From positions 1 through 64,000 of the IMG/VR virus record IMGVR_UViG_3300035698_022190: 64,000 nt of DNA; one strand, 5' to 3'. This document shows positions 1 to 64,000 of this stretch, one piece after another. Under the pieces are notes generated by a model, which did not search any database, was not told where the DNA came from, and saw nothing but the letters and a program-made list of their open reading frames with translations. Source of the stretch: a virus. The position numbers and the translations under genes were made by a program. The first letter of the stretch is position 1; each line of letters starts with the position of its first letter.

Positions 1-1199
1 CAGGAACATCGGGTACAGATGGGACATCAGGAACATCGGGAACATCCGCTACAAATGGAACATCGGGAACGTCTGGAACATCCGGAACATCCGCCACAGA
101 CGGAACATCCGCCACAGATGGAACATCAGGAACAGCCGGAACATCCGCCACAGACGGAACATCAGGAACAGCCGGAACATCTGGAACATCGGGTTTAGAT
201 GGAGAAGTGGCAGCACAAGGTCTCCCCGGAACGAACGGAACATCTGGAACATCGGGAACATCGGGAACATCCGCTACAGACGGAACGTCGGGAACATCAG
301 GAACATCCGGAACATCCGCCACAGACGGAACATCAGGAACATCGGGAACATCCGCTACAGATGGGACATCAGGAACATCAGGAACATCCGCTACAGACGG
401 AACATCTGGAACATCGGGAACATCCGGAACATCAGGAACGTCCGCCACAGATGGAACATCGGGAACATCGGGAACATCGGGAACATCCGCCACAGACGGA
501 ACTTCGGGAACATCTGGAACATCAGGAACATCGGGAACATCCGCTACAGACGGAACATCGGGAACATCGGGAACAGACGGAACATCAGGAACATCTGGAA
601 CATCGGGAACTTCGGGAACGTCTGGAACATCCGGAACATCAGGAACGTCCGCCACAGACGGAACAAATGGATCTTCAGGATCATCGGGAACATCAGGAAC
701 ATCTGGAACATCTGGAACATCCGCCACAGATGGAACAAATGGATCATCAGGATCATCTGGAACATCAGGAACGTCTGGAACATCTGGAACATCTGGAACA
801 TCCGCCACAGATGGAACAAATGGATCATCAGGATCTTCAGGATCATCCGCCACAGACGGAACATCGGGAGTTGATATTACCGAGGAGTATACTACTGTTA
901 ACCCAAGTGTAGGAGTAGTAACTTTAAATTTTAATAATGGTCCAAACTTTAAATCATTAATGTCTGGAGTAGTAACTATTAATCCATCAAACGAGGCAAC
1001 CAATTTAGGTAAAAGTGGAAATTTAATAATAACAGGAGATACGGGAGGTATAACTTCTATTACATTAAATGCTGAGTTTAAAACACCTTTAGGTCAAACA
1101 CCTTCATGAGTATTAACACAAGGTGCAATATCTATATTAACATATATAGTAGTAGATGCTTCAACAATTCTAGTTAATTACATGGGTAATTTTAGCTAA
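1..1199 (+). CDS. Collagen-like tail fibre protein, 5' truncated
   Basis: The frame is open from the first full codon at base 3, so the gene starts before the window. About 289 triplets of Gly-X-Y type (mostly GTS, with ATD, GTD, GTN and GSS) form a collagen-like shaft up to base 869. A roughly 109-residue C-terminal part beginning VDITEEYTT follows and is probably a folded tip or trimerisation domain. A TGA at 1107-1109 would end the frame in the standard code. Read as Trp, it continues to TAA at 1197-1199, which overlaps the next ATG (TAATG). Collagen-like shafts are common in phage tail fibres. The exact attachment role is inferred from the neighbouring fibre genes. Confidence 0.85.
3..869 (+). 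repeat. Gly-X-Y (GTS/ATD) collagen-like coding repeat
   Basis: The 9-base-step repeat encodes Gly-Thr-Ser triplets, broken at intervals by an Ala-Thr-Asp triplet in which Ala replaces the obligatory Gly. Codons vary at third positions (tcg, tca, tct, tcc), so the repeat is constrained at protein level rather than being a recent slippage array. Long antisense open frames across it are artefacts of the repeat. Confidence 0.9.
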
Positions 1200-1843
1200 T
1201 GCAACGTTTTGGTTTTATTCAAAAATATGAGTGAGAAACGAGCTTTAGTACTGATATACAAACTAGTACGACGTCATTATTAAACACTACGACTACTTGA
1301 GAAACTAGTCGCTCTACAACTACTACATATCAAACATCTCATAGCACAACAACGGCTTATGATACAAGCATATCCACGACGACTACGTGACAAACATCTC
1401 ATAGCACTACCACATCATACAATACAGACACGAGTACGACGACTACGTGGGGAACATCTCATAGCACTACCACATCATATAATACAGACACGAGTACAAC
1501 AACTACGTGACAAACATCTCATAGCACTACCACATCATATAATACAGACACGAGTACAACAACTACGTGAGAAACGTCTCGAAGCACAACTACAACTTGA
1601 AATACTAATGTTTCAACGATAACAGTACGAGCGACTCTTAGATCAACGCAAGAGCCAGCTAATACAACAGTGGAAACAAGCAGTAGTTATAATACATATT
1701 GGAATACAACAAGTACCAAAAATACACAAAGAGAAACAAGCACTTATACAGAATATGAGACTGAATGAACAACATACTGAAATACCACAGTTCAAACAAA
1801 TACTGTAATATTTTGAACTAAAGGATCAGGGATAACACAATAA
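1199..1843 (+). CDS. Thr/Ser/Trp-repeat fibre protein (copy 1), UGA-recoded
   Basis: A 214-residue protein starting at the ATG that overlaps the preceding TAA. It is readable only if TGA encodes Trp: about ten in-frame TGAs (first at 1232) are followed by TAA at 1841-1843. The product is dominated by a 20-residue repeat built around STTTTW, (Q/E/G)TS, HSTTT and SYNTD. At the same repeat position the Trp codon is TGA at 1388, TGG at 1448, TGA at 1508 and TGA at 1568. Composition (Thr, Ser, Asn, Trp, Tyr) suits an elongated beta-structured, possibly glycosylated fibre. It is paralogous to the next gene. Family function is inferred; no enzymatic motif is visible. Confidence 0.8.
1337..1597 (+). 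repeat. 60-bp tandem coding repeats in fibre copy 1
   Basis: About four 60-bp units share the core actacgtg(a/g) followed by aaacatctcatagcac. The repeated Trp codon falls at 1388, 1448, 1508 and 1568. Very similar units recur at 2086-2345 in the next gene, giving direct repeats about 740 bp apart. Confidence 0.85.
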
Positions 1844-2454
1844 TGATTGAATATACATATGAAACTTGGTTAACAGGAACCCTGGTAGAGACATCTAACG
1901 TAACAGATGTTTGAACAGGACGCACAACATATTGGGATACTACTGTTAATACTATTACCCAATGACAAACTAGTAAATCAACTACTGTATATTGAAATAC
2001 TCAAAGAAGTACTAACCATGCAACAAATACATGGGTTAATACCAATGTTAGTACTATTACTTTAAGAAGTACAAATAGGTCTACGACCACATTATTTAAT
2101 ACAAGCGGGTCCACGACGACTACGTGACAAACATCTCATAGTACAACAACGGCTTATGATACAAGCATATCCACGACGACTACGTGACAAACATCTCATA
2201 GCACAACAACGGCTTATGATACAAGCATATCCACGACGACTACGTGACAAACATCTCATAGCACTACCACATCATATAATACAGACACGAGTACAACAAC
2301 TACGTGAGAAACGTCTCGAAGCACAACTACGGCATATAACACTAGCCATAGTACCACCACAGCATTTAATACAAATACATCAACAGGTACTTTCACCACT
2401 TTTAACACAACCACAGCTTGACAAACAAGCAGAACCACAAATTTTTATGAATAA
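1843..2454 (+). CDS. Thr/Ser/Trp-repeat fibre protein (copy 2), UGA-recoded
   Basis: A 203-residue paralogue of the preceding gene, starting at the ATG of a TAATG overlap and ending at TAA 2452-2454. The N-terminal half (starting MIEYTYETW) is divergent and rich in Trp-(N/D/Q)-T motifs. The C-terminal half carries 60-bp units with TGA Trp codons at 2125, 2185, 2245 and 2305. TGG and TGA are both used for Trp. It is probably a second subunit or alternative version of the same fibre. High identity with copy 1 in the repeats offers material for recombination. No catalytic motif is seen. Confidence 0.8.
2086..2345 (+). repeat. 60-bp tandem coding repeats in fibre copy 2
   Basis: Four units with a 60-bp period, Trp codons (all TGA) at 2125, 2185, 2245 and 2305, nearly identical to the units of the preceding gene. 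Parts are identical over tens of bases, for example the segment starting acaagcatatccacgacgac. Confidence 0.85.
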
Positions 2455-3376
2455 AAAAATTCAAACACAAATGTTTGATGACAAAGAACAGACTAAACGT
2501 TTAGGTGATTTAAAGAAAAACGTTGTTTTGTTACATCTGGAACAGGTAGAATTATATCTCTTAGAGGTATTAAAAGAATATAAAATTGATTGCGCTTATG
2601 ATGTAACCGCGCGTGAATTGCCATATTTTAAAACTTTAGGTTATACAGAATATGGAACAAACTTAATTTTAAACCCCTTAAACTTAGAGCTTAGATCTAC
2701 ACAAATTAAAGAGGCTATTTTAGATACTCCCGAAACTATATATGATTATACTACATATTTAAAAAATAATATACTTAAAAAACAGGCTAATAAATATCAG
2801 GATAGAGAAAATTTAACAGGCGCTTATCCAGCTGTAAAAAACATTGTTGTTTTGCCCGGATCTAATAAATTAAAAGATAAGACTTGCCTTAACAAATTAA
2901 TATACATAAGTAAATTGCATGAAGGCAATATATATTTTAAACCGCACCCTTTAACTAAGCATTTTATGATTGGGGAGCTAAAAGATCTGTTTGGAGAACA
3001 TGCCATCTTGCCGAGAGAGGCAGATTTATATGAATTTTTAGTGCAAGCAGATAAAGTATATACCACACATATAAGTGAATCAGCTTTATACGCAAGTGTC
3101 CTTGGCAAAGAGATTGAACCTATAGATGTTTATAACCATTTACAAGATGGATCCTTTTATCATATAAATAGGTTTTTATTTGAAGAGCAGTTATATAATA
3201 GAGACCCTTCAATATGAATAAATAAAACTTTTTCCAGTTATAAGTCAGGGATTATAAATCCAACCGTAGATTTAAACTGAAAAGATAAGGTAGATAATTA
3301 TCTCGAGTATATAATGGGTATTCGAAATAGATATAAAAATTGATATATTGAGAAGTCTAAAAAAGAAAAAAAATAG
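2447..3376 (+). CDS. Capsule-type (GT-B-like) glycosyltransferase, UGA-recoded
   Basis: A 309-residue protein starting at ATG 2447, eight bases inside the end of the repeat-fibre gene. TGA codons at 3215, 3278 and 3341 are read through to TAG 3374-3376. The C-terminal half has the pattern of capsule/sialyl-type transferases: a YFKPHPL segment, then ADLYEFL, VYTTHISESALYASVLGK and a following acidic stretch, which resemble nucleotide-sugar-binding loops of GT-B enzymes. The family assignment is by motif resemblance only. Its position directly after two Thr/Ser-rich fibre genes in the late operon suggests it could glycosylate them; that is inference. Confidence 0.6.
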
Positions 3377-3404
3377 TACCAGTATTTTAATGTAAATAAA
3401 AAAC

Positions 3405-3433
3405 TTGACTATCTTGTCACATAAGTTTATATT
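3405..3433 (+). promoter_or_regulatory. Sigma70-type promoter, TTGACT-17-TATATT
   Basis: The -35 is TTGACT at 3405-3410, the spacer is 17 bp and the -10 is TATATT at 3428-3433. The ATG at 3439 lies five bases after the -10, so the transcript would be leaderless or nearly so. The same hexamers and geometry occur at 29350-29378 on the other strand. Confidence 0.75.
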
Positions 3434-3438
3434 AAGTT

Positions 3439-3615
3439 ATGAGAATAGTACGGGATCCTTTTGTTGATTTCCCCAGTACGACATTGAATAAAATAAGAGA
3501 AGAAGTAAAAATGCTTGCAGAGCGTTTTTTACGACAAAATGGCCTACCTACATTAGGCATTAATGTTACAGAAAATCTGCAGGATTTTTTATTTCCACGG
3601 GTAAATATTAGATAA
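3439..3615 (+). CDS. Small hypothetical protein (58 aa)
   Basis: A short frame starting MRIVRDPFVDFPS, immediately downstream of a strong promoter and ending at TAA 3613-3615, which overlaps the ATG of the next gene (TAATG). No recognised domain. The middle, KIREEVKMLAERFL, is likely helical. No Trp codons, so it gives no information on the code. Its placement before the neck/tail genes suggests a small virion or assembly protein, but the function is unknown. Confidence 0.6.
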   Translation: MRIVRDPFVDFPSTTLNKIREEVKMLAERFLRQNGLPTLGINVTENLQDFLFPRVNIR

Positions 3616-4478
3616 TGGCTACCACAGGAAATATAAGTTTAGATATAAAATATATCTTCATTAGTTTTGCACAACAATTATTTGCTACACATGGACTGTA
3701 TACATGAAATACAAACCCCATTGAAACAAAGATAATAATTGCTGATAAAAATGCTGTTGATTTAGGTATAGTAGCTAAACGACCTTCAATTATTTTATCT
3801 CGTGGCGGCTTTTCGTTTATGAAATTAGCGATCAACCAACGAGCACCATCCAAAGATTTCGTTCATTTGGACGGAACACAAAATTTAGTAGGACCTTTAG
3901 GATCTGCAGATGCTTCAAAAAACGCTGTTTTTATGGACCAAATACAAGGTTCAGCAACATTTAATGTTTTATCAAAGCAGGGTATACAAGCAGAAACTAT
4001 TGCTAACGAGCTATACATGGCCTTAGTCGGATATAAAGAAGATATAAGGGCTAAGGGTATGGAAATTAAAAATATCTCATTTGGCGAAGAATCCATGCTT
4101 AAACATACTTCAGAAATTGAAGTATCGGCTATAGCCATCGGAGTTCAATTTACTAAAACAGTAAAAGTAGCTCGCGGTGAAAAACAAAATAATTGTTTAG
4201 TTTATCAAGATGGTACGGAAGTTAAAGAAGGTATACATTTTAGAGTGGCAACGGCAGGCACACAAATTGTTTTTGAAGATGCCCCTGCAACGGGAACAGC
4301 TTTAACATTAACATATGTACATGCCATAACATTAGCAACTCATACATCAGTAACTTTAATAGGTACTGTTGACGGATCAAACAAAACTTTTACAGTCCCG
4401 GAAAGTGGAGTAATTTATGGTTATTATACATTATTAGATTCCGTAGACATAACTATTAATGATGCAACTTATGATTAA
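3615..4478 (+). CDS. Putative neck/tail-completion structural protein, UGA-recoded
   Basis: A 287-residue protein from the ATG at 3615 to TAA 4476-4478, with one in-frame TGA (in LYTWNTNP, codon 3708) read as Trp. A standard-code start at 3819 would lose 68 N-terminal residues. The central part (QGSATFNVLSKQGIQAETIA, ANELYMALVGYKEDIR) has the look of a head-tail joining or tail-terminator protein. It lies two genes upstream of the sheath, the usual place for such proteins. The C-terminal third is beta-rich (TVDGSNKTFTVPESG). Assignment rests on gene order and general character, not on a firm family match. Confidence 0.5.
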
Positions 4479-5463
4479 ACTTTCAACATATCAAATTGAC
4501 GAAGCCCTGCTTCAAGGTTTTATTGAAGAAATGAATGATATGGAAAAAACTGCTGGACCATCAAGTTTCGCTGCAAAAACACTTTATAAACTACTTGGCA
4601 AAGCTCGCTTAGGCTTACGTAGGGCGGGACGGGGCGGAAAAGCTATGGACGTAATGTTTAGACGCGGACGTGCAGGGTATAAAGCAGGCGGAGGACGAAG
4701 TATGCTAGGGGAAATGGGCAAGTTTAAAAACCCACTTTATTATGCTGGAAGCAAAGAAATACCTAAACATCATGAATTATTAAGACAACGTTATGAAGGT
4801 TTAGGTGCAATGTTTAAATCAATGCCACAAGGCGCAGTTAGAAGTCTTGGAACAACTTCTCAAAAACTTTTTGATTTAACTAAAGGCATGTCAGGTAAAG
4901 GTGGAATTTTTAAAAACACTGGAAGATTTATTAAAAATATGCCAGGTGTAATGGCCAAAGATGTAGGTGCAAATTTTAGATATAAAGAGCTTCTAGGTGT
5001 TTCAGATAAAATAAAATCTGGCAGAATTTTTATGAAAAAAGATGGTATTATTTTAGATGCAAAAAAAGCTTTAAAAATTTATACAAAAAACCCAGATAAA
5101 GCGGTTACTAGTTTACATTTAAGACCAGCATGGAGAAAGAAAGGGGGAACAGCCTTTTCTAGACCATTAAAGGGTAATACAGGAATAGGAGCAGCTGTTA
5201 GAAAGCGTACACAAACAGGTGTAGCAATGGCAGCTTTCTCAGGTCCTGGAATGGCTGCGACCACTTACTTAGGCAGTAAAACTAAAGAAGATGGTACCCA
5301 AAATAGCCAGCTAAAAAGAATTGGAATGTCCGCAGGTGAGTTAGCCTTGTGGGGTGTAAATCCCGCCATAGGAACTGCAGCCATGATTGGACACGGTGCT
5401 CTCAATTTATTGAAAAAACCGAAAAAGCCAAAACAACCAGAAACAATACAACAATTACTTTAA
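4471..5463 (+). CDS. Basic, glycine-rich hypothetical virion protein
   Basis: About 330 residues. I prefer the ATG at 4471, which overlaps the previous stop by eight bases (ATGATTAA), over the upstream ATG at 4459. The N-terminus (LSTYQIDEALLQGFIEEM) is acidic and helical. The rest is very rich in Lys, Arg and Gly (LRRAGRGGKA, MFRRGRAGYKAGGG), with a late hydrophobic segment around AAFSGPGMAATTYLG. The end is KKPKKPKQPETIQQLL. High basicity suggests DNA or capsid-interior association, but no family is recognised. It lies directly upstream of the sheath gene. Confidence 0.5.
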   Translation: MIKLSTYQIDEALLQGFIEEMNDMEKTAGPSSFAAKTLYKLLGKARLGLRRAGRGGKAMDVMFRRGRAGYKAGGGRSMLGEMGKFKNPLYYAGSKEIPKHHELLRQRYEGLGAMFKSMPQGAVRSLGTTSQKLFDLTKGMSGKGGIFKNTGRFIKNMPGVMAKDVGANFRYKELLGVSDKIKSGRIFMKKDGIILDAKKALKIYTKNPDKAVTSLHLRPAWRKKGGTAFSRPLKGNTGIGAAVRKRTQTGVAMAAFSGPGMAATTYLGSKTKEDGTQNSQLKRIGMSAGELALWGVNPAIGTAAMIGHGALNLLKKPKKPKQPETIQQLL

Positions 5464-5510
5464 TAAGTAATTAATAATTAATAAATGCAATATTATTGGA
5501 GGAGTCATTA

Positions 5511-7118
5511 ATGGCGTACACCAAACCGGGAATTGAAGTTTCACAGATACAGGAAAGCACAACGCCGACCCTTATCACGCCCGATTTAGAGGCTGTCGTA
5601 GTTGGAGAATCTAACTACTGGCAACCAATGACAGAAGCAACAGGTACGTACTTAACAGCGGCTCAGACTGAAATTGCTGTAAGTGGTATTAATTCTTCAT
5701 TCCCAGATGTTACTGGACACAATGCCTTAGTGCTTGTTGACCTATTAACAGCAACGGGCGTAAGAAAACCACTCGTAAAAGATACAGATTTTACTATTTC
5801 GACAGTTGAGGGCTATTCTACTATCACTCTTGTTAGTGGTATACAGGTAGCGAGCGCTGATGTTACAACAGCAGCTGCTGTTTATGTAGGATATCGCGCA
5901 GATAATATAACTGGCCGTGGTTTTAAAACTCTTGAATCTTTAACTGATGTTCAGAATTTATATGGAACTATTAATTCGTGGAATCCATTAGCTTATGGCT
6001 CTGCCTTAGCTTTGGATAACGCAGGTTCTTCTATAAATGCTTATGGAATAAGTGGTATAACCTCGTCAGCAAGTATCTCAGCAGCGTTAAGTGACCTAGA
6101 AGCTCGCGAAGTGTATTCAATGTCTTTGTTAGATCAAAAGTATCTTTCAAGTACAGCGACTACATTAAGCACTCACGTTACAACTCAATCTTCAGCAATC
6201 AACAAGAAAGAACGTATTGCGTTTGTATGTAAAGCAACCGAGTTCACCGGTACAGCCTACTATGAGAGTAGTTCTGATAAAGCAACCACGGCAGCCGCCG
6301 TGCAATTAGCTAATATTGCCCATGGCAATAAGCGCTTTTTCAGTGTATTCCCAGATGTAGCCTTTATCGAAGAATCTCGCCACATTTCAACAATAGATCC
6401 AACCTGGATCACTGCAAGTTTTGCAAACACTTCAAGTGTAGGTTTTGGCACTGGAGATCTTGTTTGTATGTTTAGAAACAACACTACCATTAACGGTATT
6501 GCTTATCTAAAAGGACAAAAGATCACCAGCACTGTTTATACCGCCATCAAAGATTACATTTTAAGTGAAGACTTGACATTGTTAGTATGGGCGCCAGTTC
6601 CTGGCTTCTATCTAACTTCAGCGATTGCAGGTCAAGTTGCGGGCAAAGACCCACAACAACCTTTAACCAACGTACCTATCGGCGGTTTTGCCAAAACAAA
6701 AGGATCCAATGACTATTTCTCAGAAGCCAACCTAAACACAATGGCTGAAGGTGGAACTTATATTGTTAATGAACTTACTACAAACTCACTAATATGTAGA
6801 CATCAGGTTGCAACAGATATGTCGAGTATTGCTAAACGTGAATTAAGTGTAACAAATGCACTCGATTATTCTGCAAAGTTTATTCGAACTGCTTTCTCGC
6901 CTTATATAGGGCGATACACAATCAGTCCTTCGTTTATTAAATTAGCTAACACCATTTTAGTTGGTATTGGCATGTATTTAAAACGCGAAAGGAAGATTAA
7001 TGATTTACAGGTATTATCGATAACACAGGACCCAATAAATCCTGACACGTTACTCGTAGAAGTAAATATTCTGGTGAAATATCCAGTTAATTACATAAAA
7101 CTAAAATTATTATTTTAG
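5511..7118 (+). CDS. Tail sheath protein
   Basis: 535 residues. The start is ATG 5511, with GGAGGAG seven bases upstream; an upstream TTG in frame is not needed. The N-terminus AYTKPGIEVSQIQ is typical of contractile sheath proteins, and the C-terminal domain (LTNVPIGGF, then RRT-like handshake sequence ending VEVNILVKYPVNYIKLKLLF) matches the conserved sheath core. It forms the contractile outer cylinder of the tail and is followed, as usual, by the tube gene. All Trp codons are TGG, unlike the neighbouring fibre genes; this is notable for such an abundant late protein. Confidence 0.9.
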   Translation: MAYTKPGIEVSQIQESTTPTLITPDLEAVVVGESNYWQPMTEATGTYLTAAQTEIAVSGINSSFPDVTGHNALVLVDLLTATGVRKPLVKDTDFTISTVEGYSTITLVSGIQVASADVTTAAAVYVGYRADNITGRGFKTLESLTDVQNLYGTINSWNPLAYGSALALDNAGSSINAYGISGITSSASISAALSDLEAREVYSMSLLDQKYLSSTATTLSTHVTTQSSAINKKERIAFVCKATEFTGTAYYESSSDKATTAAAVQLANIAHGNKRFFSVFPDVAFIEESRHISTIDPTWITASFANTSSVGFGTGDLVCMFRNNTTINGIAYLKGQKITSTVYTAIKDYILSEDLTLLVWAPVPGFYLTSAIAGQVAGKDPQQPLTNVPIGGFAKTKGSNDYFSEANLNTMAEGGTYIVNELTTNSLICRHQVATDMSSIAKRELSVTNALDYSAKFIRTAFSPYIGRYTISPSFIKLANTILVGIGMYLKRERKINDLQVLSITQDPINPDTLLVEVNILVKYPVNYIKLKLLF

Positions 7119-7129
7119 GGAGATAAAAA

Positions 7130-7759
7130 ATGGCTAATGTAAATGTATTAGGTGATTGGAATTTTTTGGACGGTAACGTTCAAAAGATCGACGATGGCAG
7201 CGATTTCTTATCAGCAGAATCTACTGTAATTTGTGCCGGACCACCGGACCTTGGTGCATCAATTCAAAGTGTAAGACCTGTAGGACTAGTGCAGAATGCA
7301 CAAATTACACAAAATAAGCAGATTCAACAGCTGTTCGAAATTGGATCGCGTAAACCGTTCTTCATTCCAGGAAGAACTTTAATACAACTCGGAATGTCAA
7401 GAGTGTTATTTGATGGGGCCTCATTAATGCGTGCGTTATATGAGCACGATGAGCTTCCAGGCGTAACAGACAACTATAATGCCGATGTTATTCCACCAGC
7501 TGAGCCTTACGGTCCAGCAACATCCAGTGATTTTTATATGAATTTAGCTTCTGAATTCTTTAATCGTCCTTTAGGTTTAGCCTTCATATTACATGATGGT
7601 CAAAATCAAAAGTATGGCGGTTTCTATTTAGAAAATTGTTATATTCAAACACACGGAATGTCAATGGCGGGACAGCAAACAGTGTTATTAGAAAATGTAG
7701 GTATCCGAGCAAGTAATTTAGTTCCTTTGGACTATGATGAAAGTGCAAGCGCAACCTAA
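7130..7759 (+). CDS. Tail tube protein
   Basis: 209 residues, starting MANVNVLGDWNF, with an AGGGAG ribosome binding site upstream and 11 bases between it and the sheath stop. It is the next gene after the sheath and has the expected size for a myovirus inner tube subunit. Features such as IGSRKPFFIPGRT and the near C-terminal QTHGMSMAGQQTVLLENVGI fit tube proteins that contact the sheath and baseplate. The Trp codon is TGG. A convergent terminator follows. Confidence 0.8.
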   Translation: MANVNVLGDWNFLDGNVQKIDDGSDFLSAESTVICAGPPDLGASIQSVRPVGLVQNAQITQNKQIQQLFEIGSRKPFFIPGRTLIQLGMSRVLFDGASLMRALYEHDELPGVTDNYNADVIPPAEPYGPATSSDFYMNLASEFFNRPLGLAFILHDGQNQKYGGFYLENCYIQTHGMSMAGQQTVLLENVGIRASNLVPLDYDESASAT

Positions 7760-7777
7760 TTTTTAAGTTAAAAAAAA

Positions 7778-7800
7778 TGGGGGATGTTTTACGTCCCCCA
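7778..7800. terminator. Bidirectional intrinsic terminator between convergent blocks
   Basis: A stem TGGGGGA (7778-7784) pairs with TCCCCCA (7794-7800) around a nine-base loop. An A-run precedes it, which gives a U-run for leftward transcripts. It separates the rightward tube gene from the leftward dNMP kinase gene. Confidence 0.8.
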
Positions 7801-7807
7801 TTCGCAC

Positions 7808-8548
7808 TTAAATTAAGTGCGTATGCTTTAAATCATGTATAAAGTCTTTTACGACTACAGAAAGCTCGTTCACATTATGGGCTTTTAGTATTCGGTCTGG
7901 TTTTGTGTCATTTAAATCAGCTTCGGACGGATGATTAGGATCTCTGTCTGGTGCAACAAAACGTGTATTATCATCGTTTAGTCTGACCACATCAACATAA
8001 ACCCCGCCCGCGTCTTGTACGGCGGAAGCTTCATTTCTAAAGCGAGTATCCGCAACACATATCCACACTAATCCATCATAATTTTTATTTTCTTCAGCAA
8101 TACGATCAATATCTTCAAAGGTTCGCTTCACCCAATAATTATTTCCAAAATAAGTGCGTCGTAAATCTGTACCCCAAAGTTGAAGTAATAAAGGATCTTT
8201 ATCTAACATATATAAATATCTAAAACCATCTCTATTTATATTTCCTAAAACTAGATCTTTAAAATCGGGCAATTCTTTATGTGTAAATTTATCATAAATT
8301 ATTGTTCGAGTTTTACCAACAGTCTTCACACTTTTTAAACACCAAACTTCTTCATTATTTATTTTACACAAAGGCATTTCATGCTCTTCATACTCTTTGT
8401 TTCTAACTTCCTCATACAATTTATCAGCCCAATGAAGAATATGTACATTAGGTTCTAACTTTTTTATTATCTCTGCTGTGGTATCTTTGCCATTTCTTGC
8501 CTTAGATCCTAATCCAAGTAAAACAACATTTTTAGCCAGTTTAGCCAT
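7808..8548 (-). CDS. Deoxynucleoside monophosphate kinase
   Basis: 246 residues. A P-loop lies at the N-terminus (VVLLGLGSKARNGKDTTAE, about residues 8-26), followed by WADKLYEEVR and a later DLRRTYFGNNYWVKR segment, as in phage dNMP kinases of the T4 gene 1 type. It phosphorylates deoxynucleoside monophosphates for DNA synthesis. It is last in the leftward replication block, 23 bases after the DNA polymerase gene. The stop codon lies in a 19-base palindrome (7803-7821). Confidence 0.75.
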   Translation of the reverse strand: MAKLAKNVVLLGLGSKARNGKDTTAEIIKKLEPNVHILHWADKLYEEVRNKEYEEHEMPLCKINNEEVWCLKSVKTVGKTRTIIYDKFTHKELPDFKDLVLGNINRDGFRYLYMLDKDPLLLQLWGTDLRRTYFGNNYWVKRTFEDIDRIAEENKNYDGLVWICVADTRFRNEASAVQDAGGVYVDVVRLNDDNTRFVAPDRDPNHPSEADLNDTKPDRILKAHNVNELSVVVKDFIHDLKHTHLI

Positions 8549-8571
8549 TTTTTATCGTGGTTAATTTTTTA

Positions 8572-10598
8572 TTAGTGAACCCATTCTCTAGCAATTGCTG
8601 GGTCTACTTCCATAGGTACAGAAGGGGCATAGTGATTGAAAGCACCAACCATGGCGGTCTTTACATGCTCTGCAACTTCTTCAGCTTCATCTTTATGTAC
8701 TTCCACTAGTATTTCATCATGAATCGCATTAATGATTTTAGCATCATATTTTTCTTTATCAAAAAGTCTTTTTAATCGACACATAGCTAATTTAGTAGTA
8801 CTAGCACCACATCCTTGGAAAGGAAGGTTCTTCGCAATATTAAATGCGTGTGCAACCTGTCTGGAGTCATCCCAATCAAAAGTTGTTAAGTCCCGACGAC
8901 GACCATCTAATGGTGATAAAGCATATTTATTTCTAGCAGCATCTGTTGTTAGCCCGTCTAAAGTCTTTTTAATATAAGTAAATGTTGCGAAATATTTATT
9001 CATTAAATTACGTGCTTCCTTTATTTCAATACCTAAATTTAAAGATAATTTCATAGGACCAATACCATATATTAATCCAAAGGTTAGAGACTTGGCGGGT
9101 GTTCTATACTTCTTTTTCATATCATCTTTTAATTTTCCTTTATCATCAAAAAATGTGTCATAAGGAATATTATAAATTAAGCTAGCTGAATAGCTATGGA
9201 GATCCATATTGTTTTGTAGAGCATATAAAAACTTAGGCTCTTGTGTTAAATGTGCTAATAATCTTAGTTCTTGCAGTTAATTCTCAGTTTTCACTGAGGA
9301 CTGGACTCTCTCTTCACCCAATAGGGTGCGCCGTATATAGTCTCTACACTTGCCCGGAAAAATACTTTCCTGCTAGCTCGGGATTGCCATATCAAGTGAC
9401 TTAGGTTTCCCCGAATTAGCGGCGTTTTCACTTATAAATTTCTTTATAAGGGAGCCTTGCAAAAATCTTTCATGCTTTCTTTCAAGAAAGTCAAGAAAAA
9501 TCTTTTATGTTGACCCGAAAAGTCTGCTGAGATTATTCTGTAATTTGGATCTTGTGCAATAAATGCTGCACGATATTCTGCTGCTGCGGGAATGTTTGTC
9601 ATATTAGGATTTCGGGAAGCATATCTTCCTGAGTCTGCTCCAAGCTGTACAAAGTTGGAGTGAACGCGTCCATCAATAGTTGAAACATTTTGCTCTAAAA
9701 ACTCTTTTCCATACGTAGTAATTTTCTTTTGTTGGCCTCTGTACTCAAGCAAAGCTTCCACTGCTGGATGTTTTACTTTTTTTAAAGCAGCTTCACTGGT
9801 CGATGTTAAACGCGTACGGGTTAAATCATTTAAAATTGGCAACAATTGTTTAGGTGAGTTATAGTTTATATCTAAATTACCAAACAAATCTTTTTGACAA
9901 AATTTTTCAAAGAATTTGTCCAACTTAGTTTTTGCTATATCTGCCTGTTTAACAGCAATATCTTTTAAAGCAAGCCAGCTGTCCCTATCTAAAAATATAC
10001 CATTTATTTCCATATCAGCCGTTACCTTAGTAGTTTCATATTCTAAAGTAGACAGTTCTTTCATTCCTCGTGCATTTAAAAGTTTTTGGATTTTTTTATA
10101 AATTGGTATTAAATATTGAACATCGTCTCCGGCATATTCTAGCTGGCGTTCAGTAAATTCTTGGCCCCACTTCATTCCAACAAAAGTGGTTTGTTGTGTT
10201 TTATCTAAAGCGTGTCCTAAATACTTTAAAGCAACAGAGTTAAAACTAGCACTTTGTTTTTTACCTTGATTTAGTAACTGCTCTCCAATCATAGTGCACT
10301 TTACTGATGGTAAATCATACCCAAAATTTGTTTTTATCATTCCATAATCAAATTTTGCATTGTGTATTACACAAGTGACATCTTTGTCAACAATCCAATC
10401 TAGCACTTTATAGATATGAGTACCTAGCCTATAAACATCAAAAACAAACTGTTCTTTTTCATCTCCTATTTGCAATAATAAAACTTTTGCTTCTAGGGGA
10501 TCAAGACCCGTTGTTTCCGTATCTAAAGCGACCATAGGCTGTCGACGCAAATAAGTTAAGGCTGCATCTAAGTCACTTTCTGATTTTATATATAACAT
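8572..10598 (-). CDS. polA: Family A DNA polymerase, interrupted by a group I intron
   Basis: Two exons: 10598-9513 (362 codons) and 9273-8572 (233 codons plus stop), joined across a 239-base intron to give about 595 residues. The 3'-5' exonuclease motifs are D26/E28 (ALDTETTGL), N80/D84 and Y155/D159. Polymerase motif A is SADFSG joined to QELRLLAHLT, with the catalytic Asp about residue 359. Motif B is RTPAKSLTFGLIYG and motif C is IHDEILVEV. There is no 5'-nuclease domain, as is usual in phage. Read without splicing, the frame ends shortly inside the intron. Two separate open frames would wrongly suggest a split or broken gene. Confidence 0.9.
9274..9512 (-). ncRNA. ORF-less group I self-splicing intron in polA
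   Basis: The 5' exon ends in U (TCGGGT) and the intron ends in G (TTAACTG) before CAAGAACTA, satisfying the group I rule, and joining restores polymerase motif A. On the minus strand the core elements are visible: a P-like segment (TTCGGGGAAACCTAAG), a Q-like segment (GGCAATCCCGAGC), an R-like segment (GTAGAGACTATATACGG) and a 3' segment (GAGAGTCCAGTCCTC). At 239 nt it is minimal and carries no endonuclease gene. Exact ends could move by a few bases because CAA flanks both junctions. Confidence 0.85.
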
Positions 10599-10610
10599 CT
10601 GTTAAAATGG

Positions 10611-11423
10611 TTATTTATTATCACCCATAAAGTATCGTAATTGATCAGATCTCTTTCTATTTTTCAGCTTATCAATAACTTTTTCTTTAATTTGTCTTAC
10701 GCGTTCTCGTGTAAGCCCTATATCTATACCTATTTCTTTTAATGTATATGGTCTAACCTCATTAATTCCAAAATACATATAGATAATATCCCGCTCTCGT
10801 GGCGTAAATTCTTCTAAAACCAATTCCAATTCGTTTTTGAAAAGCTCTATATTACGCTCAATTTCTTCTGAAGACAATTCTGCAGGTATAACTGTTGTTA
10901 AATCTTGCTCATCATCGGTATGTGGCTCGTCCAAAGCAATAACTGTATAATTAAAAATAGCATCTTTAAGAGCTATACCTTCTTCTAAATAATCTTCTAA
11001 TTCCCAATCTGTTGGTTCTCGCTCTAACTCCTGCAATAAAAATTCGCGTGCTTTCGAAATTTTAGTCACATTAGTAATTTTATTTAAGGGCAAACGTATA
11101 AGTTTTGAATTTTCATGGATGGCATTTATAATACTCTGACGAATCCACCAAACTCCATAAGTAATGAATTTGACATTTTTTGCTACGTCAAATTTATGAT
11201 AAGCTTTTACTAATCCATAATTTCCTTCACATATTAATTCTTCTAGAGTAAGCCCTTGATTTTGATATTTTTTTGCTACAGATACAACAAATCTTAGATT
11301 AGCATTCATTAATTGTTCATATGCTAACGTATCCCCAGCTTGTGCCTCAGCAAACAGCTTGTGTTCCTTTTCTTTTGCAAAAGGTTCGTACTGTTTTATA
11401 CTATTTAAATATAATGTTAGCAT
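10611..11423 (-). CDS. RNA polymerase sigma factor, RpoD-like (early block)
   Basis: 270 residues. Region 2 is plain: ANLRFVVSVAKKYQNQGLTL, then EGNYGLVKAYHKFD and FITYGVWWIRQSI (about residues 42-100). Region 3 begins with LIRLPLNKITNV, and region 4 ends with the helix-turn-helix TLKEIGIDIGLTRERVRQIK (about 225-250). Region 1.1 is absent. The RLPLNK stretch resembles Bacteroidota primary sigma factors more than Firmicutes or Proteobacteria. It would redirect host RNA polymerase to phage promoters. An AGGAA site precedes the ATG. Confidence 0.9.
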   Translation of the reverse strand: MLTLYLNSIKQYEPFAKEKEHKLFAEAQAGDTLAYEQLMNANLRFVVSVAKKYQNQGLTLEELICEGNYGLVKAYHKFDVAKNVKFITYGVWWIRQSIINAIHENSKLIRLPLNKITNVTKISKAREFLLQELEREPTDWELEDYLEEGIALKDAIFNYTVIALDEPHTDDEQDLTTVIPAELSSEEIERNIELFKNELELVLEEFTPRERDIIYMYFGINEVRPYTLKEIGIDIGLTRERVRQIKEKVIDKLKNRKRSDQLRYFMGDNK

Positions 11424-11431
11424 ATTAATTC

Positions 11432-12154
11432 CTATATGGTTAAAGTATAAAAAGATTTATTATTTTTTCCAAAATTTCCTAACCCTATTATAATTGGAAA
11501 TTCATCTTCATGTCTTACGTAATTGTGGTGATGGTGCCCGTGTATATAATATCTAGGCTTTATATAGTCTAATAGCATCCTTAGTTCCCTAGAACCTTCC
11601 TCTCTTTTGACATTGTGCCTAATAGGTAAGCACCCCATCGCAGCTTGATGTGTTACTAAAATATCGATTGGAACTTGATCGTGGGTTTTTCTAATATTTT
11701 CAATATCTTCTAAAGTAAAAAATCTGCGGTCTTTTCCTATTAATGTTTTTGGATCACGGTTTATTTTGATAGCTGAACGAATGCCTCCTAAACAAGAGAT
11801 TTGAACAGTACTATCTATGTGCCCTAAAAGTGCACTACGCGGGGAAAAGTGTATATTTTTTGTTGCTAAATAATCAACATCAATATTATAATCATCGTGT
11901 ATACCGCCCATAAAATATACCGGAACTTTAAATCGAGGTATTTTATCAGTTTCATACATTGTAATGAATGATTCCATATTCACACGTGTATTGGGAATTT
12001 TCCAATCAGCATCTGTTTTGGCTGCGGCTTTGCTTGAAAACAACCCAAAGTCCCCAACCTGTACAAAAAACTTTGTTTTTTTCTTTTTTCTAGTTAATCT
12101 AACAAATTGAGAAAAGTTGCTATGTACATCTCCTACAAAAGTGATTTCTGTCAT
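11432..12154 (-). CDS. Calcineurin-like metallophosphoesterase
   Basis: 240 residues from the ATG at 12154, chosen because AGGAGA lies seven bases upstream; an in-frame ATG 11 codons earlier lacks this. The metal-binding series is visible: GDVHSN, GDFG, GGIHDD (in place of GNHD), a His in LVTHQAAMG, and the terminal IHGHHHHNY. It hydrolyses a phosphoester; whether the substrate is RNA ends, cyclic phosphate or a nucleotide cannot be told. It has its own terminator-separated position upstream of the sigma factor gene. Confidence 0.8.
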   Translation of the reverse strand: MTEITFVGDVHSNFSQFVRLTRKKKKTKFFVQVGDFGLFSSKAAAKTDADWKIPNTRVNMESFITMYETDKIPRFKVPVYFMGGIHDDYNIDVDYLATKNIHFSPRSALLGHIDSTVQISCLGGIRSAIKINRDPKTLIGKDRRFFTLEDIENIRKTHDQVPIDILVTHQAAMGCLPIRHNVKREEGSRELRMLLDYIKPRYYIHGHHHHNYVRHEDEFPIIIGLGNFGKNNKSFYTLTI

Positions 12155-12177
12155 AGTCTTCTCCTGGTTAAATATAA

Positions 12178-12205
12178 AAAGGGTCAATCATAAGACTGGC
12201 CCTTT
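12178..12205 (-). terminator. Intrinsic terminator after the small membrane-protein operon
   Basis: On the minus strand, AAAGGGCCAGTC pairs with GATTGACCCTTT (one mismatch, one G-U) around TTAT and is followed by TTTATATTT. It lies between the holin-like gene and the phosphoesterase gene. Confidence 0.7.
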
Positions 12206-12229
12206 AAATAAACGTTTATTTAAGTAATA

Positions 12230-12466
12230 CTATCGGTTTTCGTAATAGCGTGTTACACCATCAACAATTCCTTGCCCGCCTATATAAGCGACGCCAATAG
12301 CTACTAATCCGGTCACAACAATATCTAGTTTGTCGGCAGGCATTTTAGAAAATCCAATTGATGTTATAACTGCAATTTCAAGTAGAACAGTTCAAAACTT
12401 GGTTCTAAGTAGCTTGCTCTTCAGTACTTCCTTGACTGTGTCCGGGGTCTTTGATTTTTCTGCCAT
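12230..12466 (-). CDS. Holin-like small membrane protein with in-frame UGA (Trp)
   Basis: 78 residues starting MAEKSKTPDTVKEV and ending RYYENR before TAG. TGA in FWTVLLEIAV is read as Trp; in the standard code only a 37-residue fragment from an internal ATG remains. There is a charged N-terminus, then two hydrophobic segments (about residues 24-40 and 49-68, DIVVTGLVAIGVAYIGG). It overlaps the upstream 107-residue gene by 62 bases in another frame and is followed by a terminator. Size and topology fit a class II holin or other small phage membrane protein. It is the only minus-strand gene in which I found TGA used as sense. Confidence 0.6.
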
Positions 12467-12728
12467 CTTTATTTGTATATACTTTTTCACCTTTCGGCCC
12501 AAGTACATATCCTGGGTAATTATCTTTTTTTAATTGATCACACACAAAACATGTTTTATAAACCCTGTTTTGACTACACTTTTCTGGGTTATGCCAATTA
12601 TGAAAAGTCCAATCAAACTCATCGTCCGAAACATCCATATCTGATTGTGTGCTCCAAATTTCATTAAAGTCCACACTCTGTGCTTTAGGTTTTGTGTCGT
12701 GAATACCTAATTTATCTTTTATATCCAT
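12405..12728 (-). CDS. Hypothetical protein with Cys cluster (107 aa)
   Basis: No family is recognised. The N-terminus is acidic with three Trp (all TGG; EIW, FDW, HNW), followed by a CSQ...TCFVCDQ cluster that could bind a metal. A Gly/Lys-rich tail includes YVLGPKGEKVYTNKDGRK and ends STEEQAT. It sits between two small membrane-protein genes in a unit bounded by a promoter (12943-12971) and a terminator (12178-12205). It shares 62 bases with the downstream gene in a different frame. Confidence 0.6.
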   Translation of the reverse strand: MDIKDKLGIHDTKPKAQSVDFNEIWSTQSDMDVSDDEFDWTFHNWHNPEKCSQNRVYKTCFVCDQLKKDNYPGYVLGPKGEKVYTNKDGRKIKDPGHSQGSTEEQAT

Positions 12729-12760
12729 ACAATTGTACGGTTATCCTATGTCTTTATCCA

Positions 12761-12937
12761 TTACCGAAACCAGCCTTTATGTGTAAACCACGCATAAAAG
12801 CTAAAGCTTCCCGCAGCCACTAAAGATAGATAGGTTAAAGTCTCGGAATTATAATGATCCCCGATTCCGCCTATTATACTAGTGCATACAACTGCTACTA
12901 TGAATCCCATAGTCAGTGTTTTTTTATTTATCTTCAT
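12761..12937 (-). CDS. Small membrane protein (58 aa)
   Basis: MKINKKTLTMG is followed by a hydrophobic segment, FIVAVVCTSIIGGIG, and a second one, TYLSLVAAGSFSFYAWF, with a positive end (THKGWFR). Trp codons are TGG. The ATG lies five bases after the -10 hexamer of a TTGTAA-17-TATATT promoter, so the mRNA is probably leaderless. It is first gene of a three-gene unit ending in the holin-like gene. A lysis or membrane-remodelling role is possible but unproven. Confidence 0.6.
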   Translation of the reverse strand: MKINKKTLTMGFIVAVVCTSIIGGIGDHYNSETLTYLSLVAAGSFSFYAWFTHKGWFR

Positions 12938-12942
12938 AGTTT

Positions 12943-12971
12943 AATATAACAAATTTTAACGAAAATTACAA
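12943..12971 (-). promoter_or_regulatory. Sigma70-type promoter, TTGTAA-17-TATATT, leaderless
   Basis: Read on the minus strand: -35 TTGTAA (12971-12966), 17-bp spacer, -10 TATATT (12948-12943), then five bases (AAACT) and the ATG of the 58-residue membrane protein gene at 12937. It begins exactly after the stop codon of the E1-like gene. Confidence 0.75.
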
Positions 12972-13559
12972 TTAAAATTTATGTATAAATGTTGGCGGAT
13001 TCACCTCCCCACGGAGCCAGTTTAATATATATTGAGAACCAATACAGCCAATAATTTTATTACCGTTCTGTACTATACCAGCTTGCTTTTCATATTCGAG
13101 CTGACAACTACCGTCTTTTACATCTTTAGGTATTGTCAACATCATAGCTTCGAGAGTATTATTTTTATTTTTAGTAAAGGCTGCAATAGCGCGCCCCTCA
13201 GAACGAAGGTCTATCCAATAAAAATCGTTTTTTTCTGCGGTTTCAAATAATAATTTTCTAAACTTTGTATTATCTACCGCACATACAACACAGTCATATC
13301 CATCTAATTCTTTTGCTTTTGTAACGCGTTCTGTTTTTCCTGTAAAACCATACCTAGCTGAAATCGATTCAGCTTTTTCATCAGTGACATCTTCCATACC
13401 AAAATTTTGATATGAGAGGTTATCCATGTCCACAGTGTCATCATCTACAAAAGTAATAAAAGCGTCGTTTAATTGGCTATGTTCATTTAAATCATATAAA
13501 TGAAATGCTAACCATGAGCCAATTCCGCCTGCCCCAACAACTAAAATATTCTTAGTCAT
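12972..13559 (-). CDS. E1-like (ThiF family) ubiquitin-activating-type enzyme
   Basis: 195 residues. It has a Rossmann nucleotide-binding motif, VVGAGGIGSW (residues 7-16), the adenylation segment FVDDDTVDMDNLSYQNFG (37-54), and CAVDNTKFR (93-101), followed by WIDLRSEGR. Cys152 (DGSCQ) and Cys172 are candidate catalytic thiols; no CxxC zinc pairs are seen. ThiF/E1 proteins adenylate the C-terminal glycine of a ubiquitin-like protein. The start follows the JAB stop directly, with AGGAG inside the end of the JAB gene, so the two are translationally coupled. It is the last gene of the Ubl cassette. Confidence 0.85.
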   Translation of the reverse strand: MTKNILVVGAGGIGSWLAFHLYDLNEHSQLNDAFITFVDDDTVDMDNLSYQNFGMEDVTDEKAESISARYGFTGKTERVTKAKELDGYDCVVCAVDNTKFRKLLFETAEKNDFYWIDLRSEGRAIAAFTKNKNNTLEAMMLTIPKDVKDGSCQLEYEKQAGIVQNGNKIIGCIGSQYILNWLRGEVNPPTFIHKF

Positions 13560-14030
13560 CTAATCTCCTATTAAATTTATTTGTGAAGGTTCAAAACTTC
13601 TATTTATTCCATCATAAAAAAAAACGTTTGTTTTCTTTTCTAGTAATGAAAAGATGGGATAAAATCCAGCGTATCCCGCGCCGTATATATCTGTTACAGA
13701 AGGTTGCGCAATATGGTTTGGATGTGTATGAAAGATGCCAATAAAATCTTTTTTTGCACCTTTATTCATTAATGTAGTCTGTTTTAATACTTGAAAAAAC
13801 TCGTTTGGATCTGGCACATAGTGAACTTCTGTTTTTAAATTTTGTGTTCCTATAAGCTTTTTCTCAAAGTTTTGTCCTGCTACATTTGTCATACTAATAA
13901 ACTCATTACATTCAGAGTTTTTATCATCTGTTTTTAAACCGAGCAAAGCCCCAACCACTTCATGACCAGGACTTGTTTCGCCATATTTATGCATCTCTGT
14001 CCATACAGATTTCTGCATATTTAAAATCAT
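13560..14030 (-). CDS. JAB/MPN-domain (JAMM) metallopeptidase
   Basis: 156 residues with a complete JAMM signature: Glu24 (HEVVGALLG), then His101-x-His103-x7-Ser111-x2-Asp114 (HTHPNHIAQPSVTD). These ligate the catalytic zinc in deubiquitinase-type peptidases. In bacterial and phage Ubl operons such enzymes cleave or mature the Ubl. Neighbours are an E1-like gene (0-base gap downstream), and one base separates it from the upstream 268-residue gene. Some phage JAB proteins act in tail assembly, but this one lies in the early block with Ubl and E1 genes, which favours a Ubl role. Confidence 0.85.
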   Translation of the reverse strand: MILNMQKSVWTEMHKYGETSPGHEVVGALLGLKTDDKNSECNEFISMTNVAGQNFEKKLIGTQNLKTEVHYVPDPNEFFQVLKQTTLMNKGAKKDFIGIFHTHPNHIAQPSVTDIYGAGYAGFYPIFSLLEKKTNVFFYDGINRSFEPSQINLIGD

Positions 14031-14031
14031 T

Positions 14032-14838
14032 TTATGCTTGTGCCGTTGAGCCTGGTGTAAATGTAAATCTACACAGCGGGTTTAAACCTAATTCTTTACA
14101 AATTGCATTTTCTGATTTTCTACCGAAACGCATTTTAAAATTGTTTACAACCCAAGCTCTACTTGCATTTACAAGGCGATTGGCACCTAAAACATCTTTT
14201 GAGTTTGGTCCATATATTGCGTATATTAAGCCATTAGATACCCATAAGTCACGCGCAGCATTATCCATAGTTTTATGGCTAGCCTGCTCCATTAAAATAC
14301 CAGGAGTATTTTGCCGCATTGGCCAGAGTTCACCCAATACGGGCAATGCTATGTGCACTAAGTGTGTCTCATTAGTACCAGTTGGGTGATCATTATCTAC
14401 ACGCCCATAAATACCTTTGTGTCTTTTATAATAATTATGTATTTGTACGTTAGTTTTAGAAATACCTAACGTAGCCAAGTGCGCAGAAATATTAACCCAA
14501 CTTAATCCTTTATTTTCAACTAAATCGCATATGTATTCAAAAGGCGTTGTGGGAAGAACCGTAGCGCCCCAGCCTAAATTATGCCAGGTGACTTTTTCTT
14601 CTTTTAATCGTTTACCTAATTTGTGAACAGTAATCCCTAATTTTTCTGCCAATTCTTTTTGCGTTATTTTATTTCCAACGGTGCCTGCAGTAAAAGTAGC
14701 AGTTTGTTTTTTACCAAAAATAACTGTTGCATCTTTTGTCATATGACCCTTTCTTAAAACTTCGCCCAGAACTCTGGAAAATTTTGGTATGCGGGGCAAT
14801 TTCGCGGTTGTCATGTTTGCTTTTGTCTCTTTCTTCAC
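14032..14838 (-). CDS. Helix-turn-helix hypothetical protein in the Ubl cassette
   Basis: 268 residues. The start is the GTG at 14838, with AGGAAA upstream (alternative ATG at 14814). An N-terminal helix-turn-helix is suggested by ITQKELAEKLGITVHKLGKR, and a second helical repeat by WVNISAHLATLGISKTNVQI. The remainder (HIALPVLGELWP, then a basic SRAWVVNNFKMRFGRK) is not recognised. I see no clear E2-type catalytic Cys site. It could regulate the cassette or act as target or adaptor; this is open. The JAB gene follows after one base, but a terminator separates it from the upstream Ubl gene. Confidence 0.6.
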   Translation of the reverse strand: MKKETKANMTTAKLPRIPKFSRVLGEVLRKGHMTKDATVIFGKKQTATFTAGTVGNKITQKELAEKLGITVHKLGKRLKEEKVTWHNLGWGATVLPTTPFEYICDLVENKGLSWVNISAHLATLGISKTNVQIHNYYKRHKGIYGRVDNDHPTGTNETHLVHIALPVLGELWPMRQNTPGILMEQASHKTMDNAARDLWVSNGLIYAIYGPNSKDVLGANRLVNASRAWVVNNFKMRFGRKSENAICKELGLNPLCRFTFTPGSTAQA

Positions 14839-14866
14839 TTAATTGTTTCCTGTTTAAAATTAAAAT

Positions 14867-14888
14867 GGGGGCAAGTTACCCTGCCCCC
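14867..14888 (-). terminator. Intrinsic terminator between Ubl and downstream cassette genes
   Basis: A perfect 7-bp stem, GGGGGCA with TGCCCCC, and an eight-base loop, followed on the minus strand by ATTTTAATTTT. It would limit read-through from the Ubl gene into the HTH, JAB and E1 genes. Confidence 0.75.
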
Positions 14889-14897
14889 TATAATATC

Positions 14898-15149
14898 TTA
14901 ACCGCCTACTAGGGCGTTTGTTAACGTAATGTCTGCTGCGTTGATAAGAATATCAACTGTTAGCTGTACGGGATTCATTTGAATTCCGTCAATATAACAC
15001 CATTTGCTATGATTATTACATTGGTCTAAGACGCGCTCTAAAGCTGCATTTGGGTATTCTTCATACTCATCATGACCACGGCTACTTACTACTTTGATCA
15101 TAATACGTGCTTTTAGTTCTTCCGTTACGTTTACGGGTTTTTGTTTCAT
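14898..15149 (-). CDS. Ubiquitin-like (beta-grasp) protein with C-terminal GG
   Basis: 83 residues ending ALVGG immediately before the stop, the exposed di-glycine needed for E1 activation, with no tail to remove. The order KARIMIKVVSSRG (strands 1-2), PNAALERVLDQCNN (helix), KWCYIDGIQM (strands 3-4) and a final ITLTNALVGG fits a beta-grasp ubiquitin fold of normal size. Evidence is fold pattern, length, GG terminus and the neighbouring E1 and JAB genes; no direct sequence identity to eukaryotic ubiquitin is claimed. A terminator follows, and a 735-residue gene lies 22 bases upstream. Confidence 0.75.
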   Translation of the reverse strand: MKQKPVNVTEELKARIMIKVVSSRGHDEYEEYPNAALERVLDQCNNHSKWCYIDGIQMNPVQLTVDILINAADITLTNALVGG

Positions 15150-15171
15150 TGTCTGTTTTGGTTAAAGTACT

Positions 15172-17379
15172 TTATCCCCTATCAAGGGTATATATCTGTG
15201 TTGCTAACATAGAATCATTATGTAATGCAAATATTCTATTTACTAGTTTGTCCATTCCTACCTGCGTATTACTGCTTTTATCTACTATACAAATATATTG
15301 TCCGGTATTATAATCGTGAACTCCGCACGTGCTTCGCTCAATATCACCGCTATTTAATTCAACAAAATATCTGCGTAATTTACCCTCAATTACATATCCA
15401 AATTTAGTTTTACCATTTCCTAATGTAACAGTCTCCTGTTTTATTTTAAATAGCTTTTCTGTTTCTGTTAGTAATTGTTTAGATTTAGTTATAGCATCCA
15501 CATAAGCTGTTTTTGCATCTGCTATTAAATCTTTTATGTCTTCGGGCTGTATCCCTACAACAACTTCTGGATTTAATAAAACAGTAACAGCTCCTAATAG
15601 ATCATTTTGAGCTTCCAATCTGATTAATTTGTGAGTGTTTCTAACTTTATATTCTTTATCACCTAATACTAGATAGTTTAGATTTTTTGTTCTTTCAAGA
15701 GGAAGCTTAGCTTCAATAGAAACGCCCTCAAAAGCATCACGCAATTTTAAATCAATACCATGCTGTAAATAATTATGTAGCTGTAAACTACAGCTACTAA
15801 CTGATTTTACAAAGAAATTAAAATCTTCTTGTTTTTCGTAACATAAAGCACGTCGTAAACAATCTTCTAATTCAGCTGCATTAATTCGGCAATCATTTAA
15901 ATACGTAAGGGTACTATCTACGCCAAGGCTATTAGTATTTGTGCGCTTTTCAGCTACAAAGGTTACATCACCAATAGTGCCACTATCTTGATATTGGGCT
16001 TTATTTAAGAAAGCATCAAATGCCATTTCAAAGTTAATATCATCAAGGCGCCAACTATAATTTAAAGATCTAACAATATCATAAACCCAATCTGAGGTGC
16101 TTTCAAATGTTAATCGCTGCCCTTCATATTCAATACTACGAGGTTTAAATACAACATTATTTATCTTTAGCTCTGCTTTAGGGTTCTTTTTTGCGCCAGG
16201 TTTTTGAATTAAAATATCCAATTTTTTCTGAATTTTTTCTTTTAAAACCTTTTTGGCTGCCTGTTCTTTTTCTTCTCGTGAGCGTCTTTGATCGTGTCTT
16301 TTTGTAACTAAGCGTAAACGTTCATTGTTAATTAAAGCAAAATCATTCTCACCTTTTTCAGCTTGAAGGGCATGCGCTGCTTTATTGAGTACGTCATTGT
16401 CTGGCAATATAGGGGGCATATCGCTGAAAATAACTGTTCCCAGCTTATGACCCTCTTCTGCAGTATGAGGATTACTTCTATAAAACATTACATAACGCCC
16501 AATATCTAAATAATTATAGGCAGGAAATTCAGAGTCAATCTGAATTAAGTATAGTTTTGTACTATAATAGCTAAAACAGTTTTCACCTATTACAAGCGCA
16601 ACTCTTTTATTATCGTTTCCTTCCCAAACTTTATAGATACCATAGACATCACTATGTCTATCTACTAAATTGCGCATATTTGCTAGACTATCATACGTCG
16701 TAACAACCTCTGAAGGTAAAAATTTATCAAAAGTTTTTATGGCAGTTTTTAATTCACTAGAGCCCCCAATACTTCGTAGAGGAATAGAATTATTTAGGTT
16801 TAAAAAATATGGAAGAAGAGCGTCAATGTCAACACTCAATTCTTCAGCTGTTGTATAAATTTTACTGTACATCGCCCTAATCCTACGATCTGCATCGGGA
16901 GATATTTCTTCTGGTTTTATATAAGCCAAAATTTGTAATAATTTATTCAAGACTTTAATATTAGCCTGAGAAAGTGTAGTCATACAAAAACTTTTGTTAT
17001 GATTATAGTTTTCTACGGCATAGACAAAGGCGGTCTCATTTTCTTTCAAAGAATCAATGCTTTTTGAAACTTGAGGAGACCACCCGTCTTTAGATGTTTT
17101 TGGTGCTTTATGAATGTTTACCTTATAATTTGAGGTGTCCTCTTGAAAAGGGTTAATTTCAATAAGCATGGTTTTTGTACGTAAAACATATGAAATGCGG
17201 TTACGTATTTTATCATAGTGAGAATCACTATCATGATAATTCTTTATTTTAGACTTTAAAGTGTTAAAAACAGCTTTTGCGGAATCATTTTGAGTCCGCA
17301 TCTCTGCTAATTGTTTATCAGAAATACCTAAGTCATATAAAGAATTTATTGCAGGTAGTAATATAAAGCTCGTTTGCAT
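15172..17379 (-). CDS. Large uncharacterised protein upstream of the Ubl gene (735 aa)
   Basis: No family is recognised. The N-terminal half is mixed helical with several Cys. Residues about 375-415 form a highly charged, probably coiled stretch (RRSREEKEQAAKKVLKEK). A helical middle is followed by a short C-terminal beta-rich module (LRRYFVELNSGD, then TCGVHDYNTGQYICIVD). AGGAAA precedes the ATG. It is 22 bases before the Ubl start, the closest possible partner, so it may be the Ubl target, scaffold or an unrecognised conjugating factor. All Trp codons are TGG. Confidence 0.65.
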   Translation of the reverse strand: MQTSFILLPAINSLYDLGISDKQLAEMRTQNDSAKAVFNTLKSKIKNYHDSDSHYDKIRNRISYVLRTKTMLIEINPFQEDTSNYKVNIHKAPKTSKDGWSPQVSKSIDSLKENETAFVYAVENYNHNKSFCMTTLSQANIKVLNKLLQILAYIKPEEISPDADRRIRAMYSKIYTTAEELSVDIDALLPYFLNLNNSIPLRSIGGSSELKTAIKTFDKFLPSEVVTTYDSLANMRNLVDRHSDVYGIYKVWEGNDNKRVALVIGENCFSYYSTKLYLIQIDSEFPAYNYLDIGRYVMFYRSNPHTAEEGHKLGTVIFSDMPPILPDNDVLNKAAHALQAEKGENDFALINNERLRLVTKRHDQRRSREEKEQAAKKVLKEKIQKKLDILIQKPGAKKNPKAELKINNVVFKPRSIEYEGQRLTFESTSDWVYDIVRSLNYSWRLDDINFEMAFDAFLNKAQYQDSGTIGDVTFVAEKRTNTNSLGVDSTLTYLNDCRINAAELEDCLRRALCYEKQEDFNFFVKSVSSCSLQLHNYLQHGIDLKLRDAFEGVSIEAKLPLERTKNLNYLVLGDKEYKVRNTHKLIRLEAQNDLLGAVTVLLNPEVVVGIQPEDIKDLIADAKTAYVDAITKSKQLLTETEKLFKIKQETVTLGNGKTKFGYVIEGKLRRYFVELNSGDIERSTCGVHDYNTGQYICIVDKSSNTQVGMDKLVNRIFALHNDSMLATQIYTLDRG

Positions 17380-17416
17380 AATTTCCTGTTTCCGGTTTTA
17401 GTTTAATTTAAAATGA

Positions 17417-17851
17417 CTAGCTTTTAGAGTTGAGGTCAAACAATGTTCCATCTTCTGTTTTTTTAATATCGCATGCAGCAATTACTAAATAGTTAGATGG
17501 GTCTGGATGAACAACTACTTCCTTGTCAATCATTTCTTTAGGTGACTTTGCGTCATAATGTTTTAACAGTTTAGCTACTGCGGATTGCGGTGCTAACTCT
17601 GTTTTTCCGCTTACGCTTTTAGTTGTTGTTAACCAAAGTCCTTGTATTCGTTGTGCTCCTTTGTGGTCTTCAACCCAAGCATCAGAAATGTTAAATTTTC
17701 GATCATTTCCATTTGTCACTATAAATACAAGTTTATCTGAGTATGTTCCTTTTTTGGGAACGTGTACTGTGTCTGTGATTACGTCTACTACTGTCGCTAA
17801 GCGTGTTTCTGATCCAATCACTAAATCTAAGAAATCTTTCGTCTCATTCAT
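17417..17851 (-). CDS. Hypothetical protein, possible OB-fold (144 aa)
   Basis: It begins MNETKDFLDLVIGS. Beta-rich segments (TRLATVVDVITDTVHVP, KLVFIVTNGNDRKFNISDAW, QGLWLTTTKSV) and a C-terminal NYLVIAACDI suggest a small beta-barrel, as in some phage nucleic-acid-binding accessory proteins. The family is not recognised. It is first gene after the strong terminator at 17918-17943, so it probably heads the transcript carrying the 735-residue and Ubl genes. I could not find a convincing promoter in the 66 bases between. Confidence 0.55.
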   Translation of the reverse strand: MNETKDFLDLVIGSETRLATVVDVITDTVHVPKKGTYSDKLVFIVTNGNDRKFNISDAWVEDHKGAQRIQGLWLTTTKSVSGKTELAPQSAVAKLLKHYDAKSPKEMIDKEVVVHPDPSNYLVIAACDIKKTEDGTLFDLNSKS

Positions 17852-17917
17852 TTGTGTATATTATTTGGTTTGTTTTTCGTTTCTTAGTGTGTCGGTGTGA
17901 TATGTGGTTTGAATCAC

Positions 17918-17943
17918 AAAAGCCCGAGCGAACTCAGGCTTTT
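17918..17943 (-). terminator. UUCG-loop intrinsic terminator after ribonucleotide reductase
   Basis: On the minus strand, AAAAGCCTGAG-TTCG-CTCGGGCTTTT is an 11-bp stem with one G-U pair capped by a UUCG tetraloop. The plus-strand transcript would also fold and end in UUUU, so it may act both ways. Confidence 0.85.
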
Positions 17944-17989
17944 AATTTAAAATATGTAGTGTTTATAACTAAATTACTTATACCATGAT

Positions 17990-19966
17990 CTATAAAATTT
18001 CACATGTATCGTTGTTACAGAATTTATCTACTTCTGCTTCTTCGCCCTTAACCCAGCGAAAGTTTAAGTTCTTTAATTCGGCAGAACGCTTGATGTATTG
18101 TTTCTCTGTTATTTCTTCATAAGGCATTTGTCGATAAGCTCCTTGCTTTAAACGAGGCAAAAAGCTAATACCTTTTAATTGATATTGAAAGTAATTTAAG
18201 GCTGTTGCAATCTGAGGTCCTTCTGTATCAGGATCAAACGTAATGGTGCAACTAACTTGATTATCTGCCCAATACTTTTGCATAAAAGCGGCTAAAGATA
18301 GTTGTTCCCACATTGTAAGATCTTTTGTTGTCCGTAACCCTTCTCCTGCGTCAACAGGAATTTCAACTACAAGGGTAGAATCCTCTGATCCATAAGCAGG
18401 TTCAATGTGATATCCTGCTTTTTCTAACGGCTTTATTAAAGCACTATTTATAGACAAACGCATTCGTCTTATATAAAAACGAGATTCTGGGTAATGCAGC
18501 CCAGGCGTTGATCCAGCAACTAAAGACACGGTACCGCTAGGCTTTACACTCGTAGTCTTTATACTTCTAGGAACAGCAAGCCAATCTGAATACATTTTAT
18601 CATAATCTTGTATAGATTTATATCCGCTTGTAAGCCATTCTTTTAGTTCATTTAGCCCACTCTTAGTAATAAATTGAGCTACACCACTAACAGAACATCC
18701 TATTCGTCTGTTCCGTAAAAGAACTCTATTAGTTTCAGCCCAATGGGTTTTCCCAAGTGTAACTGTTTTTGCATATAAATATGCATATTTTAGAGTCTTT
18801 AAGTAATCTTCTAAATCGTCATGATTATTAGGAAACGTTTCCACTAAACAACAAAGCTCATAAGATTCTAAAGTTTGTTCTAAACAGGGGTTCCCTCCTG
18901 CCGCACGATGATCTTTATTATCAGGACCATTTTGTATTCGTGAATATCCGCGCATATTTTCTAACCAAGCTACACCCGGTTCACCATTTATGCGTATACG
19001 TTCAGCTACGGCTTCATAATCCATCCCAAGATCAGCAAAAATACTATTATTTGATGTCCAGCCATATAATTCTCTGTGGGGATTTACTTTATAATTTTTT
19101 AAATCCATATATTCTTCAGAGTCTGAATCACCAAAAACAATTTCTGCTGTTCTTCTAACATTTCCTGCTACAACACATTTGCCTATTAAATTCATAATGT
19201 CGACAATAGTTGTGACAGAAATAGGCTCCCCGACGTTAGTATCTAAAGTTTCCATGATTGCTTGGTGTACTTCCTGAAGAGGATCAGGGCCGGAGCTAAC
19301 TCCACCAAATCCTTTTATAGGTTTCCCCGCTAATCTAATTTGACTGTAGTCAAAATCCATAGGCGCGGTTCCTTGGAAATATGATTCTATTAACAAACGC
19401 ATAGAATCTACCCAGCCTTCTCGGGTATCAGGAATACGAAAAGTTTCAATTGATCTGTTTGCGTTTGGTCCTTTAATTTCAAAAGTTCCTGCACCTTTTG
19501 TATCAAAACCAACACCAACGCCCAACATAGAAGCGTCCATTAAAAAACAAAATGGCGCTGCTAAGTCTTCTTTTAGATTTTTAGTTGATACAAAACCACA
19601 GTTATTTAAAGCTGCAAATAAGCCACGTTCTTCTGTGATAGGAGAACCCATGGCCCATATACCGCGACCAGGCGGTAGGAATTTCATATTAAATATACGT
19701 TCATACATTTCTTGAGCAGATCGCTGGGCTTTATAAGCTCCCCAACCTAAACCATGTTGCTCAATCCAACGTTTCTGCATATTATAAGTACCCTCGACTA
19801 CGCGCTGAATGGTTTCCCACCATTGCTCATTTTTACCGTCTTCTTTTAAACGAGAATAAGTTCGCATATATACAAGCTCTCCTAAGCCGTTAAATCCAAA
19901 CGGAGGTTTTATTTTCTTATACTTTTCTAAAAAAGGTGTTGATAGTCTAAAGGGTTTAATGTCCAT
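17990..19966 (-). CDS. nrdJ: Class II (B12-dependent) ribonucleoside-triphosphate reductase
   Basis: 658 residues, the size of monomeric RTPR enzymes. FLPPGRGIWAMGSP and NNCGFVS (N-terminal redox Cys), VAGNVRRTAEIVFG, GNPCLEQTLESYELCCLVE (radical-site Cys loop), and KPSGTVSLVAGSTPGLH are characteristic; C-terminal CNNDTCEIL supplies the shuttle cysteines. It reduces ribonucleotides using adenosylcobalamin without oxygen dependence or a small subunit. More than a dozen Trp codons are all TGG. It is followed by a terminator and preceded by the dUTPase gene, five bases away. Confidence 0.92.
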   Translation of the reverse strand: MDIKPFRLSTPFLEKYKKIKPPFGFNGLGELVYMRTYSRLKEDGKNEQWWETIQRVVEGTYNMQKRWIEQHGLGWGAYKAQRSAQEMYERIFNMKFLPPGRGIWAMGSPITEERGLFAALNNCGFVSTKNLKEDLAAPFCFLMDASMLGVGVGFDTKGAGTFEIKGPNANRSIETFRIPDTREGWVDSMRLLIESYFQGTAPMDFDYSQIRLAGKPIKGFGGVSSGPDPLQEVHQAIMETLDTNVGEPISVTTIVDIMNLIGKCVVAGNVRRTAEIVFGDSDSEEYMDLKNYKVNPHRELYGWTSNNSIFADLGMDYEAVAERIRINGEPGVAWLENMRGYSRIQNGPDNKDHRAAGGNPCLEQTLESYELCCLVETFPNNHDDLEDYLKTLKYAYLYAKTVTLGKTHWAETNRVLLRNRRIGCSVSGVAQFITKSGLNELKEWLTSGYKSIQDYDKMYSDWLAVPRSIKTTSVKPSGTVSLVAGSTPGLHYPESRFYIRRMRLSINSALIKPLEKAGYHIEPAYGSEDSTLVVEIPVDAGEGLRTTKDLTMWEQLSLAAFMQKYWADNQVSCTITFDPDTEGPQIATALNYFQYQLKGISFLPRLKQGAYRQMPYEEITEKQYIKRSAELKNLNFRWVKGEEAEVDKFCNNDTCEIL

Positions 19967-19971
19967 AACTC

Positions 19972-20415
19972 CTACTTCTTTTTATCTGTTGATCCGAACC
20001 CGTCTTTTTCTCTCGGACTTTTTGTTAATTTCCCTACTTTTTTAAACTCGATGTCGGGCACAGGTAAAATTATCATTTGTGCCACTTTATCGCCTTTGCG
20101 TATTTCTATAGGGTAAGCGCCATGGTTACCCATTACAACGCCAATTTCTCCGCGATATCCGCTATCAATAACGCCCGCTTTTACTTGAAGTGTTTTTGCT
20201 AAAGCAAGCCCACTTCTATCTCGTATTTGGGCATAGTAGCCTTCAGGAATATCTAAGGCAATTCCCGTAGGAATTAAGCCCATAAAGTTTCCGTTTATCT
20301 TAAAAGTTTTAACAGAAAATAGGTCAAAACCTGCATCAGTTTCATAAGCTTTCTCCGGCGCTTTCGCAGAAGGATGTAATGCTTTAAATTTAATGACTAT
20401 AGGATTACTCGTCAT
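19972..20415 (-). CDS. dut: dUTP diphosphatase
   Basis: 147 residues with the five trimeric dUTPase motifs: DAGFDLFS (I), RDRSGLA (II), GVIDSGYRGEIGVVMGN (III, catalytic Asp), RKGDKVAQMII (IV) and the C-terminal GFGSTD (V). It hydrolyses dUTP to dUMP and keeps uracil out of DNA. The ATG overlaps the stop of the upstream gene by 11 bases, so it is in the same operon as RecU-like and RNR genes. Confidence 0.93.
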   Translation of the reverse strand: MTSNPIVIKFKALHPSAKAPEKAYETDAGFDLFSVKTFKINGNFMGLIPTGIALDIPEGYYAQIRDRSGLALAKTLQVKAGVIDSGYRGEIGVVMGNHGAYPIEIRKGDKVAQMIILPVPDIEFKKVGKLTKSPREKDGFGSTDKKK

Positions 20416-20728
20416 CGTCGTTTGTTTGGTTTGGTGTTAATAAAAATATTAATTTAATATCTTCTATTGCTATAATAACTGTAGTTGGTATTATGGTGGG
20501 CATCGTATTAAATTCCGCATCATCCATGGATTGGACTTGGTCTTTCGGAGGTGCCGGCATATAATTTTTTAAGGTATCTTCGTCAACTGGATCTAAAACC
20601 ATTGTATAAGGGTCTAATCTAATAAGCATTCCTACCCCTGCAATATCGGGAGTAACTACTTGTATAATATCTCCCTCATGTATAGTTACATCTAATTCAG
20701 TTTTTGTATATCTCTTTTTATTCATCAA
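20405..20728 (-). CDS. Hypothetical protein (107 aa)
   Basis: It begins MMNKKRYTKTELDV. The N-terminal half looks like a small beta-barrel (DIIQVVTPDIAGVGMLIRLD, PYTMVLDPVDED), followed by a loop rich in Pro and Asp and a hydrophobic strand VIIAIEDIKLIFLL; the end is acidic (TNDDDE). No family is recognised. It overlaps both neighbours (RecU-like upstream by 11 bases, dUTPase downstream by 11), so is co-translated with them. Confidence 0.55.
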   Translation of the reverse strand: MMNKKRYTKTELDVTIHEGDIIQVVTPDIAGVGMLIRLDPYTMVLDPVDEDTLKNYMPAPPKDQVQSMDDAEFNTMPTIIPTTVIIAIEDIKLIFLLTPNQTNDDDE

Positions 20729-21176
20729 TATATTTGATTAAATAATTGTTTAGGTCGACCAACCATGCTTTTTTAAAAGCTTTTAATGGTATGGATTTAC
20801 GGCCCATTTTTCCTTCCCAGTAGTCTGTAACTACGGGAATAGGGGTTATAAAAGCTTTGTCCTTATATACCTTTTTAAAGTGTATTAAGAAAAAAGCTAT
20901 CCCACCTAAACTTTCAACAATTTGTAAGTATGTTAATTGGTGTTGGTGTATGTTTGCTAAAGGAAAACTTGTTTTACTTTGTGTTTCTTTAGCGTCAAAA
21001 GCTAAAAATTTTCCGCCTTTTATAAGTCCCGTGTAGTCTACAGTAGAGCTTTGTGCTATTAAACCTTTCGCTGTCACTAATATAGGAACAGGAACTTTTA
21101 AAATTAAAGCTTTGCCGTCTTTACGGTACTGTAAATTAACTGTTTCGGCTGTTTTTTCTAATTGATTATAAGGCAT
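20718..21176 (-). CDS. RecU-like Holliday junction resolvase
   Basis: 152 residues from ATG 21176, which overlaps the previous stop (ATGCCTTATAA); an ATG 11 codons earlier is less likely. It shows the RecU core: VNLQYRKDGKALILKVPVP, STVDYTGLIKGGKFLAFDAKET (catalytic Asp and DxK), NIHQHQLTYLQ and GGIAFFLIHF. It would cut four-way junctions in replicating phage DNA. It is placed between a sulfotransferase-like gene and the dUTPase operon. Confidence 0.8.
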   Translation of the reverse strand: MPYNQLEKTAETVNLQYRKDGKALILKVPVPILVTAKGLIAQSSTVDYTGLIKGGKFLAFDAKETQSKTSFPLANIHQHQLTYLQIVESLGGIAFFLIHFKKVYKDKAFITPIPVVTDYWEGKMGRKSIPLKAFKKAWLVDLNNYLIKYIDE

Positions 21177-21723
21177 CTTCAAAATTTGGGCTGTACCCAA
21201 AGGTTTCAAAATCTAATTTATGGTACTCTTTTATAAGATCCACCAACTCTGGGGTATAATACTGATCTAAAGAGTTCCCCTTAGTTGCCCCAACAATAGG
21301 CAATACTAAGTTGTACTCTTTTAAAAAGGATGTTGTTGTAAAAGAAGTTGGCAAGTGCTCAAAAGGTATAGTATGATCAATACGAAGTTGATGATTTTTG
21401 ATAATAGTTGTAATTGGCCTATCTAAAAGTAATTTTGTTTCTTTTATAGCCAATTTTAAATATTCAGTAAAAGACAACACACCTGCATTTAGTATGTTTT
21501 TTGTTTGCCTATACCTGTAATGAGATATAGCCCTGTGATAAGGATTGCGGACACTACAAAAAGTTGTATAGTTTAGAGCATGTTTTGGGACATCATAGTA
21601 ATGTCTACGAGTTCCTCCAATGACTTCAGTGCCTGAAATAGTAAGTAATGCTTTTTTAATAGATCTAGACGCCGTTCTTGGTATTAATAAGTATACAAAT
21701 TTATCTTTATTTGATATTATCAT
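21166..21723 (-). CDS. Sulfotransferase-family protein
   Basis: 185 residues. The 5'-phosphosulfate-binding loop is IPRTASRSIKKAL (about residues 14-26) and the 3'-phosphate site is CSVRNPYHRAISHYRYR (about 57-73), the paired PAPS-binding signatures. It probably sulfates a sugar, given the run of glycan genes upstream. The ATG overlaps the end of the glycosyltransferase gene by 17 bases. It is the last member of the glycan cassette before the DNA-metabolism genes. Confidence 0.75.
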   Translation of the reverse strand: MIISNKDKFVYLLIPRTASRSIKKALLTISGTEVIGGTRRHYYDVPKHALNYTTFCSVRNPYHRAISHYRYRQTKNILNAGVLSFTEYLKLAIKETKLLLDRPITTIIKNHQLRIDHTIPFEHLPTSFTTTSFLKEYNLVLPIVGATKGNSLDQYYTPELVDLIKEYHKLDFETFGYSPNFEDAL

Positions 21724-22273
21724 ATTTTTTTAATTCACGAATTATTTCAGTTAAGCTATTCCAGTGGTTTCCGTCTGTCCACATTCCTGTGTGTGCAGCA
21801 GGAAAATCTTGTATCTCGGTATCTATTAATTCTACTTTATTGAAATAAGTGAATGCTCTATCTGCTTCTCTATTAAAAAACTTAGGGTTATCTAACCATT
21901 GCTGGAAAGAAAACATATTTTTAACTAAGTTTTTATTAAAAAGTGAGCCGTATCCTACTAAGGCAACTTTACCATCAGAAATTCTTTGATAATAAGTTCT
22001 CCTTTCTGCCTTACAATTTGCAATAATAGTGCCTTCCTTATAATTATCTATAAGTTCACCTATATTATTAATAAGACAATCATCGTCTTGAGTATATACT
22101 ATGTCATTTTTAGCAGTTAAAATAGCCTCATATCTAGTATATACTTGATTACCTTTATCTTTAGCGATAATAATTTCATCAAAAAAGGGTTTAATATGTT
22201 GAACTATTTGTTTTAGTTCTTGTTCTCTTGTACCCCTGGTTGGGAGTACTGCAGAAATTTTTAAATTAGTCGT
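21707..22273 (-). CDS. Glycosyltransferase (GT-A type) with non-canonical start
   Basis: About 188 residues. The frame runs from KISAVLPTRGT through VYTQDDDCLI (DxD-type nucleotide-sugar motif) to KYDNIK. No ATG, GTG or TTG precedes the conserved N-terminus. A perfect AAAGGAGG lies seven bases before an ACG at 22273, giving (M)TNLKISAVLP; an ATT at 22258 is the alternative. Starting at the first internal ATG (21916) would remove the catalytic half. The ACG may be a mutated ATG or a deliberately weak start. It overlaps both neighbours in the glycan cassette. Confidence 0.65.
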   Translation of the reverse strand, partial: TTNLKISAVLPTRGTREQELKQIVQHIKPFFDEIIIAKDKGNQVYTRYEAILTAKNDIVYTQDDDCLINNIGELIDNYKEGTIIANCKAERRTYYQRISDGKVALVGYGSLFNKNLVKNMFSFQQWLDNPKFFNREADRAFTYFNKVELIDTEIQDFPAAHTGMWTDGNHWNSLTEIIRELKKYDNIK

Positions 22274-23103
22274 AGTAATTCCTCCTTTGTATATCTTTCA
22301 GCGTAGGAAGAATCAAGACCATCTGCAGTTAACTTTTCGTGCATATTTTCACCTGGCTGTAAGCCTATCACTTTAATTTTTGGTTTAGTGTTTGCATATT
22401 TTTCTATCATCGCCTCAAGCAAGTCTCCAATTTTAGCCGATTTCATAGAAGTTTTTTGGGGCTCTGCATTTGTTGCATTCTTTAAACATGAAAAAATTAG
22501 ATCTACTGCTTCCTGCACAGTCCAATAAAAACGGGTTGCTTCCATATCAGTTACTATTATCTCTTCATTATTTATAAGACGCTCTTTCCATTTACATAAT
22601 ACAGATCCCGTAGAATAAATAATATTTCCGTATCGTACCGTTCGGTACTTTGTATCAGAATTAAGGCGCTCATAATCCAAAAACATGCGTTCCATTAACA
22701 TCTTTGACGCCCCATATACACCACTAACTTGTGCAACTTTATCAGTACTTATACCTATTATAAACTTAGGTTTATTTTTGCGTGTCCAGTCTAGTAAATT
22801 CATAGTACCTATTACATTACTATTTATACATTCTCTAACATGTGTTTCCGCTAAACCTATATGTTTAAAAGCTGCTAGATGGTAAATTCCCGTGACGCCT
22901 TGACAAGCTTTAGCACACGAATATTCATTAGCAATGTCTCCCGTTATAATTTCTATTTCAGGAAAGTGTTCTTTTAATGTAATTAAATTTCCTTCATTTC
23001 GTGCTATTGTCACTAAATCAACATTATTTTTAGCACGTAATCTCTTTATTAGCTCATATCCTAAAAATCCGGATCCGCCAGTAATTAAATATTTATCCTT
23101 CAT
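22261..23103 (-). CDS. PseB/FlaA1-like UDP-sugar 4,6-dehydratase (SDR)
   Basis: 280 residues. NAD-binding TGGSGFLGYEL at residues about 8-18; GDIANEYS; HLAAFKHIGLAE; the STDK and YGASK catalytic pair (about 117-134), VRYGNIIYSTGSV and ATRFYWTVQEAVDLI match inverting UDP-GlcNAc 4,6-dehydratases of the PseB/CapD class. It would make a UDP-4-keto-6-deoxy sugar, the substrate of a PseC-type aminotransferase, and such a gene lies two genes upstream. It overlaps the neighbouring glycosyltransferase genes. Confidence 0.8.
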   Translation of the reverse strand: MKDKYLITGGSGFLGYELIKRLRAKNNVDLVTIARNEGNLITLKEHFPEIEIITGDIANEYSCAKACQGVTGIYHLAAFKHIGLAETHVRECINSNVIGTMNLLDWTRKNKPKFIIGISTDKVAQVSGVYGASKMLMERMFLDYERLNSDTKYRTVRYGNIIYSTGSVLCKWKERLINNEEIIVTDMEATRFYWTVQEAVDLIFSCLKNATNAEPQKTSMKSAKIGDLLEAMIEKYANTKPKIKVIGLQPGENMHEKLTADGLDSSYAERYTKEELLRLI

Positions 23104-23755
23104 AATTTATTGCTTGTCCCATTGGTTGGCCTACTATTAATTCTTCCTTTATTAAAAACCCCGCATTTATTAAAAAGCCTATATCTTTTTTATCTAAACC
23201 TAAAACACTAACTTTATTTGGGTGTCTGGCGGATAACGCAGAATCGTCGGCATAGCACAACGCTGGCTTCCAAGTTGTTTTTACATTTAAGTGATTTAAA
23301 TATTTTGATCCATCTATTTCAAATTCCCAAGGAGTTTTTATTTGTTTTAAAAGGTTTATAAGAAATTCTCTATTCCAAATTGCATATTGTGTGGTAACGG
23401 AATACATTTTATTGTTTATATCAAAAGCACTACATAAGTTACAAGCTACAGCGTCTTTTAGGTCGAGCGGTATATTTGTTTGGATTGGCCGATTTATAAA
23501 GTAATCGTCTAAAGCAAATATTATAAACTTATCAGTTAGTGTGGTTAAATATTTTATAAGATATTTAGCCCAAGCTTGCGATTTACCTTTTTGCGTATCA
23601 TCTAGTTTTATATATTCACCAATAAATAATTTATCAGTGTACTCACCAAAATTTAAAAATTTAATATCAAAACCTGGCAAATATTTACTTAATAAATATG
23701 AACATGCGGGAAGTATCTTCTTACTTGTATTATATCCTATTAGTATTATCTTCAT
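23093..23755 (-). CDS. Putative glycosyltransferase-like protein (220 aa)
   Basis: It begins MKIILIGYNTSKKIL and has LTDKFIIFALDDYFINRPI, a strand followed by a DDY motif like the DxD of GT-A enzymes, then a TQYAIWNREFLINLL segment common in such phage and capsule proteins. There is no closer family match. It overlaps the GNAT gene upstream (26 bases) and the dehydratase downstream (11 bases), so it belongs to the glycan cassette. Confidence 0.55.
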   Translation of the reverse strand: MKIILIGYNTSKKILPACSYLLSKYLPGFDIKFLNFGEYTDKLFIGEYIKLDDTQKGKSQAWAKYLIKYLTTLTDKFIIFALDDYFINRPIQTNIPLDLKDAVACNLCSAFDINNKMYSVTTQYAIWNREFLINLLKQIKTPWEFEIDGSKYLNHLNVKTTWKPALCYADDSALSARHPNKVSVLGLDKKDIGFLINAGFLIKEELIVGQPMGQAINYEG

Positions 23756-24182
23756 ATTTTAGTATGTAGAAACCTACATCGTTTTCAATTTTATGTTCTA
23801 TTGCTTTATAGTCATGCTTTATAAATAAATTCATAGAGGGTATATTTCCATCTACTACTTTTGCTATCAATAGAGGGTATATATCGTTGTATGTGCGCAG
23901 TACCCACGCCCCAACCCCATAACCTCTATATTGCTTGTCAATTTTTATCGCTATTTCATTTCCATTATCTATTCTAACGTCTCCGTAATCCTTTAACCTA
24001 TCGCTAATAATATTTATGTTTTGTAAATTCTTTGCTAACCATTTTAAATGCTTATCAAAATTAATTTTGTCTTTGCTTTCTATAGACCATTTTCTTACAT
24101 CAGGGTCATTCTTCCAATCAAAAAGAAGCTTAGCATCCCCTAAGGTAGCTGGTCTAAGTTCTAGGTAAGGTATATATTTCAT
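23730..24182 (-). CDS. GNAT acetyltransferase, PseH-like
   Basis: 150 residues. LELRPATLGDAKLLFDWKND at the N-terminus and the acetyl-CoA-binding KQYRGYGVGAWVLR (Q/RxxGxG/A, about residues 83-96), followed by NIPSMNLFIKHDYK, are standard GNAT features. With PseB- and DegT-like neighbours it fits N-acetylation of a 4-amino-4,6-dideoxy sugar nucleotide as in pseudaminic acid synthesis; the substrate is inferred from context. Confidence 0.7.
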   Translation of the reverse strand: MKYIPYLELRPATLGDAKLLFDWKNDPDVRKWSIESKDKINFDKHLKWLAKNLQNINIISDRLKDYGDVRIDNGNEIAIKIDKQYRGYGVGAWVLRTYNDIYPLLIAKVVDGNIPSMNLFIKHDYKAIEHKIENDVGFYILKYEDNTNRI

Positions 24183-24765
24183 AGTTACTTAGGTTATGGT
24201 ATCCTTGGTCCTCTATTTTTAAGTCTGCTGTGTTTCTTTGATCAAGAGTAGAAAATAACTGGATCCCCCTTACTGCCTGTTCAGGTGTCATATACATATT
24301 CCATCCAAGCATATCAAAGTAATCATCTTGCATAGGAACTTCCCTACGACCATCGAAGCGCGCCCGTTTAAACCAACTGCGTGCATCCTTATCATCCGTA
24401 AGAATCATCCCGCCCCTACCCATTGGTAGTGCTTTTTTCATATGAAATGAAAGACAATGAAGTCCTCCATTATACATATCTTTTTTAAAACGCAGTGCCC
24501 CATCATAAATTTCATAAGGCTCTAGTTCATATATACCTTCCCAAGTGTTACCATTAAAGTTAACAGTCCCTCCGGCATGTATAATTGAACATGGGACGGA
24601 TGGGTAGGTGTACTTTGGTATTGTAACCGCAGTAACTTTTTTATAAACGCAAGATAAAAAGATCGCGGCTGTACAGCTTTCTAACGCAACTGCATATTTA
24701 CTTCCCGCATAACTTGCTATTATATCTTCGAATTCTGCAACTACATTAAAAGGATTATATGTCAT
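24154..24765 (-). CDS. Compact DegT/PseC-like sugar aminotransferase
   Basis: 203 residues, about half the usual DegT length. The PLP fold core is present: YAGSKYAVALESCTAAIFL, TIPKYTYPSVPCSIIHAGG, the EIYDGALRF Asp region, and the PLP-lysine segment SFHMKKALPMGRGGMIL. Most of the C-terminal small domain is missing. It may be a compact phage variant or a sugar-binding relic; the lysine is retained, which argues for activity. It overlaps the GNAT gene by 29 bases. Confidence 0.65.
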   Translation of the reverse strand: MTYNPFNVVAEFEDIIASYAGSKYAVALESCTAAIFLSCVYKKVTAVTIPKYTYPSVPCSIIHAGGTVNFNGNTWEGIYELEPYEIYDGALRFKKDMYNGGLHCLSFHMKKALPMGRGGMILTDDKDARSWFKRARFDGRREVPMQDDYFDMLGWNMYMTPEQAVRGIQLFSTLDQRNTADLKIEDQGYHNLSNYEIYTLPRT

Positions 24766-25387
24766 ATCTGTTTATTGGATAAGTTTTTGTTCGTCTAAAG
24801 TGTGCCATCATAATTTCATCATTTCCTTCATATAGCTTGCCGTTTTTATAGTTTACCGTATCAAAGTTATTCCAATCTTTCGTTTGATGTACAGTATAAA
24901 CTATATTACAGTTTTTATTTACTATTTTAGTATAGCTAGTTTCTGCCCATCCAGAAGGAGCTGGGTCTTGCAAAATTTGTTTCCATTGTGGATGTAACCT
25001 AAAAAGATTATTAATTTTCTCATTATTTTTATATAATGTCCAAGCCCCCATTACGTAATCAACATGGTTTGACCATATATCAAATTCTTTGGGCAGATAT
25101 TTATCGACATCACCATATACACAATCAAAGTCGGTATGCCCCCATATATCATAATCTTTTATGATGTCGGCGTATATAGCCCCTAGTGCTGGTCTGTAGT
25201 CCCAAACTTTTCCAGTTCCGCCAACTATGTTAGGCTCGATCCCCAATGTTTCGCGAACACGTTCTTTAAAAAGTTTTAAATTTGAGAAGATTTTATAGTC
25301 GTAATTTAAACATTCCATATTAGCAACCCACTGATCCATCCATTCTGGATAGTGCCCAAAGTAGGGTAGTAAAAATATCTTATTCAT
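24755..25387 (-). CDS. DUF6625-like glycosyltransferase-fold protein
   Basis: 210 residues. LLPYFGHYPEWMDQWV at the N-terminus, KVWDYRPALGAIYADIIK and YDIWGHTDFDCVYGDVDKYL (the DxD-type site) resemble the DUF6625 group found in capsule gene clusters. It probably transfers a sugar in the cassette. It overlaps the PIG-L gene by eight bases and the DegT gene by 11. Confidence 0.65.
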   Translation of the reverse strand: MNKIFLLPYFGHYPEWMDQWVANMECLNYDYKIFSNLKLFKERVRETLGIEPNIVGGTGKVWDYRPALGAIYADIIKDYDIWGHTDFDCVYGDVDKYLPKEFDIWSNHVDYVMGAWTLYKNNEKINNLFRLHPQWKQILQDPAPSGWAETSYTKIVNKNCNIVYTVHQTKDWNNFDTVNYKNGKLYEGNDEIMMAHFRRTKTYPINRYDI

Positions 25388-25934
25388 AGCTTTCCCAATT
25401 TAGCACATTTTCGTTTCGAAAATAAGGTGCTACGGTTTTAATTTTTAGTTGACTTGGGTAACAGTCTATCATTTTTCTTTTCAACTCTTTTTCTTCTTTA
25501 GTGGGCGTTATAATCTCACTACCCGTAGTTTTACTACTTTGGCCTGCATAGGTCATATAATGTTTTACGTTAAAAAACATTTTTGTTGTTACTCGACTTA
25601 CAGTGTTATGTATCCAGTTACCGCCCTTTTCAATCGCTGGAGTATAAACAAGATCTGCGCCTATGTAAAATAACAGTTTTTGTCGTAACGCTTCTTCTGT
25701 AAAGCTTTTATCTGGAATGTGTAAAAAGTCTACATCGACACCTATTAAAGCCATAGCTGCTAGGGTTTCGTTAATTCTTTGCTCAGTCGTGGCATCGTCT
25801 CCGCGCTCATGCTCAATGTATGAATCCGTACAGATTACAACGATCGGCTTTTCACGCATTATTGTATAGGCGCCAAAAAGAGCTTCATCGTCGTTATGGG
25901 GAGACAAAAAAACAACGTTTTTTATCGTGGACAT
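25380..25934 (-). CDS. PIG-L family N-acetyl-sugar deacetylase
   Basis: 184 residues from ATG 25934, chosen for the AGAGGAA site upstream; the frame extends further without a better start. SPHNDDEALFG is the PHPDDE zinc site (with Asn for Pro), and GNWIHNTVSRV supplies the downstream zinc-binding His. Family members deacetylate GlcNAc-type residues on sugars or lipids. It overlaps both neighbouring cassette genes. Confidence 0.75.
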   Translation of the reverse strand: MSTIKNVVFLSPHNDDEALFGAYTIMREKPIVVICTDSYIEHERGDDATTEQRINETLAAMALIGVDVDFLHIPDKSFTEEALRQKLLFYIGADLVYTPAIEKGGNWIHNTVSRVTTKMFFNVKHYMTYAGQSSKTTGSEIITPTKEEKELKRKMIDCYPSQLKIKTVAPYFRNENVLNWESYE

Positions 25935-26608
25935 GTTGAATTCCTCTCGTAACCTTTCCAAGCTAAATCAAAAGGCATATCTCGTTTCTGGCCCCCACCC
26001 TGTCGCAATACAGGATTAGTAGAAGCTAATATTTCACGTGTCCATCTTAGCTTTGGGTGATTCCAGTCACCCTCATAATTATTTTGAACAACTTGGTTTA
26101 TAAATTGAAAGTCCCCTCCACAAGAGTGTGGAAATTTTGCATCTTTAACTGCATCTGTAGTCATCACAAATCCTATCATTGAGAGCTGCCCAAAAACTAA
26201 TTCTCTTTGGCCTGCTTTCATTCTATTGTCTGTGGGAACTATTCCACCCGCGGCACGAACTTTGCTGAAAACAATGTCACCATCTCCTAATGTTCTTACA
26301 AAGCGAGATAAAGATGTGGGCATTGTATAAAAATCATCATCATCTATAACACAAAACAACTCGTTTTTTGGTAAAATTTTTAGAGCTAAGTTTAAATATA
26401 AATTATAATGTGGAACTTCGCTAGCTTTAATATAAATAGTTTGATATAGCTTATTTTCATATTGTTTGACATAGTTATTATCATAGTTATCGTCCACTAA
26501 AACAATGTGTTTTATGGTTGGGTAATCTTGAGCTTCTATACTATGGCGACATATTTTAAAGAAATTAGGTCGTCCTGATGTACGTGTTATTATAGTTAAA
26601 GGTTTCAT
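25922..26608 (-). CDS. Family 2-type glycosyltransferase
   Basis: 228 residues. ITRTSGRPNFFKICRHSI, HIVLVDDNYD and FCVIDDDDFY (DxD motif, residues about 88-97) are the GT-A nucleotide-sugar elements. Later AGGIVPTDN and a GGDFQFINQVV acceptor-side segment follow. It is abutted by another GT2 gene with no gap. It is part of the glycan cassette and has no TGA. Confidence 0.75.
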   Translation of the reverse strand: MKPLTIITRTSGRPNFFKICRHSIEAQDYPTIKHIVLVDDNYDNNYVKQYENKLYQTIYIKASEVPHYNLYLNLALKILPKNELFCVIDDDDFYTMPTSLSRFVRTLGDGDIVFSKVRAAGGIVPTDNRMKAGQRELVFGQLSMIGFVMTTDAVKDAKFPHSCGGDFQFINQVVQNNYEGDWNHPKLRWTREILASTNPVLRQGGGQKRDMPFDLAWKGYERNSTCPR

Positions 26609-27265
26609 TTATTTACCAAAGGGTGTTGTAAATTTTTCTTCTCCTGGATCTCCGCCCCACTTCTTTTTAAAGTACATGTGGTTTTTATGTGATCCGCGCC
26701 TTAAGCTACTATCTTTTTCTATGCTCTGTGAATTTAAGTATATTACTGGATCTAAAGCTGGGCAATTCATCAAGTGCTTAACGTTTGCCAACTTTACTCT
26801 ATAATGATAATCATTGTCCTCGTAATAAGCAGGAAAAAATTTCTCATCAAAAAATCCCACAGTGTTAAGAATTGATTTATGCATTAAGAAAGCACACCAA
26901 TTTTGTGGCCCTACAAATAGGCTTACATCCGGATTGCTGCCAATTAATTCTAAAATATCTTTTTTGGTTTTACCCAAAACAATGTCATCGTTTAAAATAA
27001 GAAGGTAATCAATGTCGGATAACTTAAAAGCAGTTTTCATCATATGATTCCAGCTCTTCGAAACCCCTAAATTTTTCTCACTTTGAAAGAATGCCACTTT
27101 TTTAAACTCAGTGGGTACTGTAATGTTCTGGCTGCCGTTGTCTACTAATAATAGTAGGTCCATGTCAGACATATTTTTTGCTAAATCTTTTAAAGCTCCG
27201 TCTAAAAGATCTGCTCTATTTATTGTAGGAATACCTACAGCTATTTTTAAATTTTTATTTATCAT
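26609..27265 (-). CDS. Family 2-type glycosyltransferase
   Basis: 218 residues. VGIPTINRADLLDGALKDL, LLLVDNGS and DYLLILNDDIVLG (DxD-like site, about 88-100) are typical GT2 elements, followed by FFDEKFFPAYYEDNDYHYR, the ED-type acceptor/base region of rhamnosyl-like transferases. It is the first gene of the glycan cassette, directly downstream of a UUCG-loop terminator, so it is expressed by read-through or from a promoter I cannot see. Confidence 0.8.
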   Translation of the reverse strand: MINKNLKIAVGIPTINRADLLDGALKDLAKNMSDMDLLLLVDNGSQNITVPTEFKKVAFFQSEKNLGVSKSWNHMMKTAFKLSDIDYLLILNDDIVLGKTKKDILELIGSNPDVSLFVGPQNWCAFLMHKSILNTVGFFDEKFFPAYYEDNDYHYRVKLANVKHLMNCPALDPVIYLNSQSIEKDSSLRRGSHKNHMYFKKKWGGDPGEEKFTTPFGK

Positions 27266-27272
27266 AATAGAA

Positions 27273-27300
27273 AGCGGAGAGGCCCGAAGACCTCCCCGCT
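27273..27300 (-). terminator. UUCG-loop hairpin before the glycan cassette
   Basis: On the minus strand AGCGGGGAGGTC-TTCG-GGCCTCTCCGCT forms a 12-bp stem (one mismatch, one G-U) with a C(UUCG)G loop, followed by TTCTATT. It lies eight bases before the first glycan-cassette ATG and just after the DUF669 gene. Confidence 0.75.
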
Positions 27301-27311
27301 ACTTATATTAG

Positions 27312-27725
27312 TTAGCTAAATAAATCGCTATCTGATTTAACAGCAGGTTTCCACTGTGTTAAAGTATTCTTTGGATTACCGGATGGTGTTTGACCCGGCT
27401 CTGTGTAAGCATTAACCTCAAGACCAATCATTTCTTTGACAAGATCTTCAGGATTAACATCATCATTTTCGATGAGTTTGCTTCCTGCAGCCTTTAAGAA
27501 CTGATGCAAAAATACCATTGCTTTTGGTACTAAGGAAAAATTATTCCATGCTTTACGATTTTTGTAATCCCCTTCGGCCACTACAAAAGTTACAGCGATC
27601 ATTTCGCTGCCCGTAGAAGCTGTCTTCATTTCTGCATCTTCTACTTTTAAGTTATAACGATTCATAGGCAGAGCGTCAAAACTTGCTGCTGATTCTTCGC
27701 CTATTTTTTTAAAATTAATTCCCAT
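27312..27725 (-). CDS. DUF669 family protein (probable ssDNA-binding accessory)
   Basis: 137 residues. NRYNLKVEDAEMKTASTGSE, then VTFVVAEGDYKNRKAWNNFSL and a FLHQFLKAAG helix are the DUF669 pattern. The acidic tail SDSDLFS resembles the C-terminal tip of single-strand-binding proteins. In phages DUF669 genes adjoin Sak4/RecA-like ATPases and nucleases, as here. It binds DNA or partners in recombination; the function is inferred. Confidence 0.75.
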   Translation of the reverse strand: MGINFKKIGEESAASFDALPMNRYNLKVEDAEMKTASTGSEMIAVTFVVAEGDYKNRKAWNNFSLVPKAMVFLHQFLKAAGSKLIENDDVNPEDLVKEMIGLEVNAYTEPGQTPSGNPKNTLTQWKPAVKSDSDLFS

Positions 27726-27746
27726 TAATTATATTACGGTTTCCGT

Positions 27747-28664
27747 TTATTTTATTGCTTTTAGATCATTTATTAATAGCGATGCCTCATCGTTACGTAA
27801 GTCGAATAAGCTGTCTACCATATAATCGTCGCGCAATTTATCCTTAACTATTGTTTCACTTAGTTTACTAGCTAGTTTAGTTAAGATTTGTAAGTTTTCT
27901 GCACTAACTCCGGCAGTCATTACTTCTTTTTCATTTAACACAATTTTGAAAGTTCTCCCCGATCTCTGAACAAAAGCTTCCTCTTGTTTAAACTCTACAG
28001 GTTCTCTTTCTAATCCTTCAATTCCTAAGTACCCAGTAAGGGCTTTATAGGTGAAGGTGAAGGGTTCTTTTGGTAATTTATTTGTACGATCTTTATCAAC
28101 CGTAGCTATAAAAGTTTCTCCTTCTTGAGTAAGCTCCAAAACTACATCAAACATATGAGGCAGGTATTTAGGACACTCAGGAGCAGTACCAATAATCTTC
28201 ATGAATTCCTCAGGACTATACAATACTTTAGAATGTGCTGTTACAATAACATTCATATCTAAAGAAAGCATCTTTGCCATTAAACGTTTAACATCAGATT
28301 TAATAAATTTATAATCCAATGGTTGTATCTCGTAACTCGAGTTTCCTGTTTTTAGTCGTTTTCTTAAAAGCTGTCTATCCATAATGACATCATAAAGGAC
28401 GGTAATGGGGTCTAAAACAAAAGTTTTAAAACCATTTGGGTCTCTTAATAGCTCATCAATAGCTTTATCTACTACGTCCGGATCAACTGTTTTAATTAAA
28501 GAAAAGTCGAATAGCGGTCCGTAGTGTTCTGTTCCTCGTTCGCAGTCTACTACAACTGGATTTGGAAAATGCAAAGAGGTGACTGTTTTACCTGCACCTG
28601 TTCCACCATAGATTAACATTTTTAACCTATCTGGAGATTTCGTTGCTTTTTCGAATAATGACAT
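27747..28664 (-). CDS. Sak4-like RecA-fold ATPase (AAA_24)
   Basis: 305 residues. Walker A is YGGTGAGKT (residues about 19-27); FVLDPITVLYD gives the Walker B-like strand; VIVTAHSK is a RecA-type motif. The length and placement next to DUF669 and a DnaQ-like exonuclease match phage Sak4 single-strand annealing/recombination ATPases. It is part of the recombination set of this block. Confidence 0.8.
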   Translation of the reverse strand: MSLFEKATKSPDRLKMLIYGGTGAGKTVTSLHFPNPVVVDCERGTEHYGPLFDFSLIKTVDPDVVDKAIDELLRDPNGFKTFVLDPITVLYDVIMDRQLLRKRLKTGNSSYEIQPLDYKFIKSDVKRLMAKMLSLDMNVIVTAHSKVLYSPEEFMKIIGTAPECPKYLPHMFDVVLELTQEGETFIATVDKDRTNKLPKEPFTFTYKALTGYLGIEGLEREPVEFKQEEAFVQRSGRTFKIVLNEKEVMTAGVSAENLQILTKLASKLSETIVKDKLRDDYMVDSLFDLRNDEASLLINDLKAIK

Positions 28665-28675
28665 ATTATTTTTGG

Positions 28676-29344
28676 TTAGTATTTTTCCATATATACGTAT
28701 TGACGTACAACTTGGTAAACTTTAAATGTTGCCTTTACGTCGCGTAAGCAATAGTCAGAAATCTCTTTTATTCGTCCGTCTAAATATGCTTTTTCTACGT
28801 CCTTAGCTTTTATCTCGCCCTCTTTAGGAGACTTAACCCCTAAGCGATCACAAGCTAAATCTAATGTAACTGAGTTACCAATATTCCAATCTGACAGGAT
28901 TTGCATCACGTCAAAATGCGGGTATTTTTGAAAACGTCTTGTATTAGTAAAATATCCATTAGTTGAGGGTAAGCTGTGCACCATAGATCTTTTTAAGATA
29001 AAGGGCACGTCAAAGCCTAAACCGTTGAACGAAATATACATTCCGTTTCCGAACTTCTGTAGCAATTTCCAGAAAGGCTCTAGAATGCCTGTTACTTCGT
29101 CCCCAACTAAAGAGAAGGAGTCAAAGTTGTTGCTGTTGGTTTGGCGCATTAAACCTATGCAGATAATCTTTCCTAAGAAAGGATTAGTCCCCATAAGCAT
29201 TCGCGTCGCCTCTTTTTCTGCCTCTTCAGTGCGCTCTTTATTCCAGAAATAACGATTTAATTTCTTATCGAGTTCGGCTTGCTGGGCGTTTGAGAGAGGT
29301 TCTTCTTGAGGTATTGTTTCTATGTCGAAAGTTAATGTTTCCAT
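28676..29344 (-). CDS. DnaQ-like 3'-5' exonuclease (PolB exo2 type)
   Basis: 222 residues. TFDIETIP (Asp/Glu of exo I), SFNGLGFDVPFILKR (exo II) and ISDYCLRDVKATFKVY (exo III) are the RNase H-fold exonuclease residues, in the arrangement of the predicted PolB-related exonuclease family. The ATG lies five bases after a TATATT -10 (promoter 29350-29378), so the mRNA is probably leaderless. It leads the exonuclease-Sak4-DUF669 unit. Confidence 0.8.
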   Translation of the reverse strand: METLTFDIETIPQEEPLSNAQQAELDKKLNRYFWNKERTEEAEKEATRMLMGTNPFLGKIICIGLMRQTNSNNFDSFSLVGDEVTGILEPFWKLLQKFGNGMYISFNGLGFDVPFILKRSMVHSLPSTNGYFTNTRRFQKYPHFDVMQILSDWNIGNSVTLDLACDRLGVKSPKEGEIKAKDVEKAYLDGRIKEISDYCLRDVKATFKVYQVVRQYVYMEKY

Positions 29345-29349
29345 TATTA

Positions 29350-29378
29350 AATATAACTGATTTCGAGTTTAAAGTCAA
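29350..29378 (-). promoter_or_regulatory. Sigma70-type promoter, TTGACT-17-TATATT, leaderless
   Basis: On the minus strand: -35 TTGACT (29378-29373), 17-bp spacer, -10 TATATT (29355-29350), five bases (TAATA) and then the exonuclease ATG at 29344. Same hexamers and ATG distance as the promoter at 3405-3433. Confidence 0.8.
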
Positions 29379-29388
29379 TTAAATAACA

Positions 29389-30144
29389 TTAACTTAGTAA
29401 CAAAGGTTCAGTCGTCGGAGCAATAATAAATTTATTTTTGATCGTCGGAAACCGTTGTTTTAATTGAGTTTGTAGAAGTTCTGGAGAATTGGTTCTTGGA
29501 GACAAATGACCTAAGAGGACCCATTTAACTGTTTTTAAATTGATAAATTCTTCAATGAAGTCAAGGGTTTGTTGGTTGCTCATGTGGCCCCACGGACTGT
29601 CTACTCTTTCTTTATGTTCTTGCACATAATCTTCGTAATTCCAAAGAGATTGGTAGTCATAATCTGCTTCTAAAAAGTATGCGTCACAGTCTTTCAAAGC
29701 GTTCACCATAATAGGGCTAAAGCTTCCGCTGTCAGCCATCATACCAAGTTTTTTCTTGGTTGATTTTTCATAAATAGTAAAGCCGTTACTTGCCTGTGAA
29801 TCATGCCTTGTGCTAAAAGCGCTTATCTTAAAGTCTCCTATTTCTATAGTGTCTCCGCCTTCCATATAATTAATGACGCAGTTTTTAAACTTTGCTTCTT
29901 TAATTAAATAAGAGGCTTGTGGCATATAGATAGGACACTGAACTTTTCTTCCTAAAACTCCTGCCCCTGCGATATGGTCGCCATGCTCGTGTGTAATAAA
30001 TAAGGCATCTGGTTCTAATTCTTCAGCTGCAGCCACGGTTAATTTTTTATAACTAACCCCCGCATCAATTAAAATAGACGTTTTATTATTATATATTAAG
30101 CATGCGTTTCCCTGTGAGGAGCTGTATAAAGAATGTATATACAT
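29389..30144 (-). CDS. Metallo-beta-lactamase-fold protein (YycJ-like)
   Basis: 251 residues. The metal site FITHEHGDHIAG (HxHxDH, about residues 49-60), ADSGS, and LLGHLSPRTN fit the MBL-fold group that includes YycJ/WalJ and DNA-processing nucleases. SSSQGNACLIY at the N-terminus is typical of YycJ. It probably acts as a nuclease or phosphodiesterase. The start codon overlaps the stop of the primase-helicase gene at one base. Confidence 0.8.
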   Translation of the reverse strand: MYIHSLYSSSQGNACLIYNNKTSILIDAGVSYKKLTVAAAEELEPDALFITHEHGDHIAGAGVLGRKVQCPIYMPQASYLIKEAKFKNCVINYMEGGDTIEIGDFKISAFSTRHDSQASNGFTIYEKSTKKKLGMMADSGSFSPIMVNALKDCDAYFLEADYDYQSLWNYEDYVQEHKERVDSPWGHMSNQQTLDFIEEFINLKTVKWVLLGHLSPRTNSPELLQTQLKQRFPTIKNKFIIAPTTEPLLLS

Positions 30145-32876
30145 TAGAGAAATTCTGGTTTTATTCTTAAGACTTTTACGCTTTTACCGTTCATTTTACG
30201 AACTACGCAGTCTTTATCATATAGTTTTTCGTTGTCTGCTAATTCAGAAATAACCGCTTTCCTAGCATGTGATAATTGTCCCTCTGCTGAAGACCTAAGA
30301 AAACTTTGGACTTCTTTGAAGGCAGTTGTGGCTAAGATATGAGGAACTTCATCATCAGGATTTTCATCTATCCGGGTGTAATATCCCACAACCGGTACAC
30401 GTAAATCGTCCTCAATGTCTGTTGTTTTGCCCGACTGTAGTCTAACCTTGCCTGTTGTAAGTAGTTCTTGTAAAATCATTAAGAACCTTTCTGAGGCTAG
30501 CTCCGATGAAGCTTCAGTTATAATTGAAAGCAACTGAACTTCAAGCATTGCGTTAAATCGGTCTATCTCTTGTTTTGCATCACGCGGTGTCCATAAAAAC
30601 TCTGCTACTGATTGAAAGCTTGTAGCCAATAGAGCTATATTACGGGCAACGCGAACATCATTGGATGAGCCTTCCACTTTTGGATAAAAGTTATTAATAT
30701 GGTCATCCAGCGTTTTATGTAACATAATAGGATTAAACGACAGCGCCTTATGTATGTAACGTGCCGTAAAGCCTGAATACAAATGTTTCATATTCATTAC
30801 TCTTCGTCCCCGTACTAAATCTTTAGAAGACATTTTAAAAGTAATTGGAACCATTCGTGCTAAATTAGAAGCTTCTCCGCCAGGGGTGTCTTCGCCGGTT
30901 GAGGCTATCCACCCACGTACTACATACGTTGGGGCTGTTTCTAATGTTTGCGTCATACGAGAACGAGCCGTATTATCAGCAAAGTTCTGCAGTAAGGTTA
31001 ACGCCGCACTTTCTGCACTTTGTTTTCCAAACATACGTTTTTTAAAGTCATCAATTAAGAATAAAGCATCTTTAAAGAAGTATCCGATACGTCCTAGCAC
31101 GTTAGCTGTAGAACTCCATGAAGCTATAGATTCAAAGTCACCAAAGAAGTTTTGAAAAGCTGCCATAATATATGACTTACCCTTACCAGATTCACCGCGA
31201 ACAAAGAATGAAAAACGTGTTTTGTCTCCCTTTATAAATGGAAAGATAATACCTAAAAAGGTATAGGCTAGTGCCATTCGCGTCATTTCATAATTTCCTA
31301 AATTAAGTAAATCTTCTTTTATATGAGTCTTTAAATCTTCAAACTCTTCGTCCGTAATAATTTGTAAGTCTAAGGAACTTGCGAACTCTTCGCCTGATAA
31401 ATCAACTTCAATATCGTCGTTTTTTTGAACACCTTTATTACTTATTAAAACAGAAGGAGATCTATATACATCGGGGTAAACAAGGTCTGGGTCTGTTTTA
31501 TCATACCCAAATTGTTTCAATACAATAATTTCCTTAGTCTTTGAAAACTTATTTATAGCATGCCTAATTGTATTAATATTATCAATTAGTAAACCGTCTG
31601 GTCCTAATATTTGATATATTACTGCCTTAAACTTGTTATCATCTACATAGTCTTCATGATTAATTTGAAACCCTGTTTCAAAACCATCTTTCTGTAAAGT
31701 ACCTTTATATACATCAATGTGCTGAATACCGTCACTCACTTTTAAACGCTCATTTAACTGCATATGAAACGATGAAATTTGACGAGTAATGGTATGTCCT
31801 TTTTGAGTGTTTATGTGCTCATAATAACAATTACCATTTTTAAACAAAAAGTCAAGTTTATTAGTAGCATTTACATCAGCTGTTGTCTCTTTTGTTTTCC
31901 AATGATAAAAAGCAATAGGACTCTTTCCTGCACCAATTTCGGCACAAGTTTTTGGACAGATATTATCATATTTAGAATCTTGTAATTTTTCGCAAGTGAT
32001 GGGACAGTAGCCTGTTCCTCCATCATCATTGTCGCGAATCTTTCCCTTCATATGGTTGATAGAATCCATTGTTTTTTGAGCACTATAGTTTTTCATTTTC
32101 TTAAAAAACTGCTCAACAATAAACTCTTCTCCGCCCTCAGTATTTAAAAACAAATACCCTAAGACTTCTCTAAAGAAATTAGGCGCTTCCCGTGCATCTA
32201 AGCACCTGTCCCATGTTGTTTTAATAGCAGAACATCTGTGTAAAATATCTAAATAAGGCTCATTAATTTGTTTTAGATCCTGTAAGATGGAATACTCTAC
32301 TACAGTTAAATCAATAGGGTCTATGAAATTGCTAAATGCTTTCGCTTTGTGGTGATATCCTGCAGGACCTTTTACAAGGCTTCCTAAGTTTGTTTTGGAA
32401 ATCTTTCCTTGTTTTGGAAAAAGTTCCCAAGCAATTCCTTCATCTACAGCAGTCATGTCTTTAAAAATAGTATCTAAACCTTTTTTGACTGTAGTGGCAC
32501 TTACAGGTTTATCAAAAAAGATCCAAACGTGATATCCCTTAAACCCAGAAAACTCAATATATGAGGCCATGCCATGTTGTTTAAATAAATTTTTAACAAT
32601 GTTTGCTTGCTGCAGAAGACGCTCTTTCCAAACTTCTAATTTGAAACCATCCGCGGAATATACGTTTTTTGTAATATCAATATCGACAACGGCCCATTTA
32701 ACTGTGCTTTCTAAATCCAGTTGATAGAGCCCGATAGTTTGACGTCCCTGTAGATGCGCATCAATTACTGTATCATCAATTTGTGCCTTCTCCGGATTGT
32801 ATGTCCCGTTAGGACGCTGTATAGCATAAACATCATCACGATGCACAAAAAGTTTTTTAAAAGTTTTTACGTCCAT
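30144..32876 (-). CDS. AEP-type primase-helicase
   Basis: 910 residues. The N-terminal archaeo-eukaryotic primase domain has WAVVDIDI (catalytic Asp pair, about 62-69), YIEFSGFKGYHVWIFFD and ELFPKQGKISKTNLGSLVKG, as in TOTE-type primases. A Cys cluster (YCPITCEK, then NICPKTC, about 297-320) would bind zinc. The C-terminal AAA+/SF3-like helicase has GESGKGKSYIM (Walker A) and LFLIDDFKKR (Walker B). One protein would therefore prime and unwind at the fork, as with other phage primase-helicases. All Trp codons are TGG. Confidence 0.85.
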   Translation of the reverse strand: MDVKTFKKLFVHRDDVYAIQRPNGTYNPEKAQIDDTVIDAHLQGRQTIGLYQLDLESTVKWAVVDIDITKNVYSADGFKLEVWKERLLQQANIVKNLFKQHGMASYIEFSGFKGYHVWIFFDKPVSATTVKKGLDTIFKDMTAVDEGIAWELFPKQGKISKTNLGSLVKGPAGYHHKAKAFSNFIDPIDLTVVEYSILQDLKQINEPYLDILHRCSAIKTTWDRCLDAREAPNFFREVLGYLFLNTEGGEEFIVEQFFKKMKNYSAQKTMDSINHMKGKIRDNDDGGTGYCPITCEKLQDSKYDNICPKTCAEIGAGKSPIAFYHWKTKETTADVNATNKLDFLFKNGNCYYEHINTQKGHTITRQISSFHMQLNERLKVSDGIQHIDVYKGTLQKDGFETGFQINHEDYVDDNKFKAVIYQILGPDGLLIDNINTIRHAINKFSKTKEIIVLKQFGYDKTDPDLVYPDVYRSPSVLISNKGVQKNDDIEVDLSGEEFASSLDLQIITDEEFEDLKTHIKEDLLNLGNYEMTRMALAYTFLGIIFPFIKGDKTRFSFFVRGESGKGKSYIMAAFQNFFGDFESIASWSSTANVLGRIGYFFKDALFLIDDFKKRMFGKQSAESAALTLLQNFADNTARSRMTQTLETAPTYVVRGWIASTGEDTPGGEASNLARMVPITFKMSSKDLVRGRRVMNMKHLYSGFTARYIHKALSFNPIMLHKTLDDHINNFYPKVEGSSNDVRVARNIALLATSFQSVAEFLWTPRDAKQEIDRFNAMLEVQLLSIITEASSELASERFLMILQELLTTGKVRLQSGKTTDIEDDLRVPVVGYYTRIDENPDDEVPHILATTAFKEVQSFLRSSAEGQLSHARKAVISELADNEKLYDKDCVVRKMNGKSVKVLRIKPEFL

Positions 32877-32882
32877 AAGTTA

Positions 32883-33260
32883 TTATTTGATATTAATTTC
32901 ATGCCATTCCACTTTCTTATCTACAACAAGTTTGCGAATGTCACGTTGTTTTTTAGTTAGCCTAGCATTGCCAGACTTTATTTCTACAAAAGTTATTTTT
33001 TTATCACCAAAGACCATATAGTCTATGGGCATCCCTAAAAAAGTAGACTGCCTTGGATTATAAGGGAAGTCCTTTAAAAAAGGGGCCACTTTTTCAGTGA
33101 CGTGTCCTAGTAAAACTTCACTAGATTTTTTTTGGCTTAGTAATTTACTATACTTTTCGCTAGCATTTCTTTGTATTTTAAGCAAAGCACCAAATAGCCC
33201 AATTACCATTGCCAGTAATCCTAAAAATAAAATAAGACCCGTTGTTGTTAAGGGTTCCAT
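32883..33260 (-). CDS. Membrane-anchored Holliday-junction-resolvase-like endonuclease
   Basis: 125 residues. One N-terminal membrane segment (TTGLILFLGLLAMVIGLFGA) is followed by KKSSEVLLGHVTEKVAPFL, IDYMVFGDKKITFVEIKSG and LTKKQRDIRKLV. The Asp and ExK of the latter are the restriction-endonuclease-fold active site of the Endonuc_Holl family. Substrate and cellular role are not known for most members. It follows the primase-helicase start by six bases in the same unit. Confidence 0.75.
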   Translation of the reverse strand: MEPLTTTGLILFLGLLAMVIGLFGALLKIQRNASEKYSKLLSQKKSSEVLLGHVTEKVAPFLKDFPYNPRQSTFLGMPIDYMVFGDKKITFVEIKSGNARLTKKQRDIRKLVVDKKVEWHEINIK

Positions 33261-33646
33261 TATAGTTCCTCTTCATTAATAAGTGATCCGTCAGTACCAA
33301 AAACTTTTCCTACCCAGTCTGAAACAAGCCCAATACTCTGATATTTTGATTGGAATTTATGTTTATCGCAGGTATTTGTGGTGTGGGAGTGTAGCCAATT
33401 AGTCTTTATATCATGTATATCGTAGCTTTCTCCGCCCTTGGTGTTTATGGCACGCTCTTTAGCAAAAGGTTGCTTACAGTAGCCTCGCCTGGTTTTTCCG
33501 GGTTCGTACCAAAAGAATTTACAATTTCCGCAACACCTAATTATTCGATAGTTAGGTCTTGCGGGAATTTTTTCTTCTTCTATTTCGTGCTCGTCTAAAT
33601 TACTGTTTTTTAAAAAATCAAAGTCATAAGGAGATTTTTTTGTCAT
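33260..33646 (-). CDS. Cys-rich hypothetical protein, probable zinc binder
   Basis: 128 residues. IIRCCGNCKFFWYEPGKTR, GYCKQPF and TCDKHKF give a spaced set of Cys and His consistent with one zinc site. The N-terminus is acidic. No family is recognised. Its stop codon shares one base with the following ATG of the endonuclease gene, indicating coupling. The 56-base gap upstream contains a perfect palindrome and a hairpin. Confidence 0.55.
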   Translation of the reverse strand: MTKKSPYDFDFLKNSNLDEHEIEEEKIPARPNYRIIRCCGNCKFFWYEPGKTRRGYCKQPFAKERAINTKGGESYDIHDIKTNWLHSHTTNTCDKHKFQSKYQSIGLVSDWVGKVFGTDGSLINEEEL

Positions 33647-33659
33647 AAAATTTTATTGG

Positions 33660-33704
33660 TTATACTTAAGTATAAAACTAATTGAACCGAAATCCAATTA
33701 GTTT
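33660..33704 (-). promoter_or_regulatory. 16-bp palindrome next to an AT-rich hairpin
   Basis: TTATACTTAAGTATAA at 33660-33675 is a perfect palindrome, suitable as an operator. It is followed by a 10-bp stem, AAACTAATTG (33675-33684) with CAATTAGTTT (33695-33704), that on the minus strand ends in TTTTATA after the deformylase stop and may be a weak terminator. Confidence 0.5.
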
Positions 33705-34302
33705 ATATATGTTTTCCCAACAAATGGTCCATTTCATGTTGCACTATTTGTGGATGGTTACCCTGTATCTCCCGTAAATGTGTTGTCTGCACATTATAAT
33801 GATCTTCAGGCTGCCATTCCATAACTACATTTTTTCCTCGAGAAACTTTTTTTTCTTTCCCAGGAACACTTAAGCATGCCTCAACACGCCTTAAAGTTTT
33901 ACCGGTAGGCTTTACAACTGGATTTAAAATAGCTTTCCAATTCCACTGCCTAGCTTGAGAAGCGTCCGGCCACCTCATTATAAAAACGGCCGGAGGGGGT
34001 GTATTTGGGGGCAAATCATAGTTTTCAGCAACCCATATTTGGTTAGATGCAAGACCCAAACAATTATCGGCTATTGCTTCTGCAGTGTCTTTTAAATCTT
34101 GTATTAAGTCAACAACATATTTTAACCAAGGTTGCTCCGCTTCAGGTTGCTCTTCTACTTCCTCTTTTAGCTCAACAACACTTGTTAAACTGTCACTGAT
34201 AACTTTTTTTGGTTCCTTAGTTTTATCTAACAAGATTGGAACACAACCAGAAGCTCTCTGGGTTAATACTGGTTCATTGTTAGTATGTATTGTGCGTATC
34301 AT
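33703..34302 (-). CDS. def: Peptide deformylase
   Basis: 199 residues. All three deformylase motifs are present: GLASNQIW (motif 1), EACLSVPG (motif 2, metal Cys) and QHEMDHLLG (motif 3, HExxH). An acidic insertion (VVELKEEVEEQPEAEQP, about residues 41-58) before motif 1 is not usual in bacterial enzymes. It removes formyl groups from nascent proteins. Phage deformylases are known. It lies after the LAGLIDADG gene. Confidence 0.88.
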   Translation of the reverse strand: MIRTIHTNNEPVLTQRASGCVPILLDKTKEPKKVISDSLTSVVELKEEVEEQPEAEQPWLKYVVDLIQDLKDTAEAIADNCLGLASNQIWVAENYDLPPNTPPPAVFIMRWPDASQARQWNWKAILNPVVKPTGKTLRRVEACLSVPGKEKKVSRGKNVVMEWQPEDHYNVQTTHLREIQGNHPQIVQHEMDHLLGKHI

Positions 34303-34310
34303 TTTTTTTC

Positions 34311-34994
34311 CTATTTAGTTTTTAAATTTTTGTGGCCACGATTTACTCTTTCTTTTGAAATTATTAAAGCTTCGTCGAACTTTGCTTTCTTTCTTGATAA
34401 ATATATTGTTGCGTCTTTGTATAAATAGTGGTGTATGTTTATGATTGATTTTGTTTGGGTTGTTTGAAGTTTATAACCATTTTTATTAGTTATATATTGA
34501 ACAATGGTTCCAGAAATTTTTAAATGTTGTTTTAACCACTGTAGCATTTCTAAAGTTCCTAATATAGTAAAATGACAAGATTTTCGTTTATATTTTAGTG
34601 TTGTTTGGTATATAGATATACATCCGTCACCATCAAAATATCCTCGAATAAAGTGCCTAATTAAGCTTTTTGGGACCCCTACAGGGGGCTTTAATATAAG
34701 TGATTTTGCTGGAACACATCCATGTTGGATAAGGTCTTGTTTTAATTTATAATTGTCTGGTCCTATACGTACTGAATCATAAGGCTTTGTATATCTACTG
34801 ATATTATTGGTTAACTTTAAATCTTTTTTAAAAGCTTTTAAGTGCTCAATATCTTGACTTTGGATTTGCAATACTACCTGATTTCTTGTTTTACTAACAT
34901 TGCCGTCTGCAAACATAAAACCTAAATGATATGCTTTGTTTTCTGTGTTTATGTTGTCAAAGAAATTATTATCTTTGTTCATTTTAAATACCAT
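34311..34994 (-). CDS. Free-standing LAGLIDADG homing endonuclease
   Basis: About 227 residues (ATG 34994; an ATG four codons later is possible). Two LAGLIDADG helices are seen: AYHLGFMFADGNV (about 21-33) and LIRHFIRGYFDGDGCI (about 110-125), so it is a monomeric enzyme. The flanking helicase and deformylase genes are both complete, hence it is not inside an intron or intein. It is a selfish DNA element that would cleave and spread into related phages. Confidence 0.85.
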   Translation of the reverse strand: MVFKMNKDNNFFDNINTENKAYHLGFMFADGNVSKTRNQVVLQIQSQDIEHLKAFKKDLKLTNNISRYTKPYDSVRIGPDNYKLKQDLIQHGCVPAKSLILKPPVGVPKSLIRHFIRGYFDGDGCISIYQTTLKYKRKSCHFTILGTLEMLQWLKQHLKISGTIVQYITNKNGYKLQTTQTKSIINIHHYLYKDATIYLSRKKAKFDEALIISKERVNRGHKNLKTK

Positions 34995-35006
34995 TTAGGC
35001 TTAGTG

Positions 35007-36374
35007 TTAAAGTTTCTTAAAAATTCTTTTTCGTTGGTAGCCCTGCACTTTTAACAGGCCCACTCTTGGGTCAACAAAGTCTACAATTGTAGCAGATGTT
35101 TTGCCTTTTGCCATGCGCATTAAACGTCCCGCTGCTTGCCTTAACTTTATTTCTGATCGTATAGGTGCGGCTAAAAATAAAACCTCTAGTTTGGGAAGGT
35201 CGATTCCAACTGCAAATAAACCATACGTGGATACTACTATAGTTTTTTTACCTTCCTGTAAATCTTTCATTGCCTGTAATCGGTCTTTTTTCTTCATTTG
35301 CGAATGAAGAAAGACTGCCTGTTCACCAAGATGTTTTGCCAAATATTCAACCTGGCTCCGTCTATTACACAAAAAAACTGTTGTTTTTCCTTTATAATCG
35401 GTTTGAAATGTTTTTAAAATTAAAGCATTTCTAGGCTCATCAATAGATAAGTCATTAATCAATTGAATATACTCTTGCGATGATATTAGGGGAAAATAGT
35501 AAGGTGTGTTTATGTAACGTACGTCAGGCGTTATTAAGACGTCTTTTAGTTTGCTTTTTTCTACAGTGTGTATCTTCGGTCCGGACGCAAAATGAATAAC
35601 TTTCGTTAATCCATCCTCACGTTTGGGCGTAGCACTAAATCCATATTTATACTTTGCATTTAAGTGTGACACTGTTTTATACCAAGTGTTAGCTGCGACG
35701 ATATGAATCTCATCACCTATAATTTGTCCGATTATACCATTCAATAAACTAAAACGATTTTTTTCCATTTTAGCTAAGGTTTGGTGTAATCCGACGGTGA
35801 TTGGTTTTACTTCAAATCGTCCATCGCCGATAAAACCAATGTCGTCTTTTTCTATGTTTGTAAACTTTTCAAAAGCTGCGATCGTTTGGTTTGCCAGTTC
35901 AAGTGTATGTACTAGTATAAGAGTGGGCTCTTTACGTAGTAAAGTTAAAGCTACAAAAGTAATGGTTTTGCCACTACCCGTCATTGCCTCTACAACCCCC
36001 ATATCTGTTGCCATACAACTGTCTACTATTTCTTGTTGATAGTCACGGAGTTTTCCTTTGAACTTCAACTTAGAAAAATAGTCAGGTTTCTTATTAGATA
36101 CTCGCTGATCCATTATATCTTTCTCGGTAATCTTGTTTCCATGTTTTCGTAAGATGTCAATGACTTCTGACAAAGCTCCTATAGGAACTTCGATGGTTAT
36201 GTCACTTGTTTGTTCGTAATATTCAAGATCTTGTGGGATATCCCAGGTTGAAAGTCCCAAATCCATTTTTTTAAAAAAGAGAGGATTACTTACAGTCAAG
36301 TATTTACATAGAGCCACCATGCCATCTTCATTTACACCGGTGATTATTGCACTGTTCTTTAATACGATTAACAT
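35007..36374 (-). CDS. SF2 DNA helicase, UvsW/RAD25-like
   Basis: 455 residues. An N-terminal domain precedes LRDYQQEIVDSC (Q-like motif), MTGSGKT (Walker A, about 133-139), GDEIHIVAA (DExH box), FSATPKRED (motif III) and the C-terminal motifs VSTYGLFAVGIDLPKLE and RQAAGRLMR (V and VI). T4 UvsW-type helicases unwind branched intermediates and switch origin to recombination-dependent replication. It is the first gene of the leftward block, opposite the rightward tail block. Confidence 0.85.
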   Translation of the reverse strand: MLIVLKNSAIITGVNEDGMVALCKYLTVSNPLFFKKMDLGLSTWDIPQDLEYYEQTSDITIEVPIGALSEVIDILRKHGNKITEKDIMDQRVSNKKPDYFSKLKFKGKLRDYQQEIVDSCMATDMGVVEAMTGSGKTITFVALTLLRKEPTLILVHTLELANQTIAAFEKFTNIEKDDIGFIGDGRFEVKPITVGLHQTLAKMEKNRFSLLNGIIGQIIGDEIHIVAANTWYKTVSHLNAKYKYGFSATPKREDGLTKVIHFASGPKIHTVEKSKLKDVLITPDVRYINTPYYFPLISSQEYIQLINDLSIDEPRNALILKTFQTDYKGKTTVFLCNRRSQVEYLAKHLGEQAVFLHSQMKKKDRLQAMKDLQEGKKTIVVSTYGLFAVGIDLPKLEVLFLAAPIRSEIKLRQAAGRLMRMAKGKTSATIVDFVDPRVGLLKVQGYQRKRIFKKL

Positions 36375-36451
36375 AGGTGTTTATGATTTATTATTTAAAA
36401 ACGTGGGCTTATTAAGCTTTTTTCTTATACCAAAAAACAGAAAGATTCTCA

Positions 36452-36480
36452 TTGGATGTTCCCCTAATTTATGTTATATT
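36452..36480 (+). promoter_or_regulatory. Sigma70-type promoter, TTGGAT-17-TATATT
   Basis: The -35 TTGGAT (36452-36457), 17-bp spacer and -10 TATATT (36475-36480) lie in the 158-base divergent gap, 52 bases before the tail chaperone ATG. It would drive the rightward tail block. I could not find an equally good leftward promoter in this gap. Confidence 0.7.
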
Positions 36481-36532
36481 TAAAGTAGATACTTAATATA
36501 CTAAACATTTTAAAATAAACCAAATTAAAAAA

Positions 36533-36988
36533 ATGCCCGAAGACAAAAAAAACGCTCCCGAACCTTTACAAGTTAATGTAAAAGTTACAGATGAGCAAAA
36601 AAATAAAATTCTTGAAGAGTTATTTACAAATGGATATACAACCATAGATTTTGAAGTTATACCTGGGAAAGTTTCAGTAACACTAAAAAGTTTAAGCGCT
36701 GCAGACCAAATGACCGTCGAACGTTTTATGAGTGATCTTCAAGGTAGCACCACCTTTATCTTACATGCTTATACTATAGAAGTATTAGCGTGTACTATGT
36801 TAAAATATGGGGATAGTGAATTTAAACAAGTCGCAGATGCTAAGCAGTTCCTAGAAAAATTACCAAGCATAGTTTTAGACAAATTAATTAAAATTCAAAA
36901 CTCTTTTGAACAACAATTAAGATCCGTTTTACAGTTCGAAGAAATCAATAACTATTTTTTCGAAACACCCTCAACGCAGAAAAAGTAA
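36533..36988 (+). CDS. Tail assembly chaperone, short form
   Basis: 151 residues, beginning MPEDKKNAPEPLQVNV and ending in TPSTQKK at TAA. Position directly before the tape measure gene, size, and an adjacent overlapping frame reached by a slippery sequence are the hallmarks of the gpG-type chaperone that holds the tape measure protein before tube assembly. LQFEEINNYFF spans the frameshift site. Confidence 0.8.
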   Translation: MPEDKKNAPEPLQVNVKVTDEQKNKILEELFTNGYTTIDFEVIPGKVSVTLKSLSAADQMTVERFMSDLQGSTTFILHAYTIEVLACTMLKYGDSEFKQVADAKQFLEKLPSIVLDKLIKIQNSFEQQLRSVLQFEEINNYFFETPSTQKK

Positions 36989-37383
36989 GAGCCGCAATTA
37001 AGGGAGTAGATTTAGGTACTTCCGGTAGTTTGAGGGAAGCTGTAATTTTAAAAGCGTTAGCCTTTGATAGAAAATTAGATTTTTTAAAAACGATTTTGGT
37101 AGCTCAGGCTGCTACTTTAGACACTTCGTCACAAGATCAAATAGATAATTATAAAAAAGTTATTCAAGAATTTGAGGATACCTTTTATTATAAGCTTACA
37201 AATGTTGTTGCTACACAAGGTAAGCCTGCACAGAAAGGAGAAATTACTCCAGAGTTACTTGGAAAGTATGTGGGTAAAAACCGAGGTAAAATGAAAAAAC
37301 TGACTTTCACAACTGGTAAGAAATTTACCCAAGATGTAAAAGAGACAAGTCTAACTGATTTAGCAAAACAAAGAATGAAATAG
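36533..37383 (+). CDS. Tail assembly chaperone, -1 frameshift fusion
   Basis: Translation of the short form up to the slippery site followed by the -1 frame gives an NNYFF-RNTLNAEKVRAAIKG junction and about 140 more residues ending LTDLAKQRMK. The downstream frame has no good start codon of its own (a TTG at 37030 lacks a ribosome site and would lose conserved N-terminal residues). This is the gpGT-type long chaperone needed in minor amounts for tail assembly. Confidence 0.75.
36955..36961 (+). promoter_or_regulatory. -1 programmed frameshift site (T TTT TTC)
   Basis: The heptamer T TTT TTC fits X XXY YYZ in the chaperone frame (codons TAT TTT TTC). A -1 slip moves into a frame open from 36952 to 37383. 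The short product ends nine codons downstream. Confidence 0.8.
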
Positions 37384-37392
37384 GAAATTTAA

Positions 37393-40300
37393 ATGGCTGA
37401 AGAAACCCTAAAATATCGTGTAGAGATTGACTCTTCTGATGTTGGTGCTCAATTAGATCAAATCAGAAATCAAATAGATTCCGCTGTTGGTGCAAGTGCT
37501 GCTTCAGCTGTTGCTCCTCCAGGCCTATCTCAATTTTTAGGAGCAGGTTTTACTCCAGCTTTAGATGGAAGTTTTGCCTCCCCAGATTTAACAGGACGAA
37601 TAAGTTCTGGTATGACCAAAACTCTAGACTTCTTAGAAAGAACAAGCGAACGAGCACAGCTTGGATACTCTAGATTTGTCGATGATGCTAGACGTGTAGG
37701 TCTTTTATCTTCTCCTGATTTTTCACTTTATTCTCCACCACCAAGTGCGGCACAGTCCCAGCTTAACCAAGGTATAACTGGTAATGTTGGGGGTATGTTC
37801 GGATTTGGGTATGATGCTAGGGGATCATTAACTGTAGGCGAATTTAAAAGCATGTCTGCGAGCAGTTTAGCTGGCTTTGCTGGTGATTTGGCCGGCACAG
37901 CTCCAGCAACAATAATAGGGTCCACATTAGCGATGGCTACGCCCTTAGGTTGGGGGACTGTAGGGCTCAGTTTCGGTGCGGACATAGTCGGCGGAATATT
38001 AGCAGGTAATGCAAAGGACCGCAACGCTTTTGCAGAAAGTTTACAAACATTTACTGATCCTATTTTCGGGGGAATGAATCGAAGCACTTCTCGAAACGTA
38101 GCCGAAAATTTAATAGCTCGTACAAAGTCCTATGACGGTTACCTGCAAGGAATGGGAATGAATGATGTTGAAGAAATTATGGCTACTTTCGGAAAAGCTG
38201 GTGGCTATAGTGGTGTAGGAAATGCTCAAGAATTTCAACAAAGAACAAACGAAGTTTTAGACAATGTTAGACAGGTAGCGCATTCTTTAAATGTTTTTCA
38301 AGAAGAGGCTGCACAAATTATGGGTGAGCTTCAACAACGTGGTATTACTTCAGGCGGAAGTATGGGCGGTTTTGCTGCTAAGCAACAAATAGGAGGATCC
38401 ATGGTAGGTATGACCGGAATGGAATTTATCCAAGCTGGTTTACAGGGAGCTCAAATGGTTCAAGGAACAGGAATTGGAGCTACAAATGGTTTTAATATGG
38501 TACAGGGGGCCCTACTAAATGTAGGGGCTGTGCAACAAATGCCCGGTGGAGCTCAACTAGTTAATGACATGGGAGGACAAAACGCCGCCGCTCTTGCCGC
38601 AACTGAAAATGTTTTGCGCCATATGCAAGGTAGTCTTGGACTAGTTAAAACGGCAGGTGTTCTGGGGGGAGGAGACTTCTTTGAGGGCAACGTAACCAAC
38701 CAATTATTAAATGCCGCAACATTTTTTGATGCAGACCCATTAAATTACTTTAGAGCAGTGGGGATGCAAGGGCAGGCAACCGGAACTTTAGGTAGTATGT
38801 ACGGCACACAAGGCATGCAAATAAATATGGTAAACAGTGCTGTGGAAAGAATGCGACAGATGGGGATGATAGCCCCAGGACAAAAAGTGGACAGTACTAT
38901 CTTACAAGGATTTATGCCCGATCTTTATGGTGGTTCGGTTAATGACTCTGCTTTAGCAATACAAGGGGCTTTTCAAGACCCAATGATGGCACGAGCTCGA
39001 ATATTAGAAGGAACAATAGATCAAATCGAAGCAGAAAATGCTTATAGTCCCTGACGAAGGGGTATAGCTTCTTTAAGATCTAATATATCGTCTGTATGAG
39101 GATCTGCAACATATGGTTTCGGCGATGTTCATACAAGACTTCAAGATTTTGGACATGATGTAGTTCAAAAAGAATTGGATTCCTGAAGAGGAAAAACAAC
39201 AACTTCATACAGTGGTGTAAGTGACGGAATCAAATTAATAACTCCTGATGTATCTCAAAGAGCTACTAATGCCGATCTGACAAACCAAGGACGAGAGTAT
39301 TTAGACAACTTAGGAAGAGGCAAAAGTGCACATCTTTACAGAGGAATGGAACGCACTGTAGGTGGTATGATGGCTGAGGGAGGTAATTTAGCAGACTTGC
39401 GCACATTAAATCCTTTAATTATGGACGCAATGTTATATATGCGCGAACCGGCTGAAGTCGCTGGGCAGCTCGCAGAGGATTATATTCTCGGAGAATCACT
39501 TAATTTAACGGGCGATCCTTTGGCAAAAGCCAATCGAGAATATTTAAGACTAAATAATATATGATCTGAAGATAAAACAGGTTTTTTACAAACTAATCCA
39601 GGCGAAAGTCCTTATGACACCTTTGCACAAACGCAGTATGGGGTCGATTCCTATGAGCAATTAGAGGGATGGCAAGCACAAGCCATGCACCAAATGTTCC
39701 GAAATAAAAAACAAGATTTTCATGTTCCTGATAAAGCTTTAAAAAGTATGAGTGCTACAGTGTCTCTCGAAGAAATTGACTTTGGTAATTGGGAAAGCAG
39801 TAAAAACGATTTTTATGAAAGACTAGGCGGTAGTAAGCGTAAAGCGAAACGATTTACTAGAAAGATGGAAGGTATGCCAGGCACTTATTTAGAAAACCTT
39901 GACGCTATACTTTTAGATAAGAATTCTAATGATTATGAATTAGATGCCGCTCAAAATGCAAAAGATGATATTGCTTTCTTCGAAAAGGATTATAATCAAT
40001 TTATTTCAGCAAGAGAGTCTACCAAAATAAAAGACGCAACAATGCAGGAAATACGTTCGTTAGAGCAAAAACTTGGTAAGGATGCCAGCCCTAATATGAT
40101 TAGTGCTGTAATTAGTAGACAAATGGAAGCGGCTAGAAATGGCGAAACAGTTCAGTCACAGGTTCTTTATGGATCAAACTTAACAGCAGCAAAAATAGAA
40201 TTTGATGCAGCAAACGTAGAAGGCCTGTTCGGAGAAGACTTTGATAAATTATATGAAAAGTATGCTGAGACCTTATCTAACGTAGAACTAAAAGATATTA

Positions 40301-40464
40301 CAACTGATGAAAATATAGCTCCTGCATTTAGAGAAAAAGCAGCACAAGCACTTTATGGTACCTCCGCAGAAGAACACGCTAGGGTTGCAGCAGAGGCTAT
40401 GGTTAAATTAGCAAGAACTGTAAATGAAACAAATCAAATAAGAATCACTTATACAAAAGATTAA
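37393..40464 (+). CDS. Tail tape measure protein, UGA-recoded
   Basis: 1023 residues if TGA is Trp, with readthrough at 39052, 39094, 39184 and 39562, to TAA 40462-40464. In the standard code it would be broken into three pieces. An N-terminal helical region is followed by Gly/Ala-rich hydrophobic stretches (FAGDLAGTAPATIIGSTLAM) and long Gln/Met/Gly-rich segments. The C-terminal third is charged and helical. Location after the frameshifted chaperones and before the hub fits the tape measure. A TGG also occurs early (LGWGTV), so both Trp codons are used. Confidence 0.8.
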
Positions 40465-40465
40465 T

Positions 40466-43400
40466 ATGCAATTAGACCACCCAAAAGTACAAACTTATAA
40501 AACTGATTCAAAACATTCTTTTGAACTGTATTTAGAAGGACTTCAAATTCCCTTCTCGTCGATCACTATAAATGAATCAGAGAACGCTTACCCAACAGCT
40601 AGCATTTCTTTTCCTGCTTCTTCTGGAGTGTTACGTATTTTAGCGGGCACTATTGTGCAAATTTTTGGTCCCGGTTTATTAGAGGTAGATAAAACACAAA
40701 ATAAGACACCCGGAAAAATTTTATTATTTGAAGGACGAGTAAAAAGTTTAACCTACCAAAAACAATCTTTTGGCAGAATAATTATGATAGAGTGTGAAAG
40801 CCTATTAAGTAGTTTTGAAGATGCCAAATTACTTCCTGTTGATTCTTTTGTAACAACACAGGTATCTTCGGCGTTAGGTATAAATAAAGTGGACATCAGA
40901 AACAACCCAGATTTTTCTCCGGACCATATGTCCGATCCAGACGAGCTAGAAGCTTATAAAAATTCAGCTAAAAACTGGTCAGGAGATTTAAAAGATATTG
41001 CCTTAAAAAATACTTTAGGTGGTTTAGCCGTAGAAATTTCTAAACTTTTAAGAAGACCTAATGCCAAAGAAGGCGATTATTTTGAAATCTTTCATAAAAT
41101 GGAGTCTTATTTTGAAGTATATGATCTAATGTACGGAGTAACTGCTTCTGCTTTTAATATGCGGGCTTCTTTGTTAGCCATGCCTAATCCTAAAACTGGA
41201 CTACATAATGCCTTTCGAGCTAAGCTAACGGAAGCGGCTTTAGCAAATTATAAAGCTACTTATGGCAGTGCCGGAGAAATAGGGAACACAGAACAATTTA
41301 CTTTAAAAAACATTTTTGATTCGATCCTTAGTATTCTTAATTATAAATTAATACGTCCCGCTGCAATGCCTTATGCATCTAGATTTTATGCAGGTGCTGG
41401 GAACAAAGGGCCTATTAGAGCCATTATGTCCCCAGAGCTTGATATGAGTCCTCCTGCTTTATGCAATGTATTCTTTCCAGACCAAGTACAAGACTTTCAA
41501 TTTGCTAAAAATTTAAAAAATGAGCCAACAAGGGTTATTGCACAAGCACCTATTGGAAATATAGAGAAATCTGTTTTTAAAATGTATTACCCAATTTATA
41601 TAGCACCAGGGTTACCTTTAAAGCCAAGCGACACTACTAATTCTTACCAAGCAGCACTAACTGTTGAAGAGTCTTACAGGGGAGTTGTTCCAAAATATGT
41701 TGAACTAGACTATACTTTTTATGCAGCCTTAGAAGCTGATATGAACGAGTCAAAGAAGAACAAAGAACAAGGAAAAGAAACATCCTCTACAAAGTCTACC
41801 GAAGATATTACTGTAGATGAATTATATGATTCCGTATTTACTCACGAAGAGGGGTTATCTATAGATATGAGCAGCAGAGTCCGAAAACATAATAACCCAG
41901 GCGCACATATATTTTGTCCGGATGCTGTAGTTTTTGGCGCTACACAAGGCGACCCATTTCCAGATTCAAATGGTGATATATGTTATACGGCTAAATATGA
42001 GACTTGGGAAGAAGGAGTGAAAGCTTCTAAATTTTTTATTGACCGTATTTGGAGACGAAGTGGGTATAATGTCGATAGCTTTGTTCGTACTTATTCAGAC
42101 AATGAGGTAGGAACTGCTAAGCATAACTCATATAGAAAAAGAATCTATGAGAACGCAGGAATAAAAAATCCTGTAACTACTCCAACTTTTAATGAAGCCG
42201 GTGCGCCAGAAGGCTTGTCAATAAAACCAGAAGAATGGGATATAAAAAATGGTCAACTTGGTCAACTATTTAATGAATTAACAACTCTTGAATATGCAAA
42301 AGCTAAAATGGCTCACAAAATGTTTTCTATGAGCTGTGAATGGAGTCCTTATAGAATGATAGGAACTCCCGCTCTGTTTATTGATAGAAAAGGGCCGTCT
42401 ATAACAGGAGTTATAAACTCAATATCAACTACTTTAGATTCTCGAGGGCAGGCTAAAAGCTCTGTAACCTTTAGAAATTCAAAACTAGTTTTTGATCATG
42501 AATTTAATTCTATCTTCTTTTCTTTACCAGAAAACTCAGAGCAAACAGTTGGAGTTTCTTCACAAGTATTAAAAGATTTTGTTTCAGAAAATTTTGTAGG
42601 TGCATCTTCATTAATTTATGATGAAGGGCTTTATGGTCCGTATACAATAGGGCTAGATGCTTATAGTCTTATGTTTTATGGGAAAGGGCATAAGCGTAAA
42701 GAGTTGTCAACCTTTTCAAAAAAGCTTGATGAGAAATCTTTATGAAAAAACGTTAATTCTTTGGAGGGCAACTGACCCGCAAGATATGATCAATCAATAT
42801 TTTCTGTTATTAGGGAGAAGGAAGACTTTTCCCTTAATATACCCAAAGATTACGCCAAGTATATAGACAAATTAATAGCTAAAGGCCTAAACTATAAAAA
42901 CATTTTATATAATATTCAGATGTACCATGCAATACATACGCTAAGACAACAGTATACTGAGATGACCACGGTACAGACTGCATATGGAATAAAACAGCAA
43001 ATACCAAAAAATATGCAACTTTATATAGACGCTATTACATGAAGACCTATTATATCCAAAGAAGCTTATTTAGCTGATCTAGGTGTAGATAATTTAGGAG
43101 ATCTTGTTGATTATGTTGATACAAAAAAACTGTTTACTTCTACTGATTTTGTAGAAAAAATTTATAGTGAAGCTAAAATCGATTCGGAATTATTACTGAA
43201 AGCAGAGAGCGGTTCAACAGAAAATCTTGAAACACATACGAAAAGATTACGCGCTTTGCAACGCTACATGAACGATAATATAGTAGACTGGATGGATTGG
43301 CTGAGAGGGCATATAGTTAAGTCTGGGGTATCTTATGATCTTACAACAAGAGTGGGTATGCAATTTTTAGGTGATCCAAGTAAGGAAAAACAAGAAAAAG

Positions 43401-43897
43401 ATATTTTTGGCAAAATAATTACAAAATATACTCATATTATTGAAACACTTATTTATGATGGTTTGGATGCTGTTAAAGCAGATGTACAAGGTTTACTAAG
43501 TACAATAAATGAAACTCTTACCCAAGTTTCTCCTAAGAACGTAGACTCTTTATTGTTTGCCTTTAATTATCAAGATGCACATAGTCTTGGAACTCCTTTT
43601 CATAGTTTCTTTACTCGAGGTCAACGATTTACACCAAATGATATTATTACGGCAGATGGTTATACATTTACTCTTAATATGCTTAGAAATTTAGAAGGTA
43701 TAAATGAAATGTCAGATCGCCTTGATGAGGAAAAAGAAAAAGAAGGTATTTCTGATAAACCTGAACAAAAACTTAAAGCAGCACAAAAACTAAAAGCAAT
43801 TACAAGACCTTATGCTCTGATTAGAAGAGCACATGTGTTAGAAGGGTTAAAAGAATATATTATTCAAGCAAATAAAAATACAATGGTAACGACATAA
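40466..43897 (+). CDS. Baseplate hub protein with lysozyme-like domain, UGA-recoded
   Basis: 1143 residues; TGA codons at 42743, 42773 and 43040 read as Trp join what would be two ORFs, ending at TAA 43895-43897. The N-terminal region (FELYLEGLQIPFSSITINE, then a strand-rich part) resembles tail hub proteins. Residues about 456-548 contain EEGLSIDM, KHNNPGAH, GATQG, and an IDRIWRRSGYNVDSFVRTYS helix resembling P5-type structural peptidoglycan hydrolases (NNPG and Tyr-Ser end). It would lyse cell wall locally on injection. The C-terminal 380 residues are helical and unrecognised. The start of the next gene overlaps (TAATG). Confidence 0.7.
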
Positions 43898-45048
43898 TGG
43901 GAACAGATAAAATTAGTAGTGATACTTCGAAAGATACTGTAGATGGTGGATCAAACACAGGTGTAGATAACTTTCCAGATCAGCCAACTACTAACATAGG
44001 CGATAAGCAAATTTTTATTCAGCCTAATGAAAAAAAAGCTCCAGATGATTTAAGAGAAAACATCAATGCAGCCGTAGATGCAGGAGCACAGCTTTATGTT
44101 CAAACTGCAGATGGACAAATCGTAGCACAAACAAACAAGTTTTTTCTAAATTCATTTTCTTTCGTTACAAAAGAACGAACACAATTGATGGAAACCTTTA
44201 GCGCCCCGTCAATAGCTTTCTTTGGGGAAAGCGCAAGAGTATATACCTTTTCTGGAACGGCGGTAGACTATGCTGGATCAAGAGGACATCGCTTTTATCA
44301 AAGTAGTTTAATAAAACTCTATAATGATATGCTTCGCGGAACTCTTTTAGCGGAGTCTAAACAAATAGCTATTTTAACAATATTAAACCATACAATTTAT
44401 GGGTATCCCCTTTCATTTTCTTCACAATATAATGCACGAAATGATAAAGTAGCTACTTTCGCAATGAGTTGATTAGTAACAGAACATAAATTAGACTTAC
44501 CAGGAATAATAGATGAGCCGCAGCTTGAGTCAACTTATAAATTCAATGCAGTTATCCCTACGGGCGATGCTAAAGATTTACCACCATTAACCGCAACTTT
44601 GCAAGTATTGTCAGACTTTTTTAACTTTACTTCATGGGCTACTGATGCTCCAAAATTTTCTTTTTTGATAGGACGTGATTTTGCTTCTGTGGTCCCATAT
44701 GAATTACAAGCAGCTTTTGGAGAAGACCCAAGTGTATTCACTGACAAATTAACAAAAAAATTAGAAGAAGTGGAAAATGTTTTAAGGGGTGTTGCTAATC
44801 ACCATCATTTCTCTCCGTTATTAAACACACTTTTTGCAGATTCACAAAACCCAGATGAAGATTTAAAAGAGTTAATAGGTCTCGCCTTTAATACATGACT
44901 AGAAAATGCTGCAGCGCTATGGTCAGACAATGTATTAGGGTCAGGCAAGTGGAGCGCATTTAAAGGCGATATGACTCGTCTTGGTTTGTTATATAATAAG
45001 TTATTAACTTTACAACGAGCACAGCTGGCAAAAGCTAGCGTGATTTAA
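43897..45048 (+). CDS. Baseplate-region structural protein, UGA-recoded
   Basis: 383 residues; TGA at 44470 and 44896 are sense, giving a continuous frame to TAA 45046-45048. The start overlaps the hub stop. Acidic Asp/Ser-rich N-terminus, then NKFFLNSFSFVTKERTQLME and a RVYTFSGTAVDYAG segment reminiscent of hub-associated tail proteins. No firm family match; position between the hub and a sigma factor gene supports a virion role. Confidence 0.6.
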
Positions 45049-45050
45049 TT

Positions 45051-45767
45051 ATGAGCACTTTAAAAGAAAAAGAAATGACGCTTTTTGAAGCCTATAGACA
45101 AGGGGATAATAAAGCAAAATCCGAGTTATTAACTTCACTGGATCCTTTAGTGTACCAACAGGTAAATAAATATAAAGGATCGGGATTGCCAGACATGGCT
45201 TTAAAATTGGAAGCACGTCGTTTAACGTCGAATGCCATAGATACATATGATCCGAGCCGAGCGCAGTTAAATACGCATGTGACCAACTCCTTAAAAAAAC
45301 TAAGTCGTTTTGTAATGAACTATCAAAACATAGGACACATTCCGGAACCAAGAATTTTAATGATCGGCAAGTATAATACTATATTTGATAACCTTCAAGC
45401 AGATCTTGGAAGAGACCCAACCGTTATTGAGTTGGCAGATGCTATGCAAGTTAATTTAGCTGAGATAGAAAGACTTCAACTAGAGCTTAGAAAAGATCTA
45501 TCGATGACTGTTCAGGAAGACGACGAAGAGGGTGGATTTTATTTTTACCAGCCTAATGCAGAACTAGATCAAAAAACAAAACAAATCATTGAGTTTGTTT
45601 ATTTTGACGCAGATTCGATTGATAAAAAAATTATGGAATATATGTTTGGTATGGCAGGAGTACAAAAATTAACTTCAAAAGATATTGGTATGAAATTAAG
45701 ACTAAGCCCAAACCAACTTAAAAAAAGACAGTTACACATAGCTAATGAAATTAAACAATTAATTTAA
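45051..45767 (+). CDS. Second sigma factor-like protein, within the baseplate genes
   Basis: 238 residues. LFEAYRQGDNKAKSELLTSL and AIDTYDPSRAQLNTHVTNSL (a region 2-like core), VPE-like HIPEPRILMIGKYN, an EIERLQ segment in region 3 and a C-terminal region 4-like segment (TSKDIGMKLRLSPNQLKKRQ) indicate a divergent sigma70-family factor. It differs from the RpoD-like factor at 10611-11423. Lying inside the structural operon, it is a good candidate for a late-gene or virion-loaded sigma. It contains no Trp, so gives no code information. Confidence 0.75.
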   Translation: MSTLKEKEMTLFEAYRQGDNKAKSELLTSLDPLVYQQVNKYKGSGLPDMALKLEARRLTSNAIDTYDPSRAQLNTHVTNSLKKLSRFVMNYQNIGHIPEPRILMIGKYNTIFDNLQADLGRDPTVIELADAMQVNLAEIERLQLELRKDLSMTVQEDDEEGGFYFYQPNAELDQKTKQIIEFVYFDADSIDKKIMEYMFGMAGVQKLTSKDIGMKLRLSPNQLKKRQLHIANEIKQLI

Positions 45768-47944
45768 TGCCAGATAGACAAGAAATAATAAAAGAATTTA
45801 AAGATAAAGTTACAAGTTCCTTAGCTCCTTTTGGGATTGCTTTAGAAGACCCATGTGATCTAAGTTTATTAAAAGATAAAATAACAGAGCTTAGTGAGGA
45901 TTTTTTAAAAGAAGCAAAAGAATCTATTAATGCCATGTCAGCAGAGGCTATAAGTGCTCAGTTCTGGCCTATCGTCACTCAAGTCTTGGTTGAAGTTTTT
46001 GGAGTAGCAGAAGGAATGGCTGCTGCTTATGTAGATAAAATTGTAGGAGACCTAATGTCTAAGGGTCTCGGAATTGTATATGCAGTATTGGCTTTAGTTT
46101 TAACTTCTATGGACGGGGCTCGTATTGTATTAGATTATTTATCTGTTGTGGCTTTAAAAAAGGCTTTGGAAAAACGTATTGAAATGAACCGTGTTGTGGA
46201 AGTCGATATTAGAATTTTAATAGGTTTTATTAAAAATTTACAAAAGGTAATAGATATTAAAACTGCCAAAGCTGGGCAACTTGGATCTTTAACCTTGGCT
46301 AAAAATAGATTAGATGTCGTATTACAAATACTTGGCGTAGAAATATCGAAACTAAATAATCGAGAAGGGTATGCTGTATCAAAATCAGCTATAGATAGTG
46401 CAGTAATTGGTATTAAAGAAACCATTGCCGACTTAACACAAGGATCATCAAAAGCTTCCGAAACCTTATTAAATAAAGCAGCACAAAAAGCTAGCGAAAG
46501 ACTAAACAAAAAGAATCCTTTTAGTGGTTCACTAAAACCTGTTGCGAATGCGGCAGATCTTGTCACTACTATAAATAAAAATATAAAAGATGTTATTTTC
46601 CAGGACATATCTTCAAACGCGTCGTCAGCACATAATTATGATGCAGCACTAAAGTCACAAATGCGTGTTTTTGATTTATATTTATCAGAAGTATTTCCTT
46701 TGATTCCTGATGCTTTACAGTTAATTTTAGCTCAAGAGTTAGTGGGAAGTTCGGTAAACAGGCTTGTAACTCGTATGCCTATTTTAGGAGGCATTTCCGC
46801 AGAGATTACTAAAAAAGCGACAGAGTGGTTATCAGGACCATCAAAAGAATTGCAAAAAGTATTTCCAGTTACGCCTTCAATTTTAAATGAGCCACCTATT
46901 TTAAAGCAAGAGCCTAAATTAACATGAAAAAGGGTAATGACTGCTGGGAAACTAGCTAAGTCTGGGGTTTTATTAACACCCGATTATTTCGCCTTTTTAC
47001 AAACCGTAGGGTACATAGCAAGTGTCTATTTAAAACCTGCACAAGCTTTAGTAAAAGATGTACGTGATGAAGTACAAGAGGCCATCGAAGGAGTAGAATC
47101 AAAAGTTGTCGAACTTGGGTCTATTCAGAGACAAAAAGCAAAATGGATATCTAGTCTATTAACAGCAAAAGGCTTATTAGAAAGTACCACACCTACTATT
47201 AATTTTGAGTCTGGGAAGTCAATAAACGTAGCGGAATCTTTACAATTACAACAATTTTCTGATACTTTATTAAGTGAAATAAAACTAAAAATACAAAAAT
47301 TTAGTTATGACGGGGACTCGGCACAAGCTATATTAGAGCCTGGAGATAAAGTACATGCTTTAGCACAAAAGTATTTGTCCCCATTAATGGCTACACAAGC
47401 TGTTTTGTTTAATCCAAAAGTTTTACATCGAATGGCTCCGGGATTAATTGGAATAAAAACTTTATTAGGTCAACAGCATGCCCAAGATTTAGAAATTTTA
47501 AATCTATGTAATCGTTATATTGCTAGTATGCAGGGGTCTCCTGTGTTTCGATTAATTAAGGCTGAATATGATGCAATTTTTAATACAATAGGAAAAGTTG
47601 ATAGTGTTATAGATAAAGTAAAAAACGGTGATCTGTCTGATTTAGTGGCTGTCTTAGACACTTCAAGACTTTTAAGCGATATTTCACACATGGCTGCATG
47701 TTTTAGTCAAGACTTAAAGCTAAACAATATTCCTTCTATTGAAGATGGTATTTGAGATGCTTTATCAGAGCACTGGGGGTCTGCAAAGAAATTTAAAGAA
47801 TGGGAAAAAAATAAAGATAAAATGATTACTGATCTAAAAGACAAATTAACTGACTTAACAGATCTCACTAATGTAGCTGATTTTATCATTGCTCAATTTA
47901 CACAATTAAGTAAAATTAAAGATTTTATTGGAGGAGAAGGATAA
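45767..47944 (+). CDS. Large baseplate-region protein, UGA-recoded
   Basis: 725 residues. TGA at 46925 and 47753 are read through to TAA 47942-47944; the start overlaps the sigma stop. Mostly helical: LAPFGIALEDPCDLSLL near the N-terminus, then a hydrophobic stretch (GIVYAVLALVLTSMDGA), and long amphipathic helices rich in Lys, Leu and Ser. No family is recognised. Large helical proteins of this kind are found among phage baseplate or tail-inner genes. GGAGGAG near its end serves the next gene. Confidence 0.55.
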
Positions 47945-48468
47945 TGGCTAATATCTTTTATAACAAAGACGAAAACGGTAATTACACCGAACAAGGGGCT
48001 TTATATGTAACTTTAGGGAATGTTACTTTTGCTGATATTGCCGTAATTAATTTCAGTAATGTAAATAGTACTGGAGACGTGTCCTACAGATTAAGTCCTT
48101 CTGGAGATTATGTTACCGGCAGCAATAACTTGCTTCAAAGGATAATAAAAAGTATATTAACAGTACAGGGGTCTAGTGCTTATGATCCAAAATTTGGAAG
48201 TCAATTTTATGGGATGTATCAAACGATTAGTCTTGATGAAATTGATGATATCAAATCTAAATTCCCTTTGTTTTTAAAAATACTAACAGATACTTTAATA
48301 GAAGAAGATTTAACAGCCATTGCTAATGGCTATACTATAAAACCAGAGGAACGCTTACAAGACTTAGTTCTTGAAAATATAGAATATGACGACACTTTTA
48401 GTGGATGATTAATAACTATACGTGTAAAAACACTGGCTAATACCTCATTAATAATTACATTACCATAG
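47944..48468 (+). CDS. gp25-like baseplate wedge protein, UGA-recoded
   Basis: 174 residues; a TGA at 48406 (SGWLITIR) is sense and the frame ends at TAG 48466-48468. NLLQRIIKSILTVQGSSAYD with DPKFGSQFYGMYQ is the pattern of the short gp25/W family that initiates wedge assembly. Its stop is 9 bases before the large J-like wedge gene, the usual order. Assignment is moderate because the family is short and divergent. Confidence 0.6.
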
Positions 48469-48477
48469 GGTAGACTT

Positions 48478-51400
48478 ATGCTAGATATAAAAAACTTTAT
48501 TATAGAACAAATAAAAACCACCAATCCAAACGCTGATGTTAGAACAGGATCAGTTTTTAAGGACTTAGTGCTAAACCCCCTTAGCTCAATTTTAGCGGGA
48601 TACCAACAAGAGCATGAAAGTTTCTTACAAAGAGAGGCCGTTACAAATCTTACAGAACTGGCTTCATCCGAACTAGACTCTGTTGCTTCTAACTTCTTGA
48701 TTACAAGAAACGAAGGATCCTACTCTGTTGGTGAAGTTAAAATTTATTTTAGCGATCCAAGAGCAATTTCATTTCCAGCTGGGACAATTTTTACTACAAA
48801 CACTGGTTTAGAATATCAGACTTTAGCAACATTTACCTTAAGTAAATTTCAAATGGAACAAAATGTTGTTGATTTTCCTAACTATGATACAGGATCTATT
48901 GCTTTAAGAGCAATGTTACCTGGCATAAAGCACAACATCCCAGAAGGAACTATTTTAACTTTTTCTAGTAGTGTAAATTTATCTCCAGTAAGAATAACGG
49001 CTGTCTCTGGATTTACTGGTGGAACTGCTCATGAAGACAATGATTCCTTATTTAGACGTTTAAAAGATACAGTTCACAACAAATCACTTGCAAGTGCCTA
49101 TGCTATAAAAGCTAAAATTGTTGATAACTACGATGACGTAAAAAACGTTAAGGTCGTTGGTTCTGGACACCCACTAATGATTAGAGATTTAACGACAATG
49201 GTTTCAGATATAGCAAGTTATAAATCAGAAGATTTTTATCTTGTATACTCAGGGCAACATTCAGAGCTTTATGATAAAAGTCATGAAGCATATCTAAATT
49301 TCTTTAATGACCCGCTACCAGGAATTCTACCAACTATGCCGGCCGTATCAGGATGATTATCAGAACTAACAACTGCGCAGTATCAAAGTGTATATAAATC
49401 TACTGATGCTTATTACTTAGAAGAAAATAACCAAGCCCTTATTCATGAATCTTTTGCAGAATTGATTGATCCGGACAACCCACAAGCAGCTTTACAGCTT
49501 ATTATTGATAATAATAAGTGGTATGTAAGTGATGGCGCTAATCCAACAAATGAAGTTTTTTATATTGATGAAATTAATGTAGAGGGCGGAAAACTAAGAT
49601 TAGGAAAATATCTAGATCCGGATGCTGAAGATAAACTGCTACATTTACCTTACTCAGAGATGGCTCTTTTAAATGATTTAGCTACCTCTAGATTACCTGG
49701 AACGACCGAGCGACTTGAGCTAGCTATTTCGGGAATGACTTCTACAGAACAATATAATAATACTGCACCAATATTTCATCGTGAGCTTTCAGAGCACACA
49801 GGAATTCAAATAACTTTTAATTTTGAAACAACTGATGATACTGTAAATGGTGAGATGGCATATGCCACTGTATTTAGAAATTCAAATTTTTATCAGCCAC
49901 AGGATGGTTATGGTGTTGCCTTTAGAAAACAGCCAGACTATTTAATTCGTATGGCTGCCGAAACACACACAGCCGCTGATATTGCCACCTTTACCGAACA
50001 GTACGGAGTGGCTCCTACCAAATTTGGTGCAGCTTTATTAGCAGATAACACACTATGAAAATATAATGTTTATTTAGTTGATAACGATGTACTTCAAGAA
50101 GAAATTTGGGTGGGCGGAGAACAACTTTGAGATCAAACATCTGGGAAGAACCAATTCATTGTTGCTGGAAAAGCATGGATAGAAAACGATGTAACTTATA
50201 ATGTAAAAATGAATATATATAGTACTATGGCTACTGAAGTATGACTATATGAAGTAGGACAAGCGCAAGGCTCCGCTATTATTAGTCGTGGCGCAACTGA
50301 TCCGAGATATGTTCCAATTGCTAATGAAGATATAGATGCAATAAATGGTGTAATTACTCAACGAAATCATTTTGGATTGGCTGTGGCTCAAACACGTAAC
50401 AATGAGTGGTATTTTGACGATTTAAATATTACAAGTTTTGCCTCTAAATCTCCAAAACATTTATTTAGAATCAATGTTGCAGATACAGAAATAGCGGCTG
50501 ATGACGACTTTGAAGTCAATTATTATGGAGCTGGATATGATCCAGTCTTATATTTAGCGGACGGAAATACCGGCCATAGCAAGACACTTGCACAAGTATG
50601 AAATGAAAATAGCAGCGCATGGGAAGATATAGGTACACATACTTATACAATTGCGGATTCAAAAGCAAACCAGTTAATTACAGATCAATTTACTCCATTA
50701 AGTAACTATACAGACGCAGGTGGTTTTTTAAATATTGCGGCCTTGGCACATAACTTTGGAGCAGCTTTTCCTAGTGACACGCAACACGGATTAAGAACCC
50801 ACTATGTTGAAGTAAATAATATAACCCCAGACACAGTACATCGTGGTAATGCAATGGACATATATGTTCAAGACCCAGATAATATAATAAAAGGGTCTAC
50901 AGCACAGGTAATGACTTCTAATACCTTGTTAGTACACAATATGCCAAGCATTCCAGGGTTTATCCAAGAGATACTTGAAGTGCGGGAGGGCATTTCTAAA
51001 GTAGCTTATGATGCATCGACATATTCAATTACGAATTTAGCAGACGGAGATAGCTACTCAGCAGATCAACAATATTCTATTGCTTTTGCTTCTGGTGATA
51101 TGACCGGGACTTTAATTGAAGTTGTTTATAGATATTGAAGCAACGGTGTTGCTGTGGCAACCTTATTAACGCAAGATGATGTGCGCTTCCCATTAGCCGA
51201 TAATAAAGTTAAAGTAATGGCCCCAACAATTATGAATATTACTAGCTTAATTTATTCAGGCGGATTACCAGCTGCCGAAATGAAGACATCTATTGCTACA
51301 TATTTGAACGGGTTAACAACAACCCAATTTGATAAGTCTGATCTTATTAATCATATGTATGACCAAGGTGCTAATTATGTAGATACTGATATTAAAATCA

Positions 51401-51534
51401 CTATCAGAGAATACGATACAGAGGCGACAAAGACTACTCGTAAAATGACGGATAGTCGATATACACTTCGTACAGATGTTGTAAGTCACTTCTACACTAA
51501 CGAAGATGAACTTTCAGGAGTTGTACAAATATAA
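48478..51534 (+). CDS. Baseplate J/gp6-like wedge protein with inserted beta domain, UGA-recoded
   Basis: 1018 residues. In-frame TGAs at 49354, 50056, 50128, 50242, 50599 and 51136 join five ORFs to TAA 51532-51534. The N-terminus (TTNPNADVRTGSVFKDL, QREAVTNLTELASSELD, IFTTNTGLEYQT, GGTAHEDNDSLFRRL) is the J-like wedge core. A central region of about 500 residues (GEMAYATVFRNSNFY, LYLADGNTGHSKTL) looks like an inserted lectin/LamG-type beta sandwich. The C-terminal part returns to wedge-like sequence. The insertion is inference. Confidence 0.75.
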
Positions 51535-52979
51535 TGTTTAATACTACATCACCAGTTAATCCTTCTTATATTTGGCAGTTACTAGGCTCATTTTATAGTC
51601 TATTAGATAGCGACAGTAAAGAACTTATTGAAGCTTACTGACAAGGATTGTTAAATGGTACAGAAGGGCTATTTTATAATTTAGCACAAACACATTTATC
51701 TATGTACTTAGAAAAAACCCCAGGTTACATCGAGCACGGCTATGAAACTTTCGACTTCCGGTTCTCTGGTTTGGACCCAAACTATTCGTCCCGAGTTCGG
51801 TTTGAACCGCCAGTCGTTGTCGCGGAGCCGGACACACCGAGCGGCGATAACGAATTATACAGCTATGTAGTAACCAGTGTTTATGATACTGGTGAGTCTA
51901 CACCTTCATTACCCGCACTACTTGTGAGTGGTGCAAGTGACCTTTCAGCTACACCAAACAACCTAAGTTGGTCGGCAGTATCTGGGGTGGATAGTTATAA
52001 TATATACGGAAACACACAAAACAGTTTTTTCTATTTAGGAAATACTACAGGAGCCACTTTTATTGATAATGGTATAACAGCCACTACTGCTGTACCCCCA
52101 ACAGTAAATACAGCCATTAAATCTTATTTGTTTGACCTCCCGGCTAACAGAAATTATTTAACAATGCCTGTACTTAGTGGGATAGACTCTGCTCAAATTT
52201 TAGCTGAAAATACTGATTTTACTATAGAGCAATTAACAAAAATAAAGTTTTTAAATACTTTAACACTTACAGAAGAAGTAGATAAAATTCAAATAACAGA
52301 ACCAGTGAGTGGGGAATATTCTTTAAAAGTGTTGAACCCATCAAGTTTGACTATCTTACCTTCTCTGACATCTATATACTTTCCGGCATTTGGTCAAGAA
52401 AATAATCCATCTTCAATAATAACTAGTGGTTTTTATAACCCACAATTAAGTGGCTATTATGATGCAGAAACAAGTTATTTTGATAAGAGGGCGATGTATG
52501 GGAAACACTTATCACGCTGAACACATGCGATGGTTTCTGGGTTAAGAGCCGCACCTACTATTGTAAATATTACAAATATAACTGGCCTATTATATAACTT
52601 ACCATTTTCCTATGAATCTGGAACTTTAACAGGGGTAGTTTTAGCCGGAGAATACAATTATGCTACAATTGAAGGAACAGAAACCGCTTGTTATCGTGTC
52701 CCTAGTGGGTTATATTTAAAGTATGAAGTAGGCGATACTGTCGGTCAGTATAATATCTTATGTTCAGGTATACAAGTCAACGATTACTTAAGTGATGAAA
52801 TAATAATTTCAGGACTAATGGATAGAGAAGGATCAACCACAGATTTAGATGTTTTTGCTCACCATAAAGGCGGAGCGAATCCTTATTTTCATATAGCAAA
52901 AAGTGTAGAAGAAGACACAGTTACCGCGCCACTCACTTCACCAATAGTATTAAATTACGAGGGGGGAGAAAATGGCTAA
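51534..52979 (+). CDS. Baseplate/tail protein with FN3-like module, UGA-recoded
   Basis: 481 residues from the ATG that overlaps the previous TAA. TGA at 51639 (EAYWQGLLNG) and 52518 are sense, to TAA 52977-52979. Residues about 115-190 (LYSYVVTSVYDTGESTPSLP, ATPNNLSWSAVSGVDSYNIY) form a fibronectin type III-like module. Otherwise beta-rich and unrecognised. It belongs to the wedge/fibre-attachment genes by position. The next gene overlaps by eight bases. Confidence 0.6.
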
Positions 52980-53493
52980 TTTCCTTTCAATTATTATTGG
53001 AACTGAGTATACATTAAAAATTTATAATCGTCTATTTGCAGAACATCCGTGCATAATAACAAGCAGTAGTACAGGTGGAAGTTATGATGATATAATCACC
53101 GATGGCGTAGTTTATCATTATGTAAATTCGGACGGGGAGACTTATGAGGGAGCTGTTAATTACGATCTTGACACCGGAGATATTTATTCTTTAAGTGTTT
53201 TTGATAAAGATAATTCAGTAAAACTAGATATCATAAAAATCGTTTTTACACCCGATGCTTCAGCTACTTGATTAACTCCTTACATACAATCTGGAAAAGA
53301 CGCTACTATGGGAAGACCTTTATATAGAATAAGTGAAGCAGGGGCTATTTTAAATGCACAACAATTTTACTATATATTAGGAATTGGGCACCAATCAGAA
53401 GTGGAAAATTTTAATTACGCAAACACATTTATAGACTTTTACACAAAACAAGTTTTACCTGCAAGTGTAGATGCTAAACTATACACAATTTAA
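52972..53493 (+). CDS. Small baseplate-region protein, UGA-recoded
   Basis: 173 residues; a TGA at 53269 is sense and the frame ends at TAA 53491-53493. MANFLSIIIGTEYTLKIYNR starts a beta-rich N-terminal half (GVVYHYVNSDGETYEGAVNY), and the C-terminal half is more helical. No family is recognised. Position suggests a wedge or fibre-adaptor protein. Confidence 0.55.
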
Positions 53494-53508
53494 TGAGGAA
53501 AGAAAAAA

Positions 53509-55563
53509 ATGGCTAACGAATCAGGTCGTATAAAAGTACCATCAGGAACTAAACAAAACTTAGAAACGGTTTTTGATGATCTCCAATCCTATGCAGCCGA
53601 AAACTTAGAGCGACGTATACTAAAAATCTTTGATACTTTTGGCCCCGTAGTCTCCGTAAATGCTGGAATAGTTACCGGCACAGATTTACAATTAAGTAAA
53701 GGATCCGGTTTAAATATAACAGTTGCAGCCGGAGAAGCGCTTTTAACAGATGGAACTTTAATTCGTCTAGATTCTGGAGGGGCGGAAACATTAACAAGTG
53801 TCTCAGCTGCAACAGAATATGTAATTACTTTAAAATACGCTGAAGCAGGAGAGACTCCTATAACTGCACAAAATGCCTTCTTATATGACACTACCGGTGC
53901 AACTTTATATTCCACAAAATATACACGCTATACAGATAGTTACTCAATAGAACATACTGAAGTAGCAGATTTTGCAGCAATTGCCACGCACATAGCTTCA
54001 AATCCGGATGAAGTTCCAGTTGGTATTGTAAAAACTAATGTCGGGGGAGATGGTTTTGAGACTGTCTTTACATTTGATACAAAAGCAGCTGTTAGTGGTG
54101 TGGTTGAGGCACGACATATATACTCTTTAAAAATTAATCCAGAAGTTATAGATGATGCCGATATTGTATTTACAGATAGAGATTCAGATATTGATGGTGA
54201 CGTAACAGTAAATGCTTTAACAGCTGACTCCGCCTCAATAACAGGGGCATTGGCAGCAGGAAGTATTTCATCTGCAAGTGTGCATGGAACAGCATTAACT
54301 GGAAATACAGCAACTGTATCCGGGCTAGGAAATTTTGGAAGCTTACAAGTGGGTGGAGTAAGTGTTCAATTAGACGAAGGAACCCCAACCGTTCCTGCTA
54401 ACTTAAGAATTTGAGATATCTGACCAACAGATAATCCTTCAGAACCTTGCGGAAATATATGGTTTCGCTGAAATTACGATGAGTTACTTACAGGAGGAAC
54501 TGCTGTATATGGTGGAGTATCTACCATTGTAAAAATTTCTGTACTAACTGGAGATGATGAAGCTTTTAGTCCGACTTCTGATGATGTAGTGGGAAAATAT
54601 TTAAAATTTGCAACAAACTCTTATCCCATCACGGCAAAAGGAACAGCTACGGATGTCTATGTACCAATTACGGTAACCGGAGATGCGTCTGGCGAAAGTT
54701 GGGTAACTCGTCCTAAAATAATTGATAACAATGTAGATGGCTATTATATAACTATCGCCCGAAATCCAGATAGTGCCTATAAATTAGTTTCTAACTTGGA
54801 TTCTTCTTTTGTTACCGCGCCTGAATTTAAAACTAAGCTAGACTTGGGCCAACAATATAATGTTAGTATTAAAACTTATAATGACACTGCGAAGTCAGCA
54901 GACTCTGATTTAATAACAGGAACTTTTGACCCTGATCAAGGAGGTACTGATCAAGCTGATGTTTCATTCGCTAACCCATTTACAATGCAACTTCCTGATA
55001 TATATGATGATGGTAGTTTAAATATTAGTACCACTGCAAACGGAGTAGTATTAACCGTTGGTGGATGAAATAGGGGCGGACAGCAAGATGTACATGAATA
55101 TGAATATGTATATAAAACCGGATTGACAGAATCTTTGTCAGCTTTAGCGGATGTGGGCCGAAACTACACCCATGTTATATCCCCTTCACCTACACACAGT
55201 ATAGTTGCGAATGAAGCAACAACCTTTTCATGTGGTGTTAGAGGGCTTCAAAATAAACAAGTTGTAACTGAAGATGTTTTTACAGAATCTACCGCAGGTG
55301 GTTTTGCAGGAGAACCTGTACAAGATAAAGTATTACTACAAAAAGTAAATGCCGAAGTTAAAGTAAGGCGAGGCACAATAGGAGGGCCAGGGGCAACATC
55401 TGGCTCTAGTGATGAATGAACCGCAGTTGTTGAGGATCCCGTTAATCCATTATTGTTTGTTTCTGTCGGGGACGGTTTTTTAGAAGGTGAATATTTAAAT
55501 ATTAATGGTGAAGATTCACGAGATTATAAAATTACTAGACAAAGCTTAAATATTACTGAATAA
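53509..55563 (+). CDS. Tail fibre/baseplate protein, UGA-recoded
   Basis: 684 residues. TGA codons at 54412, 54421, 54466, 55066 and 55417 are read through to TAA 55561-55563. The N-terminus (RIKVPSGTKQNLETVFDDLQ) is typical of baseplate-attached fibres, followed by beta-rich segments (TVAAGEALLTDGTLIRLDSG) and an alanine/serine repeat region (ALTADSASITGALAAGSISS). The last part is beta-rich (VTVTGDASGESWVTRPK). No catalytic motif. It probably bridges baseplate and the two paralogous small proteins that follow. Confidence 0.65.
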
Positions 55564-55569
55564 TAAAAA

Positions 55570-56121
55570 ATGGCTATTACACATCCAATGACTCTAGATG
55601 GATCATCTTCTTTTCAGCCGGGCGAAGATAAGCCCTTTACAATAGGAATGAGACAACCTGGTAGGGTTATAATGAAAAAGCAGTTAGACAGAGACTACAC
55701 TTTAACAAGGCTAGATTTTGAATTAAAAGCTGGGAAGTTTATAACTGATTTAATTCCAGCGGTTATTAGGATATATCAAAAAGACCATGAAACAGATGCA
55801 GCATATTTAATTTTACCAAGTGGCGTACAGCGAACTTATGTATCTGGTGCAGATCCAGATAGTGTAGTTCATGATGATACTTTAAATCAATACTCTCTTA
55901 CCTTAAGTTTAGAAATTACATCTAAAGAAGCCACTCGTGAGGTCATTGTGGATGCTTTCTGCCCTTTAACGTGATCTGGTTGAACTGCCAATGGAGGAAG
56001 CTATGGAGTTTTTGGCCCTGATCATGACGATGGGCCACTAGTAGGATTGCACATAAATTCACAACCCATTAAAGGAGATTTACAAATTTTCGGTAGACCT
56101 TTACACGATATACCAACTTAA
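55570..56121 (+). CDS. Small tail protein, tandem paralogue 1, UGA-recoded
   Basis: 183 residues. Homologous to the next gene over its whole length: DKPFTIGMRQPGRVIMKK versus EKPFSIGMTQRGRRIMHK, then TLTRLDFELKAGKF versus VLTRIDFEVMSGKF, and GLHINSQPIKGDLQIFGR versus GHINAQPFTGHLQVFGR. The WSGW motif near the C-terminus is encoded with TGA at 55972 and 55981, where the paralogue has TGG TGG. In the standard code the C-terminal third is lost. Function unknown; a fibre cap or adaptor is possible. Confidence 0.75.
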
Positions 56122-56142
56122 ATTTATTTATAGGAAAAAACA

Positions 56143-56622
56143 ATGGCATTAAATATTGAACATCGAATTAATTTAGGCGGATCTGAAAGCTATGTGCCTA
56201 CTACAGAAAAACCATTCTCAATAGGTATGACACAGCGTGGTCGCCGAATTATGCATAAAACTTTTGAGCAGGACCAAGTGTTAACTAGAATAGACTTTGA
56301 GGTTATGAGTGGTAAATTTTTATCGGCCGCTACACCTGCAGTTCTGCGTGTATATCAATCTGGCACCGCAACCGATGCAAGATACTTGGCATTAACAGGA
56401 ACTGGGTCTTTTTCAACAGAAATTACTCTAAATATTGTTGATCGTGGGTATAATCGCACAGTAATAGTTGATGCTTGGGCGCCGGTTTCATGGCCAGGCT
56501 GGGGATCAGAATATACTCAAATAGATGCGTCAACACAAGCTGTGGGTGGACATATAAATGCACAACCTTTCACAGGACATCTACAAGTATTTGGTAGAGC
56601 GCTGACTTCAACCGTTTCATAA
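56143..56622 (+). CDS. Small tail protein, tandem paralogue 2
   Basis: 159 residues, complete without any TGA. It is the paralogue of the preceding gene and uses TGG at 56491 and 56500 in the equivalent WPGW motif. This supplies the standard-code control for the recoding. It starts after an ATAGGA sequence with a short gap and ends at TAA 56620-56622. No enzymatic motif; it is probably a structural adaptor. Confidence 0.75.
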   Translation: MALNIEHRINLGGSESYVPTTEKPFSIGMTQRGRRIMHKTFEQDQVLTRIDFEVMSGKFLSAATPAVLRVYQSGTATDARYLALTGTGSFSTEITLNIVDRGYNRTVIVDAWAPVSWPGWGSEYTQIDASTQAVGGHINAQPFTGHLQVFGRALTSTVS

Positions 56623-56631
56623 TTTTAATCT

Positions 56632-59600
56632 ATGGCAACTTATAAAGGCAGATTAGATCCCGAAAAGACAAAAGCTTATCGAGGAATATTAACTTACATC
56701 TTTGACATTAATGGTCATCGTGTAGGTGTAGATGCAACTGATGACTATGGTATATATGAGTTCTCAGGACTTGAAACGGGTTGACATCGTATTACCTTCT
56801 TAGGGGGCAATTATGATGAAAAGGATACCATCGATGTTTTTGTAACTTCTACTCCCGGAGATCCAGATTCTGTTGGTCGCTTTAGTGGAACTCCCACCTT
56901 AGAAGTATATGAGGAAGGTTATACTTATACAAGTGGAAATAATATTGATTCAGCGGAATCCTATGCTCGTGTTAATATATCAAACCTAGCTCTGTCTCAA
57001 GGTACTTTATCCGATGTAGTTTTACATTACCGTGATAGTAACCAATCCCTCCCAAGTTTAGAAGGTCTGACTATTGCTTGTGTTGGAGATAGTATTACTG
57101 TAGGTATGGATCCTGCACAAGAAGCAGACGAAGATTATCCTTCCCAATTAGAAGCTTTAATATCTGGTGGCACTACTGTCAGTAATTATGGCGTCTCTGC
57201 CAAAACAATGACTACAACCTTATCAGGTATCTCTTATAGAGAAACCGATAGCTACACAAATGCTTTAGCTGCAGAAGCTGATGTGTATATTGTTGGGCTT
57301 GGAATGGGTGATGCTAATCATTGATCTGAGGTTAGCGCGGATTTTTTAACTGACACAATTTCCTTATATGAATCTCTAAAAACTCCAACAAACGTTGTTT
57401 TATTTAATAAATTAACTCCTTCTTTTTACACGGGTATTACTAATACCACTATAGGGTATGCAAACAGTTTCTTAGCTAATGCAATGGCTTCTGTAGGAGC
57501 TCCCGCCCCTATAGATTTACACAGTGATATGATGGAGCATGAAGACGATTGATTTATTCCTGGTGATATACTACATCCAAATGTTGCGGGCAACACTTTT
57601 ATGGCCGGAAAAGTATATGAAAAATTAGAAAGTCTTGTTGTTTTAGATCGTCCTGCTGTCTCTGGATTAGGAACACCTGCGACTATTTCTGGTTGGACTG
57701 AATGATTTACAATGGCCTATAGCACAAATTCAGACGATGTAGAATCTAACGGGGATATAATAGTATCAAAATCTTTAACACTACCAACAATTCCCTTTAA
57801 TTCTGATTTTAGGGCAACCTTTATAGATGACACAGGGAGCTGAATTGAGGATGAAGATACCGATGAAATAGTACATGCGTACGACTATGATGTAACCTTT
57901 GGTCAAGTATTAGACAATACTCCTCCCGAAATTGATTCTGATAAATTCTATATAGACGCTGATAATAATCCAGATACGCCTGCTATTAGAAGCATCAACA
58001 CATCAACTGGATTTTTAATTAGTAAGCAAGGGGCAATAACGGATTCAATTTCAGAGGTCACGAAAATTTTTGCTCAACCCGCTTTATTTAGCTATAGCAC
58101 GGTAATCACTTCTACAAATGAGGGAAATACTTCTTGAAATGATTCTGATTTAGTTGATTGAAATGTAGGAGATTTAGCAGGATATTATATTCTTGATAAA
58201 AATTATGAGACATGAAAAATTATTAGTTTTGCATCTGGAGCAGGAACCATTACTGTTGCGGGAACTGGCGTAGTAATAAATAGTTTCTATGCTATTATTA
58301 AATGACTTGGAACAGACCATGATCTAATTAGCTCCTTATGAGATTATGAATGAACTTATAATGATGGTGGTGGATACCCGATTGCTTTTAGCGGACCTGA
58401 CATACTATCAAGACCTACTGAATGATTAAAACCAGGATTTGCTACTTCAAAATATGGTTTTATAGTTACTGGGGCGGATAAACATAAGAATATCGTAACT
58501 AGTTTTGCAGATATGGCGATGCCCGACATTAAAGTGGGGAATCCTGCTTTCGGCGGCACCACCGAAATGAAATGATATTTTTGGGATGGAAGCGAAATCG
58601 CTAGGCCCAACTCTTACGATCCAGTATATGGGTGGTACAATGACGCCGATTTATATTTACGATTAGAGGCCCGAGTGGGTTATGAGTTGGCTCATGCTGC
58701 ATATCAAATTTCTGAAGCTGATGGAAGTTGGGACCCCGATGTGTTCTACCCTGTGGCCGCGATAGATGGATATTGTGACATACCATTATTTGAAGGTGTT
58801 AGGACTATTCAATTTACTTATGCGTTGACCGGGGTAAATGGTGTTGATGAGCATTTAACGTGATATACAAAACCGTACCAATGGGACAAAACAGCTCCAG
58901 AATGGAGTCCTACTGGAAAATCGTTATCAGCCGGATTTAATGAATTACTGGTTTCTTGGACTGGGGATCCGCCTTCAGACCCTGAGCCAAGTGTTGGAGG
59001 AAGCGGGGAAGCTAGTGGTCACAAAGGTTTTAGGGTATACTATGGTCCCGGTGGTTTTGAAGGTACTACCATTCTGGATTATGGAAGCTCCACTACATCA
59101 TTGACTATCCCGGCAAATTATAATACACCCACATGTGTCTGGGTAGCTGCAAGGGATCACGCAGATAATTTTGGAACACCCGAAGAATTTGGATGTGCTA
59201 CGGCAGCCCCAATTGTACGTGCAGATGTAGATGGGGCTCTTAGAATATTTTCTTCAAGTTATCCTTTAATATCAGGACAAGATGCCCATGTTTGGCAAGA
59301 TAGGTACGGTATAGCTGTTCCTATAGAAAGTTGTTCTATTACAATGCCAGCCGGATTAACAGGGGCACCAGAATTGTTAAGTATCCAGTATGCTGCAAAA
59401 GCTGATGCACTAGACCCAGTTATTAGTGGGCTGGGCTGAACAGATGTTACTGATGACAACATGACAGATGGAACAGGAAATCCTGGCGACGTAATGCATT
59501 TTGATGTGGACCGGGGGGAAGATGTTGAAAAACATTTAACAGGAACTACTGGTTTTTCTTTCGAAACAGGAGCTGTTGCAAGGGTATATACTTTCCGATT

Positions 59601-62600
59601 CGATCCTGTACAAGACAAATATTTCTGAAGAGCGGTCTTTAAGCCAGGACAAGTTTTAGTTGATGTAGGTACTAGCACAGGAATTTCAACAGAATTGAGT
59701 GAAGTTTATGATGTGCATTTTAATAGTATTCTCGCAGCAGATTTAATTGTTGGTGGAGTATTACGTTTGGAAACAGGCCTATCTATATGAGGCAAGACCG
59801 GTGAAGTAGGGATGACTATATCTCAAGATGGTTTATCTTTTTATGACCATTTAGATTCTTCGGCTGGAACTGCCGGTCCCGGCGCAACAAAAACAGTTGA
59901 TATTGATGGAAATACGGGAGATTTTGTTTTCGGAAAAGATTACGGAGCTTACGAAGACCAATCTTATTTGAAATGGGTTGATGGGGCTGTTGAATTACGT
60001 GGTAATTTACGACTATTAAATGGCTCGGAAATAATAAGCCCTATTAACTATGTAGGGGCCTGGAGCGCTACATATACTGCAGATAACGGTATCAATTATT
60101 TAGTAAATGATGCAGTTTCTTTTTGAGACTCAGAGACAGAAATAACAAATCAATATATTTGTATTGAAGAGCATGAATCAGCTTTGCTAAAAGATCCTTC
60201 TAATGCAACATATTGAGAACAATTAACTGGATCTACACCTGTATTCTCTTATTTTATAAAACCAGAGGGTGGAACTGCAATTAAGAATGGTATAGGAACT
60301 CTTCCTTTAGTTGCCACACAACATGGAGCTTTAGGCCAGTTTCCTATAGAACCCGATCACAACCCGTTAGCATTACAGCTTTATACAGATGATGATGAGA
60401 GTCATGGTACGGAGTGGACGGTAAGTGGGATAGATATAGATAATAGTTTAGTAGTATACTTAGCAGATGCTATCATTTCAGCGCCCGGTGCTACTATTTA
60501 TGACACCATAACTCTTTCAGATATTTTAGATGGGGATGACCCTACACAGGGGTCTATCATAACAAATAATGGTCTTGCTTTTACAAAAGGATTAGATCAC
60601 GAATGGGTGCCCGCGGCTGCTTCTACAAATTTAGCTTCTGTATTTTATAGAGCAGGGGTTCAAATTGACACATACTTAAGAACCGTGACACTGACTGAAG
60701 GGGACGGAACATTAGATGCCGTCGAAGGTACCAGCTCTAGTGGTTTTATTACAATGACTAAAGAGAATGGCGGAACTTCTACCATAACTTTAACATTTAC
60801 ATATAATGATGGTGTGCATAGTCCGGTTTCTGTTTCTGAGAATGTAATATCTGTTCAAGCTGGAGAAGATGCCCAATCAATGAGTATAACTGCCGAAAGA
60901 CAAGTTTTTACTTACCATACTGACGATCAGTTATATACAATTGGTACATCTATAATTACAGCGACAGCGCGTATTATAAATTTATTTGCCCCAATTCCAA
61001 CATTTTATTACACCTTTAAAAAAGGTGTAACTGTCCTTCAAGCAAGTTCAGTCGATAATACATATCAATATACAGCACAGGCAGATTATGGAGACATGCC
61101 CGAAACGATAACTGTGGAAGCTGCATTGTCAGCGGGCGGGGAGGTAATGGTTACCGAAGAAATAGACATGTTTGGAGTAAAAAATGGCTCAGATGCGGTT
61201 ACAGTGGTACTTACTAATCCAACACATACTTTTGCTGTTTTCGGAAACGGTGATATTGAATATGCAGGATCGGGTACAGATATTCGGGTATTTCTTGGGG
61301 CATTAGCATTGGATTATGATGCGGCTTTATCGGTCGCCAATACATTTAAAGTTACTGTAACAGACGACACTGATATAACAGTTGATTCAAGTCCAACACC
61401 TGTTGGCGATTATACTATTCGATATGGGCCTGCTAGTGGTTTTAATACCAATGCTGATACTGCTTCCATCACTTTTGAAATAACTATTTCAGATGAAAAT
61501 AAATATCAAAGAGGCCCATTCACACAAATACAAACATTTGCACCTGCCAGAGAAGTAACTTATAAATACTTTTTGAAGCCACTTAATGGTACGGCCATAA
61601 AAAATGGTACTGACACATTAGACGTTCAAGCTTTTCGTGTGACTCCGAGTGGGGAAGAAGAGCTTGAAGCAGGAAACCCCGAAGGCTTAGCTTTATATGC
61701 ATCGGATAGTGATACACCGCACGCAGAGGGCTCTCCTAGTGTAATTAAATGGACTGGCATCGACGATACCGACATTAATGGTAATATAGACCTATGGCTA
61801 GCTGATGGCGTACCATCCAGCGTTCCTACGAAATATGATACAATTACATTGGTGGATATCACTGACGGGGATGATGCTACAACAGGTTTTATCGAAGGTC
61901 TTCCATTAGCTTACTCACAGGAACCAAATGGTGGTGATTGGTCAAATGCTGGGCCAACAACTTTAACGGCTTATTTCTATAGATCCGGAGTAGAGCTACA
62001 AACCATGATTAAAAGTGTTGTTTTAAATCAGGGTGACGGAACTTTGTCTGCAACTGGGGGCACTGTTGGTTATATTACTTGTATAGTCCATAATAATGCT
62101 TCAACAGCTATTACGCTAGAATTTCAATTTGATGATAGTATTGGAAACCCAGTTACTGTCGCAGAAACAGTTTCAACTGTTGTTGGGGGAACTGACGGAT
62201 CTTCGGGATCTTCTGGCTCAAGTGGGTTGGCTGGAGCAGAGGGTGCAGAAGGAGCTGCAGGCGTGGACGCAAGGACAGTATCTTTAACAACAGACAAGCA
62301 AGCTTTTGAATATTTAACAAGTAATGTACTAACTGGGACTACTACATGTACATTGACTGCAACTGCATTAAATACTACAGGAACAGTCTACTATCAATTT
62401 TATAAAACACCAAAGGGCGGTGCCGCCAGCTCAGTTCAAAATTCAGCAAGCGCTACATATATATATACAGCTAATAGTTGGTACCCTGATATGCCCGAAA
62501 CAATGGAAGTACAAATACGCGAGGGTGCGGTTACTGGACCAATATTAGCGCGTGATTCAATGACTATGATGGCCATTAAACCGGGTACAGATGGCGACGA

Positions 62601-64000
62601 TGGTCTAGATGGTACAACTGTTTTAGTAACTAACGAAGCCCATTCTTTACCGACGACTAGCGCAGGCGCAGTAACTTATACAGGTTCCAGTACTTATATT
62701 AAAGTTTGAATAGGAACTACTGCAATCCCAGTTGATCTTGTATCTAGCTATGCTTCCCCATCATTTAGAGTTACTGCAGCAGGTACAGGTATTACAGCGG
62801 GAGGAATCTGACAGGATAGCACTTATGTTGTTGGTGTTGGTAATGCAAGTGCGGTAACCACAAACCCAGCCACAGTAAATTTAACTATAACAGTAAAAGA
62901 TGCAGCAGGCACAGAAATTGTATATACCAAAATTCAGTCCCTTTCTCAATCTATTGAGGGTGATACGGGCGGAGCAGGAACTGCGGGCGATCCAGGTACT
63001 AGAGGGTCCTTACATTTTGAGGGCAACACTACAGAGATTTTGTGAACAAACGCCGCAGCAGAAGTAGTTATTGCTGATGCTATTGACGATGGTATTATTA
63101 CCGCAAAACAGAATCTAGATTCAGTTACTTTAAAAAATTCTGGTGTTGGGAGTTGAGACGGTTTTTGGGACACTACACAAAGTCCGGACGATTGAACTGT
63201 AGTTGAATACTATATGAATGGAAGTTTACTTGTGCAAGGAACTGTAACTGCCGCAGCACTAAACGCTGATAGTATTTTTTCAAAAGATTATACTCTAGGT
63301 ACTAATGGCTCTATTAAAACCAGCGGACGCGCTTATGGTGCAGCTTCAGCTGGTATATATTTAGGTAATGCTAGTAGTACGAGTAAATTAGATGTAACAA
63401 GTGCGAGTGGTACAAATTACATGCGCTGAGATGGGGCAAAATTTTCAGTTTATGGCGACGGTATGTGAATAATTGATTCATCGTCGGGACTAGTTGATGG
63501 TCCCATGTTAACTAGACATGTAGGAGATAGTCAAGGAGAGATCTTTACAAGCACTTCTACATCTTATGCTAAAAAAATGCAAGGTTCCTGTATATTAAAT
63601 TCTTTAGATACTAAAATTACTTGCGCTTATAGAGGATATAATTTAACTAATGATGCTGAAGGAAGGGTATGATTTAAAGTTTACTCTATTAACAACACCG
63701 TAACAGGATATAATACTGAGGTTGCAGCTGAAAGTGGTTGATTTGGAAACGGGGAAAGCACTACTAGCTGTTTTGTTGGAAATACACCAATTACTTTAGC
63801 TAGCGGAGAACAAGAATATATTAAATTTATAAAACCTGGAGATCTAGTACTTGGAAAGGATAATCAAATTAATGAAGTACAATCTATTCTAACCCCTACC
63901 CTTGGAACACAAACCTTATATAGAATAAATAAAAGTTTTCCTTTTGTAACAGGAGGACACCCATTTTGAACACAAAACGGCTGAAAAGTTATTGATCTAG
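56632..64000 (+). CDS. Giant tail fibre with SGNH esterase and C-terminal Hint domain, UGA-recoded, 3' truncated
   Basis: At least 2456 codons from ATG 56632 with no TAA or TAG in frame and about 30 in-frame TGAs; the gene runs off the window. After about 145 N-terminal residues there is a SGNH hydrolase (residues about 146-345: CVGDSITVGM block I, GLGMGDANH block III, and DILHPNVAGN block V with the Asp-His pair), a probable deacetylase of host glycan. Then come a FN3-like module (near 58900-59200), beta domains, duplicated A/B modules (60241-62960) with a short Gly-X-Y stretch, a DUF1983-like end and a Hint domain from Cys at 63769. It is probably the receptor-binding fibre. Confidence 0.8.
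60241..62960 (+). repeat. Duplicated A-B modules inside the giant fibre
   Basis: Module A occurs at about 60241-60870 (FSYFIKPEGGTAIKNG) and 61552-62190 (YKYFLKPLNGTAIKNG), module B at about 60880-61546 (SMSITAERQVFTYHT) and 62269-62960 (VSLTTDKQAFEYLTS). Each pair aligns along most of its length. A Gly-X-Y stretch ([13 protein letters not shown]) joins A2 to B2. From 60217 to 62706 all six Trp codons are TGG. Confidence 0.75.
63769..64000 (+). other. Hint (hedgehog/intein) domain, 3' truncated
   Basis: It begins with Cys in TSCFVGNTPITLASGE, followed by IKFIKPGDLVLG (block A-like N-terminus) and FVTGGHPFWTQNGWKVIDL (the TxxH block and GW). Both Trp in the last segment are encoded by TGA, supporting the Trp reading. 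Hint domains perform self-cleavage or protein splicing. Only the first 77 residues are in the window, so splicing competence (C-terminal His-Asn) cannot be seen. Confidence 0.8.

Follow-up and report, generated by a model that had tools for sequence, protein, structure and literature searches.

A candidate ubiquitin-like conjugation cassette in a phage genome, with relatives in magrovirus-like viruses and Poseidoniales contigs

The cassette and its genomic setting

The window analysed here, a stretch of 64 kb, is part of a virus record of 210,208 bases. Its minus strand carries the cassette together with a neighbouring gene. In the order of transcription, the products are a protein of 144 aa, one of 735 aa, a ubiquitin-like protein (Ubl) of 83 aa ending in ALVGG, an HTH-like protein of 268 aa, a JAB peptidase and an E1 of the ThiF type. 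The E1, JAB, 268-aa and Ubl genes, with the 735-aa gene upstream, had been named in an earlier note made from the sequence, and all five lie where that note placed them. The features are:

17417..17851, minus strand: conserved upstream neighbour, 144 aa (131 aa in the related phage L031)
15172..17379, minus strand: 735-aa cassette protein, E2-candidate family, with a homologue in phage-type and magrovirus-type cassettes; C-terminal domain at about residues 606-735
15289..15291, minus strand: codon of Cys697 of the 735-aa protein, invariant candidate thioester cysteine (coordinates computed from the ORF)
14898..15149, minus strand: Ubl, 83 aa, with a beta-grasp model and Foldseek matches
14901..14906, minus strand: terminal Gly-Gly codons of the Ubl
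14867..14888, minus strand: terminator-like hairpin directly 3' of the Ubl gene, GGGGGCAGGGTAACTTGCCCCC then ATTTTAATTT (z -4.2)
14032..14838, minus strand: 268-aa HTH-like protein between Ubl and JAB, GTG start, optional insert
13560..14030, minus strand: JAB/JAMM peptidase, 156 aa (Prok-JAB, E=3.9e-10), with the HTHPNHIAQPSVTD motif
12972..13559, minus strand: E1-like adenylating enzyme, 195 aa (ThiF, E=4.3e-15), with invariant catalytic residues
13104..13106, minus strand: codon of E1 Cys152 (GSCQ), invariant candidate E1 cysteine (coordinates computed from the ORF)
12405..12728, minus strand: conserved downstream neighbour, 107 aa (97 aa in L031)
10611..11423, minus strand: sigma70-family factor, with a homologue 3' of the cassette in almost every phage-type locus

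The resemblance and position of the two outer neighbours, like the assignment of the sigma70-family factor, were read from the sequence. The presence of this factor near the cassette marks the host as bacterial. Since sigma70, polA, RNR and dUTPase genes share the gene block of the cassette, the block is regarded as one of replication and transcription. A group I intron (Rfam RF00028, E 9e-18) at window positions 9282-9474 on the minus strand splits polA into parts of 384 and 211 aa; in L031 polA is unsplit and encodes 585 aa. The phage encodes more than 20 tRNAs (L006-L007), and a phage tmRNA with an unusual predicted tag ending in FAYAG is located at L006 13539-13943 (Rfam RF00023, E 6e-43).

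The hairpin that follows the Ubl stop codon is GC-rich and leads into a T-rich stretch, and may set the level of the Ubl above that of JAB and E1. The HTH assignment of the 268-aa protein, also part of the earlier description, agrees with weak matches to HTH_26 (E=0.0057, below cut-off) and phrog_4583 (2.6e-4). A homologue at the equivalent place was found only in L209-L211, and the gene was rejected as an essential part of the cassette because most phage cassettes do without it.

The Ubl, E1 and JAB proteins

On its own, the 83-aa Ubl gave no credible match in searches of Pfam, NCBIfam, PHROGs and phage records, and viral scans for single proteins by exact peptide patterns recovered no relatives. 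These were recovered by alignment-based scans with E1, Ubl and 735-aa alignments, which yielded a set of 74 distinct Ubl proteins from viral and genome loci, that of the window included. The GG is kept in 74/74 of them; 16 end there, 55 have one to four residues more and three are fused to a further domain. Such variable tails after an invariant GG would be expected from maturation by the JAB. At L053 5593-6324 and L246 6753-7460 the Ubl-GG continues into C-terminal extensions some 150 residues long, much as in eukaryotic ubiquitin fusion genes.

An AlphaFold2 model of the Ubl, made from 35 sequences (pLDDT 83), predicts a beta-grasp fold of the order b-b-a-b-b-h-b. A Foldseek search of this model against the PDB returned NEDD8 first (E 9e-4, prob 1.00) and Caldiarchaeum ubiquitin second, and the list consists of ubiquitin-like domains (ubiquitin, NEDD8, SUMO, ISG15) or SUMO-tag fusions, with modest TM scores of 0.37-0.53, about 0.45-0.5 for the top matches. 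The predicted fold and the conserved C-terminal GG are those of a ubiquitin-like modifier. These two features, the fold and the retention of GG in homologues, had been named beforehand as the points on which the idea of a ubiquitin-like protein would stand or fall; the model predicts the fold, and the homologues retain the GG.

In 15 aligned E1 sequences the GxGGIG motif, D39, D41, K62, D96-N97, R101 and C152 are invariant. The nucleotide motif, reported as intact in the earlier note, and the catalytic Asp, Lys and Arg place the enzyme in the ThiF/MoeB/UBA superfamily. Searches of NCBIfam likewise showed a resemblance to ThiF/MoeB, the best match being PRTRC_ThiF (E=1.3e-12), at 47.5 of 144.75 bits and hence below cut-off. 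In a FastTree phylogeny of 62 sequences and 178 columns, the E1 of the window falls into one clade (support 0.99) with those of phages L031 and L033, the Methanoperedens-type loci L113 and L120, Poseidoniales MAG loci and magrovirus-type viruses. This clade stands apart from ThiF/MoeB, from crAss-like phages and from the group of Salmonella phage Arash.

The metal residues H101, H103, S111 and D114 of the JAB are all in place, in agreement with its description as a JAMM peptidase, and E24 is the candidate glutamate as judged by inspection of the sequence. The strict HxH..S..D pattern is present in 90 of 94 distinct JABs; among the other four, two have HNH but otherwise keep the pattern, one contains an X and one is cut off. 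The protein resembles desampylase (NF041370, E=3.5e-10), below the cut-off of that model.

A Ubl with such partners could also be a sulfur carrier of the ThiS/MoaD/CysO type, the JAB releasing the product, for example in tRNA thiolation or cysteine synthesis. Five Ubl relatives do match ThiS in Pfam (best E=0.0018), and the likeness of the E1 to ThiF/MoeB and the many tRNAs of the phage would fit such a role. However, no rhodanese, PALP (cysteine synthase) or ATP_bind_3 (TtuA-type) protein was found in the 210-kb record by searches that were positive in 13-14 of 14 control genomes, although part of the genome may be missing from the record, and such proteins could come from the host. Furthermore, the fold matches of the Ubl are to protein-conjugating Ubls, the E1 clade is separate from ThiF/MoeB, and a sulfur carrier leaves no obvious role for the 735-aa partner with its invariant cysteine. 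We therefore consider sulfur transfer improbable.

Gene linkage and the 735-aa protein

Two main arrangements of the cassette were recognised in viruses. The phage type, represented by about 20 distinct sigma70-encoding contigs after duplicates were merged by hand, has the order 735-Ubl-JAB-E1, followed by sigma70 in nearly every locus. The magrovirus type, defined by a TFB gene on contigs of up to about 100 kb, occurs in dozens of archaeal viruses that resemble magroviruses, with the order Ubl-(RNR)-430aa-TFB-E1-JAB where the region is complete; features of the magrovirus family used for comparison were taken from PMC10768690. The RNR gene at L033 2689-5670 has grown to 993 aa, probably via an intein.

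In contigs of Poseidoniales MAGs the E1 gene adjoins that of the JAB, and just upstream L128, L130, L132 and L133 have a Ubl gene and one related to that of the 735/430-aa protein. Judged from the sequence, neighbouring genes in these contigs look chromosomal, for example one for a radical SAM protein of the wyosine type (L125) and one for a long RNR (L132). In L126 the Ubl-GG is fused in frame to the invariant-Cys domain of the 735 family. Three paralogues of this domain (ICI), at 2-775, 3579-4661 and 5149-5844, surround the Ubl, E1 and JAB genes of L128. In L113 and L120 a 735-like gene adjoins the E1 gene, and the two are followed by a gene for a 166-aa protein ending in KGKGG which, judged from its sequence, may be a Ubl. 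With the genes together in dozens of viral contigs, chance falls far short of explaining their association. Computation shows the four genes to be linked in phages, in viruses of archaea and in contigs of archaeal MAGs, and it likewise shows the predicted Ubl fold, the conserved GG, the intact E1 and JAB motifs and the invariant cysteines.

The 735-aa protein by itself has no credible match in Pfam, NCBIfam or PHROGs. Its C-terminal half is homologous to a protein of about 430 aa from archaeal viruses, the HMM of the 430-aa family picking out the 735-aa protein of the window with E=2.9e-4 among 8,525 ORFs. A Foldseek search with the 735-aa model against viral models returned three proteins of 416-452 aa (prob 1.00), likened to the magrovirus protein by their size. 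C697 is invariant in 41 sequences of the family, and C697, D710 and D722 are invariant in 27 divergent members. The predicted C-terminus consists of a helix (612-644), strands up to residue 697 and a further helix (709-720). E2 enzymes show a similar order of helix, strands, cysteine and helix, which the predicted C-terminus of the 735-aa protein resembles.

The absence of a recognisable E2, remarked upon in the earlier note, was confirmed: no E2 family of Pfam matches the 735-aa protein, and searches of the genome with UQ_con and Prok-E2_D gave no match. Neither the Foldseek search of the 735-aa model (pLDDT only 62.6) against the PDB nor the search of its family HMM against the PDB returned an E2, and hhalign of the family with phage E2-D proteins was non-significant, the best alignment pairing both cysteines (P=0.25). 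An identity as an E2 of the UBC fold is thus not supported by family, fold or profile. The invariant cysteine is an E2 trait that the protein does show. The only family lead, a weak one, is DUF7737 (PF24879). A fragment of the 735-aa protein matches it with E=0.0015 and 19.0 bits, short of membership at a gathering cut-off of 27, and hhalign of the C-terminus with three DUF7737 sequences gave a prob of 76%, with the cysteines aligned. The Cys motif of DUF7737, YLCIV..D..L..ND, aligns with the 735-aa C-terminus, but its bacterial proteins, as far as seen, do not share the gene context of the cassette. A link of a DUF4132-type protein to MoxR conflict systems was not found in PMC7159879.

The missing transfer enzyme is, in our view, best sought in the 735-aa protein. 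The earlier suggestion that one of two unknown neighbours acts as E2 is therefore retained for this protein, on account of C697 and the strict linkage, and given up for the 268-aa protein, which is unlikely to be an E2 because it is an optional insert that most relatives lack.

The main rival explanation is that the E1 conjugates the Ubl directly, the 735-aa protein being an adaptor, substrate or effector and no transfer enzyme. Direct conjugation by an E1 has been proposed for archaeal SAMP and for Urm1-like systems. Such a mechanism is consistent with the invariant C152 of the E1 itself, with the desampylase-like JAB (below cut-off), and with a genome in which the UQ_con and Prok-E2_D searches found no E2 and a 735-aa protein matching no E2 by fold or profile. 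Nevertheless, the 735 family has an invariant cysteine and invariant Asp residues and is linked to the cassette as tightly as the E1, and in L126 its cysteine domain is joined to a Ubl-GG. Direct transfer from the E1 is accordingly thought unlikely, if less so than a sulfur carrier.

Comparison with known systems and proposed role

Operons of Ubl, E1, JAB and E2 genes in prokaryotes, PRTRC-type sets included, have been described by Iyer et al. 2006 (PMC1779556). The cassette is like them in clustering a Ubl with a C-terminal GG, a short ThiF-type E1, a JAB and a protein with a conserved cysteine, but differs in that its cysteine partner is from another family and that it is virus-borne. It was not assigned to PRTRC, given the low score of PRTRC_ThiF and the absence of Prok_Ub (PF14454) and Prok-E2_D (PF14460) from the genome. 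The same study (Iyer et al. 2006; PMC1779556) described a Ubl (TAPI) with a JAB (TAPK) in tail assembly of phages lambda and T1. These are likewise a phage-encoded Ubl-like domain and a JAB, but they serve tail assembly and have no E1, whereas the cassette consists of separate genes, including an E1, in a replication block. The archaeal SAMP system (UbaA, desampylase) shares an E1-like enzyme, a desampylase-like JAB and the lack of a classical E2; in contrast, the matches of the cassette to it are sub-threshold only, and the cassette is a dedicated cluster with a cysteine-bearing fourth protein, in viruses.

Neighbouring E1 and JAB genes are also present in crAss001 (gp76, gp77) and Salmonella phage Arash (gp246, gp247), but their E1s belong to other clades and their partners differ. 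In crAss001 (L002 2247-7469) the pair is annotated as 'thiamine biosynthesis protein' (gp76) and 'metalloprotease' (gp77); the N-terminus of gp79 appears Ubl-like by eye, with gp78 as a further partner. In Arash (L003 1519-4539) gp246 is an E1 (ThiF 8e-15), gp247 a JAB (1.4e-7) and gp248 a weak match to Prok-E2_D (0.024). These three, annotated as structural or hypothetical, form another phage Ubl-type set. Such annotations show that E1-JAB genes have been overlooked. Phages L090, L092, L093, L094 and L097 have a JAB, an E1 and a protein with an E2-like HPx..C motif, and L090, L092 and L093 also encode a small protein that is Ubl-like and has a GG close to the C-terminus.

Bacteria employ Ubl operons against phages, and the cassette could be a captured operon of this kind (CBASS-II, Bil or Bub-like) that serves as a decoy or excludes superinfecting phages. 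PADLOC E1-E2 models do match the nucleotide-binding half of the E1, and JAB models match the JAB. However, the E1 is a stand-alone protein of 195 aa, without a Cap2-like E1-E2 fusion, and membership in CBASS type II was rejected; a separate E2 of the Bil type was not found in the UQ_con search of the genome. PADLOC matches neither the Ubl nor the 735-aa protein, and several virus lineages have conserved the set in their replication block and not in an accessory island. We hold this explanation to be very improbable, and nothing found supports the role in conjugation or anti-phage defence to which the earlier note had pointed, nor the early expression implied by its placing of the cassette in an early block.

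The reading we favour, and consider fairly probable, is that of a phage-encoded ubiquitin-like conjugation system. The E1 would adenylate the C-terminal glycine of the Ubl and then hold the Ubl as a thioester on C152, from where it would be handed to C697 of the 735-aa protein. Acting as transfer enzyme, the latter would attach the Ubl to an amine of a target protein, and the JAB would cleave it off again. The JAB would also mature the Ubl in relatives with residues beyond GG; the Ubl of the window already ends in GG. The most likely targets would be phage or host proteins of transcription and replication, because the cassette sits in that gene block. More tentatively, the 735/430-aa family may represent a new class of enzyme for Ubl transfer that has no kinship with E2, or a remote one at most. 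With the Ubl, the E1 and the JAB it would make up a conjugation system common to bacteriophages, magroviruses and Poseidoniales chromosomes, by which the viruses would modify proteins during infection; we see this wider proposal as possible, short of probable.

A Ubl with a JAB was already known from phage tails, as were Ubl/E1/E2/JAB operons from bacteria. A virus-borne set with a fourth family of the 735 type was not found in the literature searched, where a prior mention in the 2017 magrovirus paper is possible; the magrovirus literature examined does not mention ubiquitin, ThiF or JAB. If the proposed mechanism is true, phages with a sigma70 gene and viruses that infect marine archaea share a complete set for activation, candidate transfer and removal, and viruses would run their own ubiquitin-like signalling. 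Through the linkage to clusters of archaeal hosts, two ideas become directly testable: that viruses and archaea exchange such systems, and that there may be a new class of transfer enzyme. Cassette-bearing viruses may thus label proteins in a manner much like that of ubiquitin in eukaryotes.
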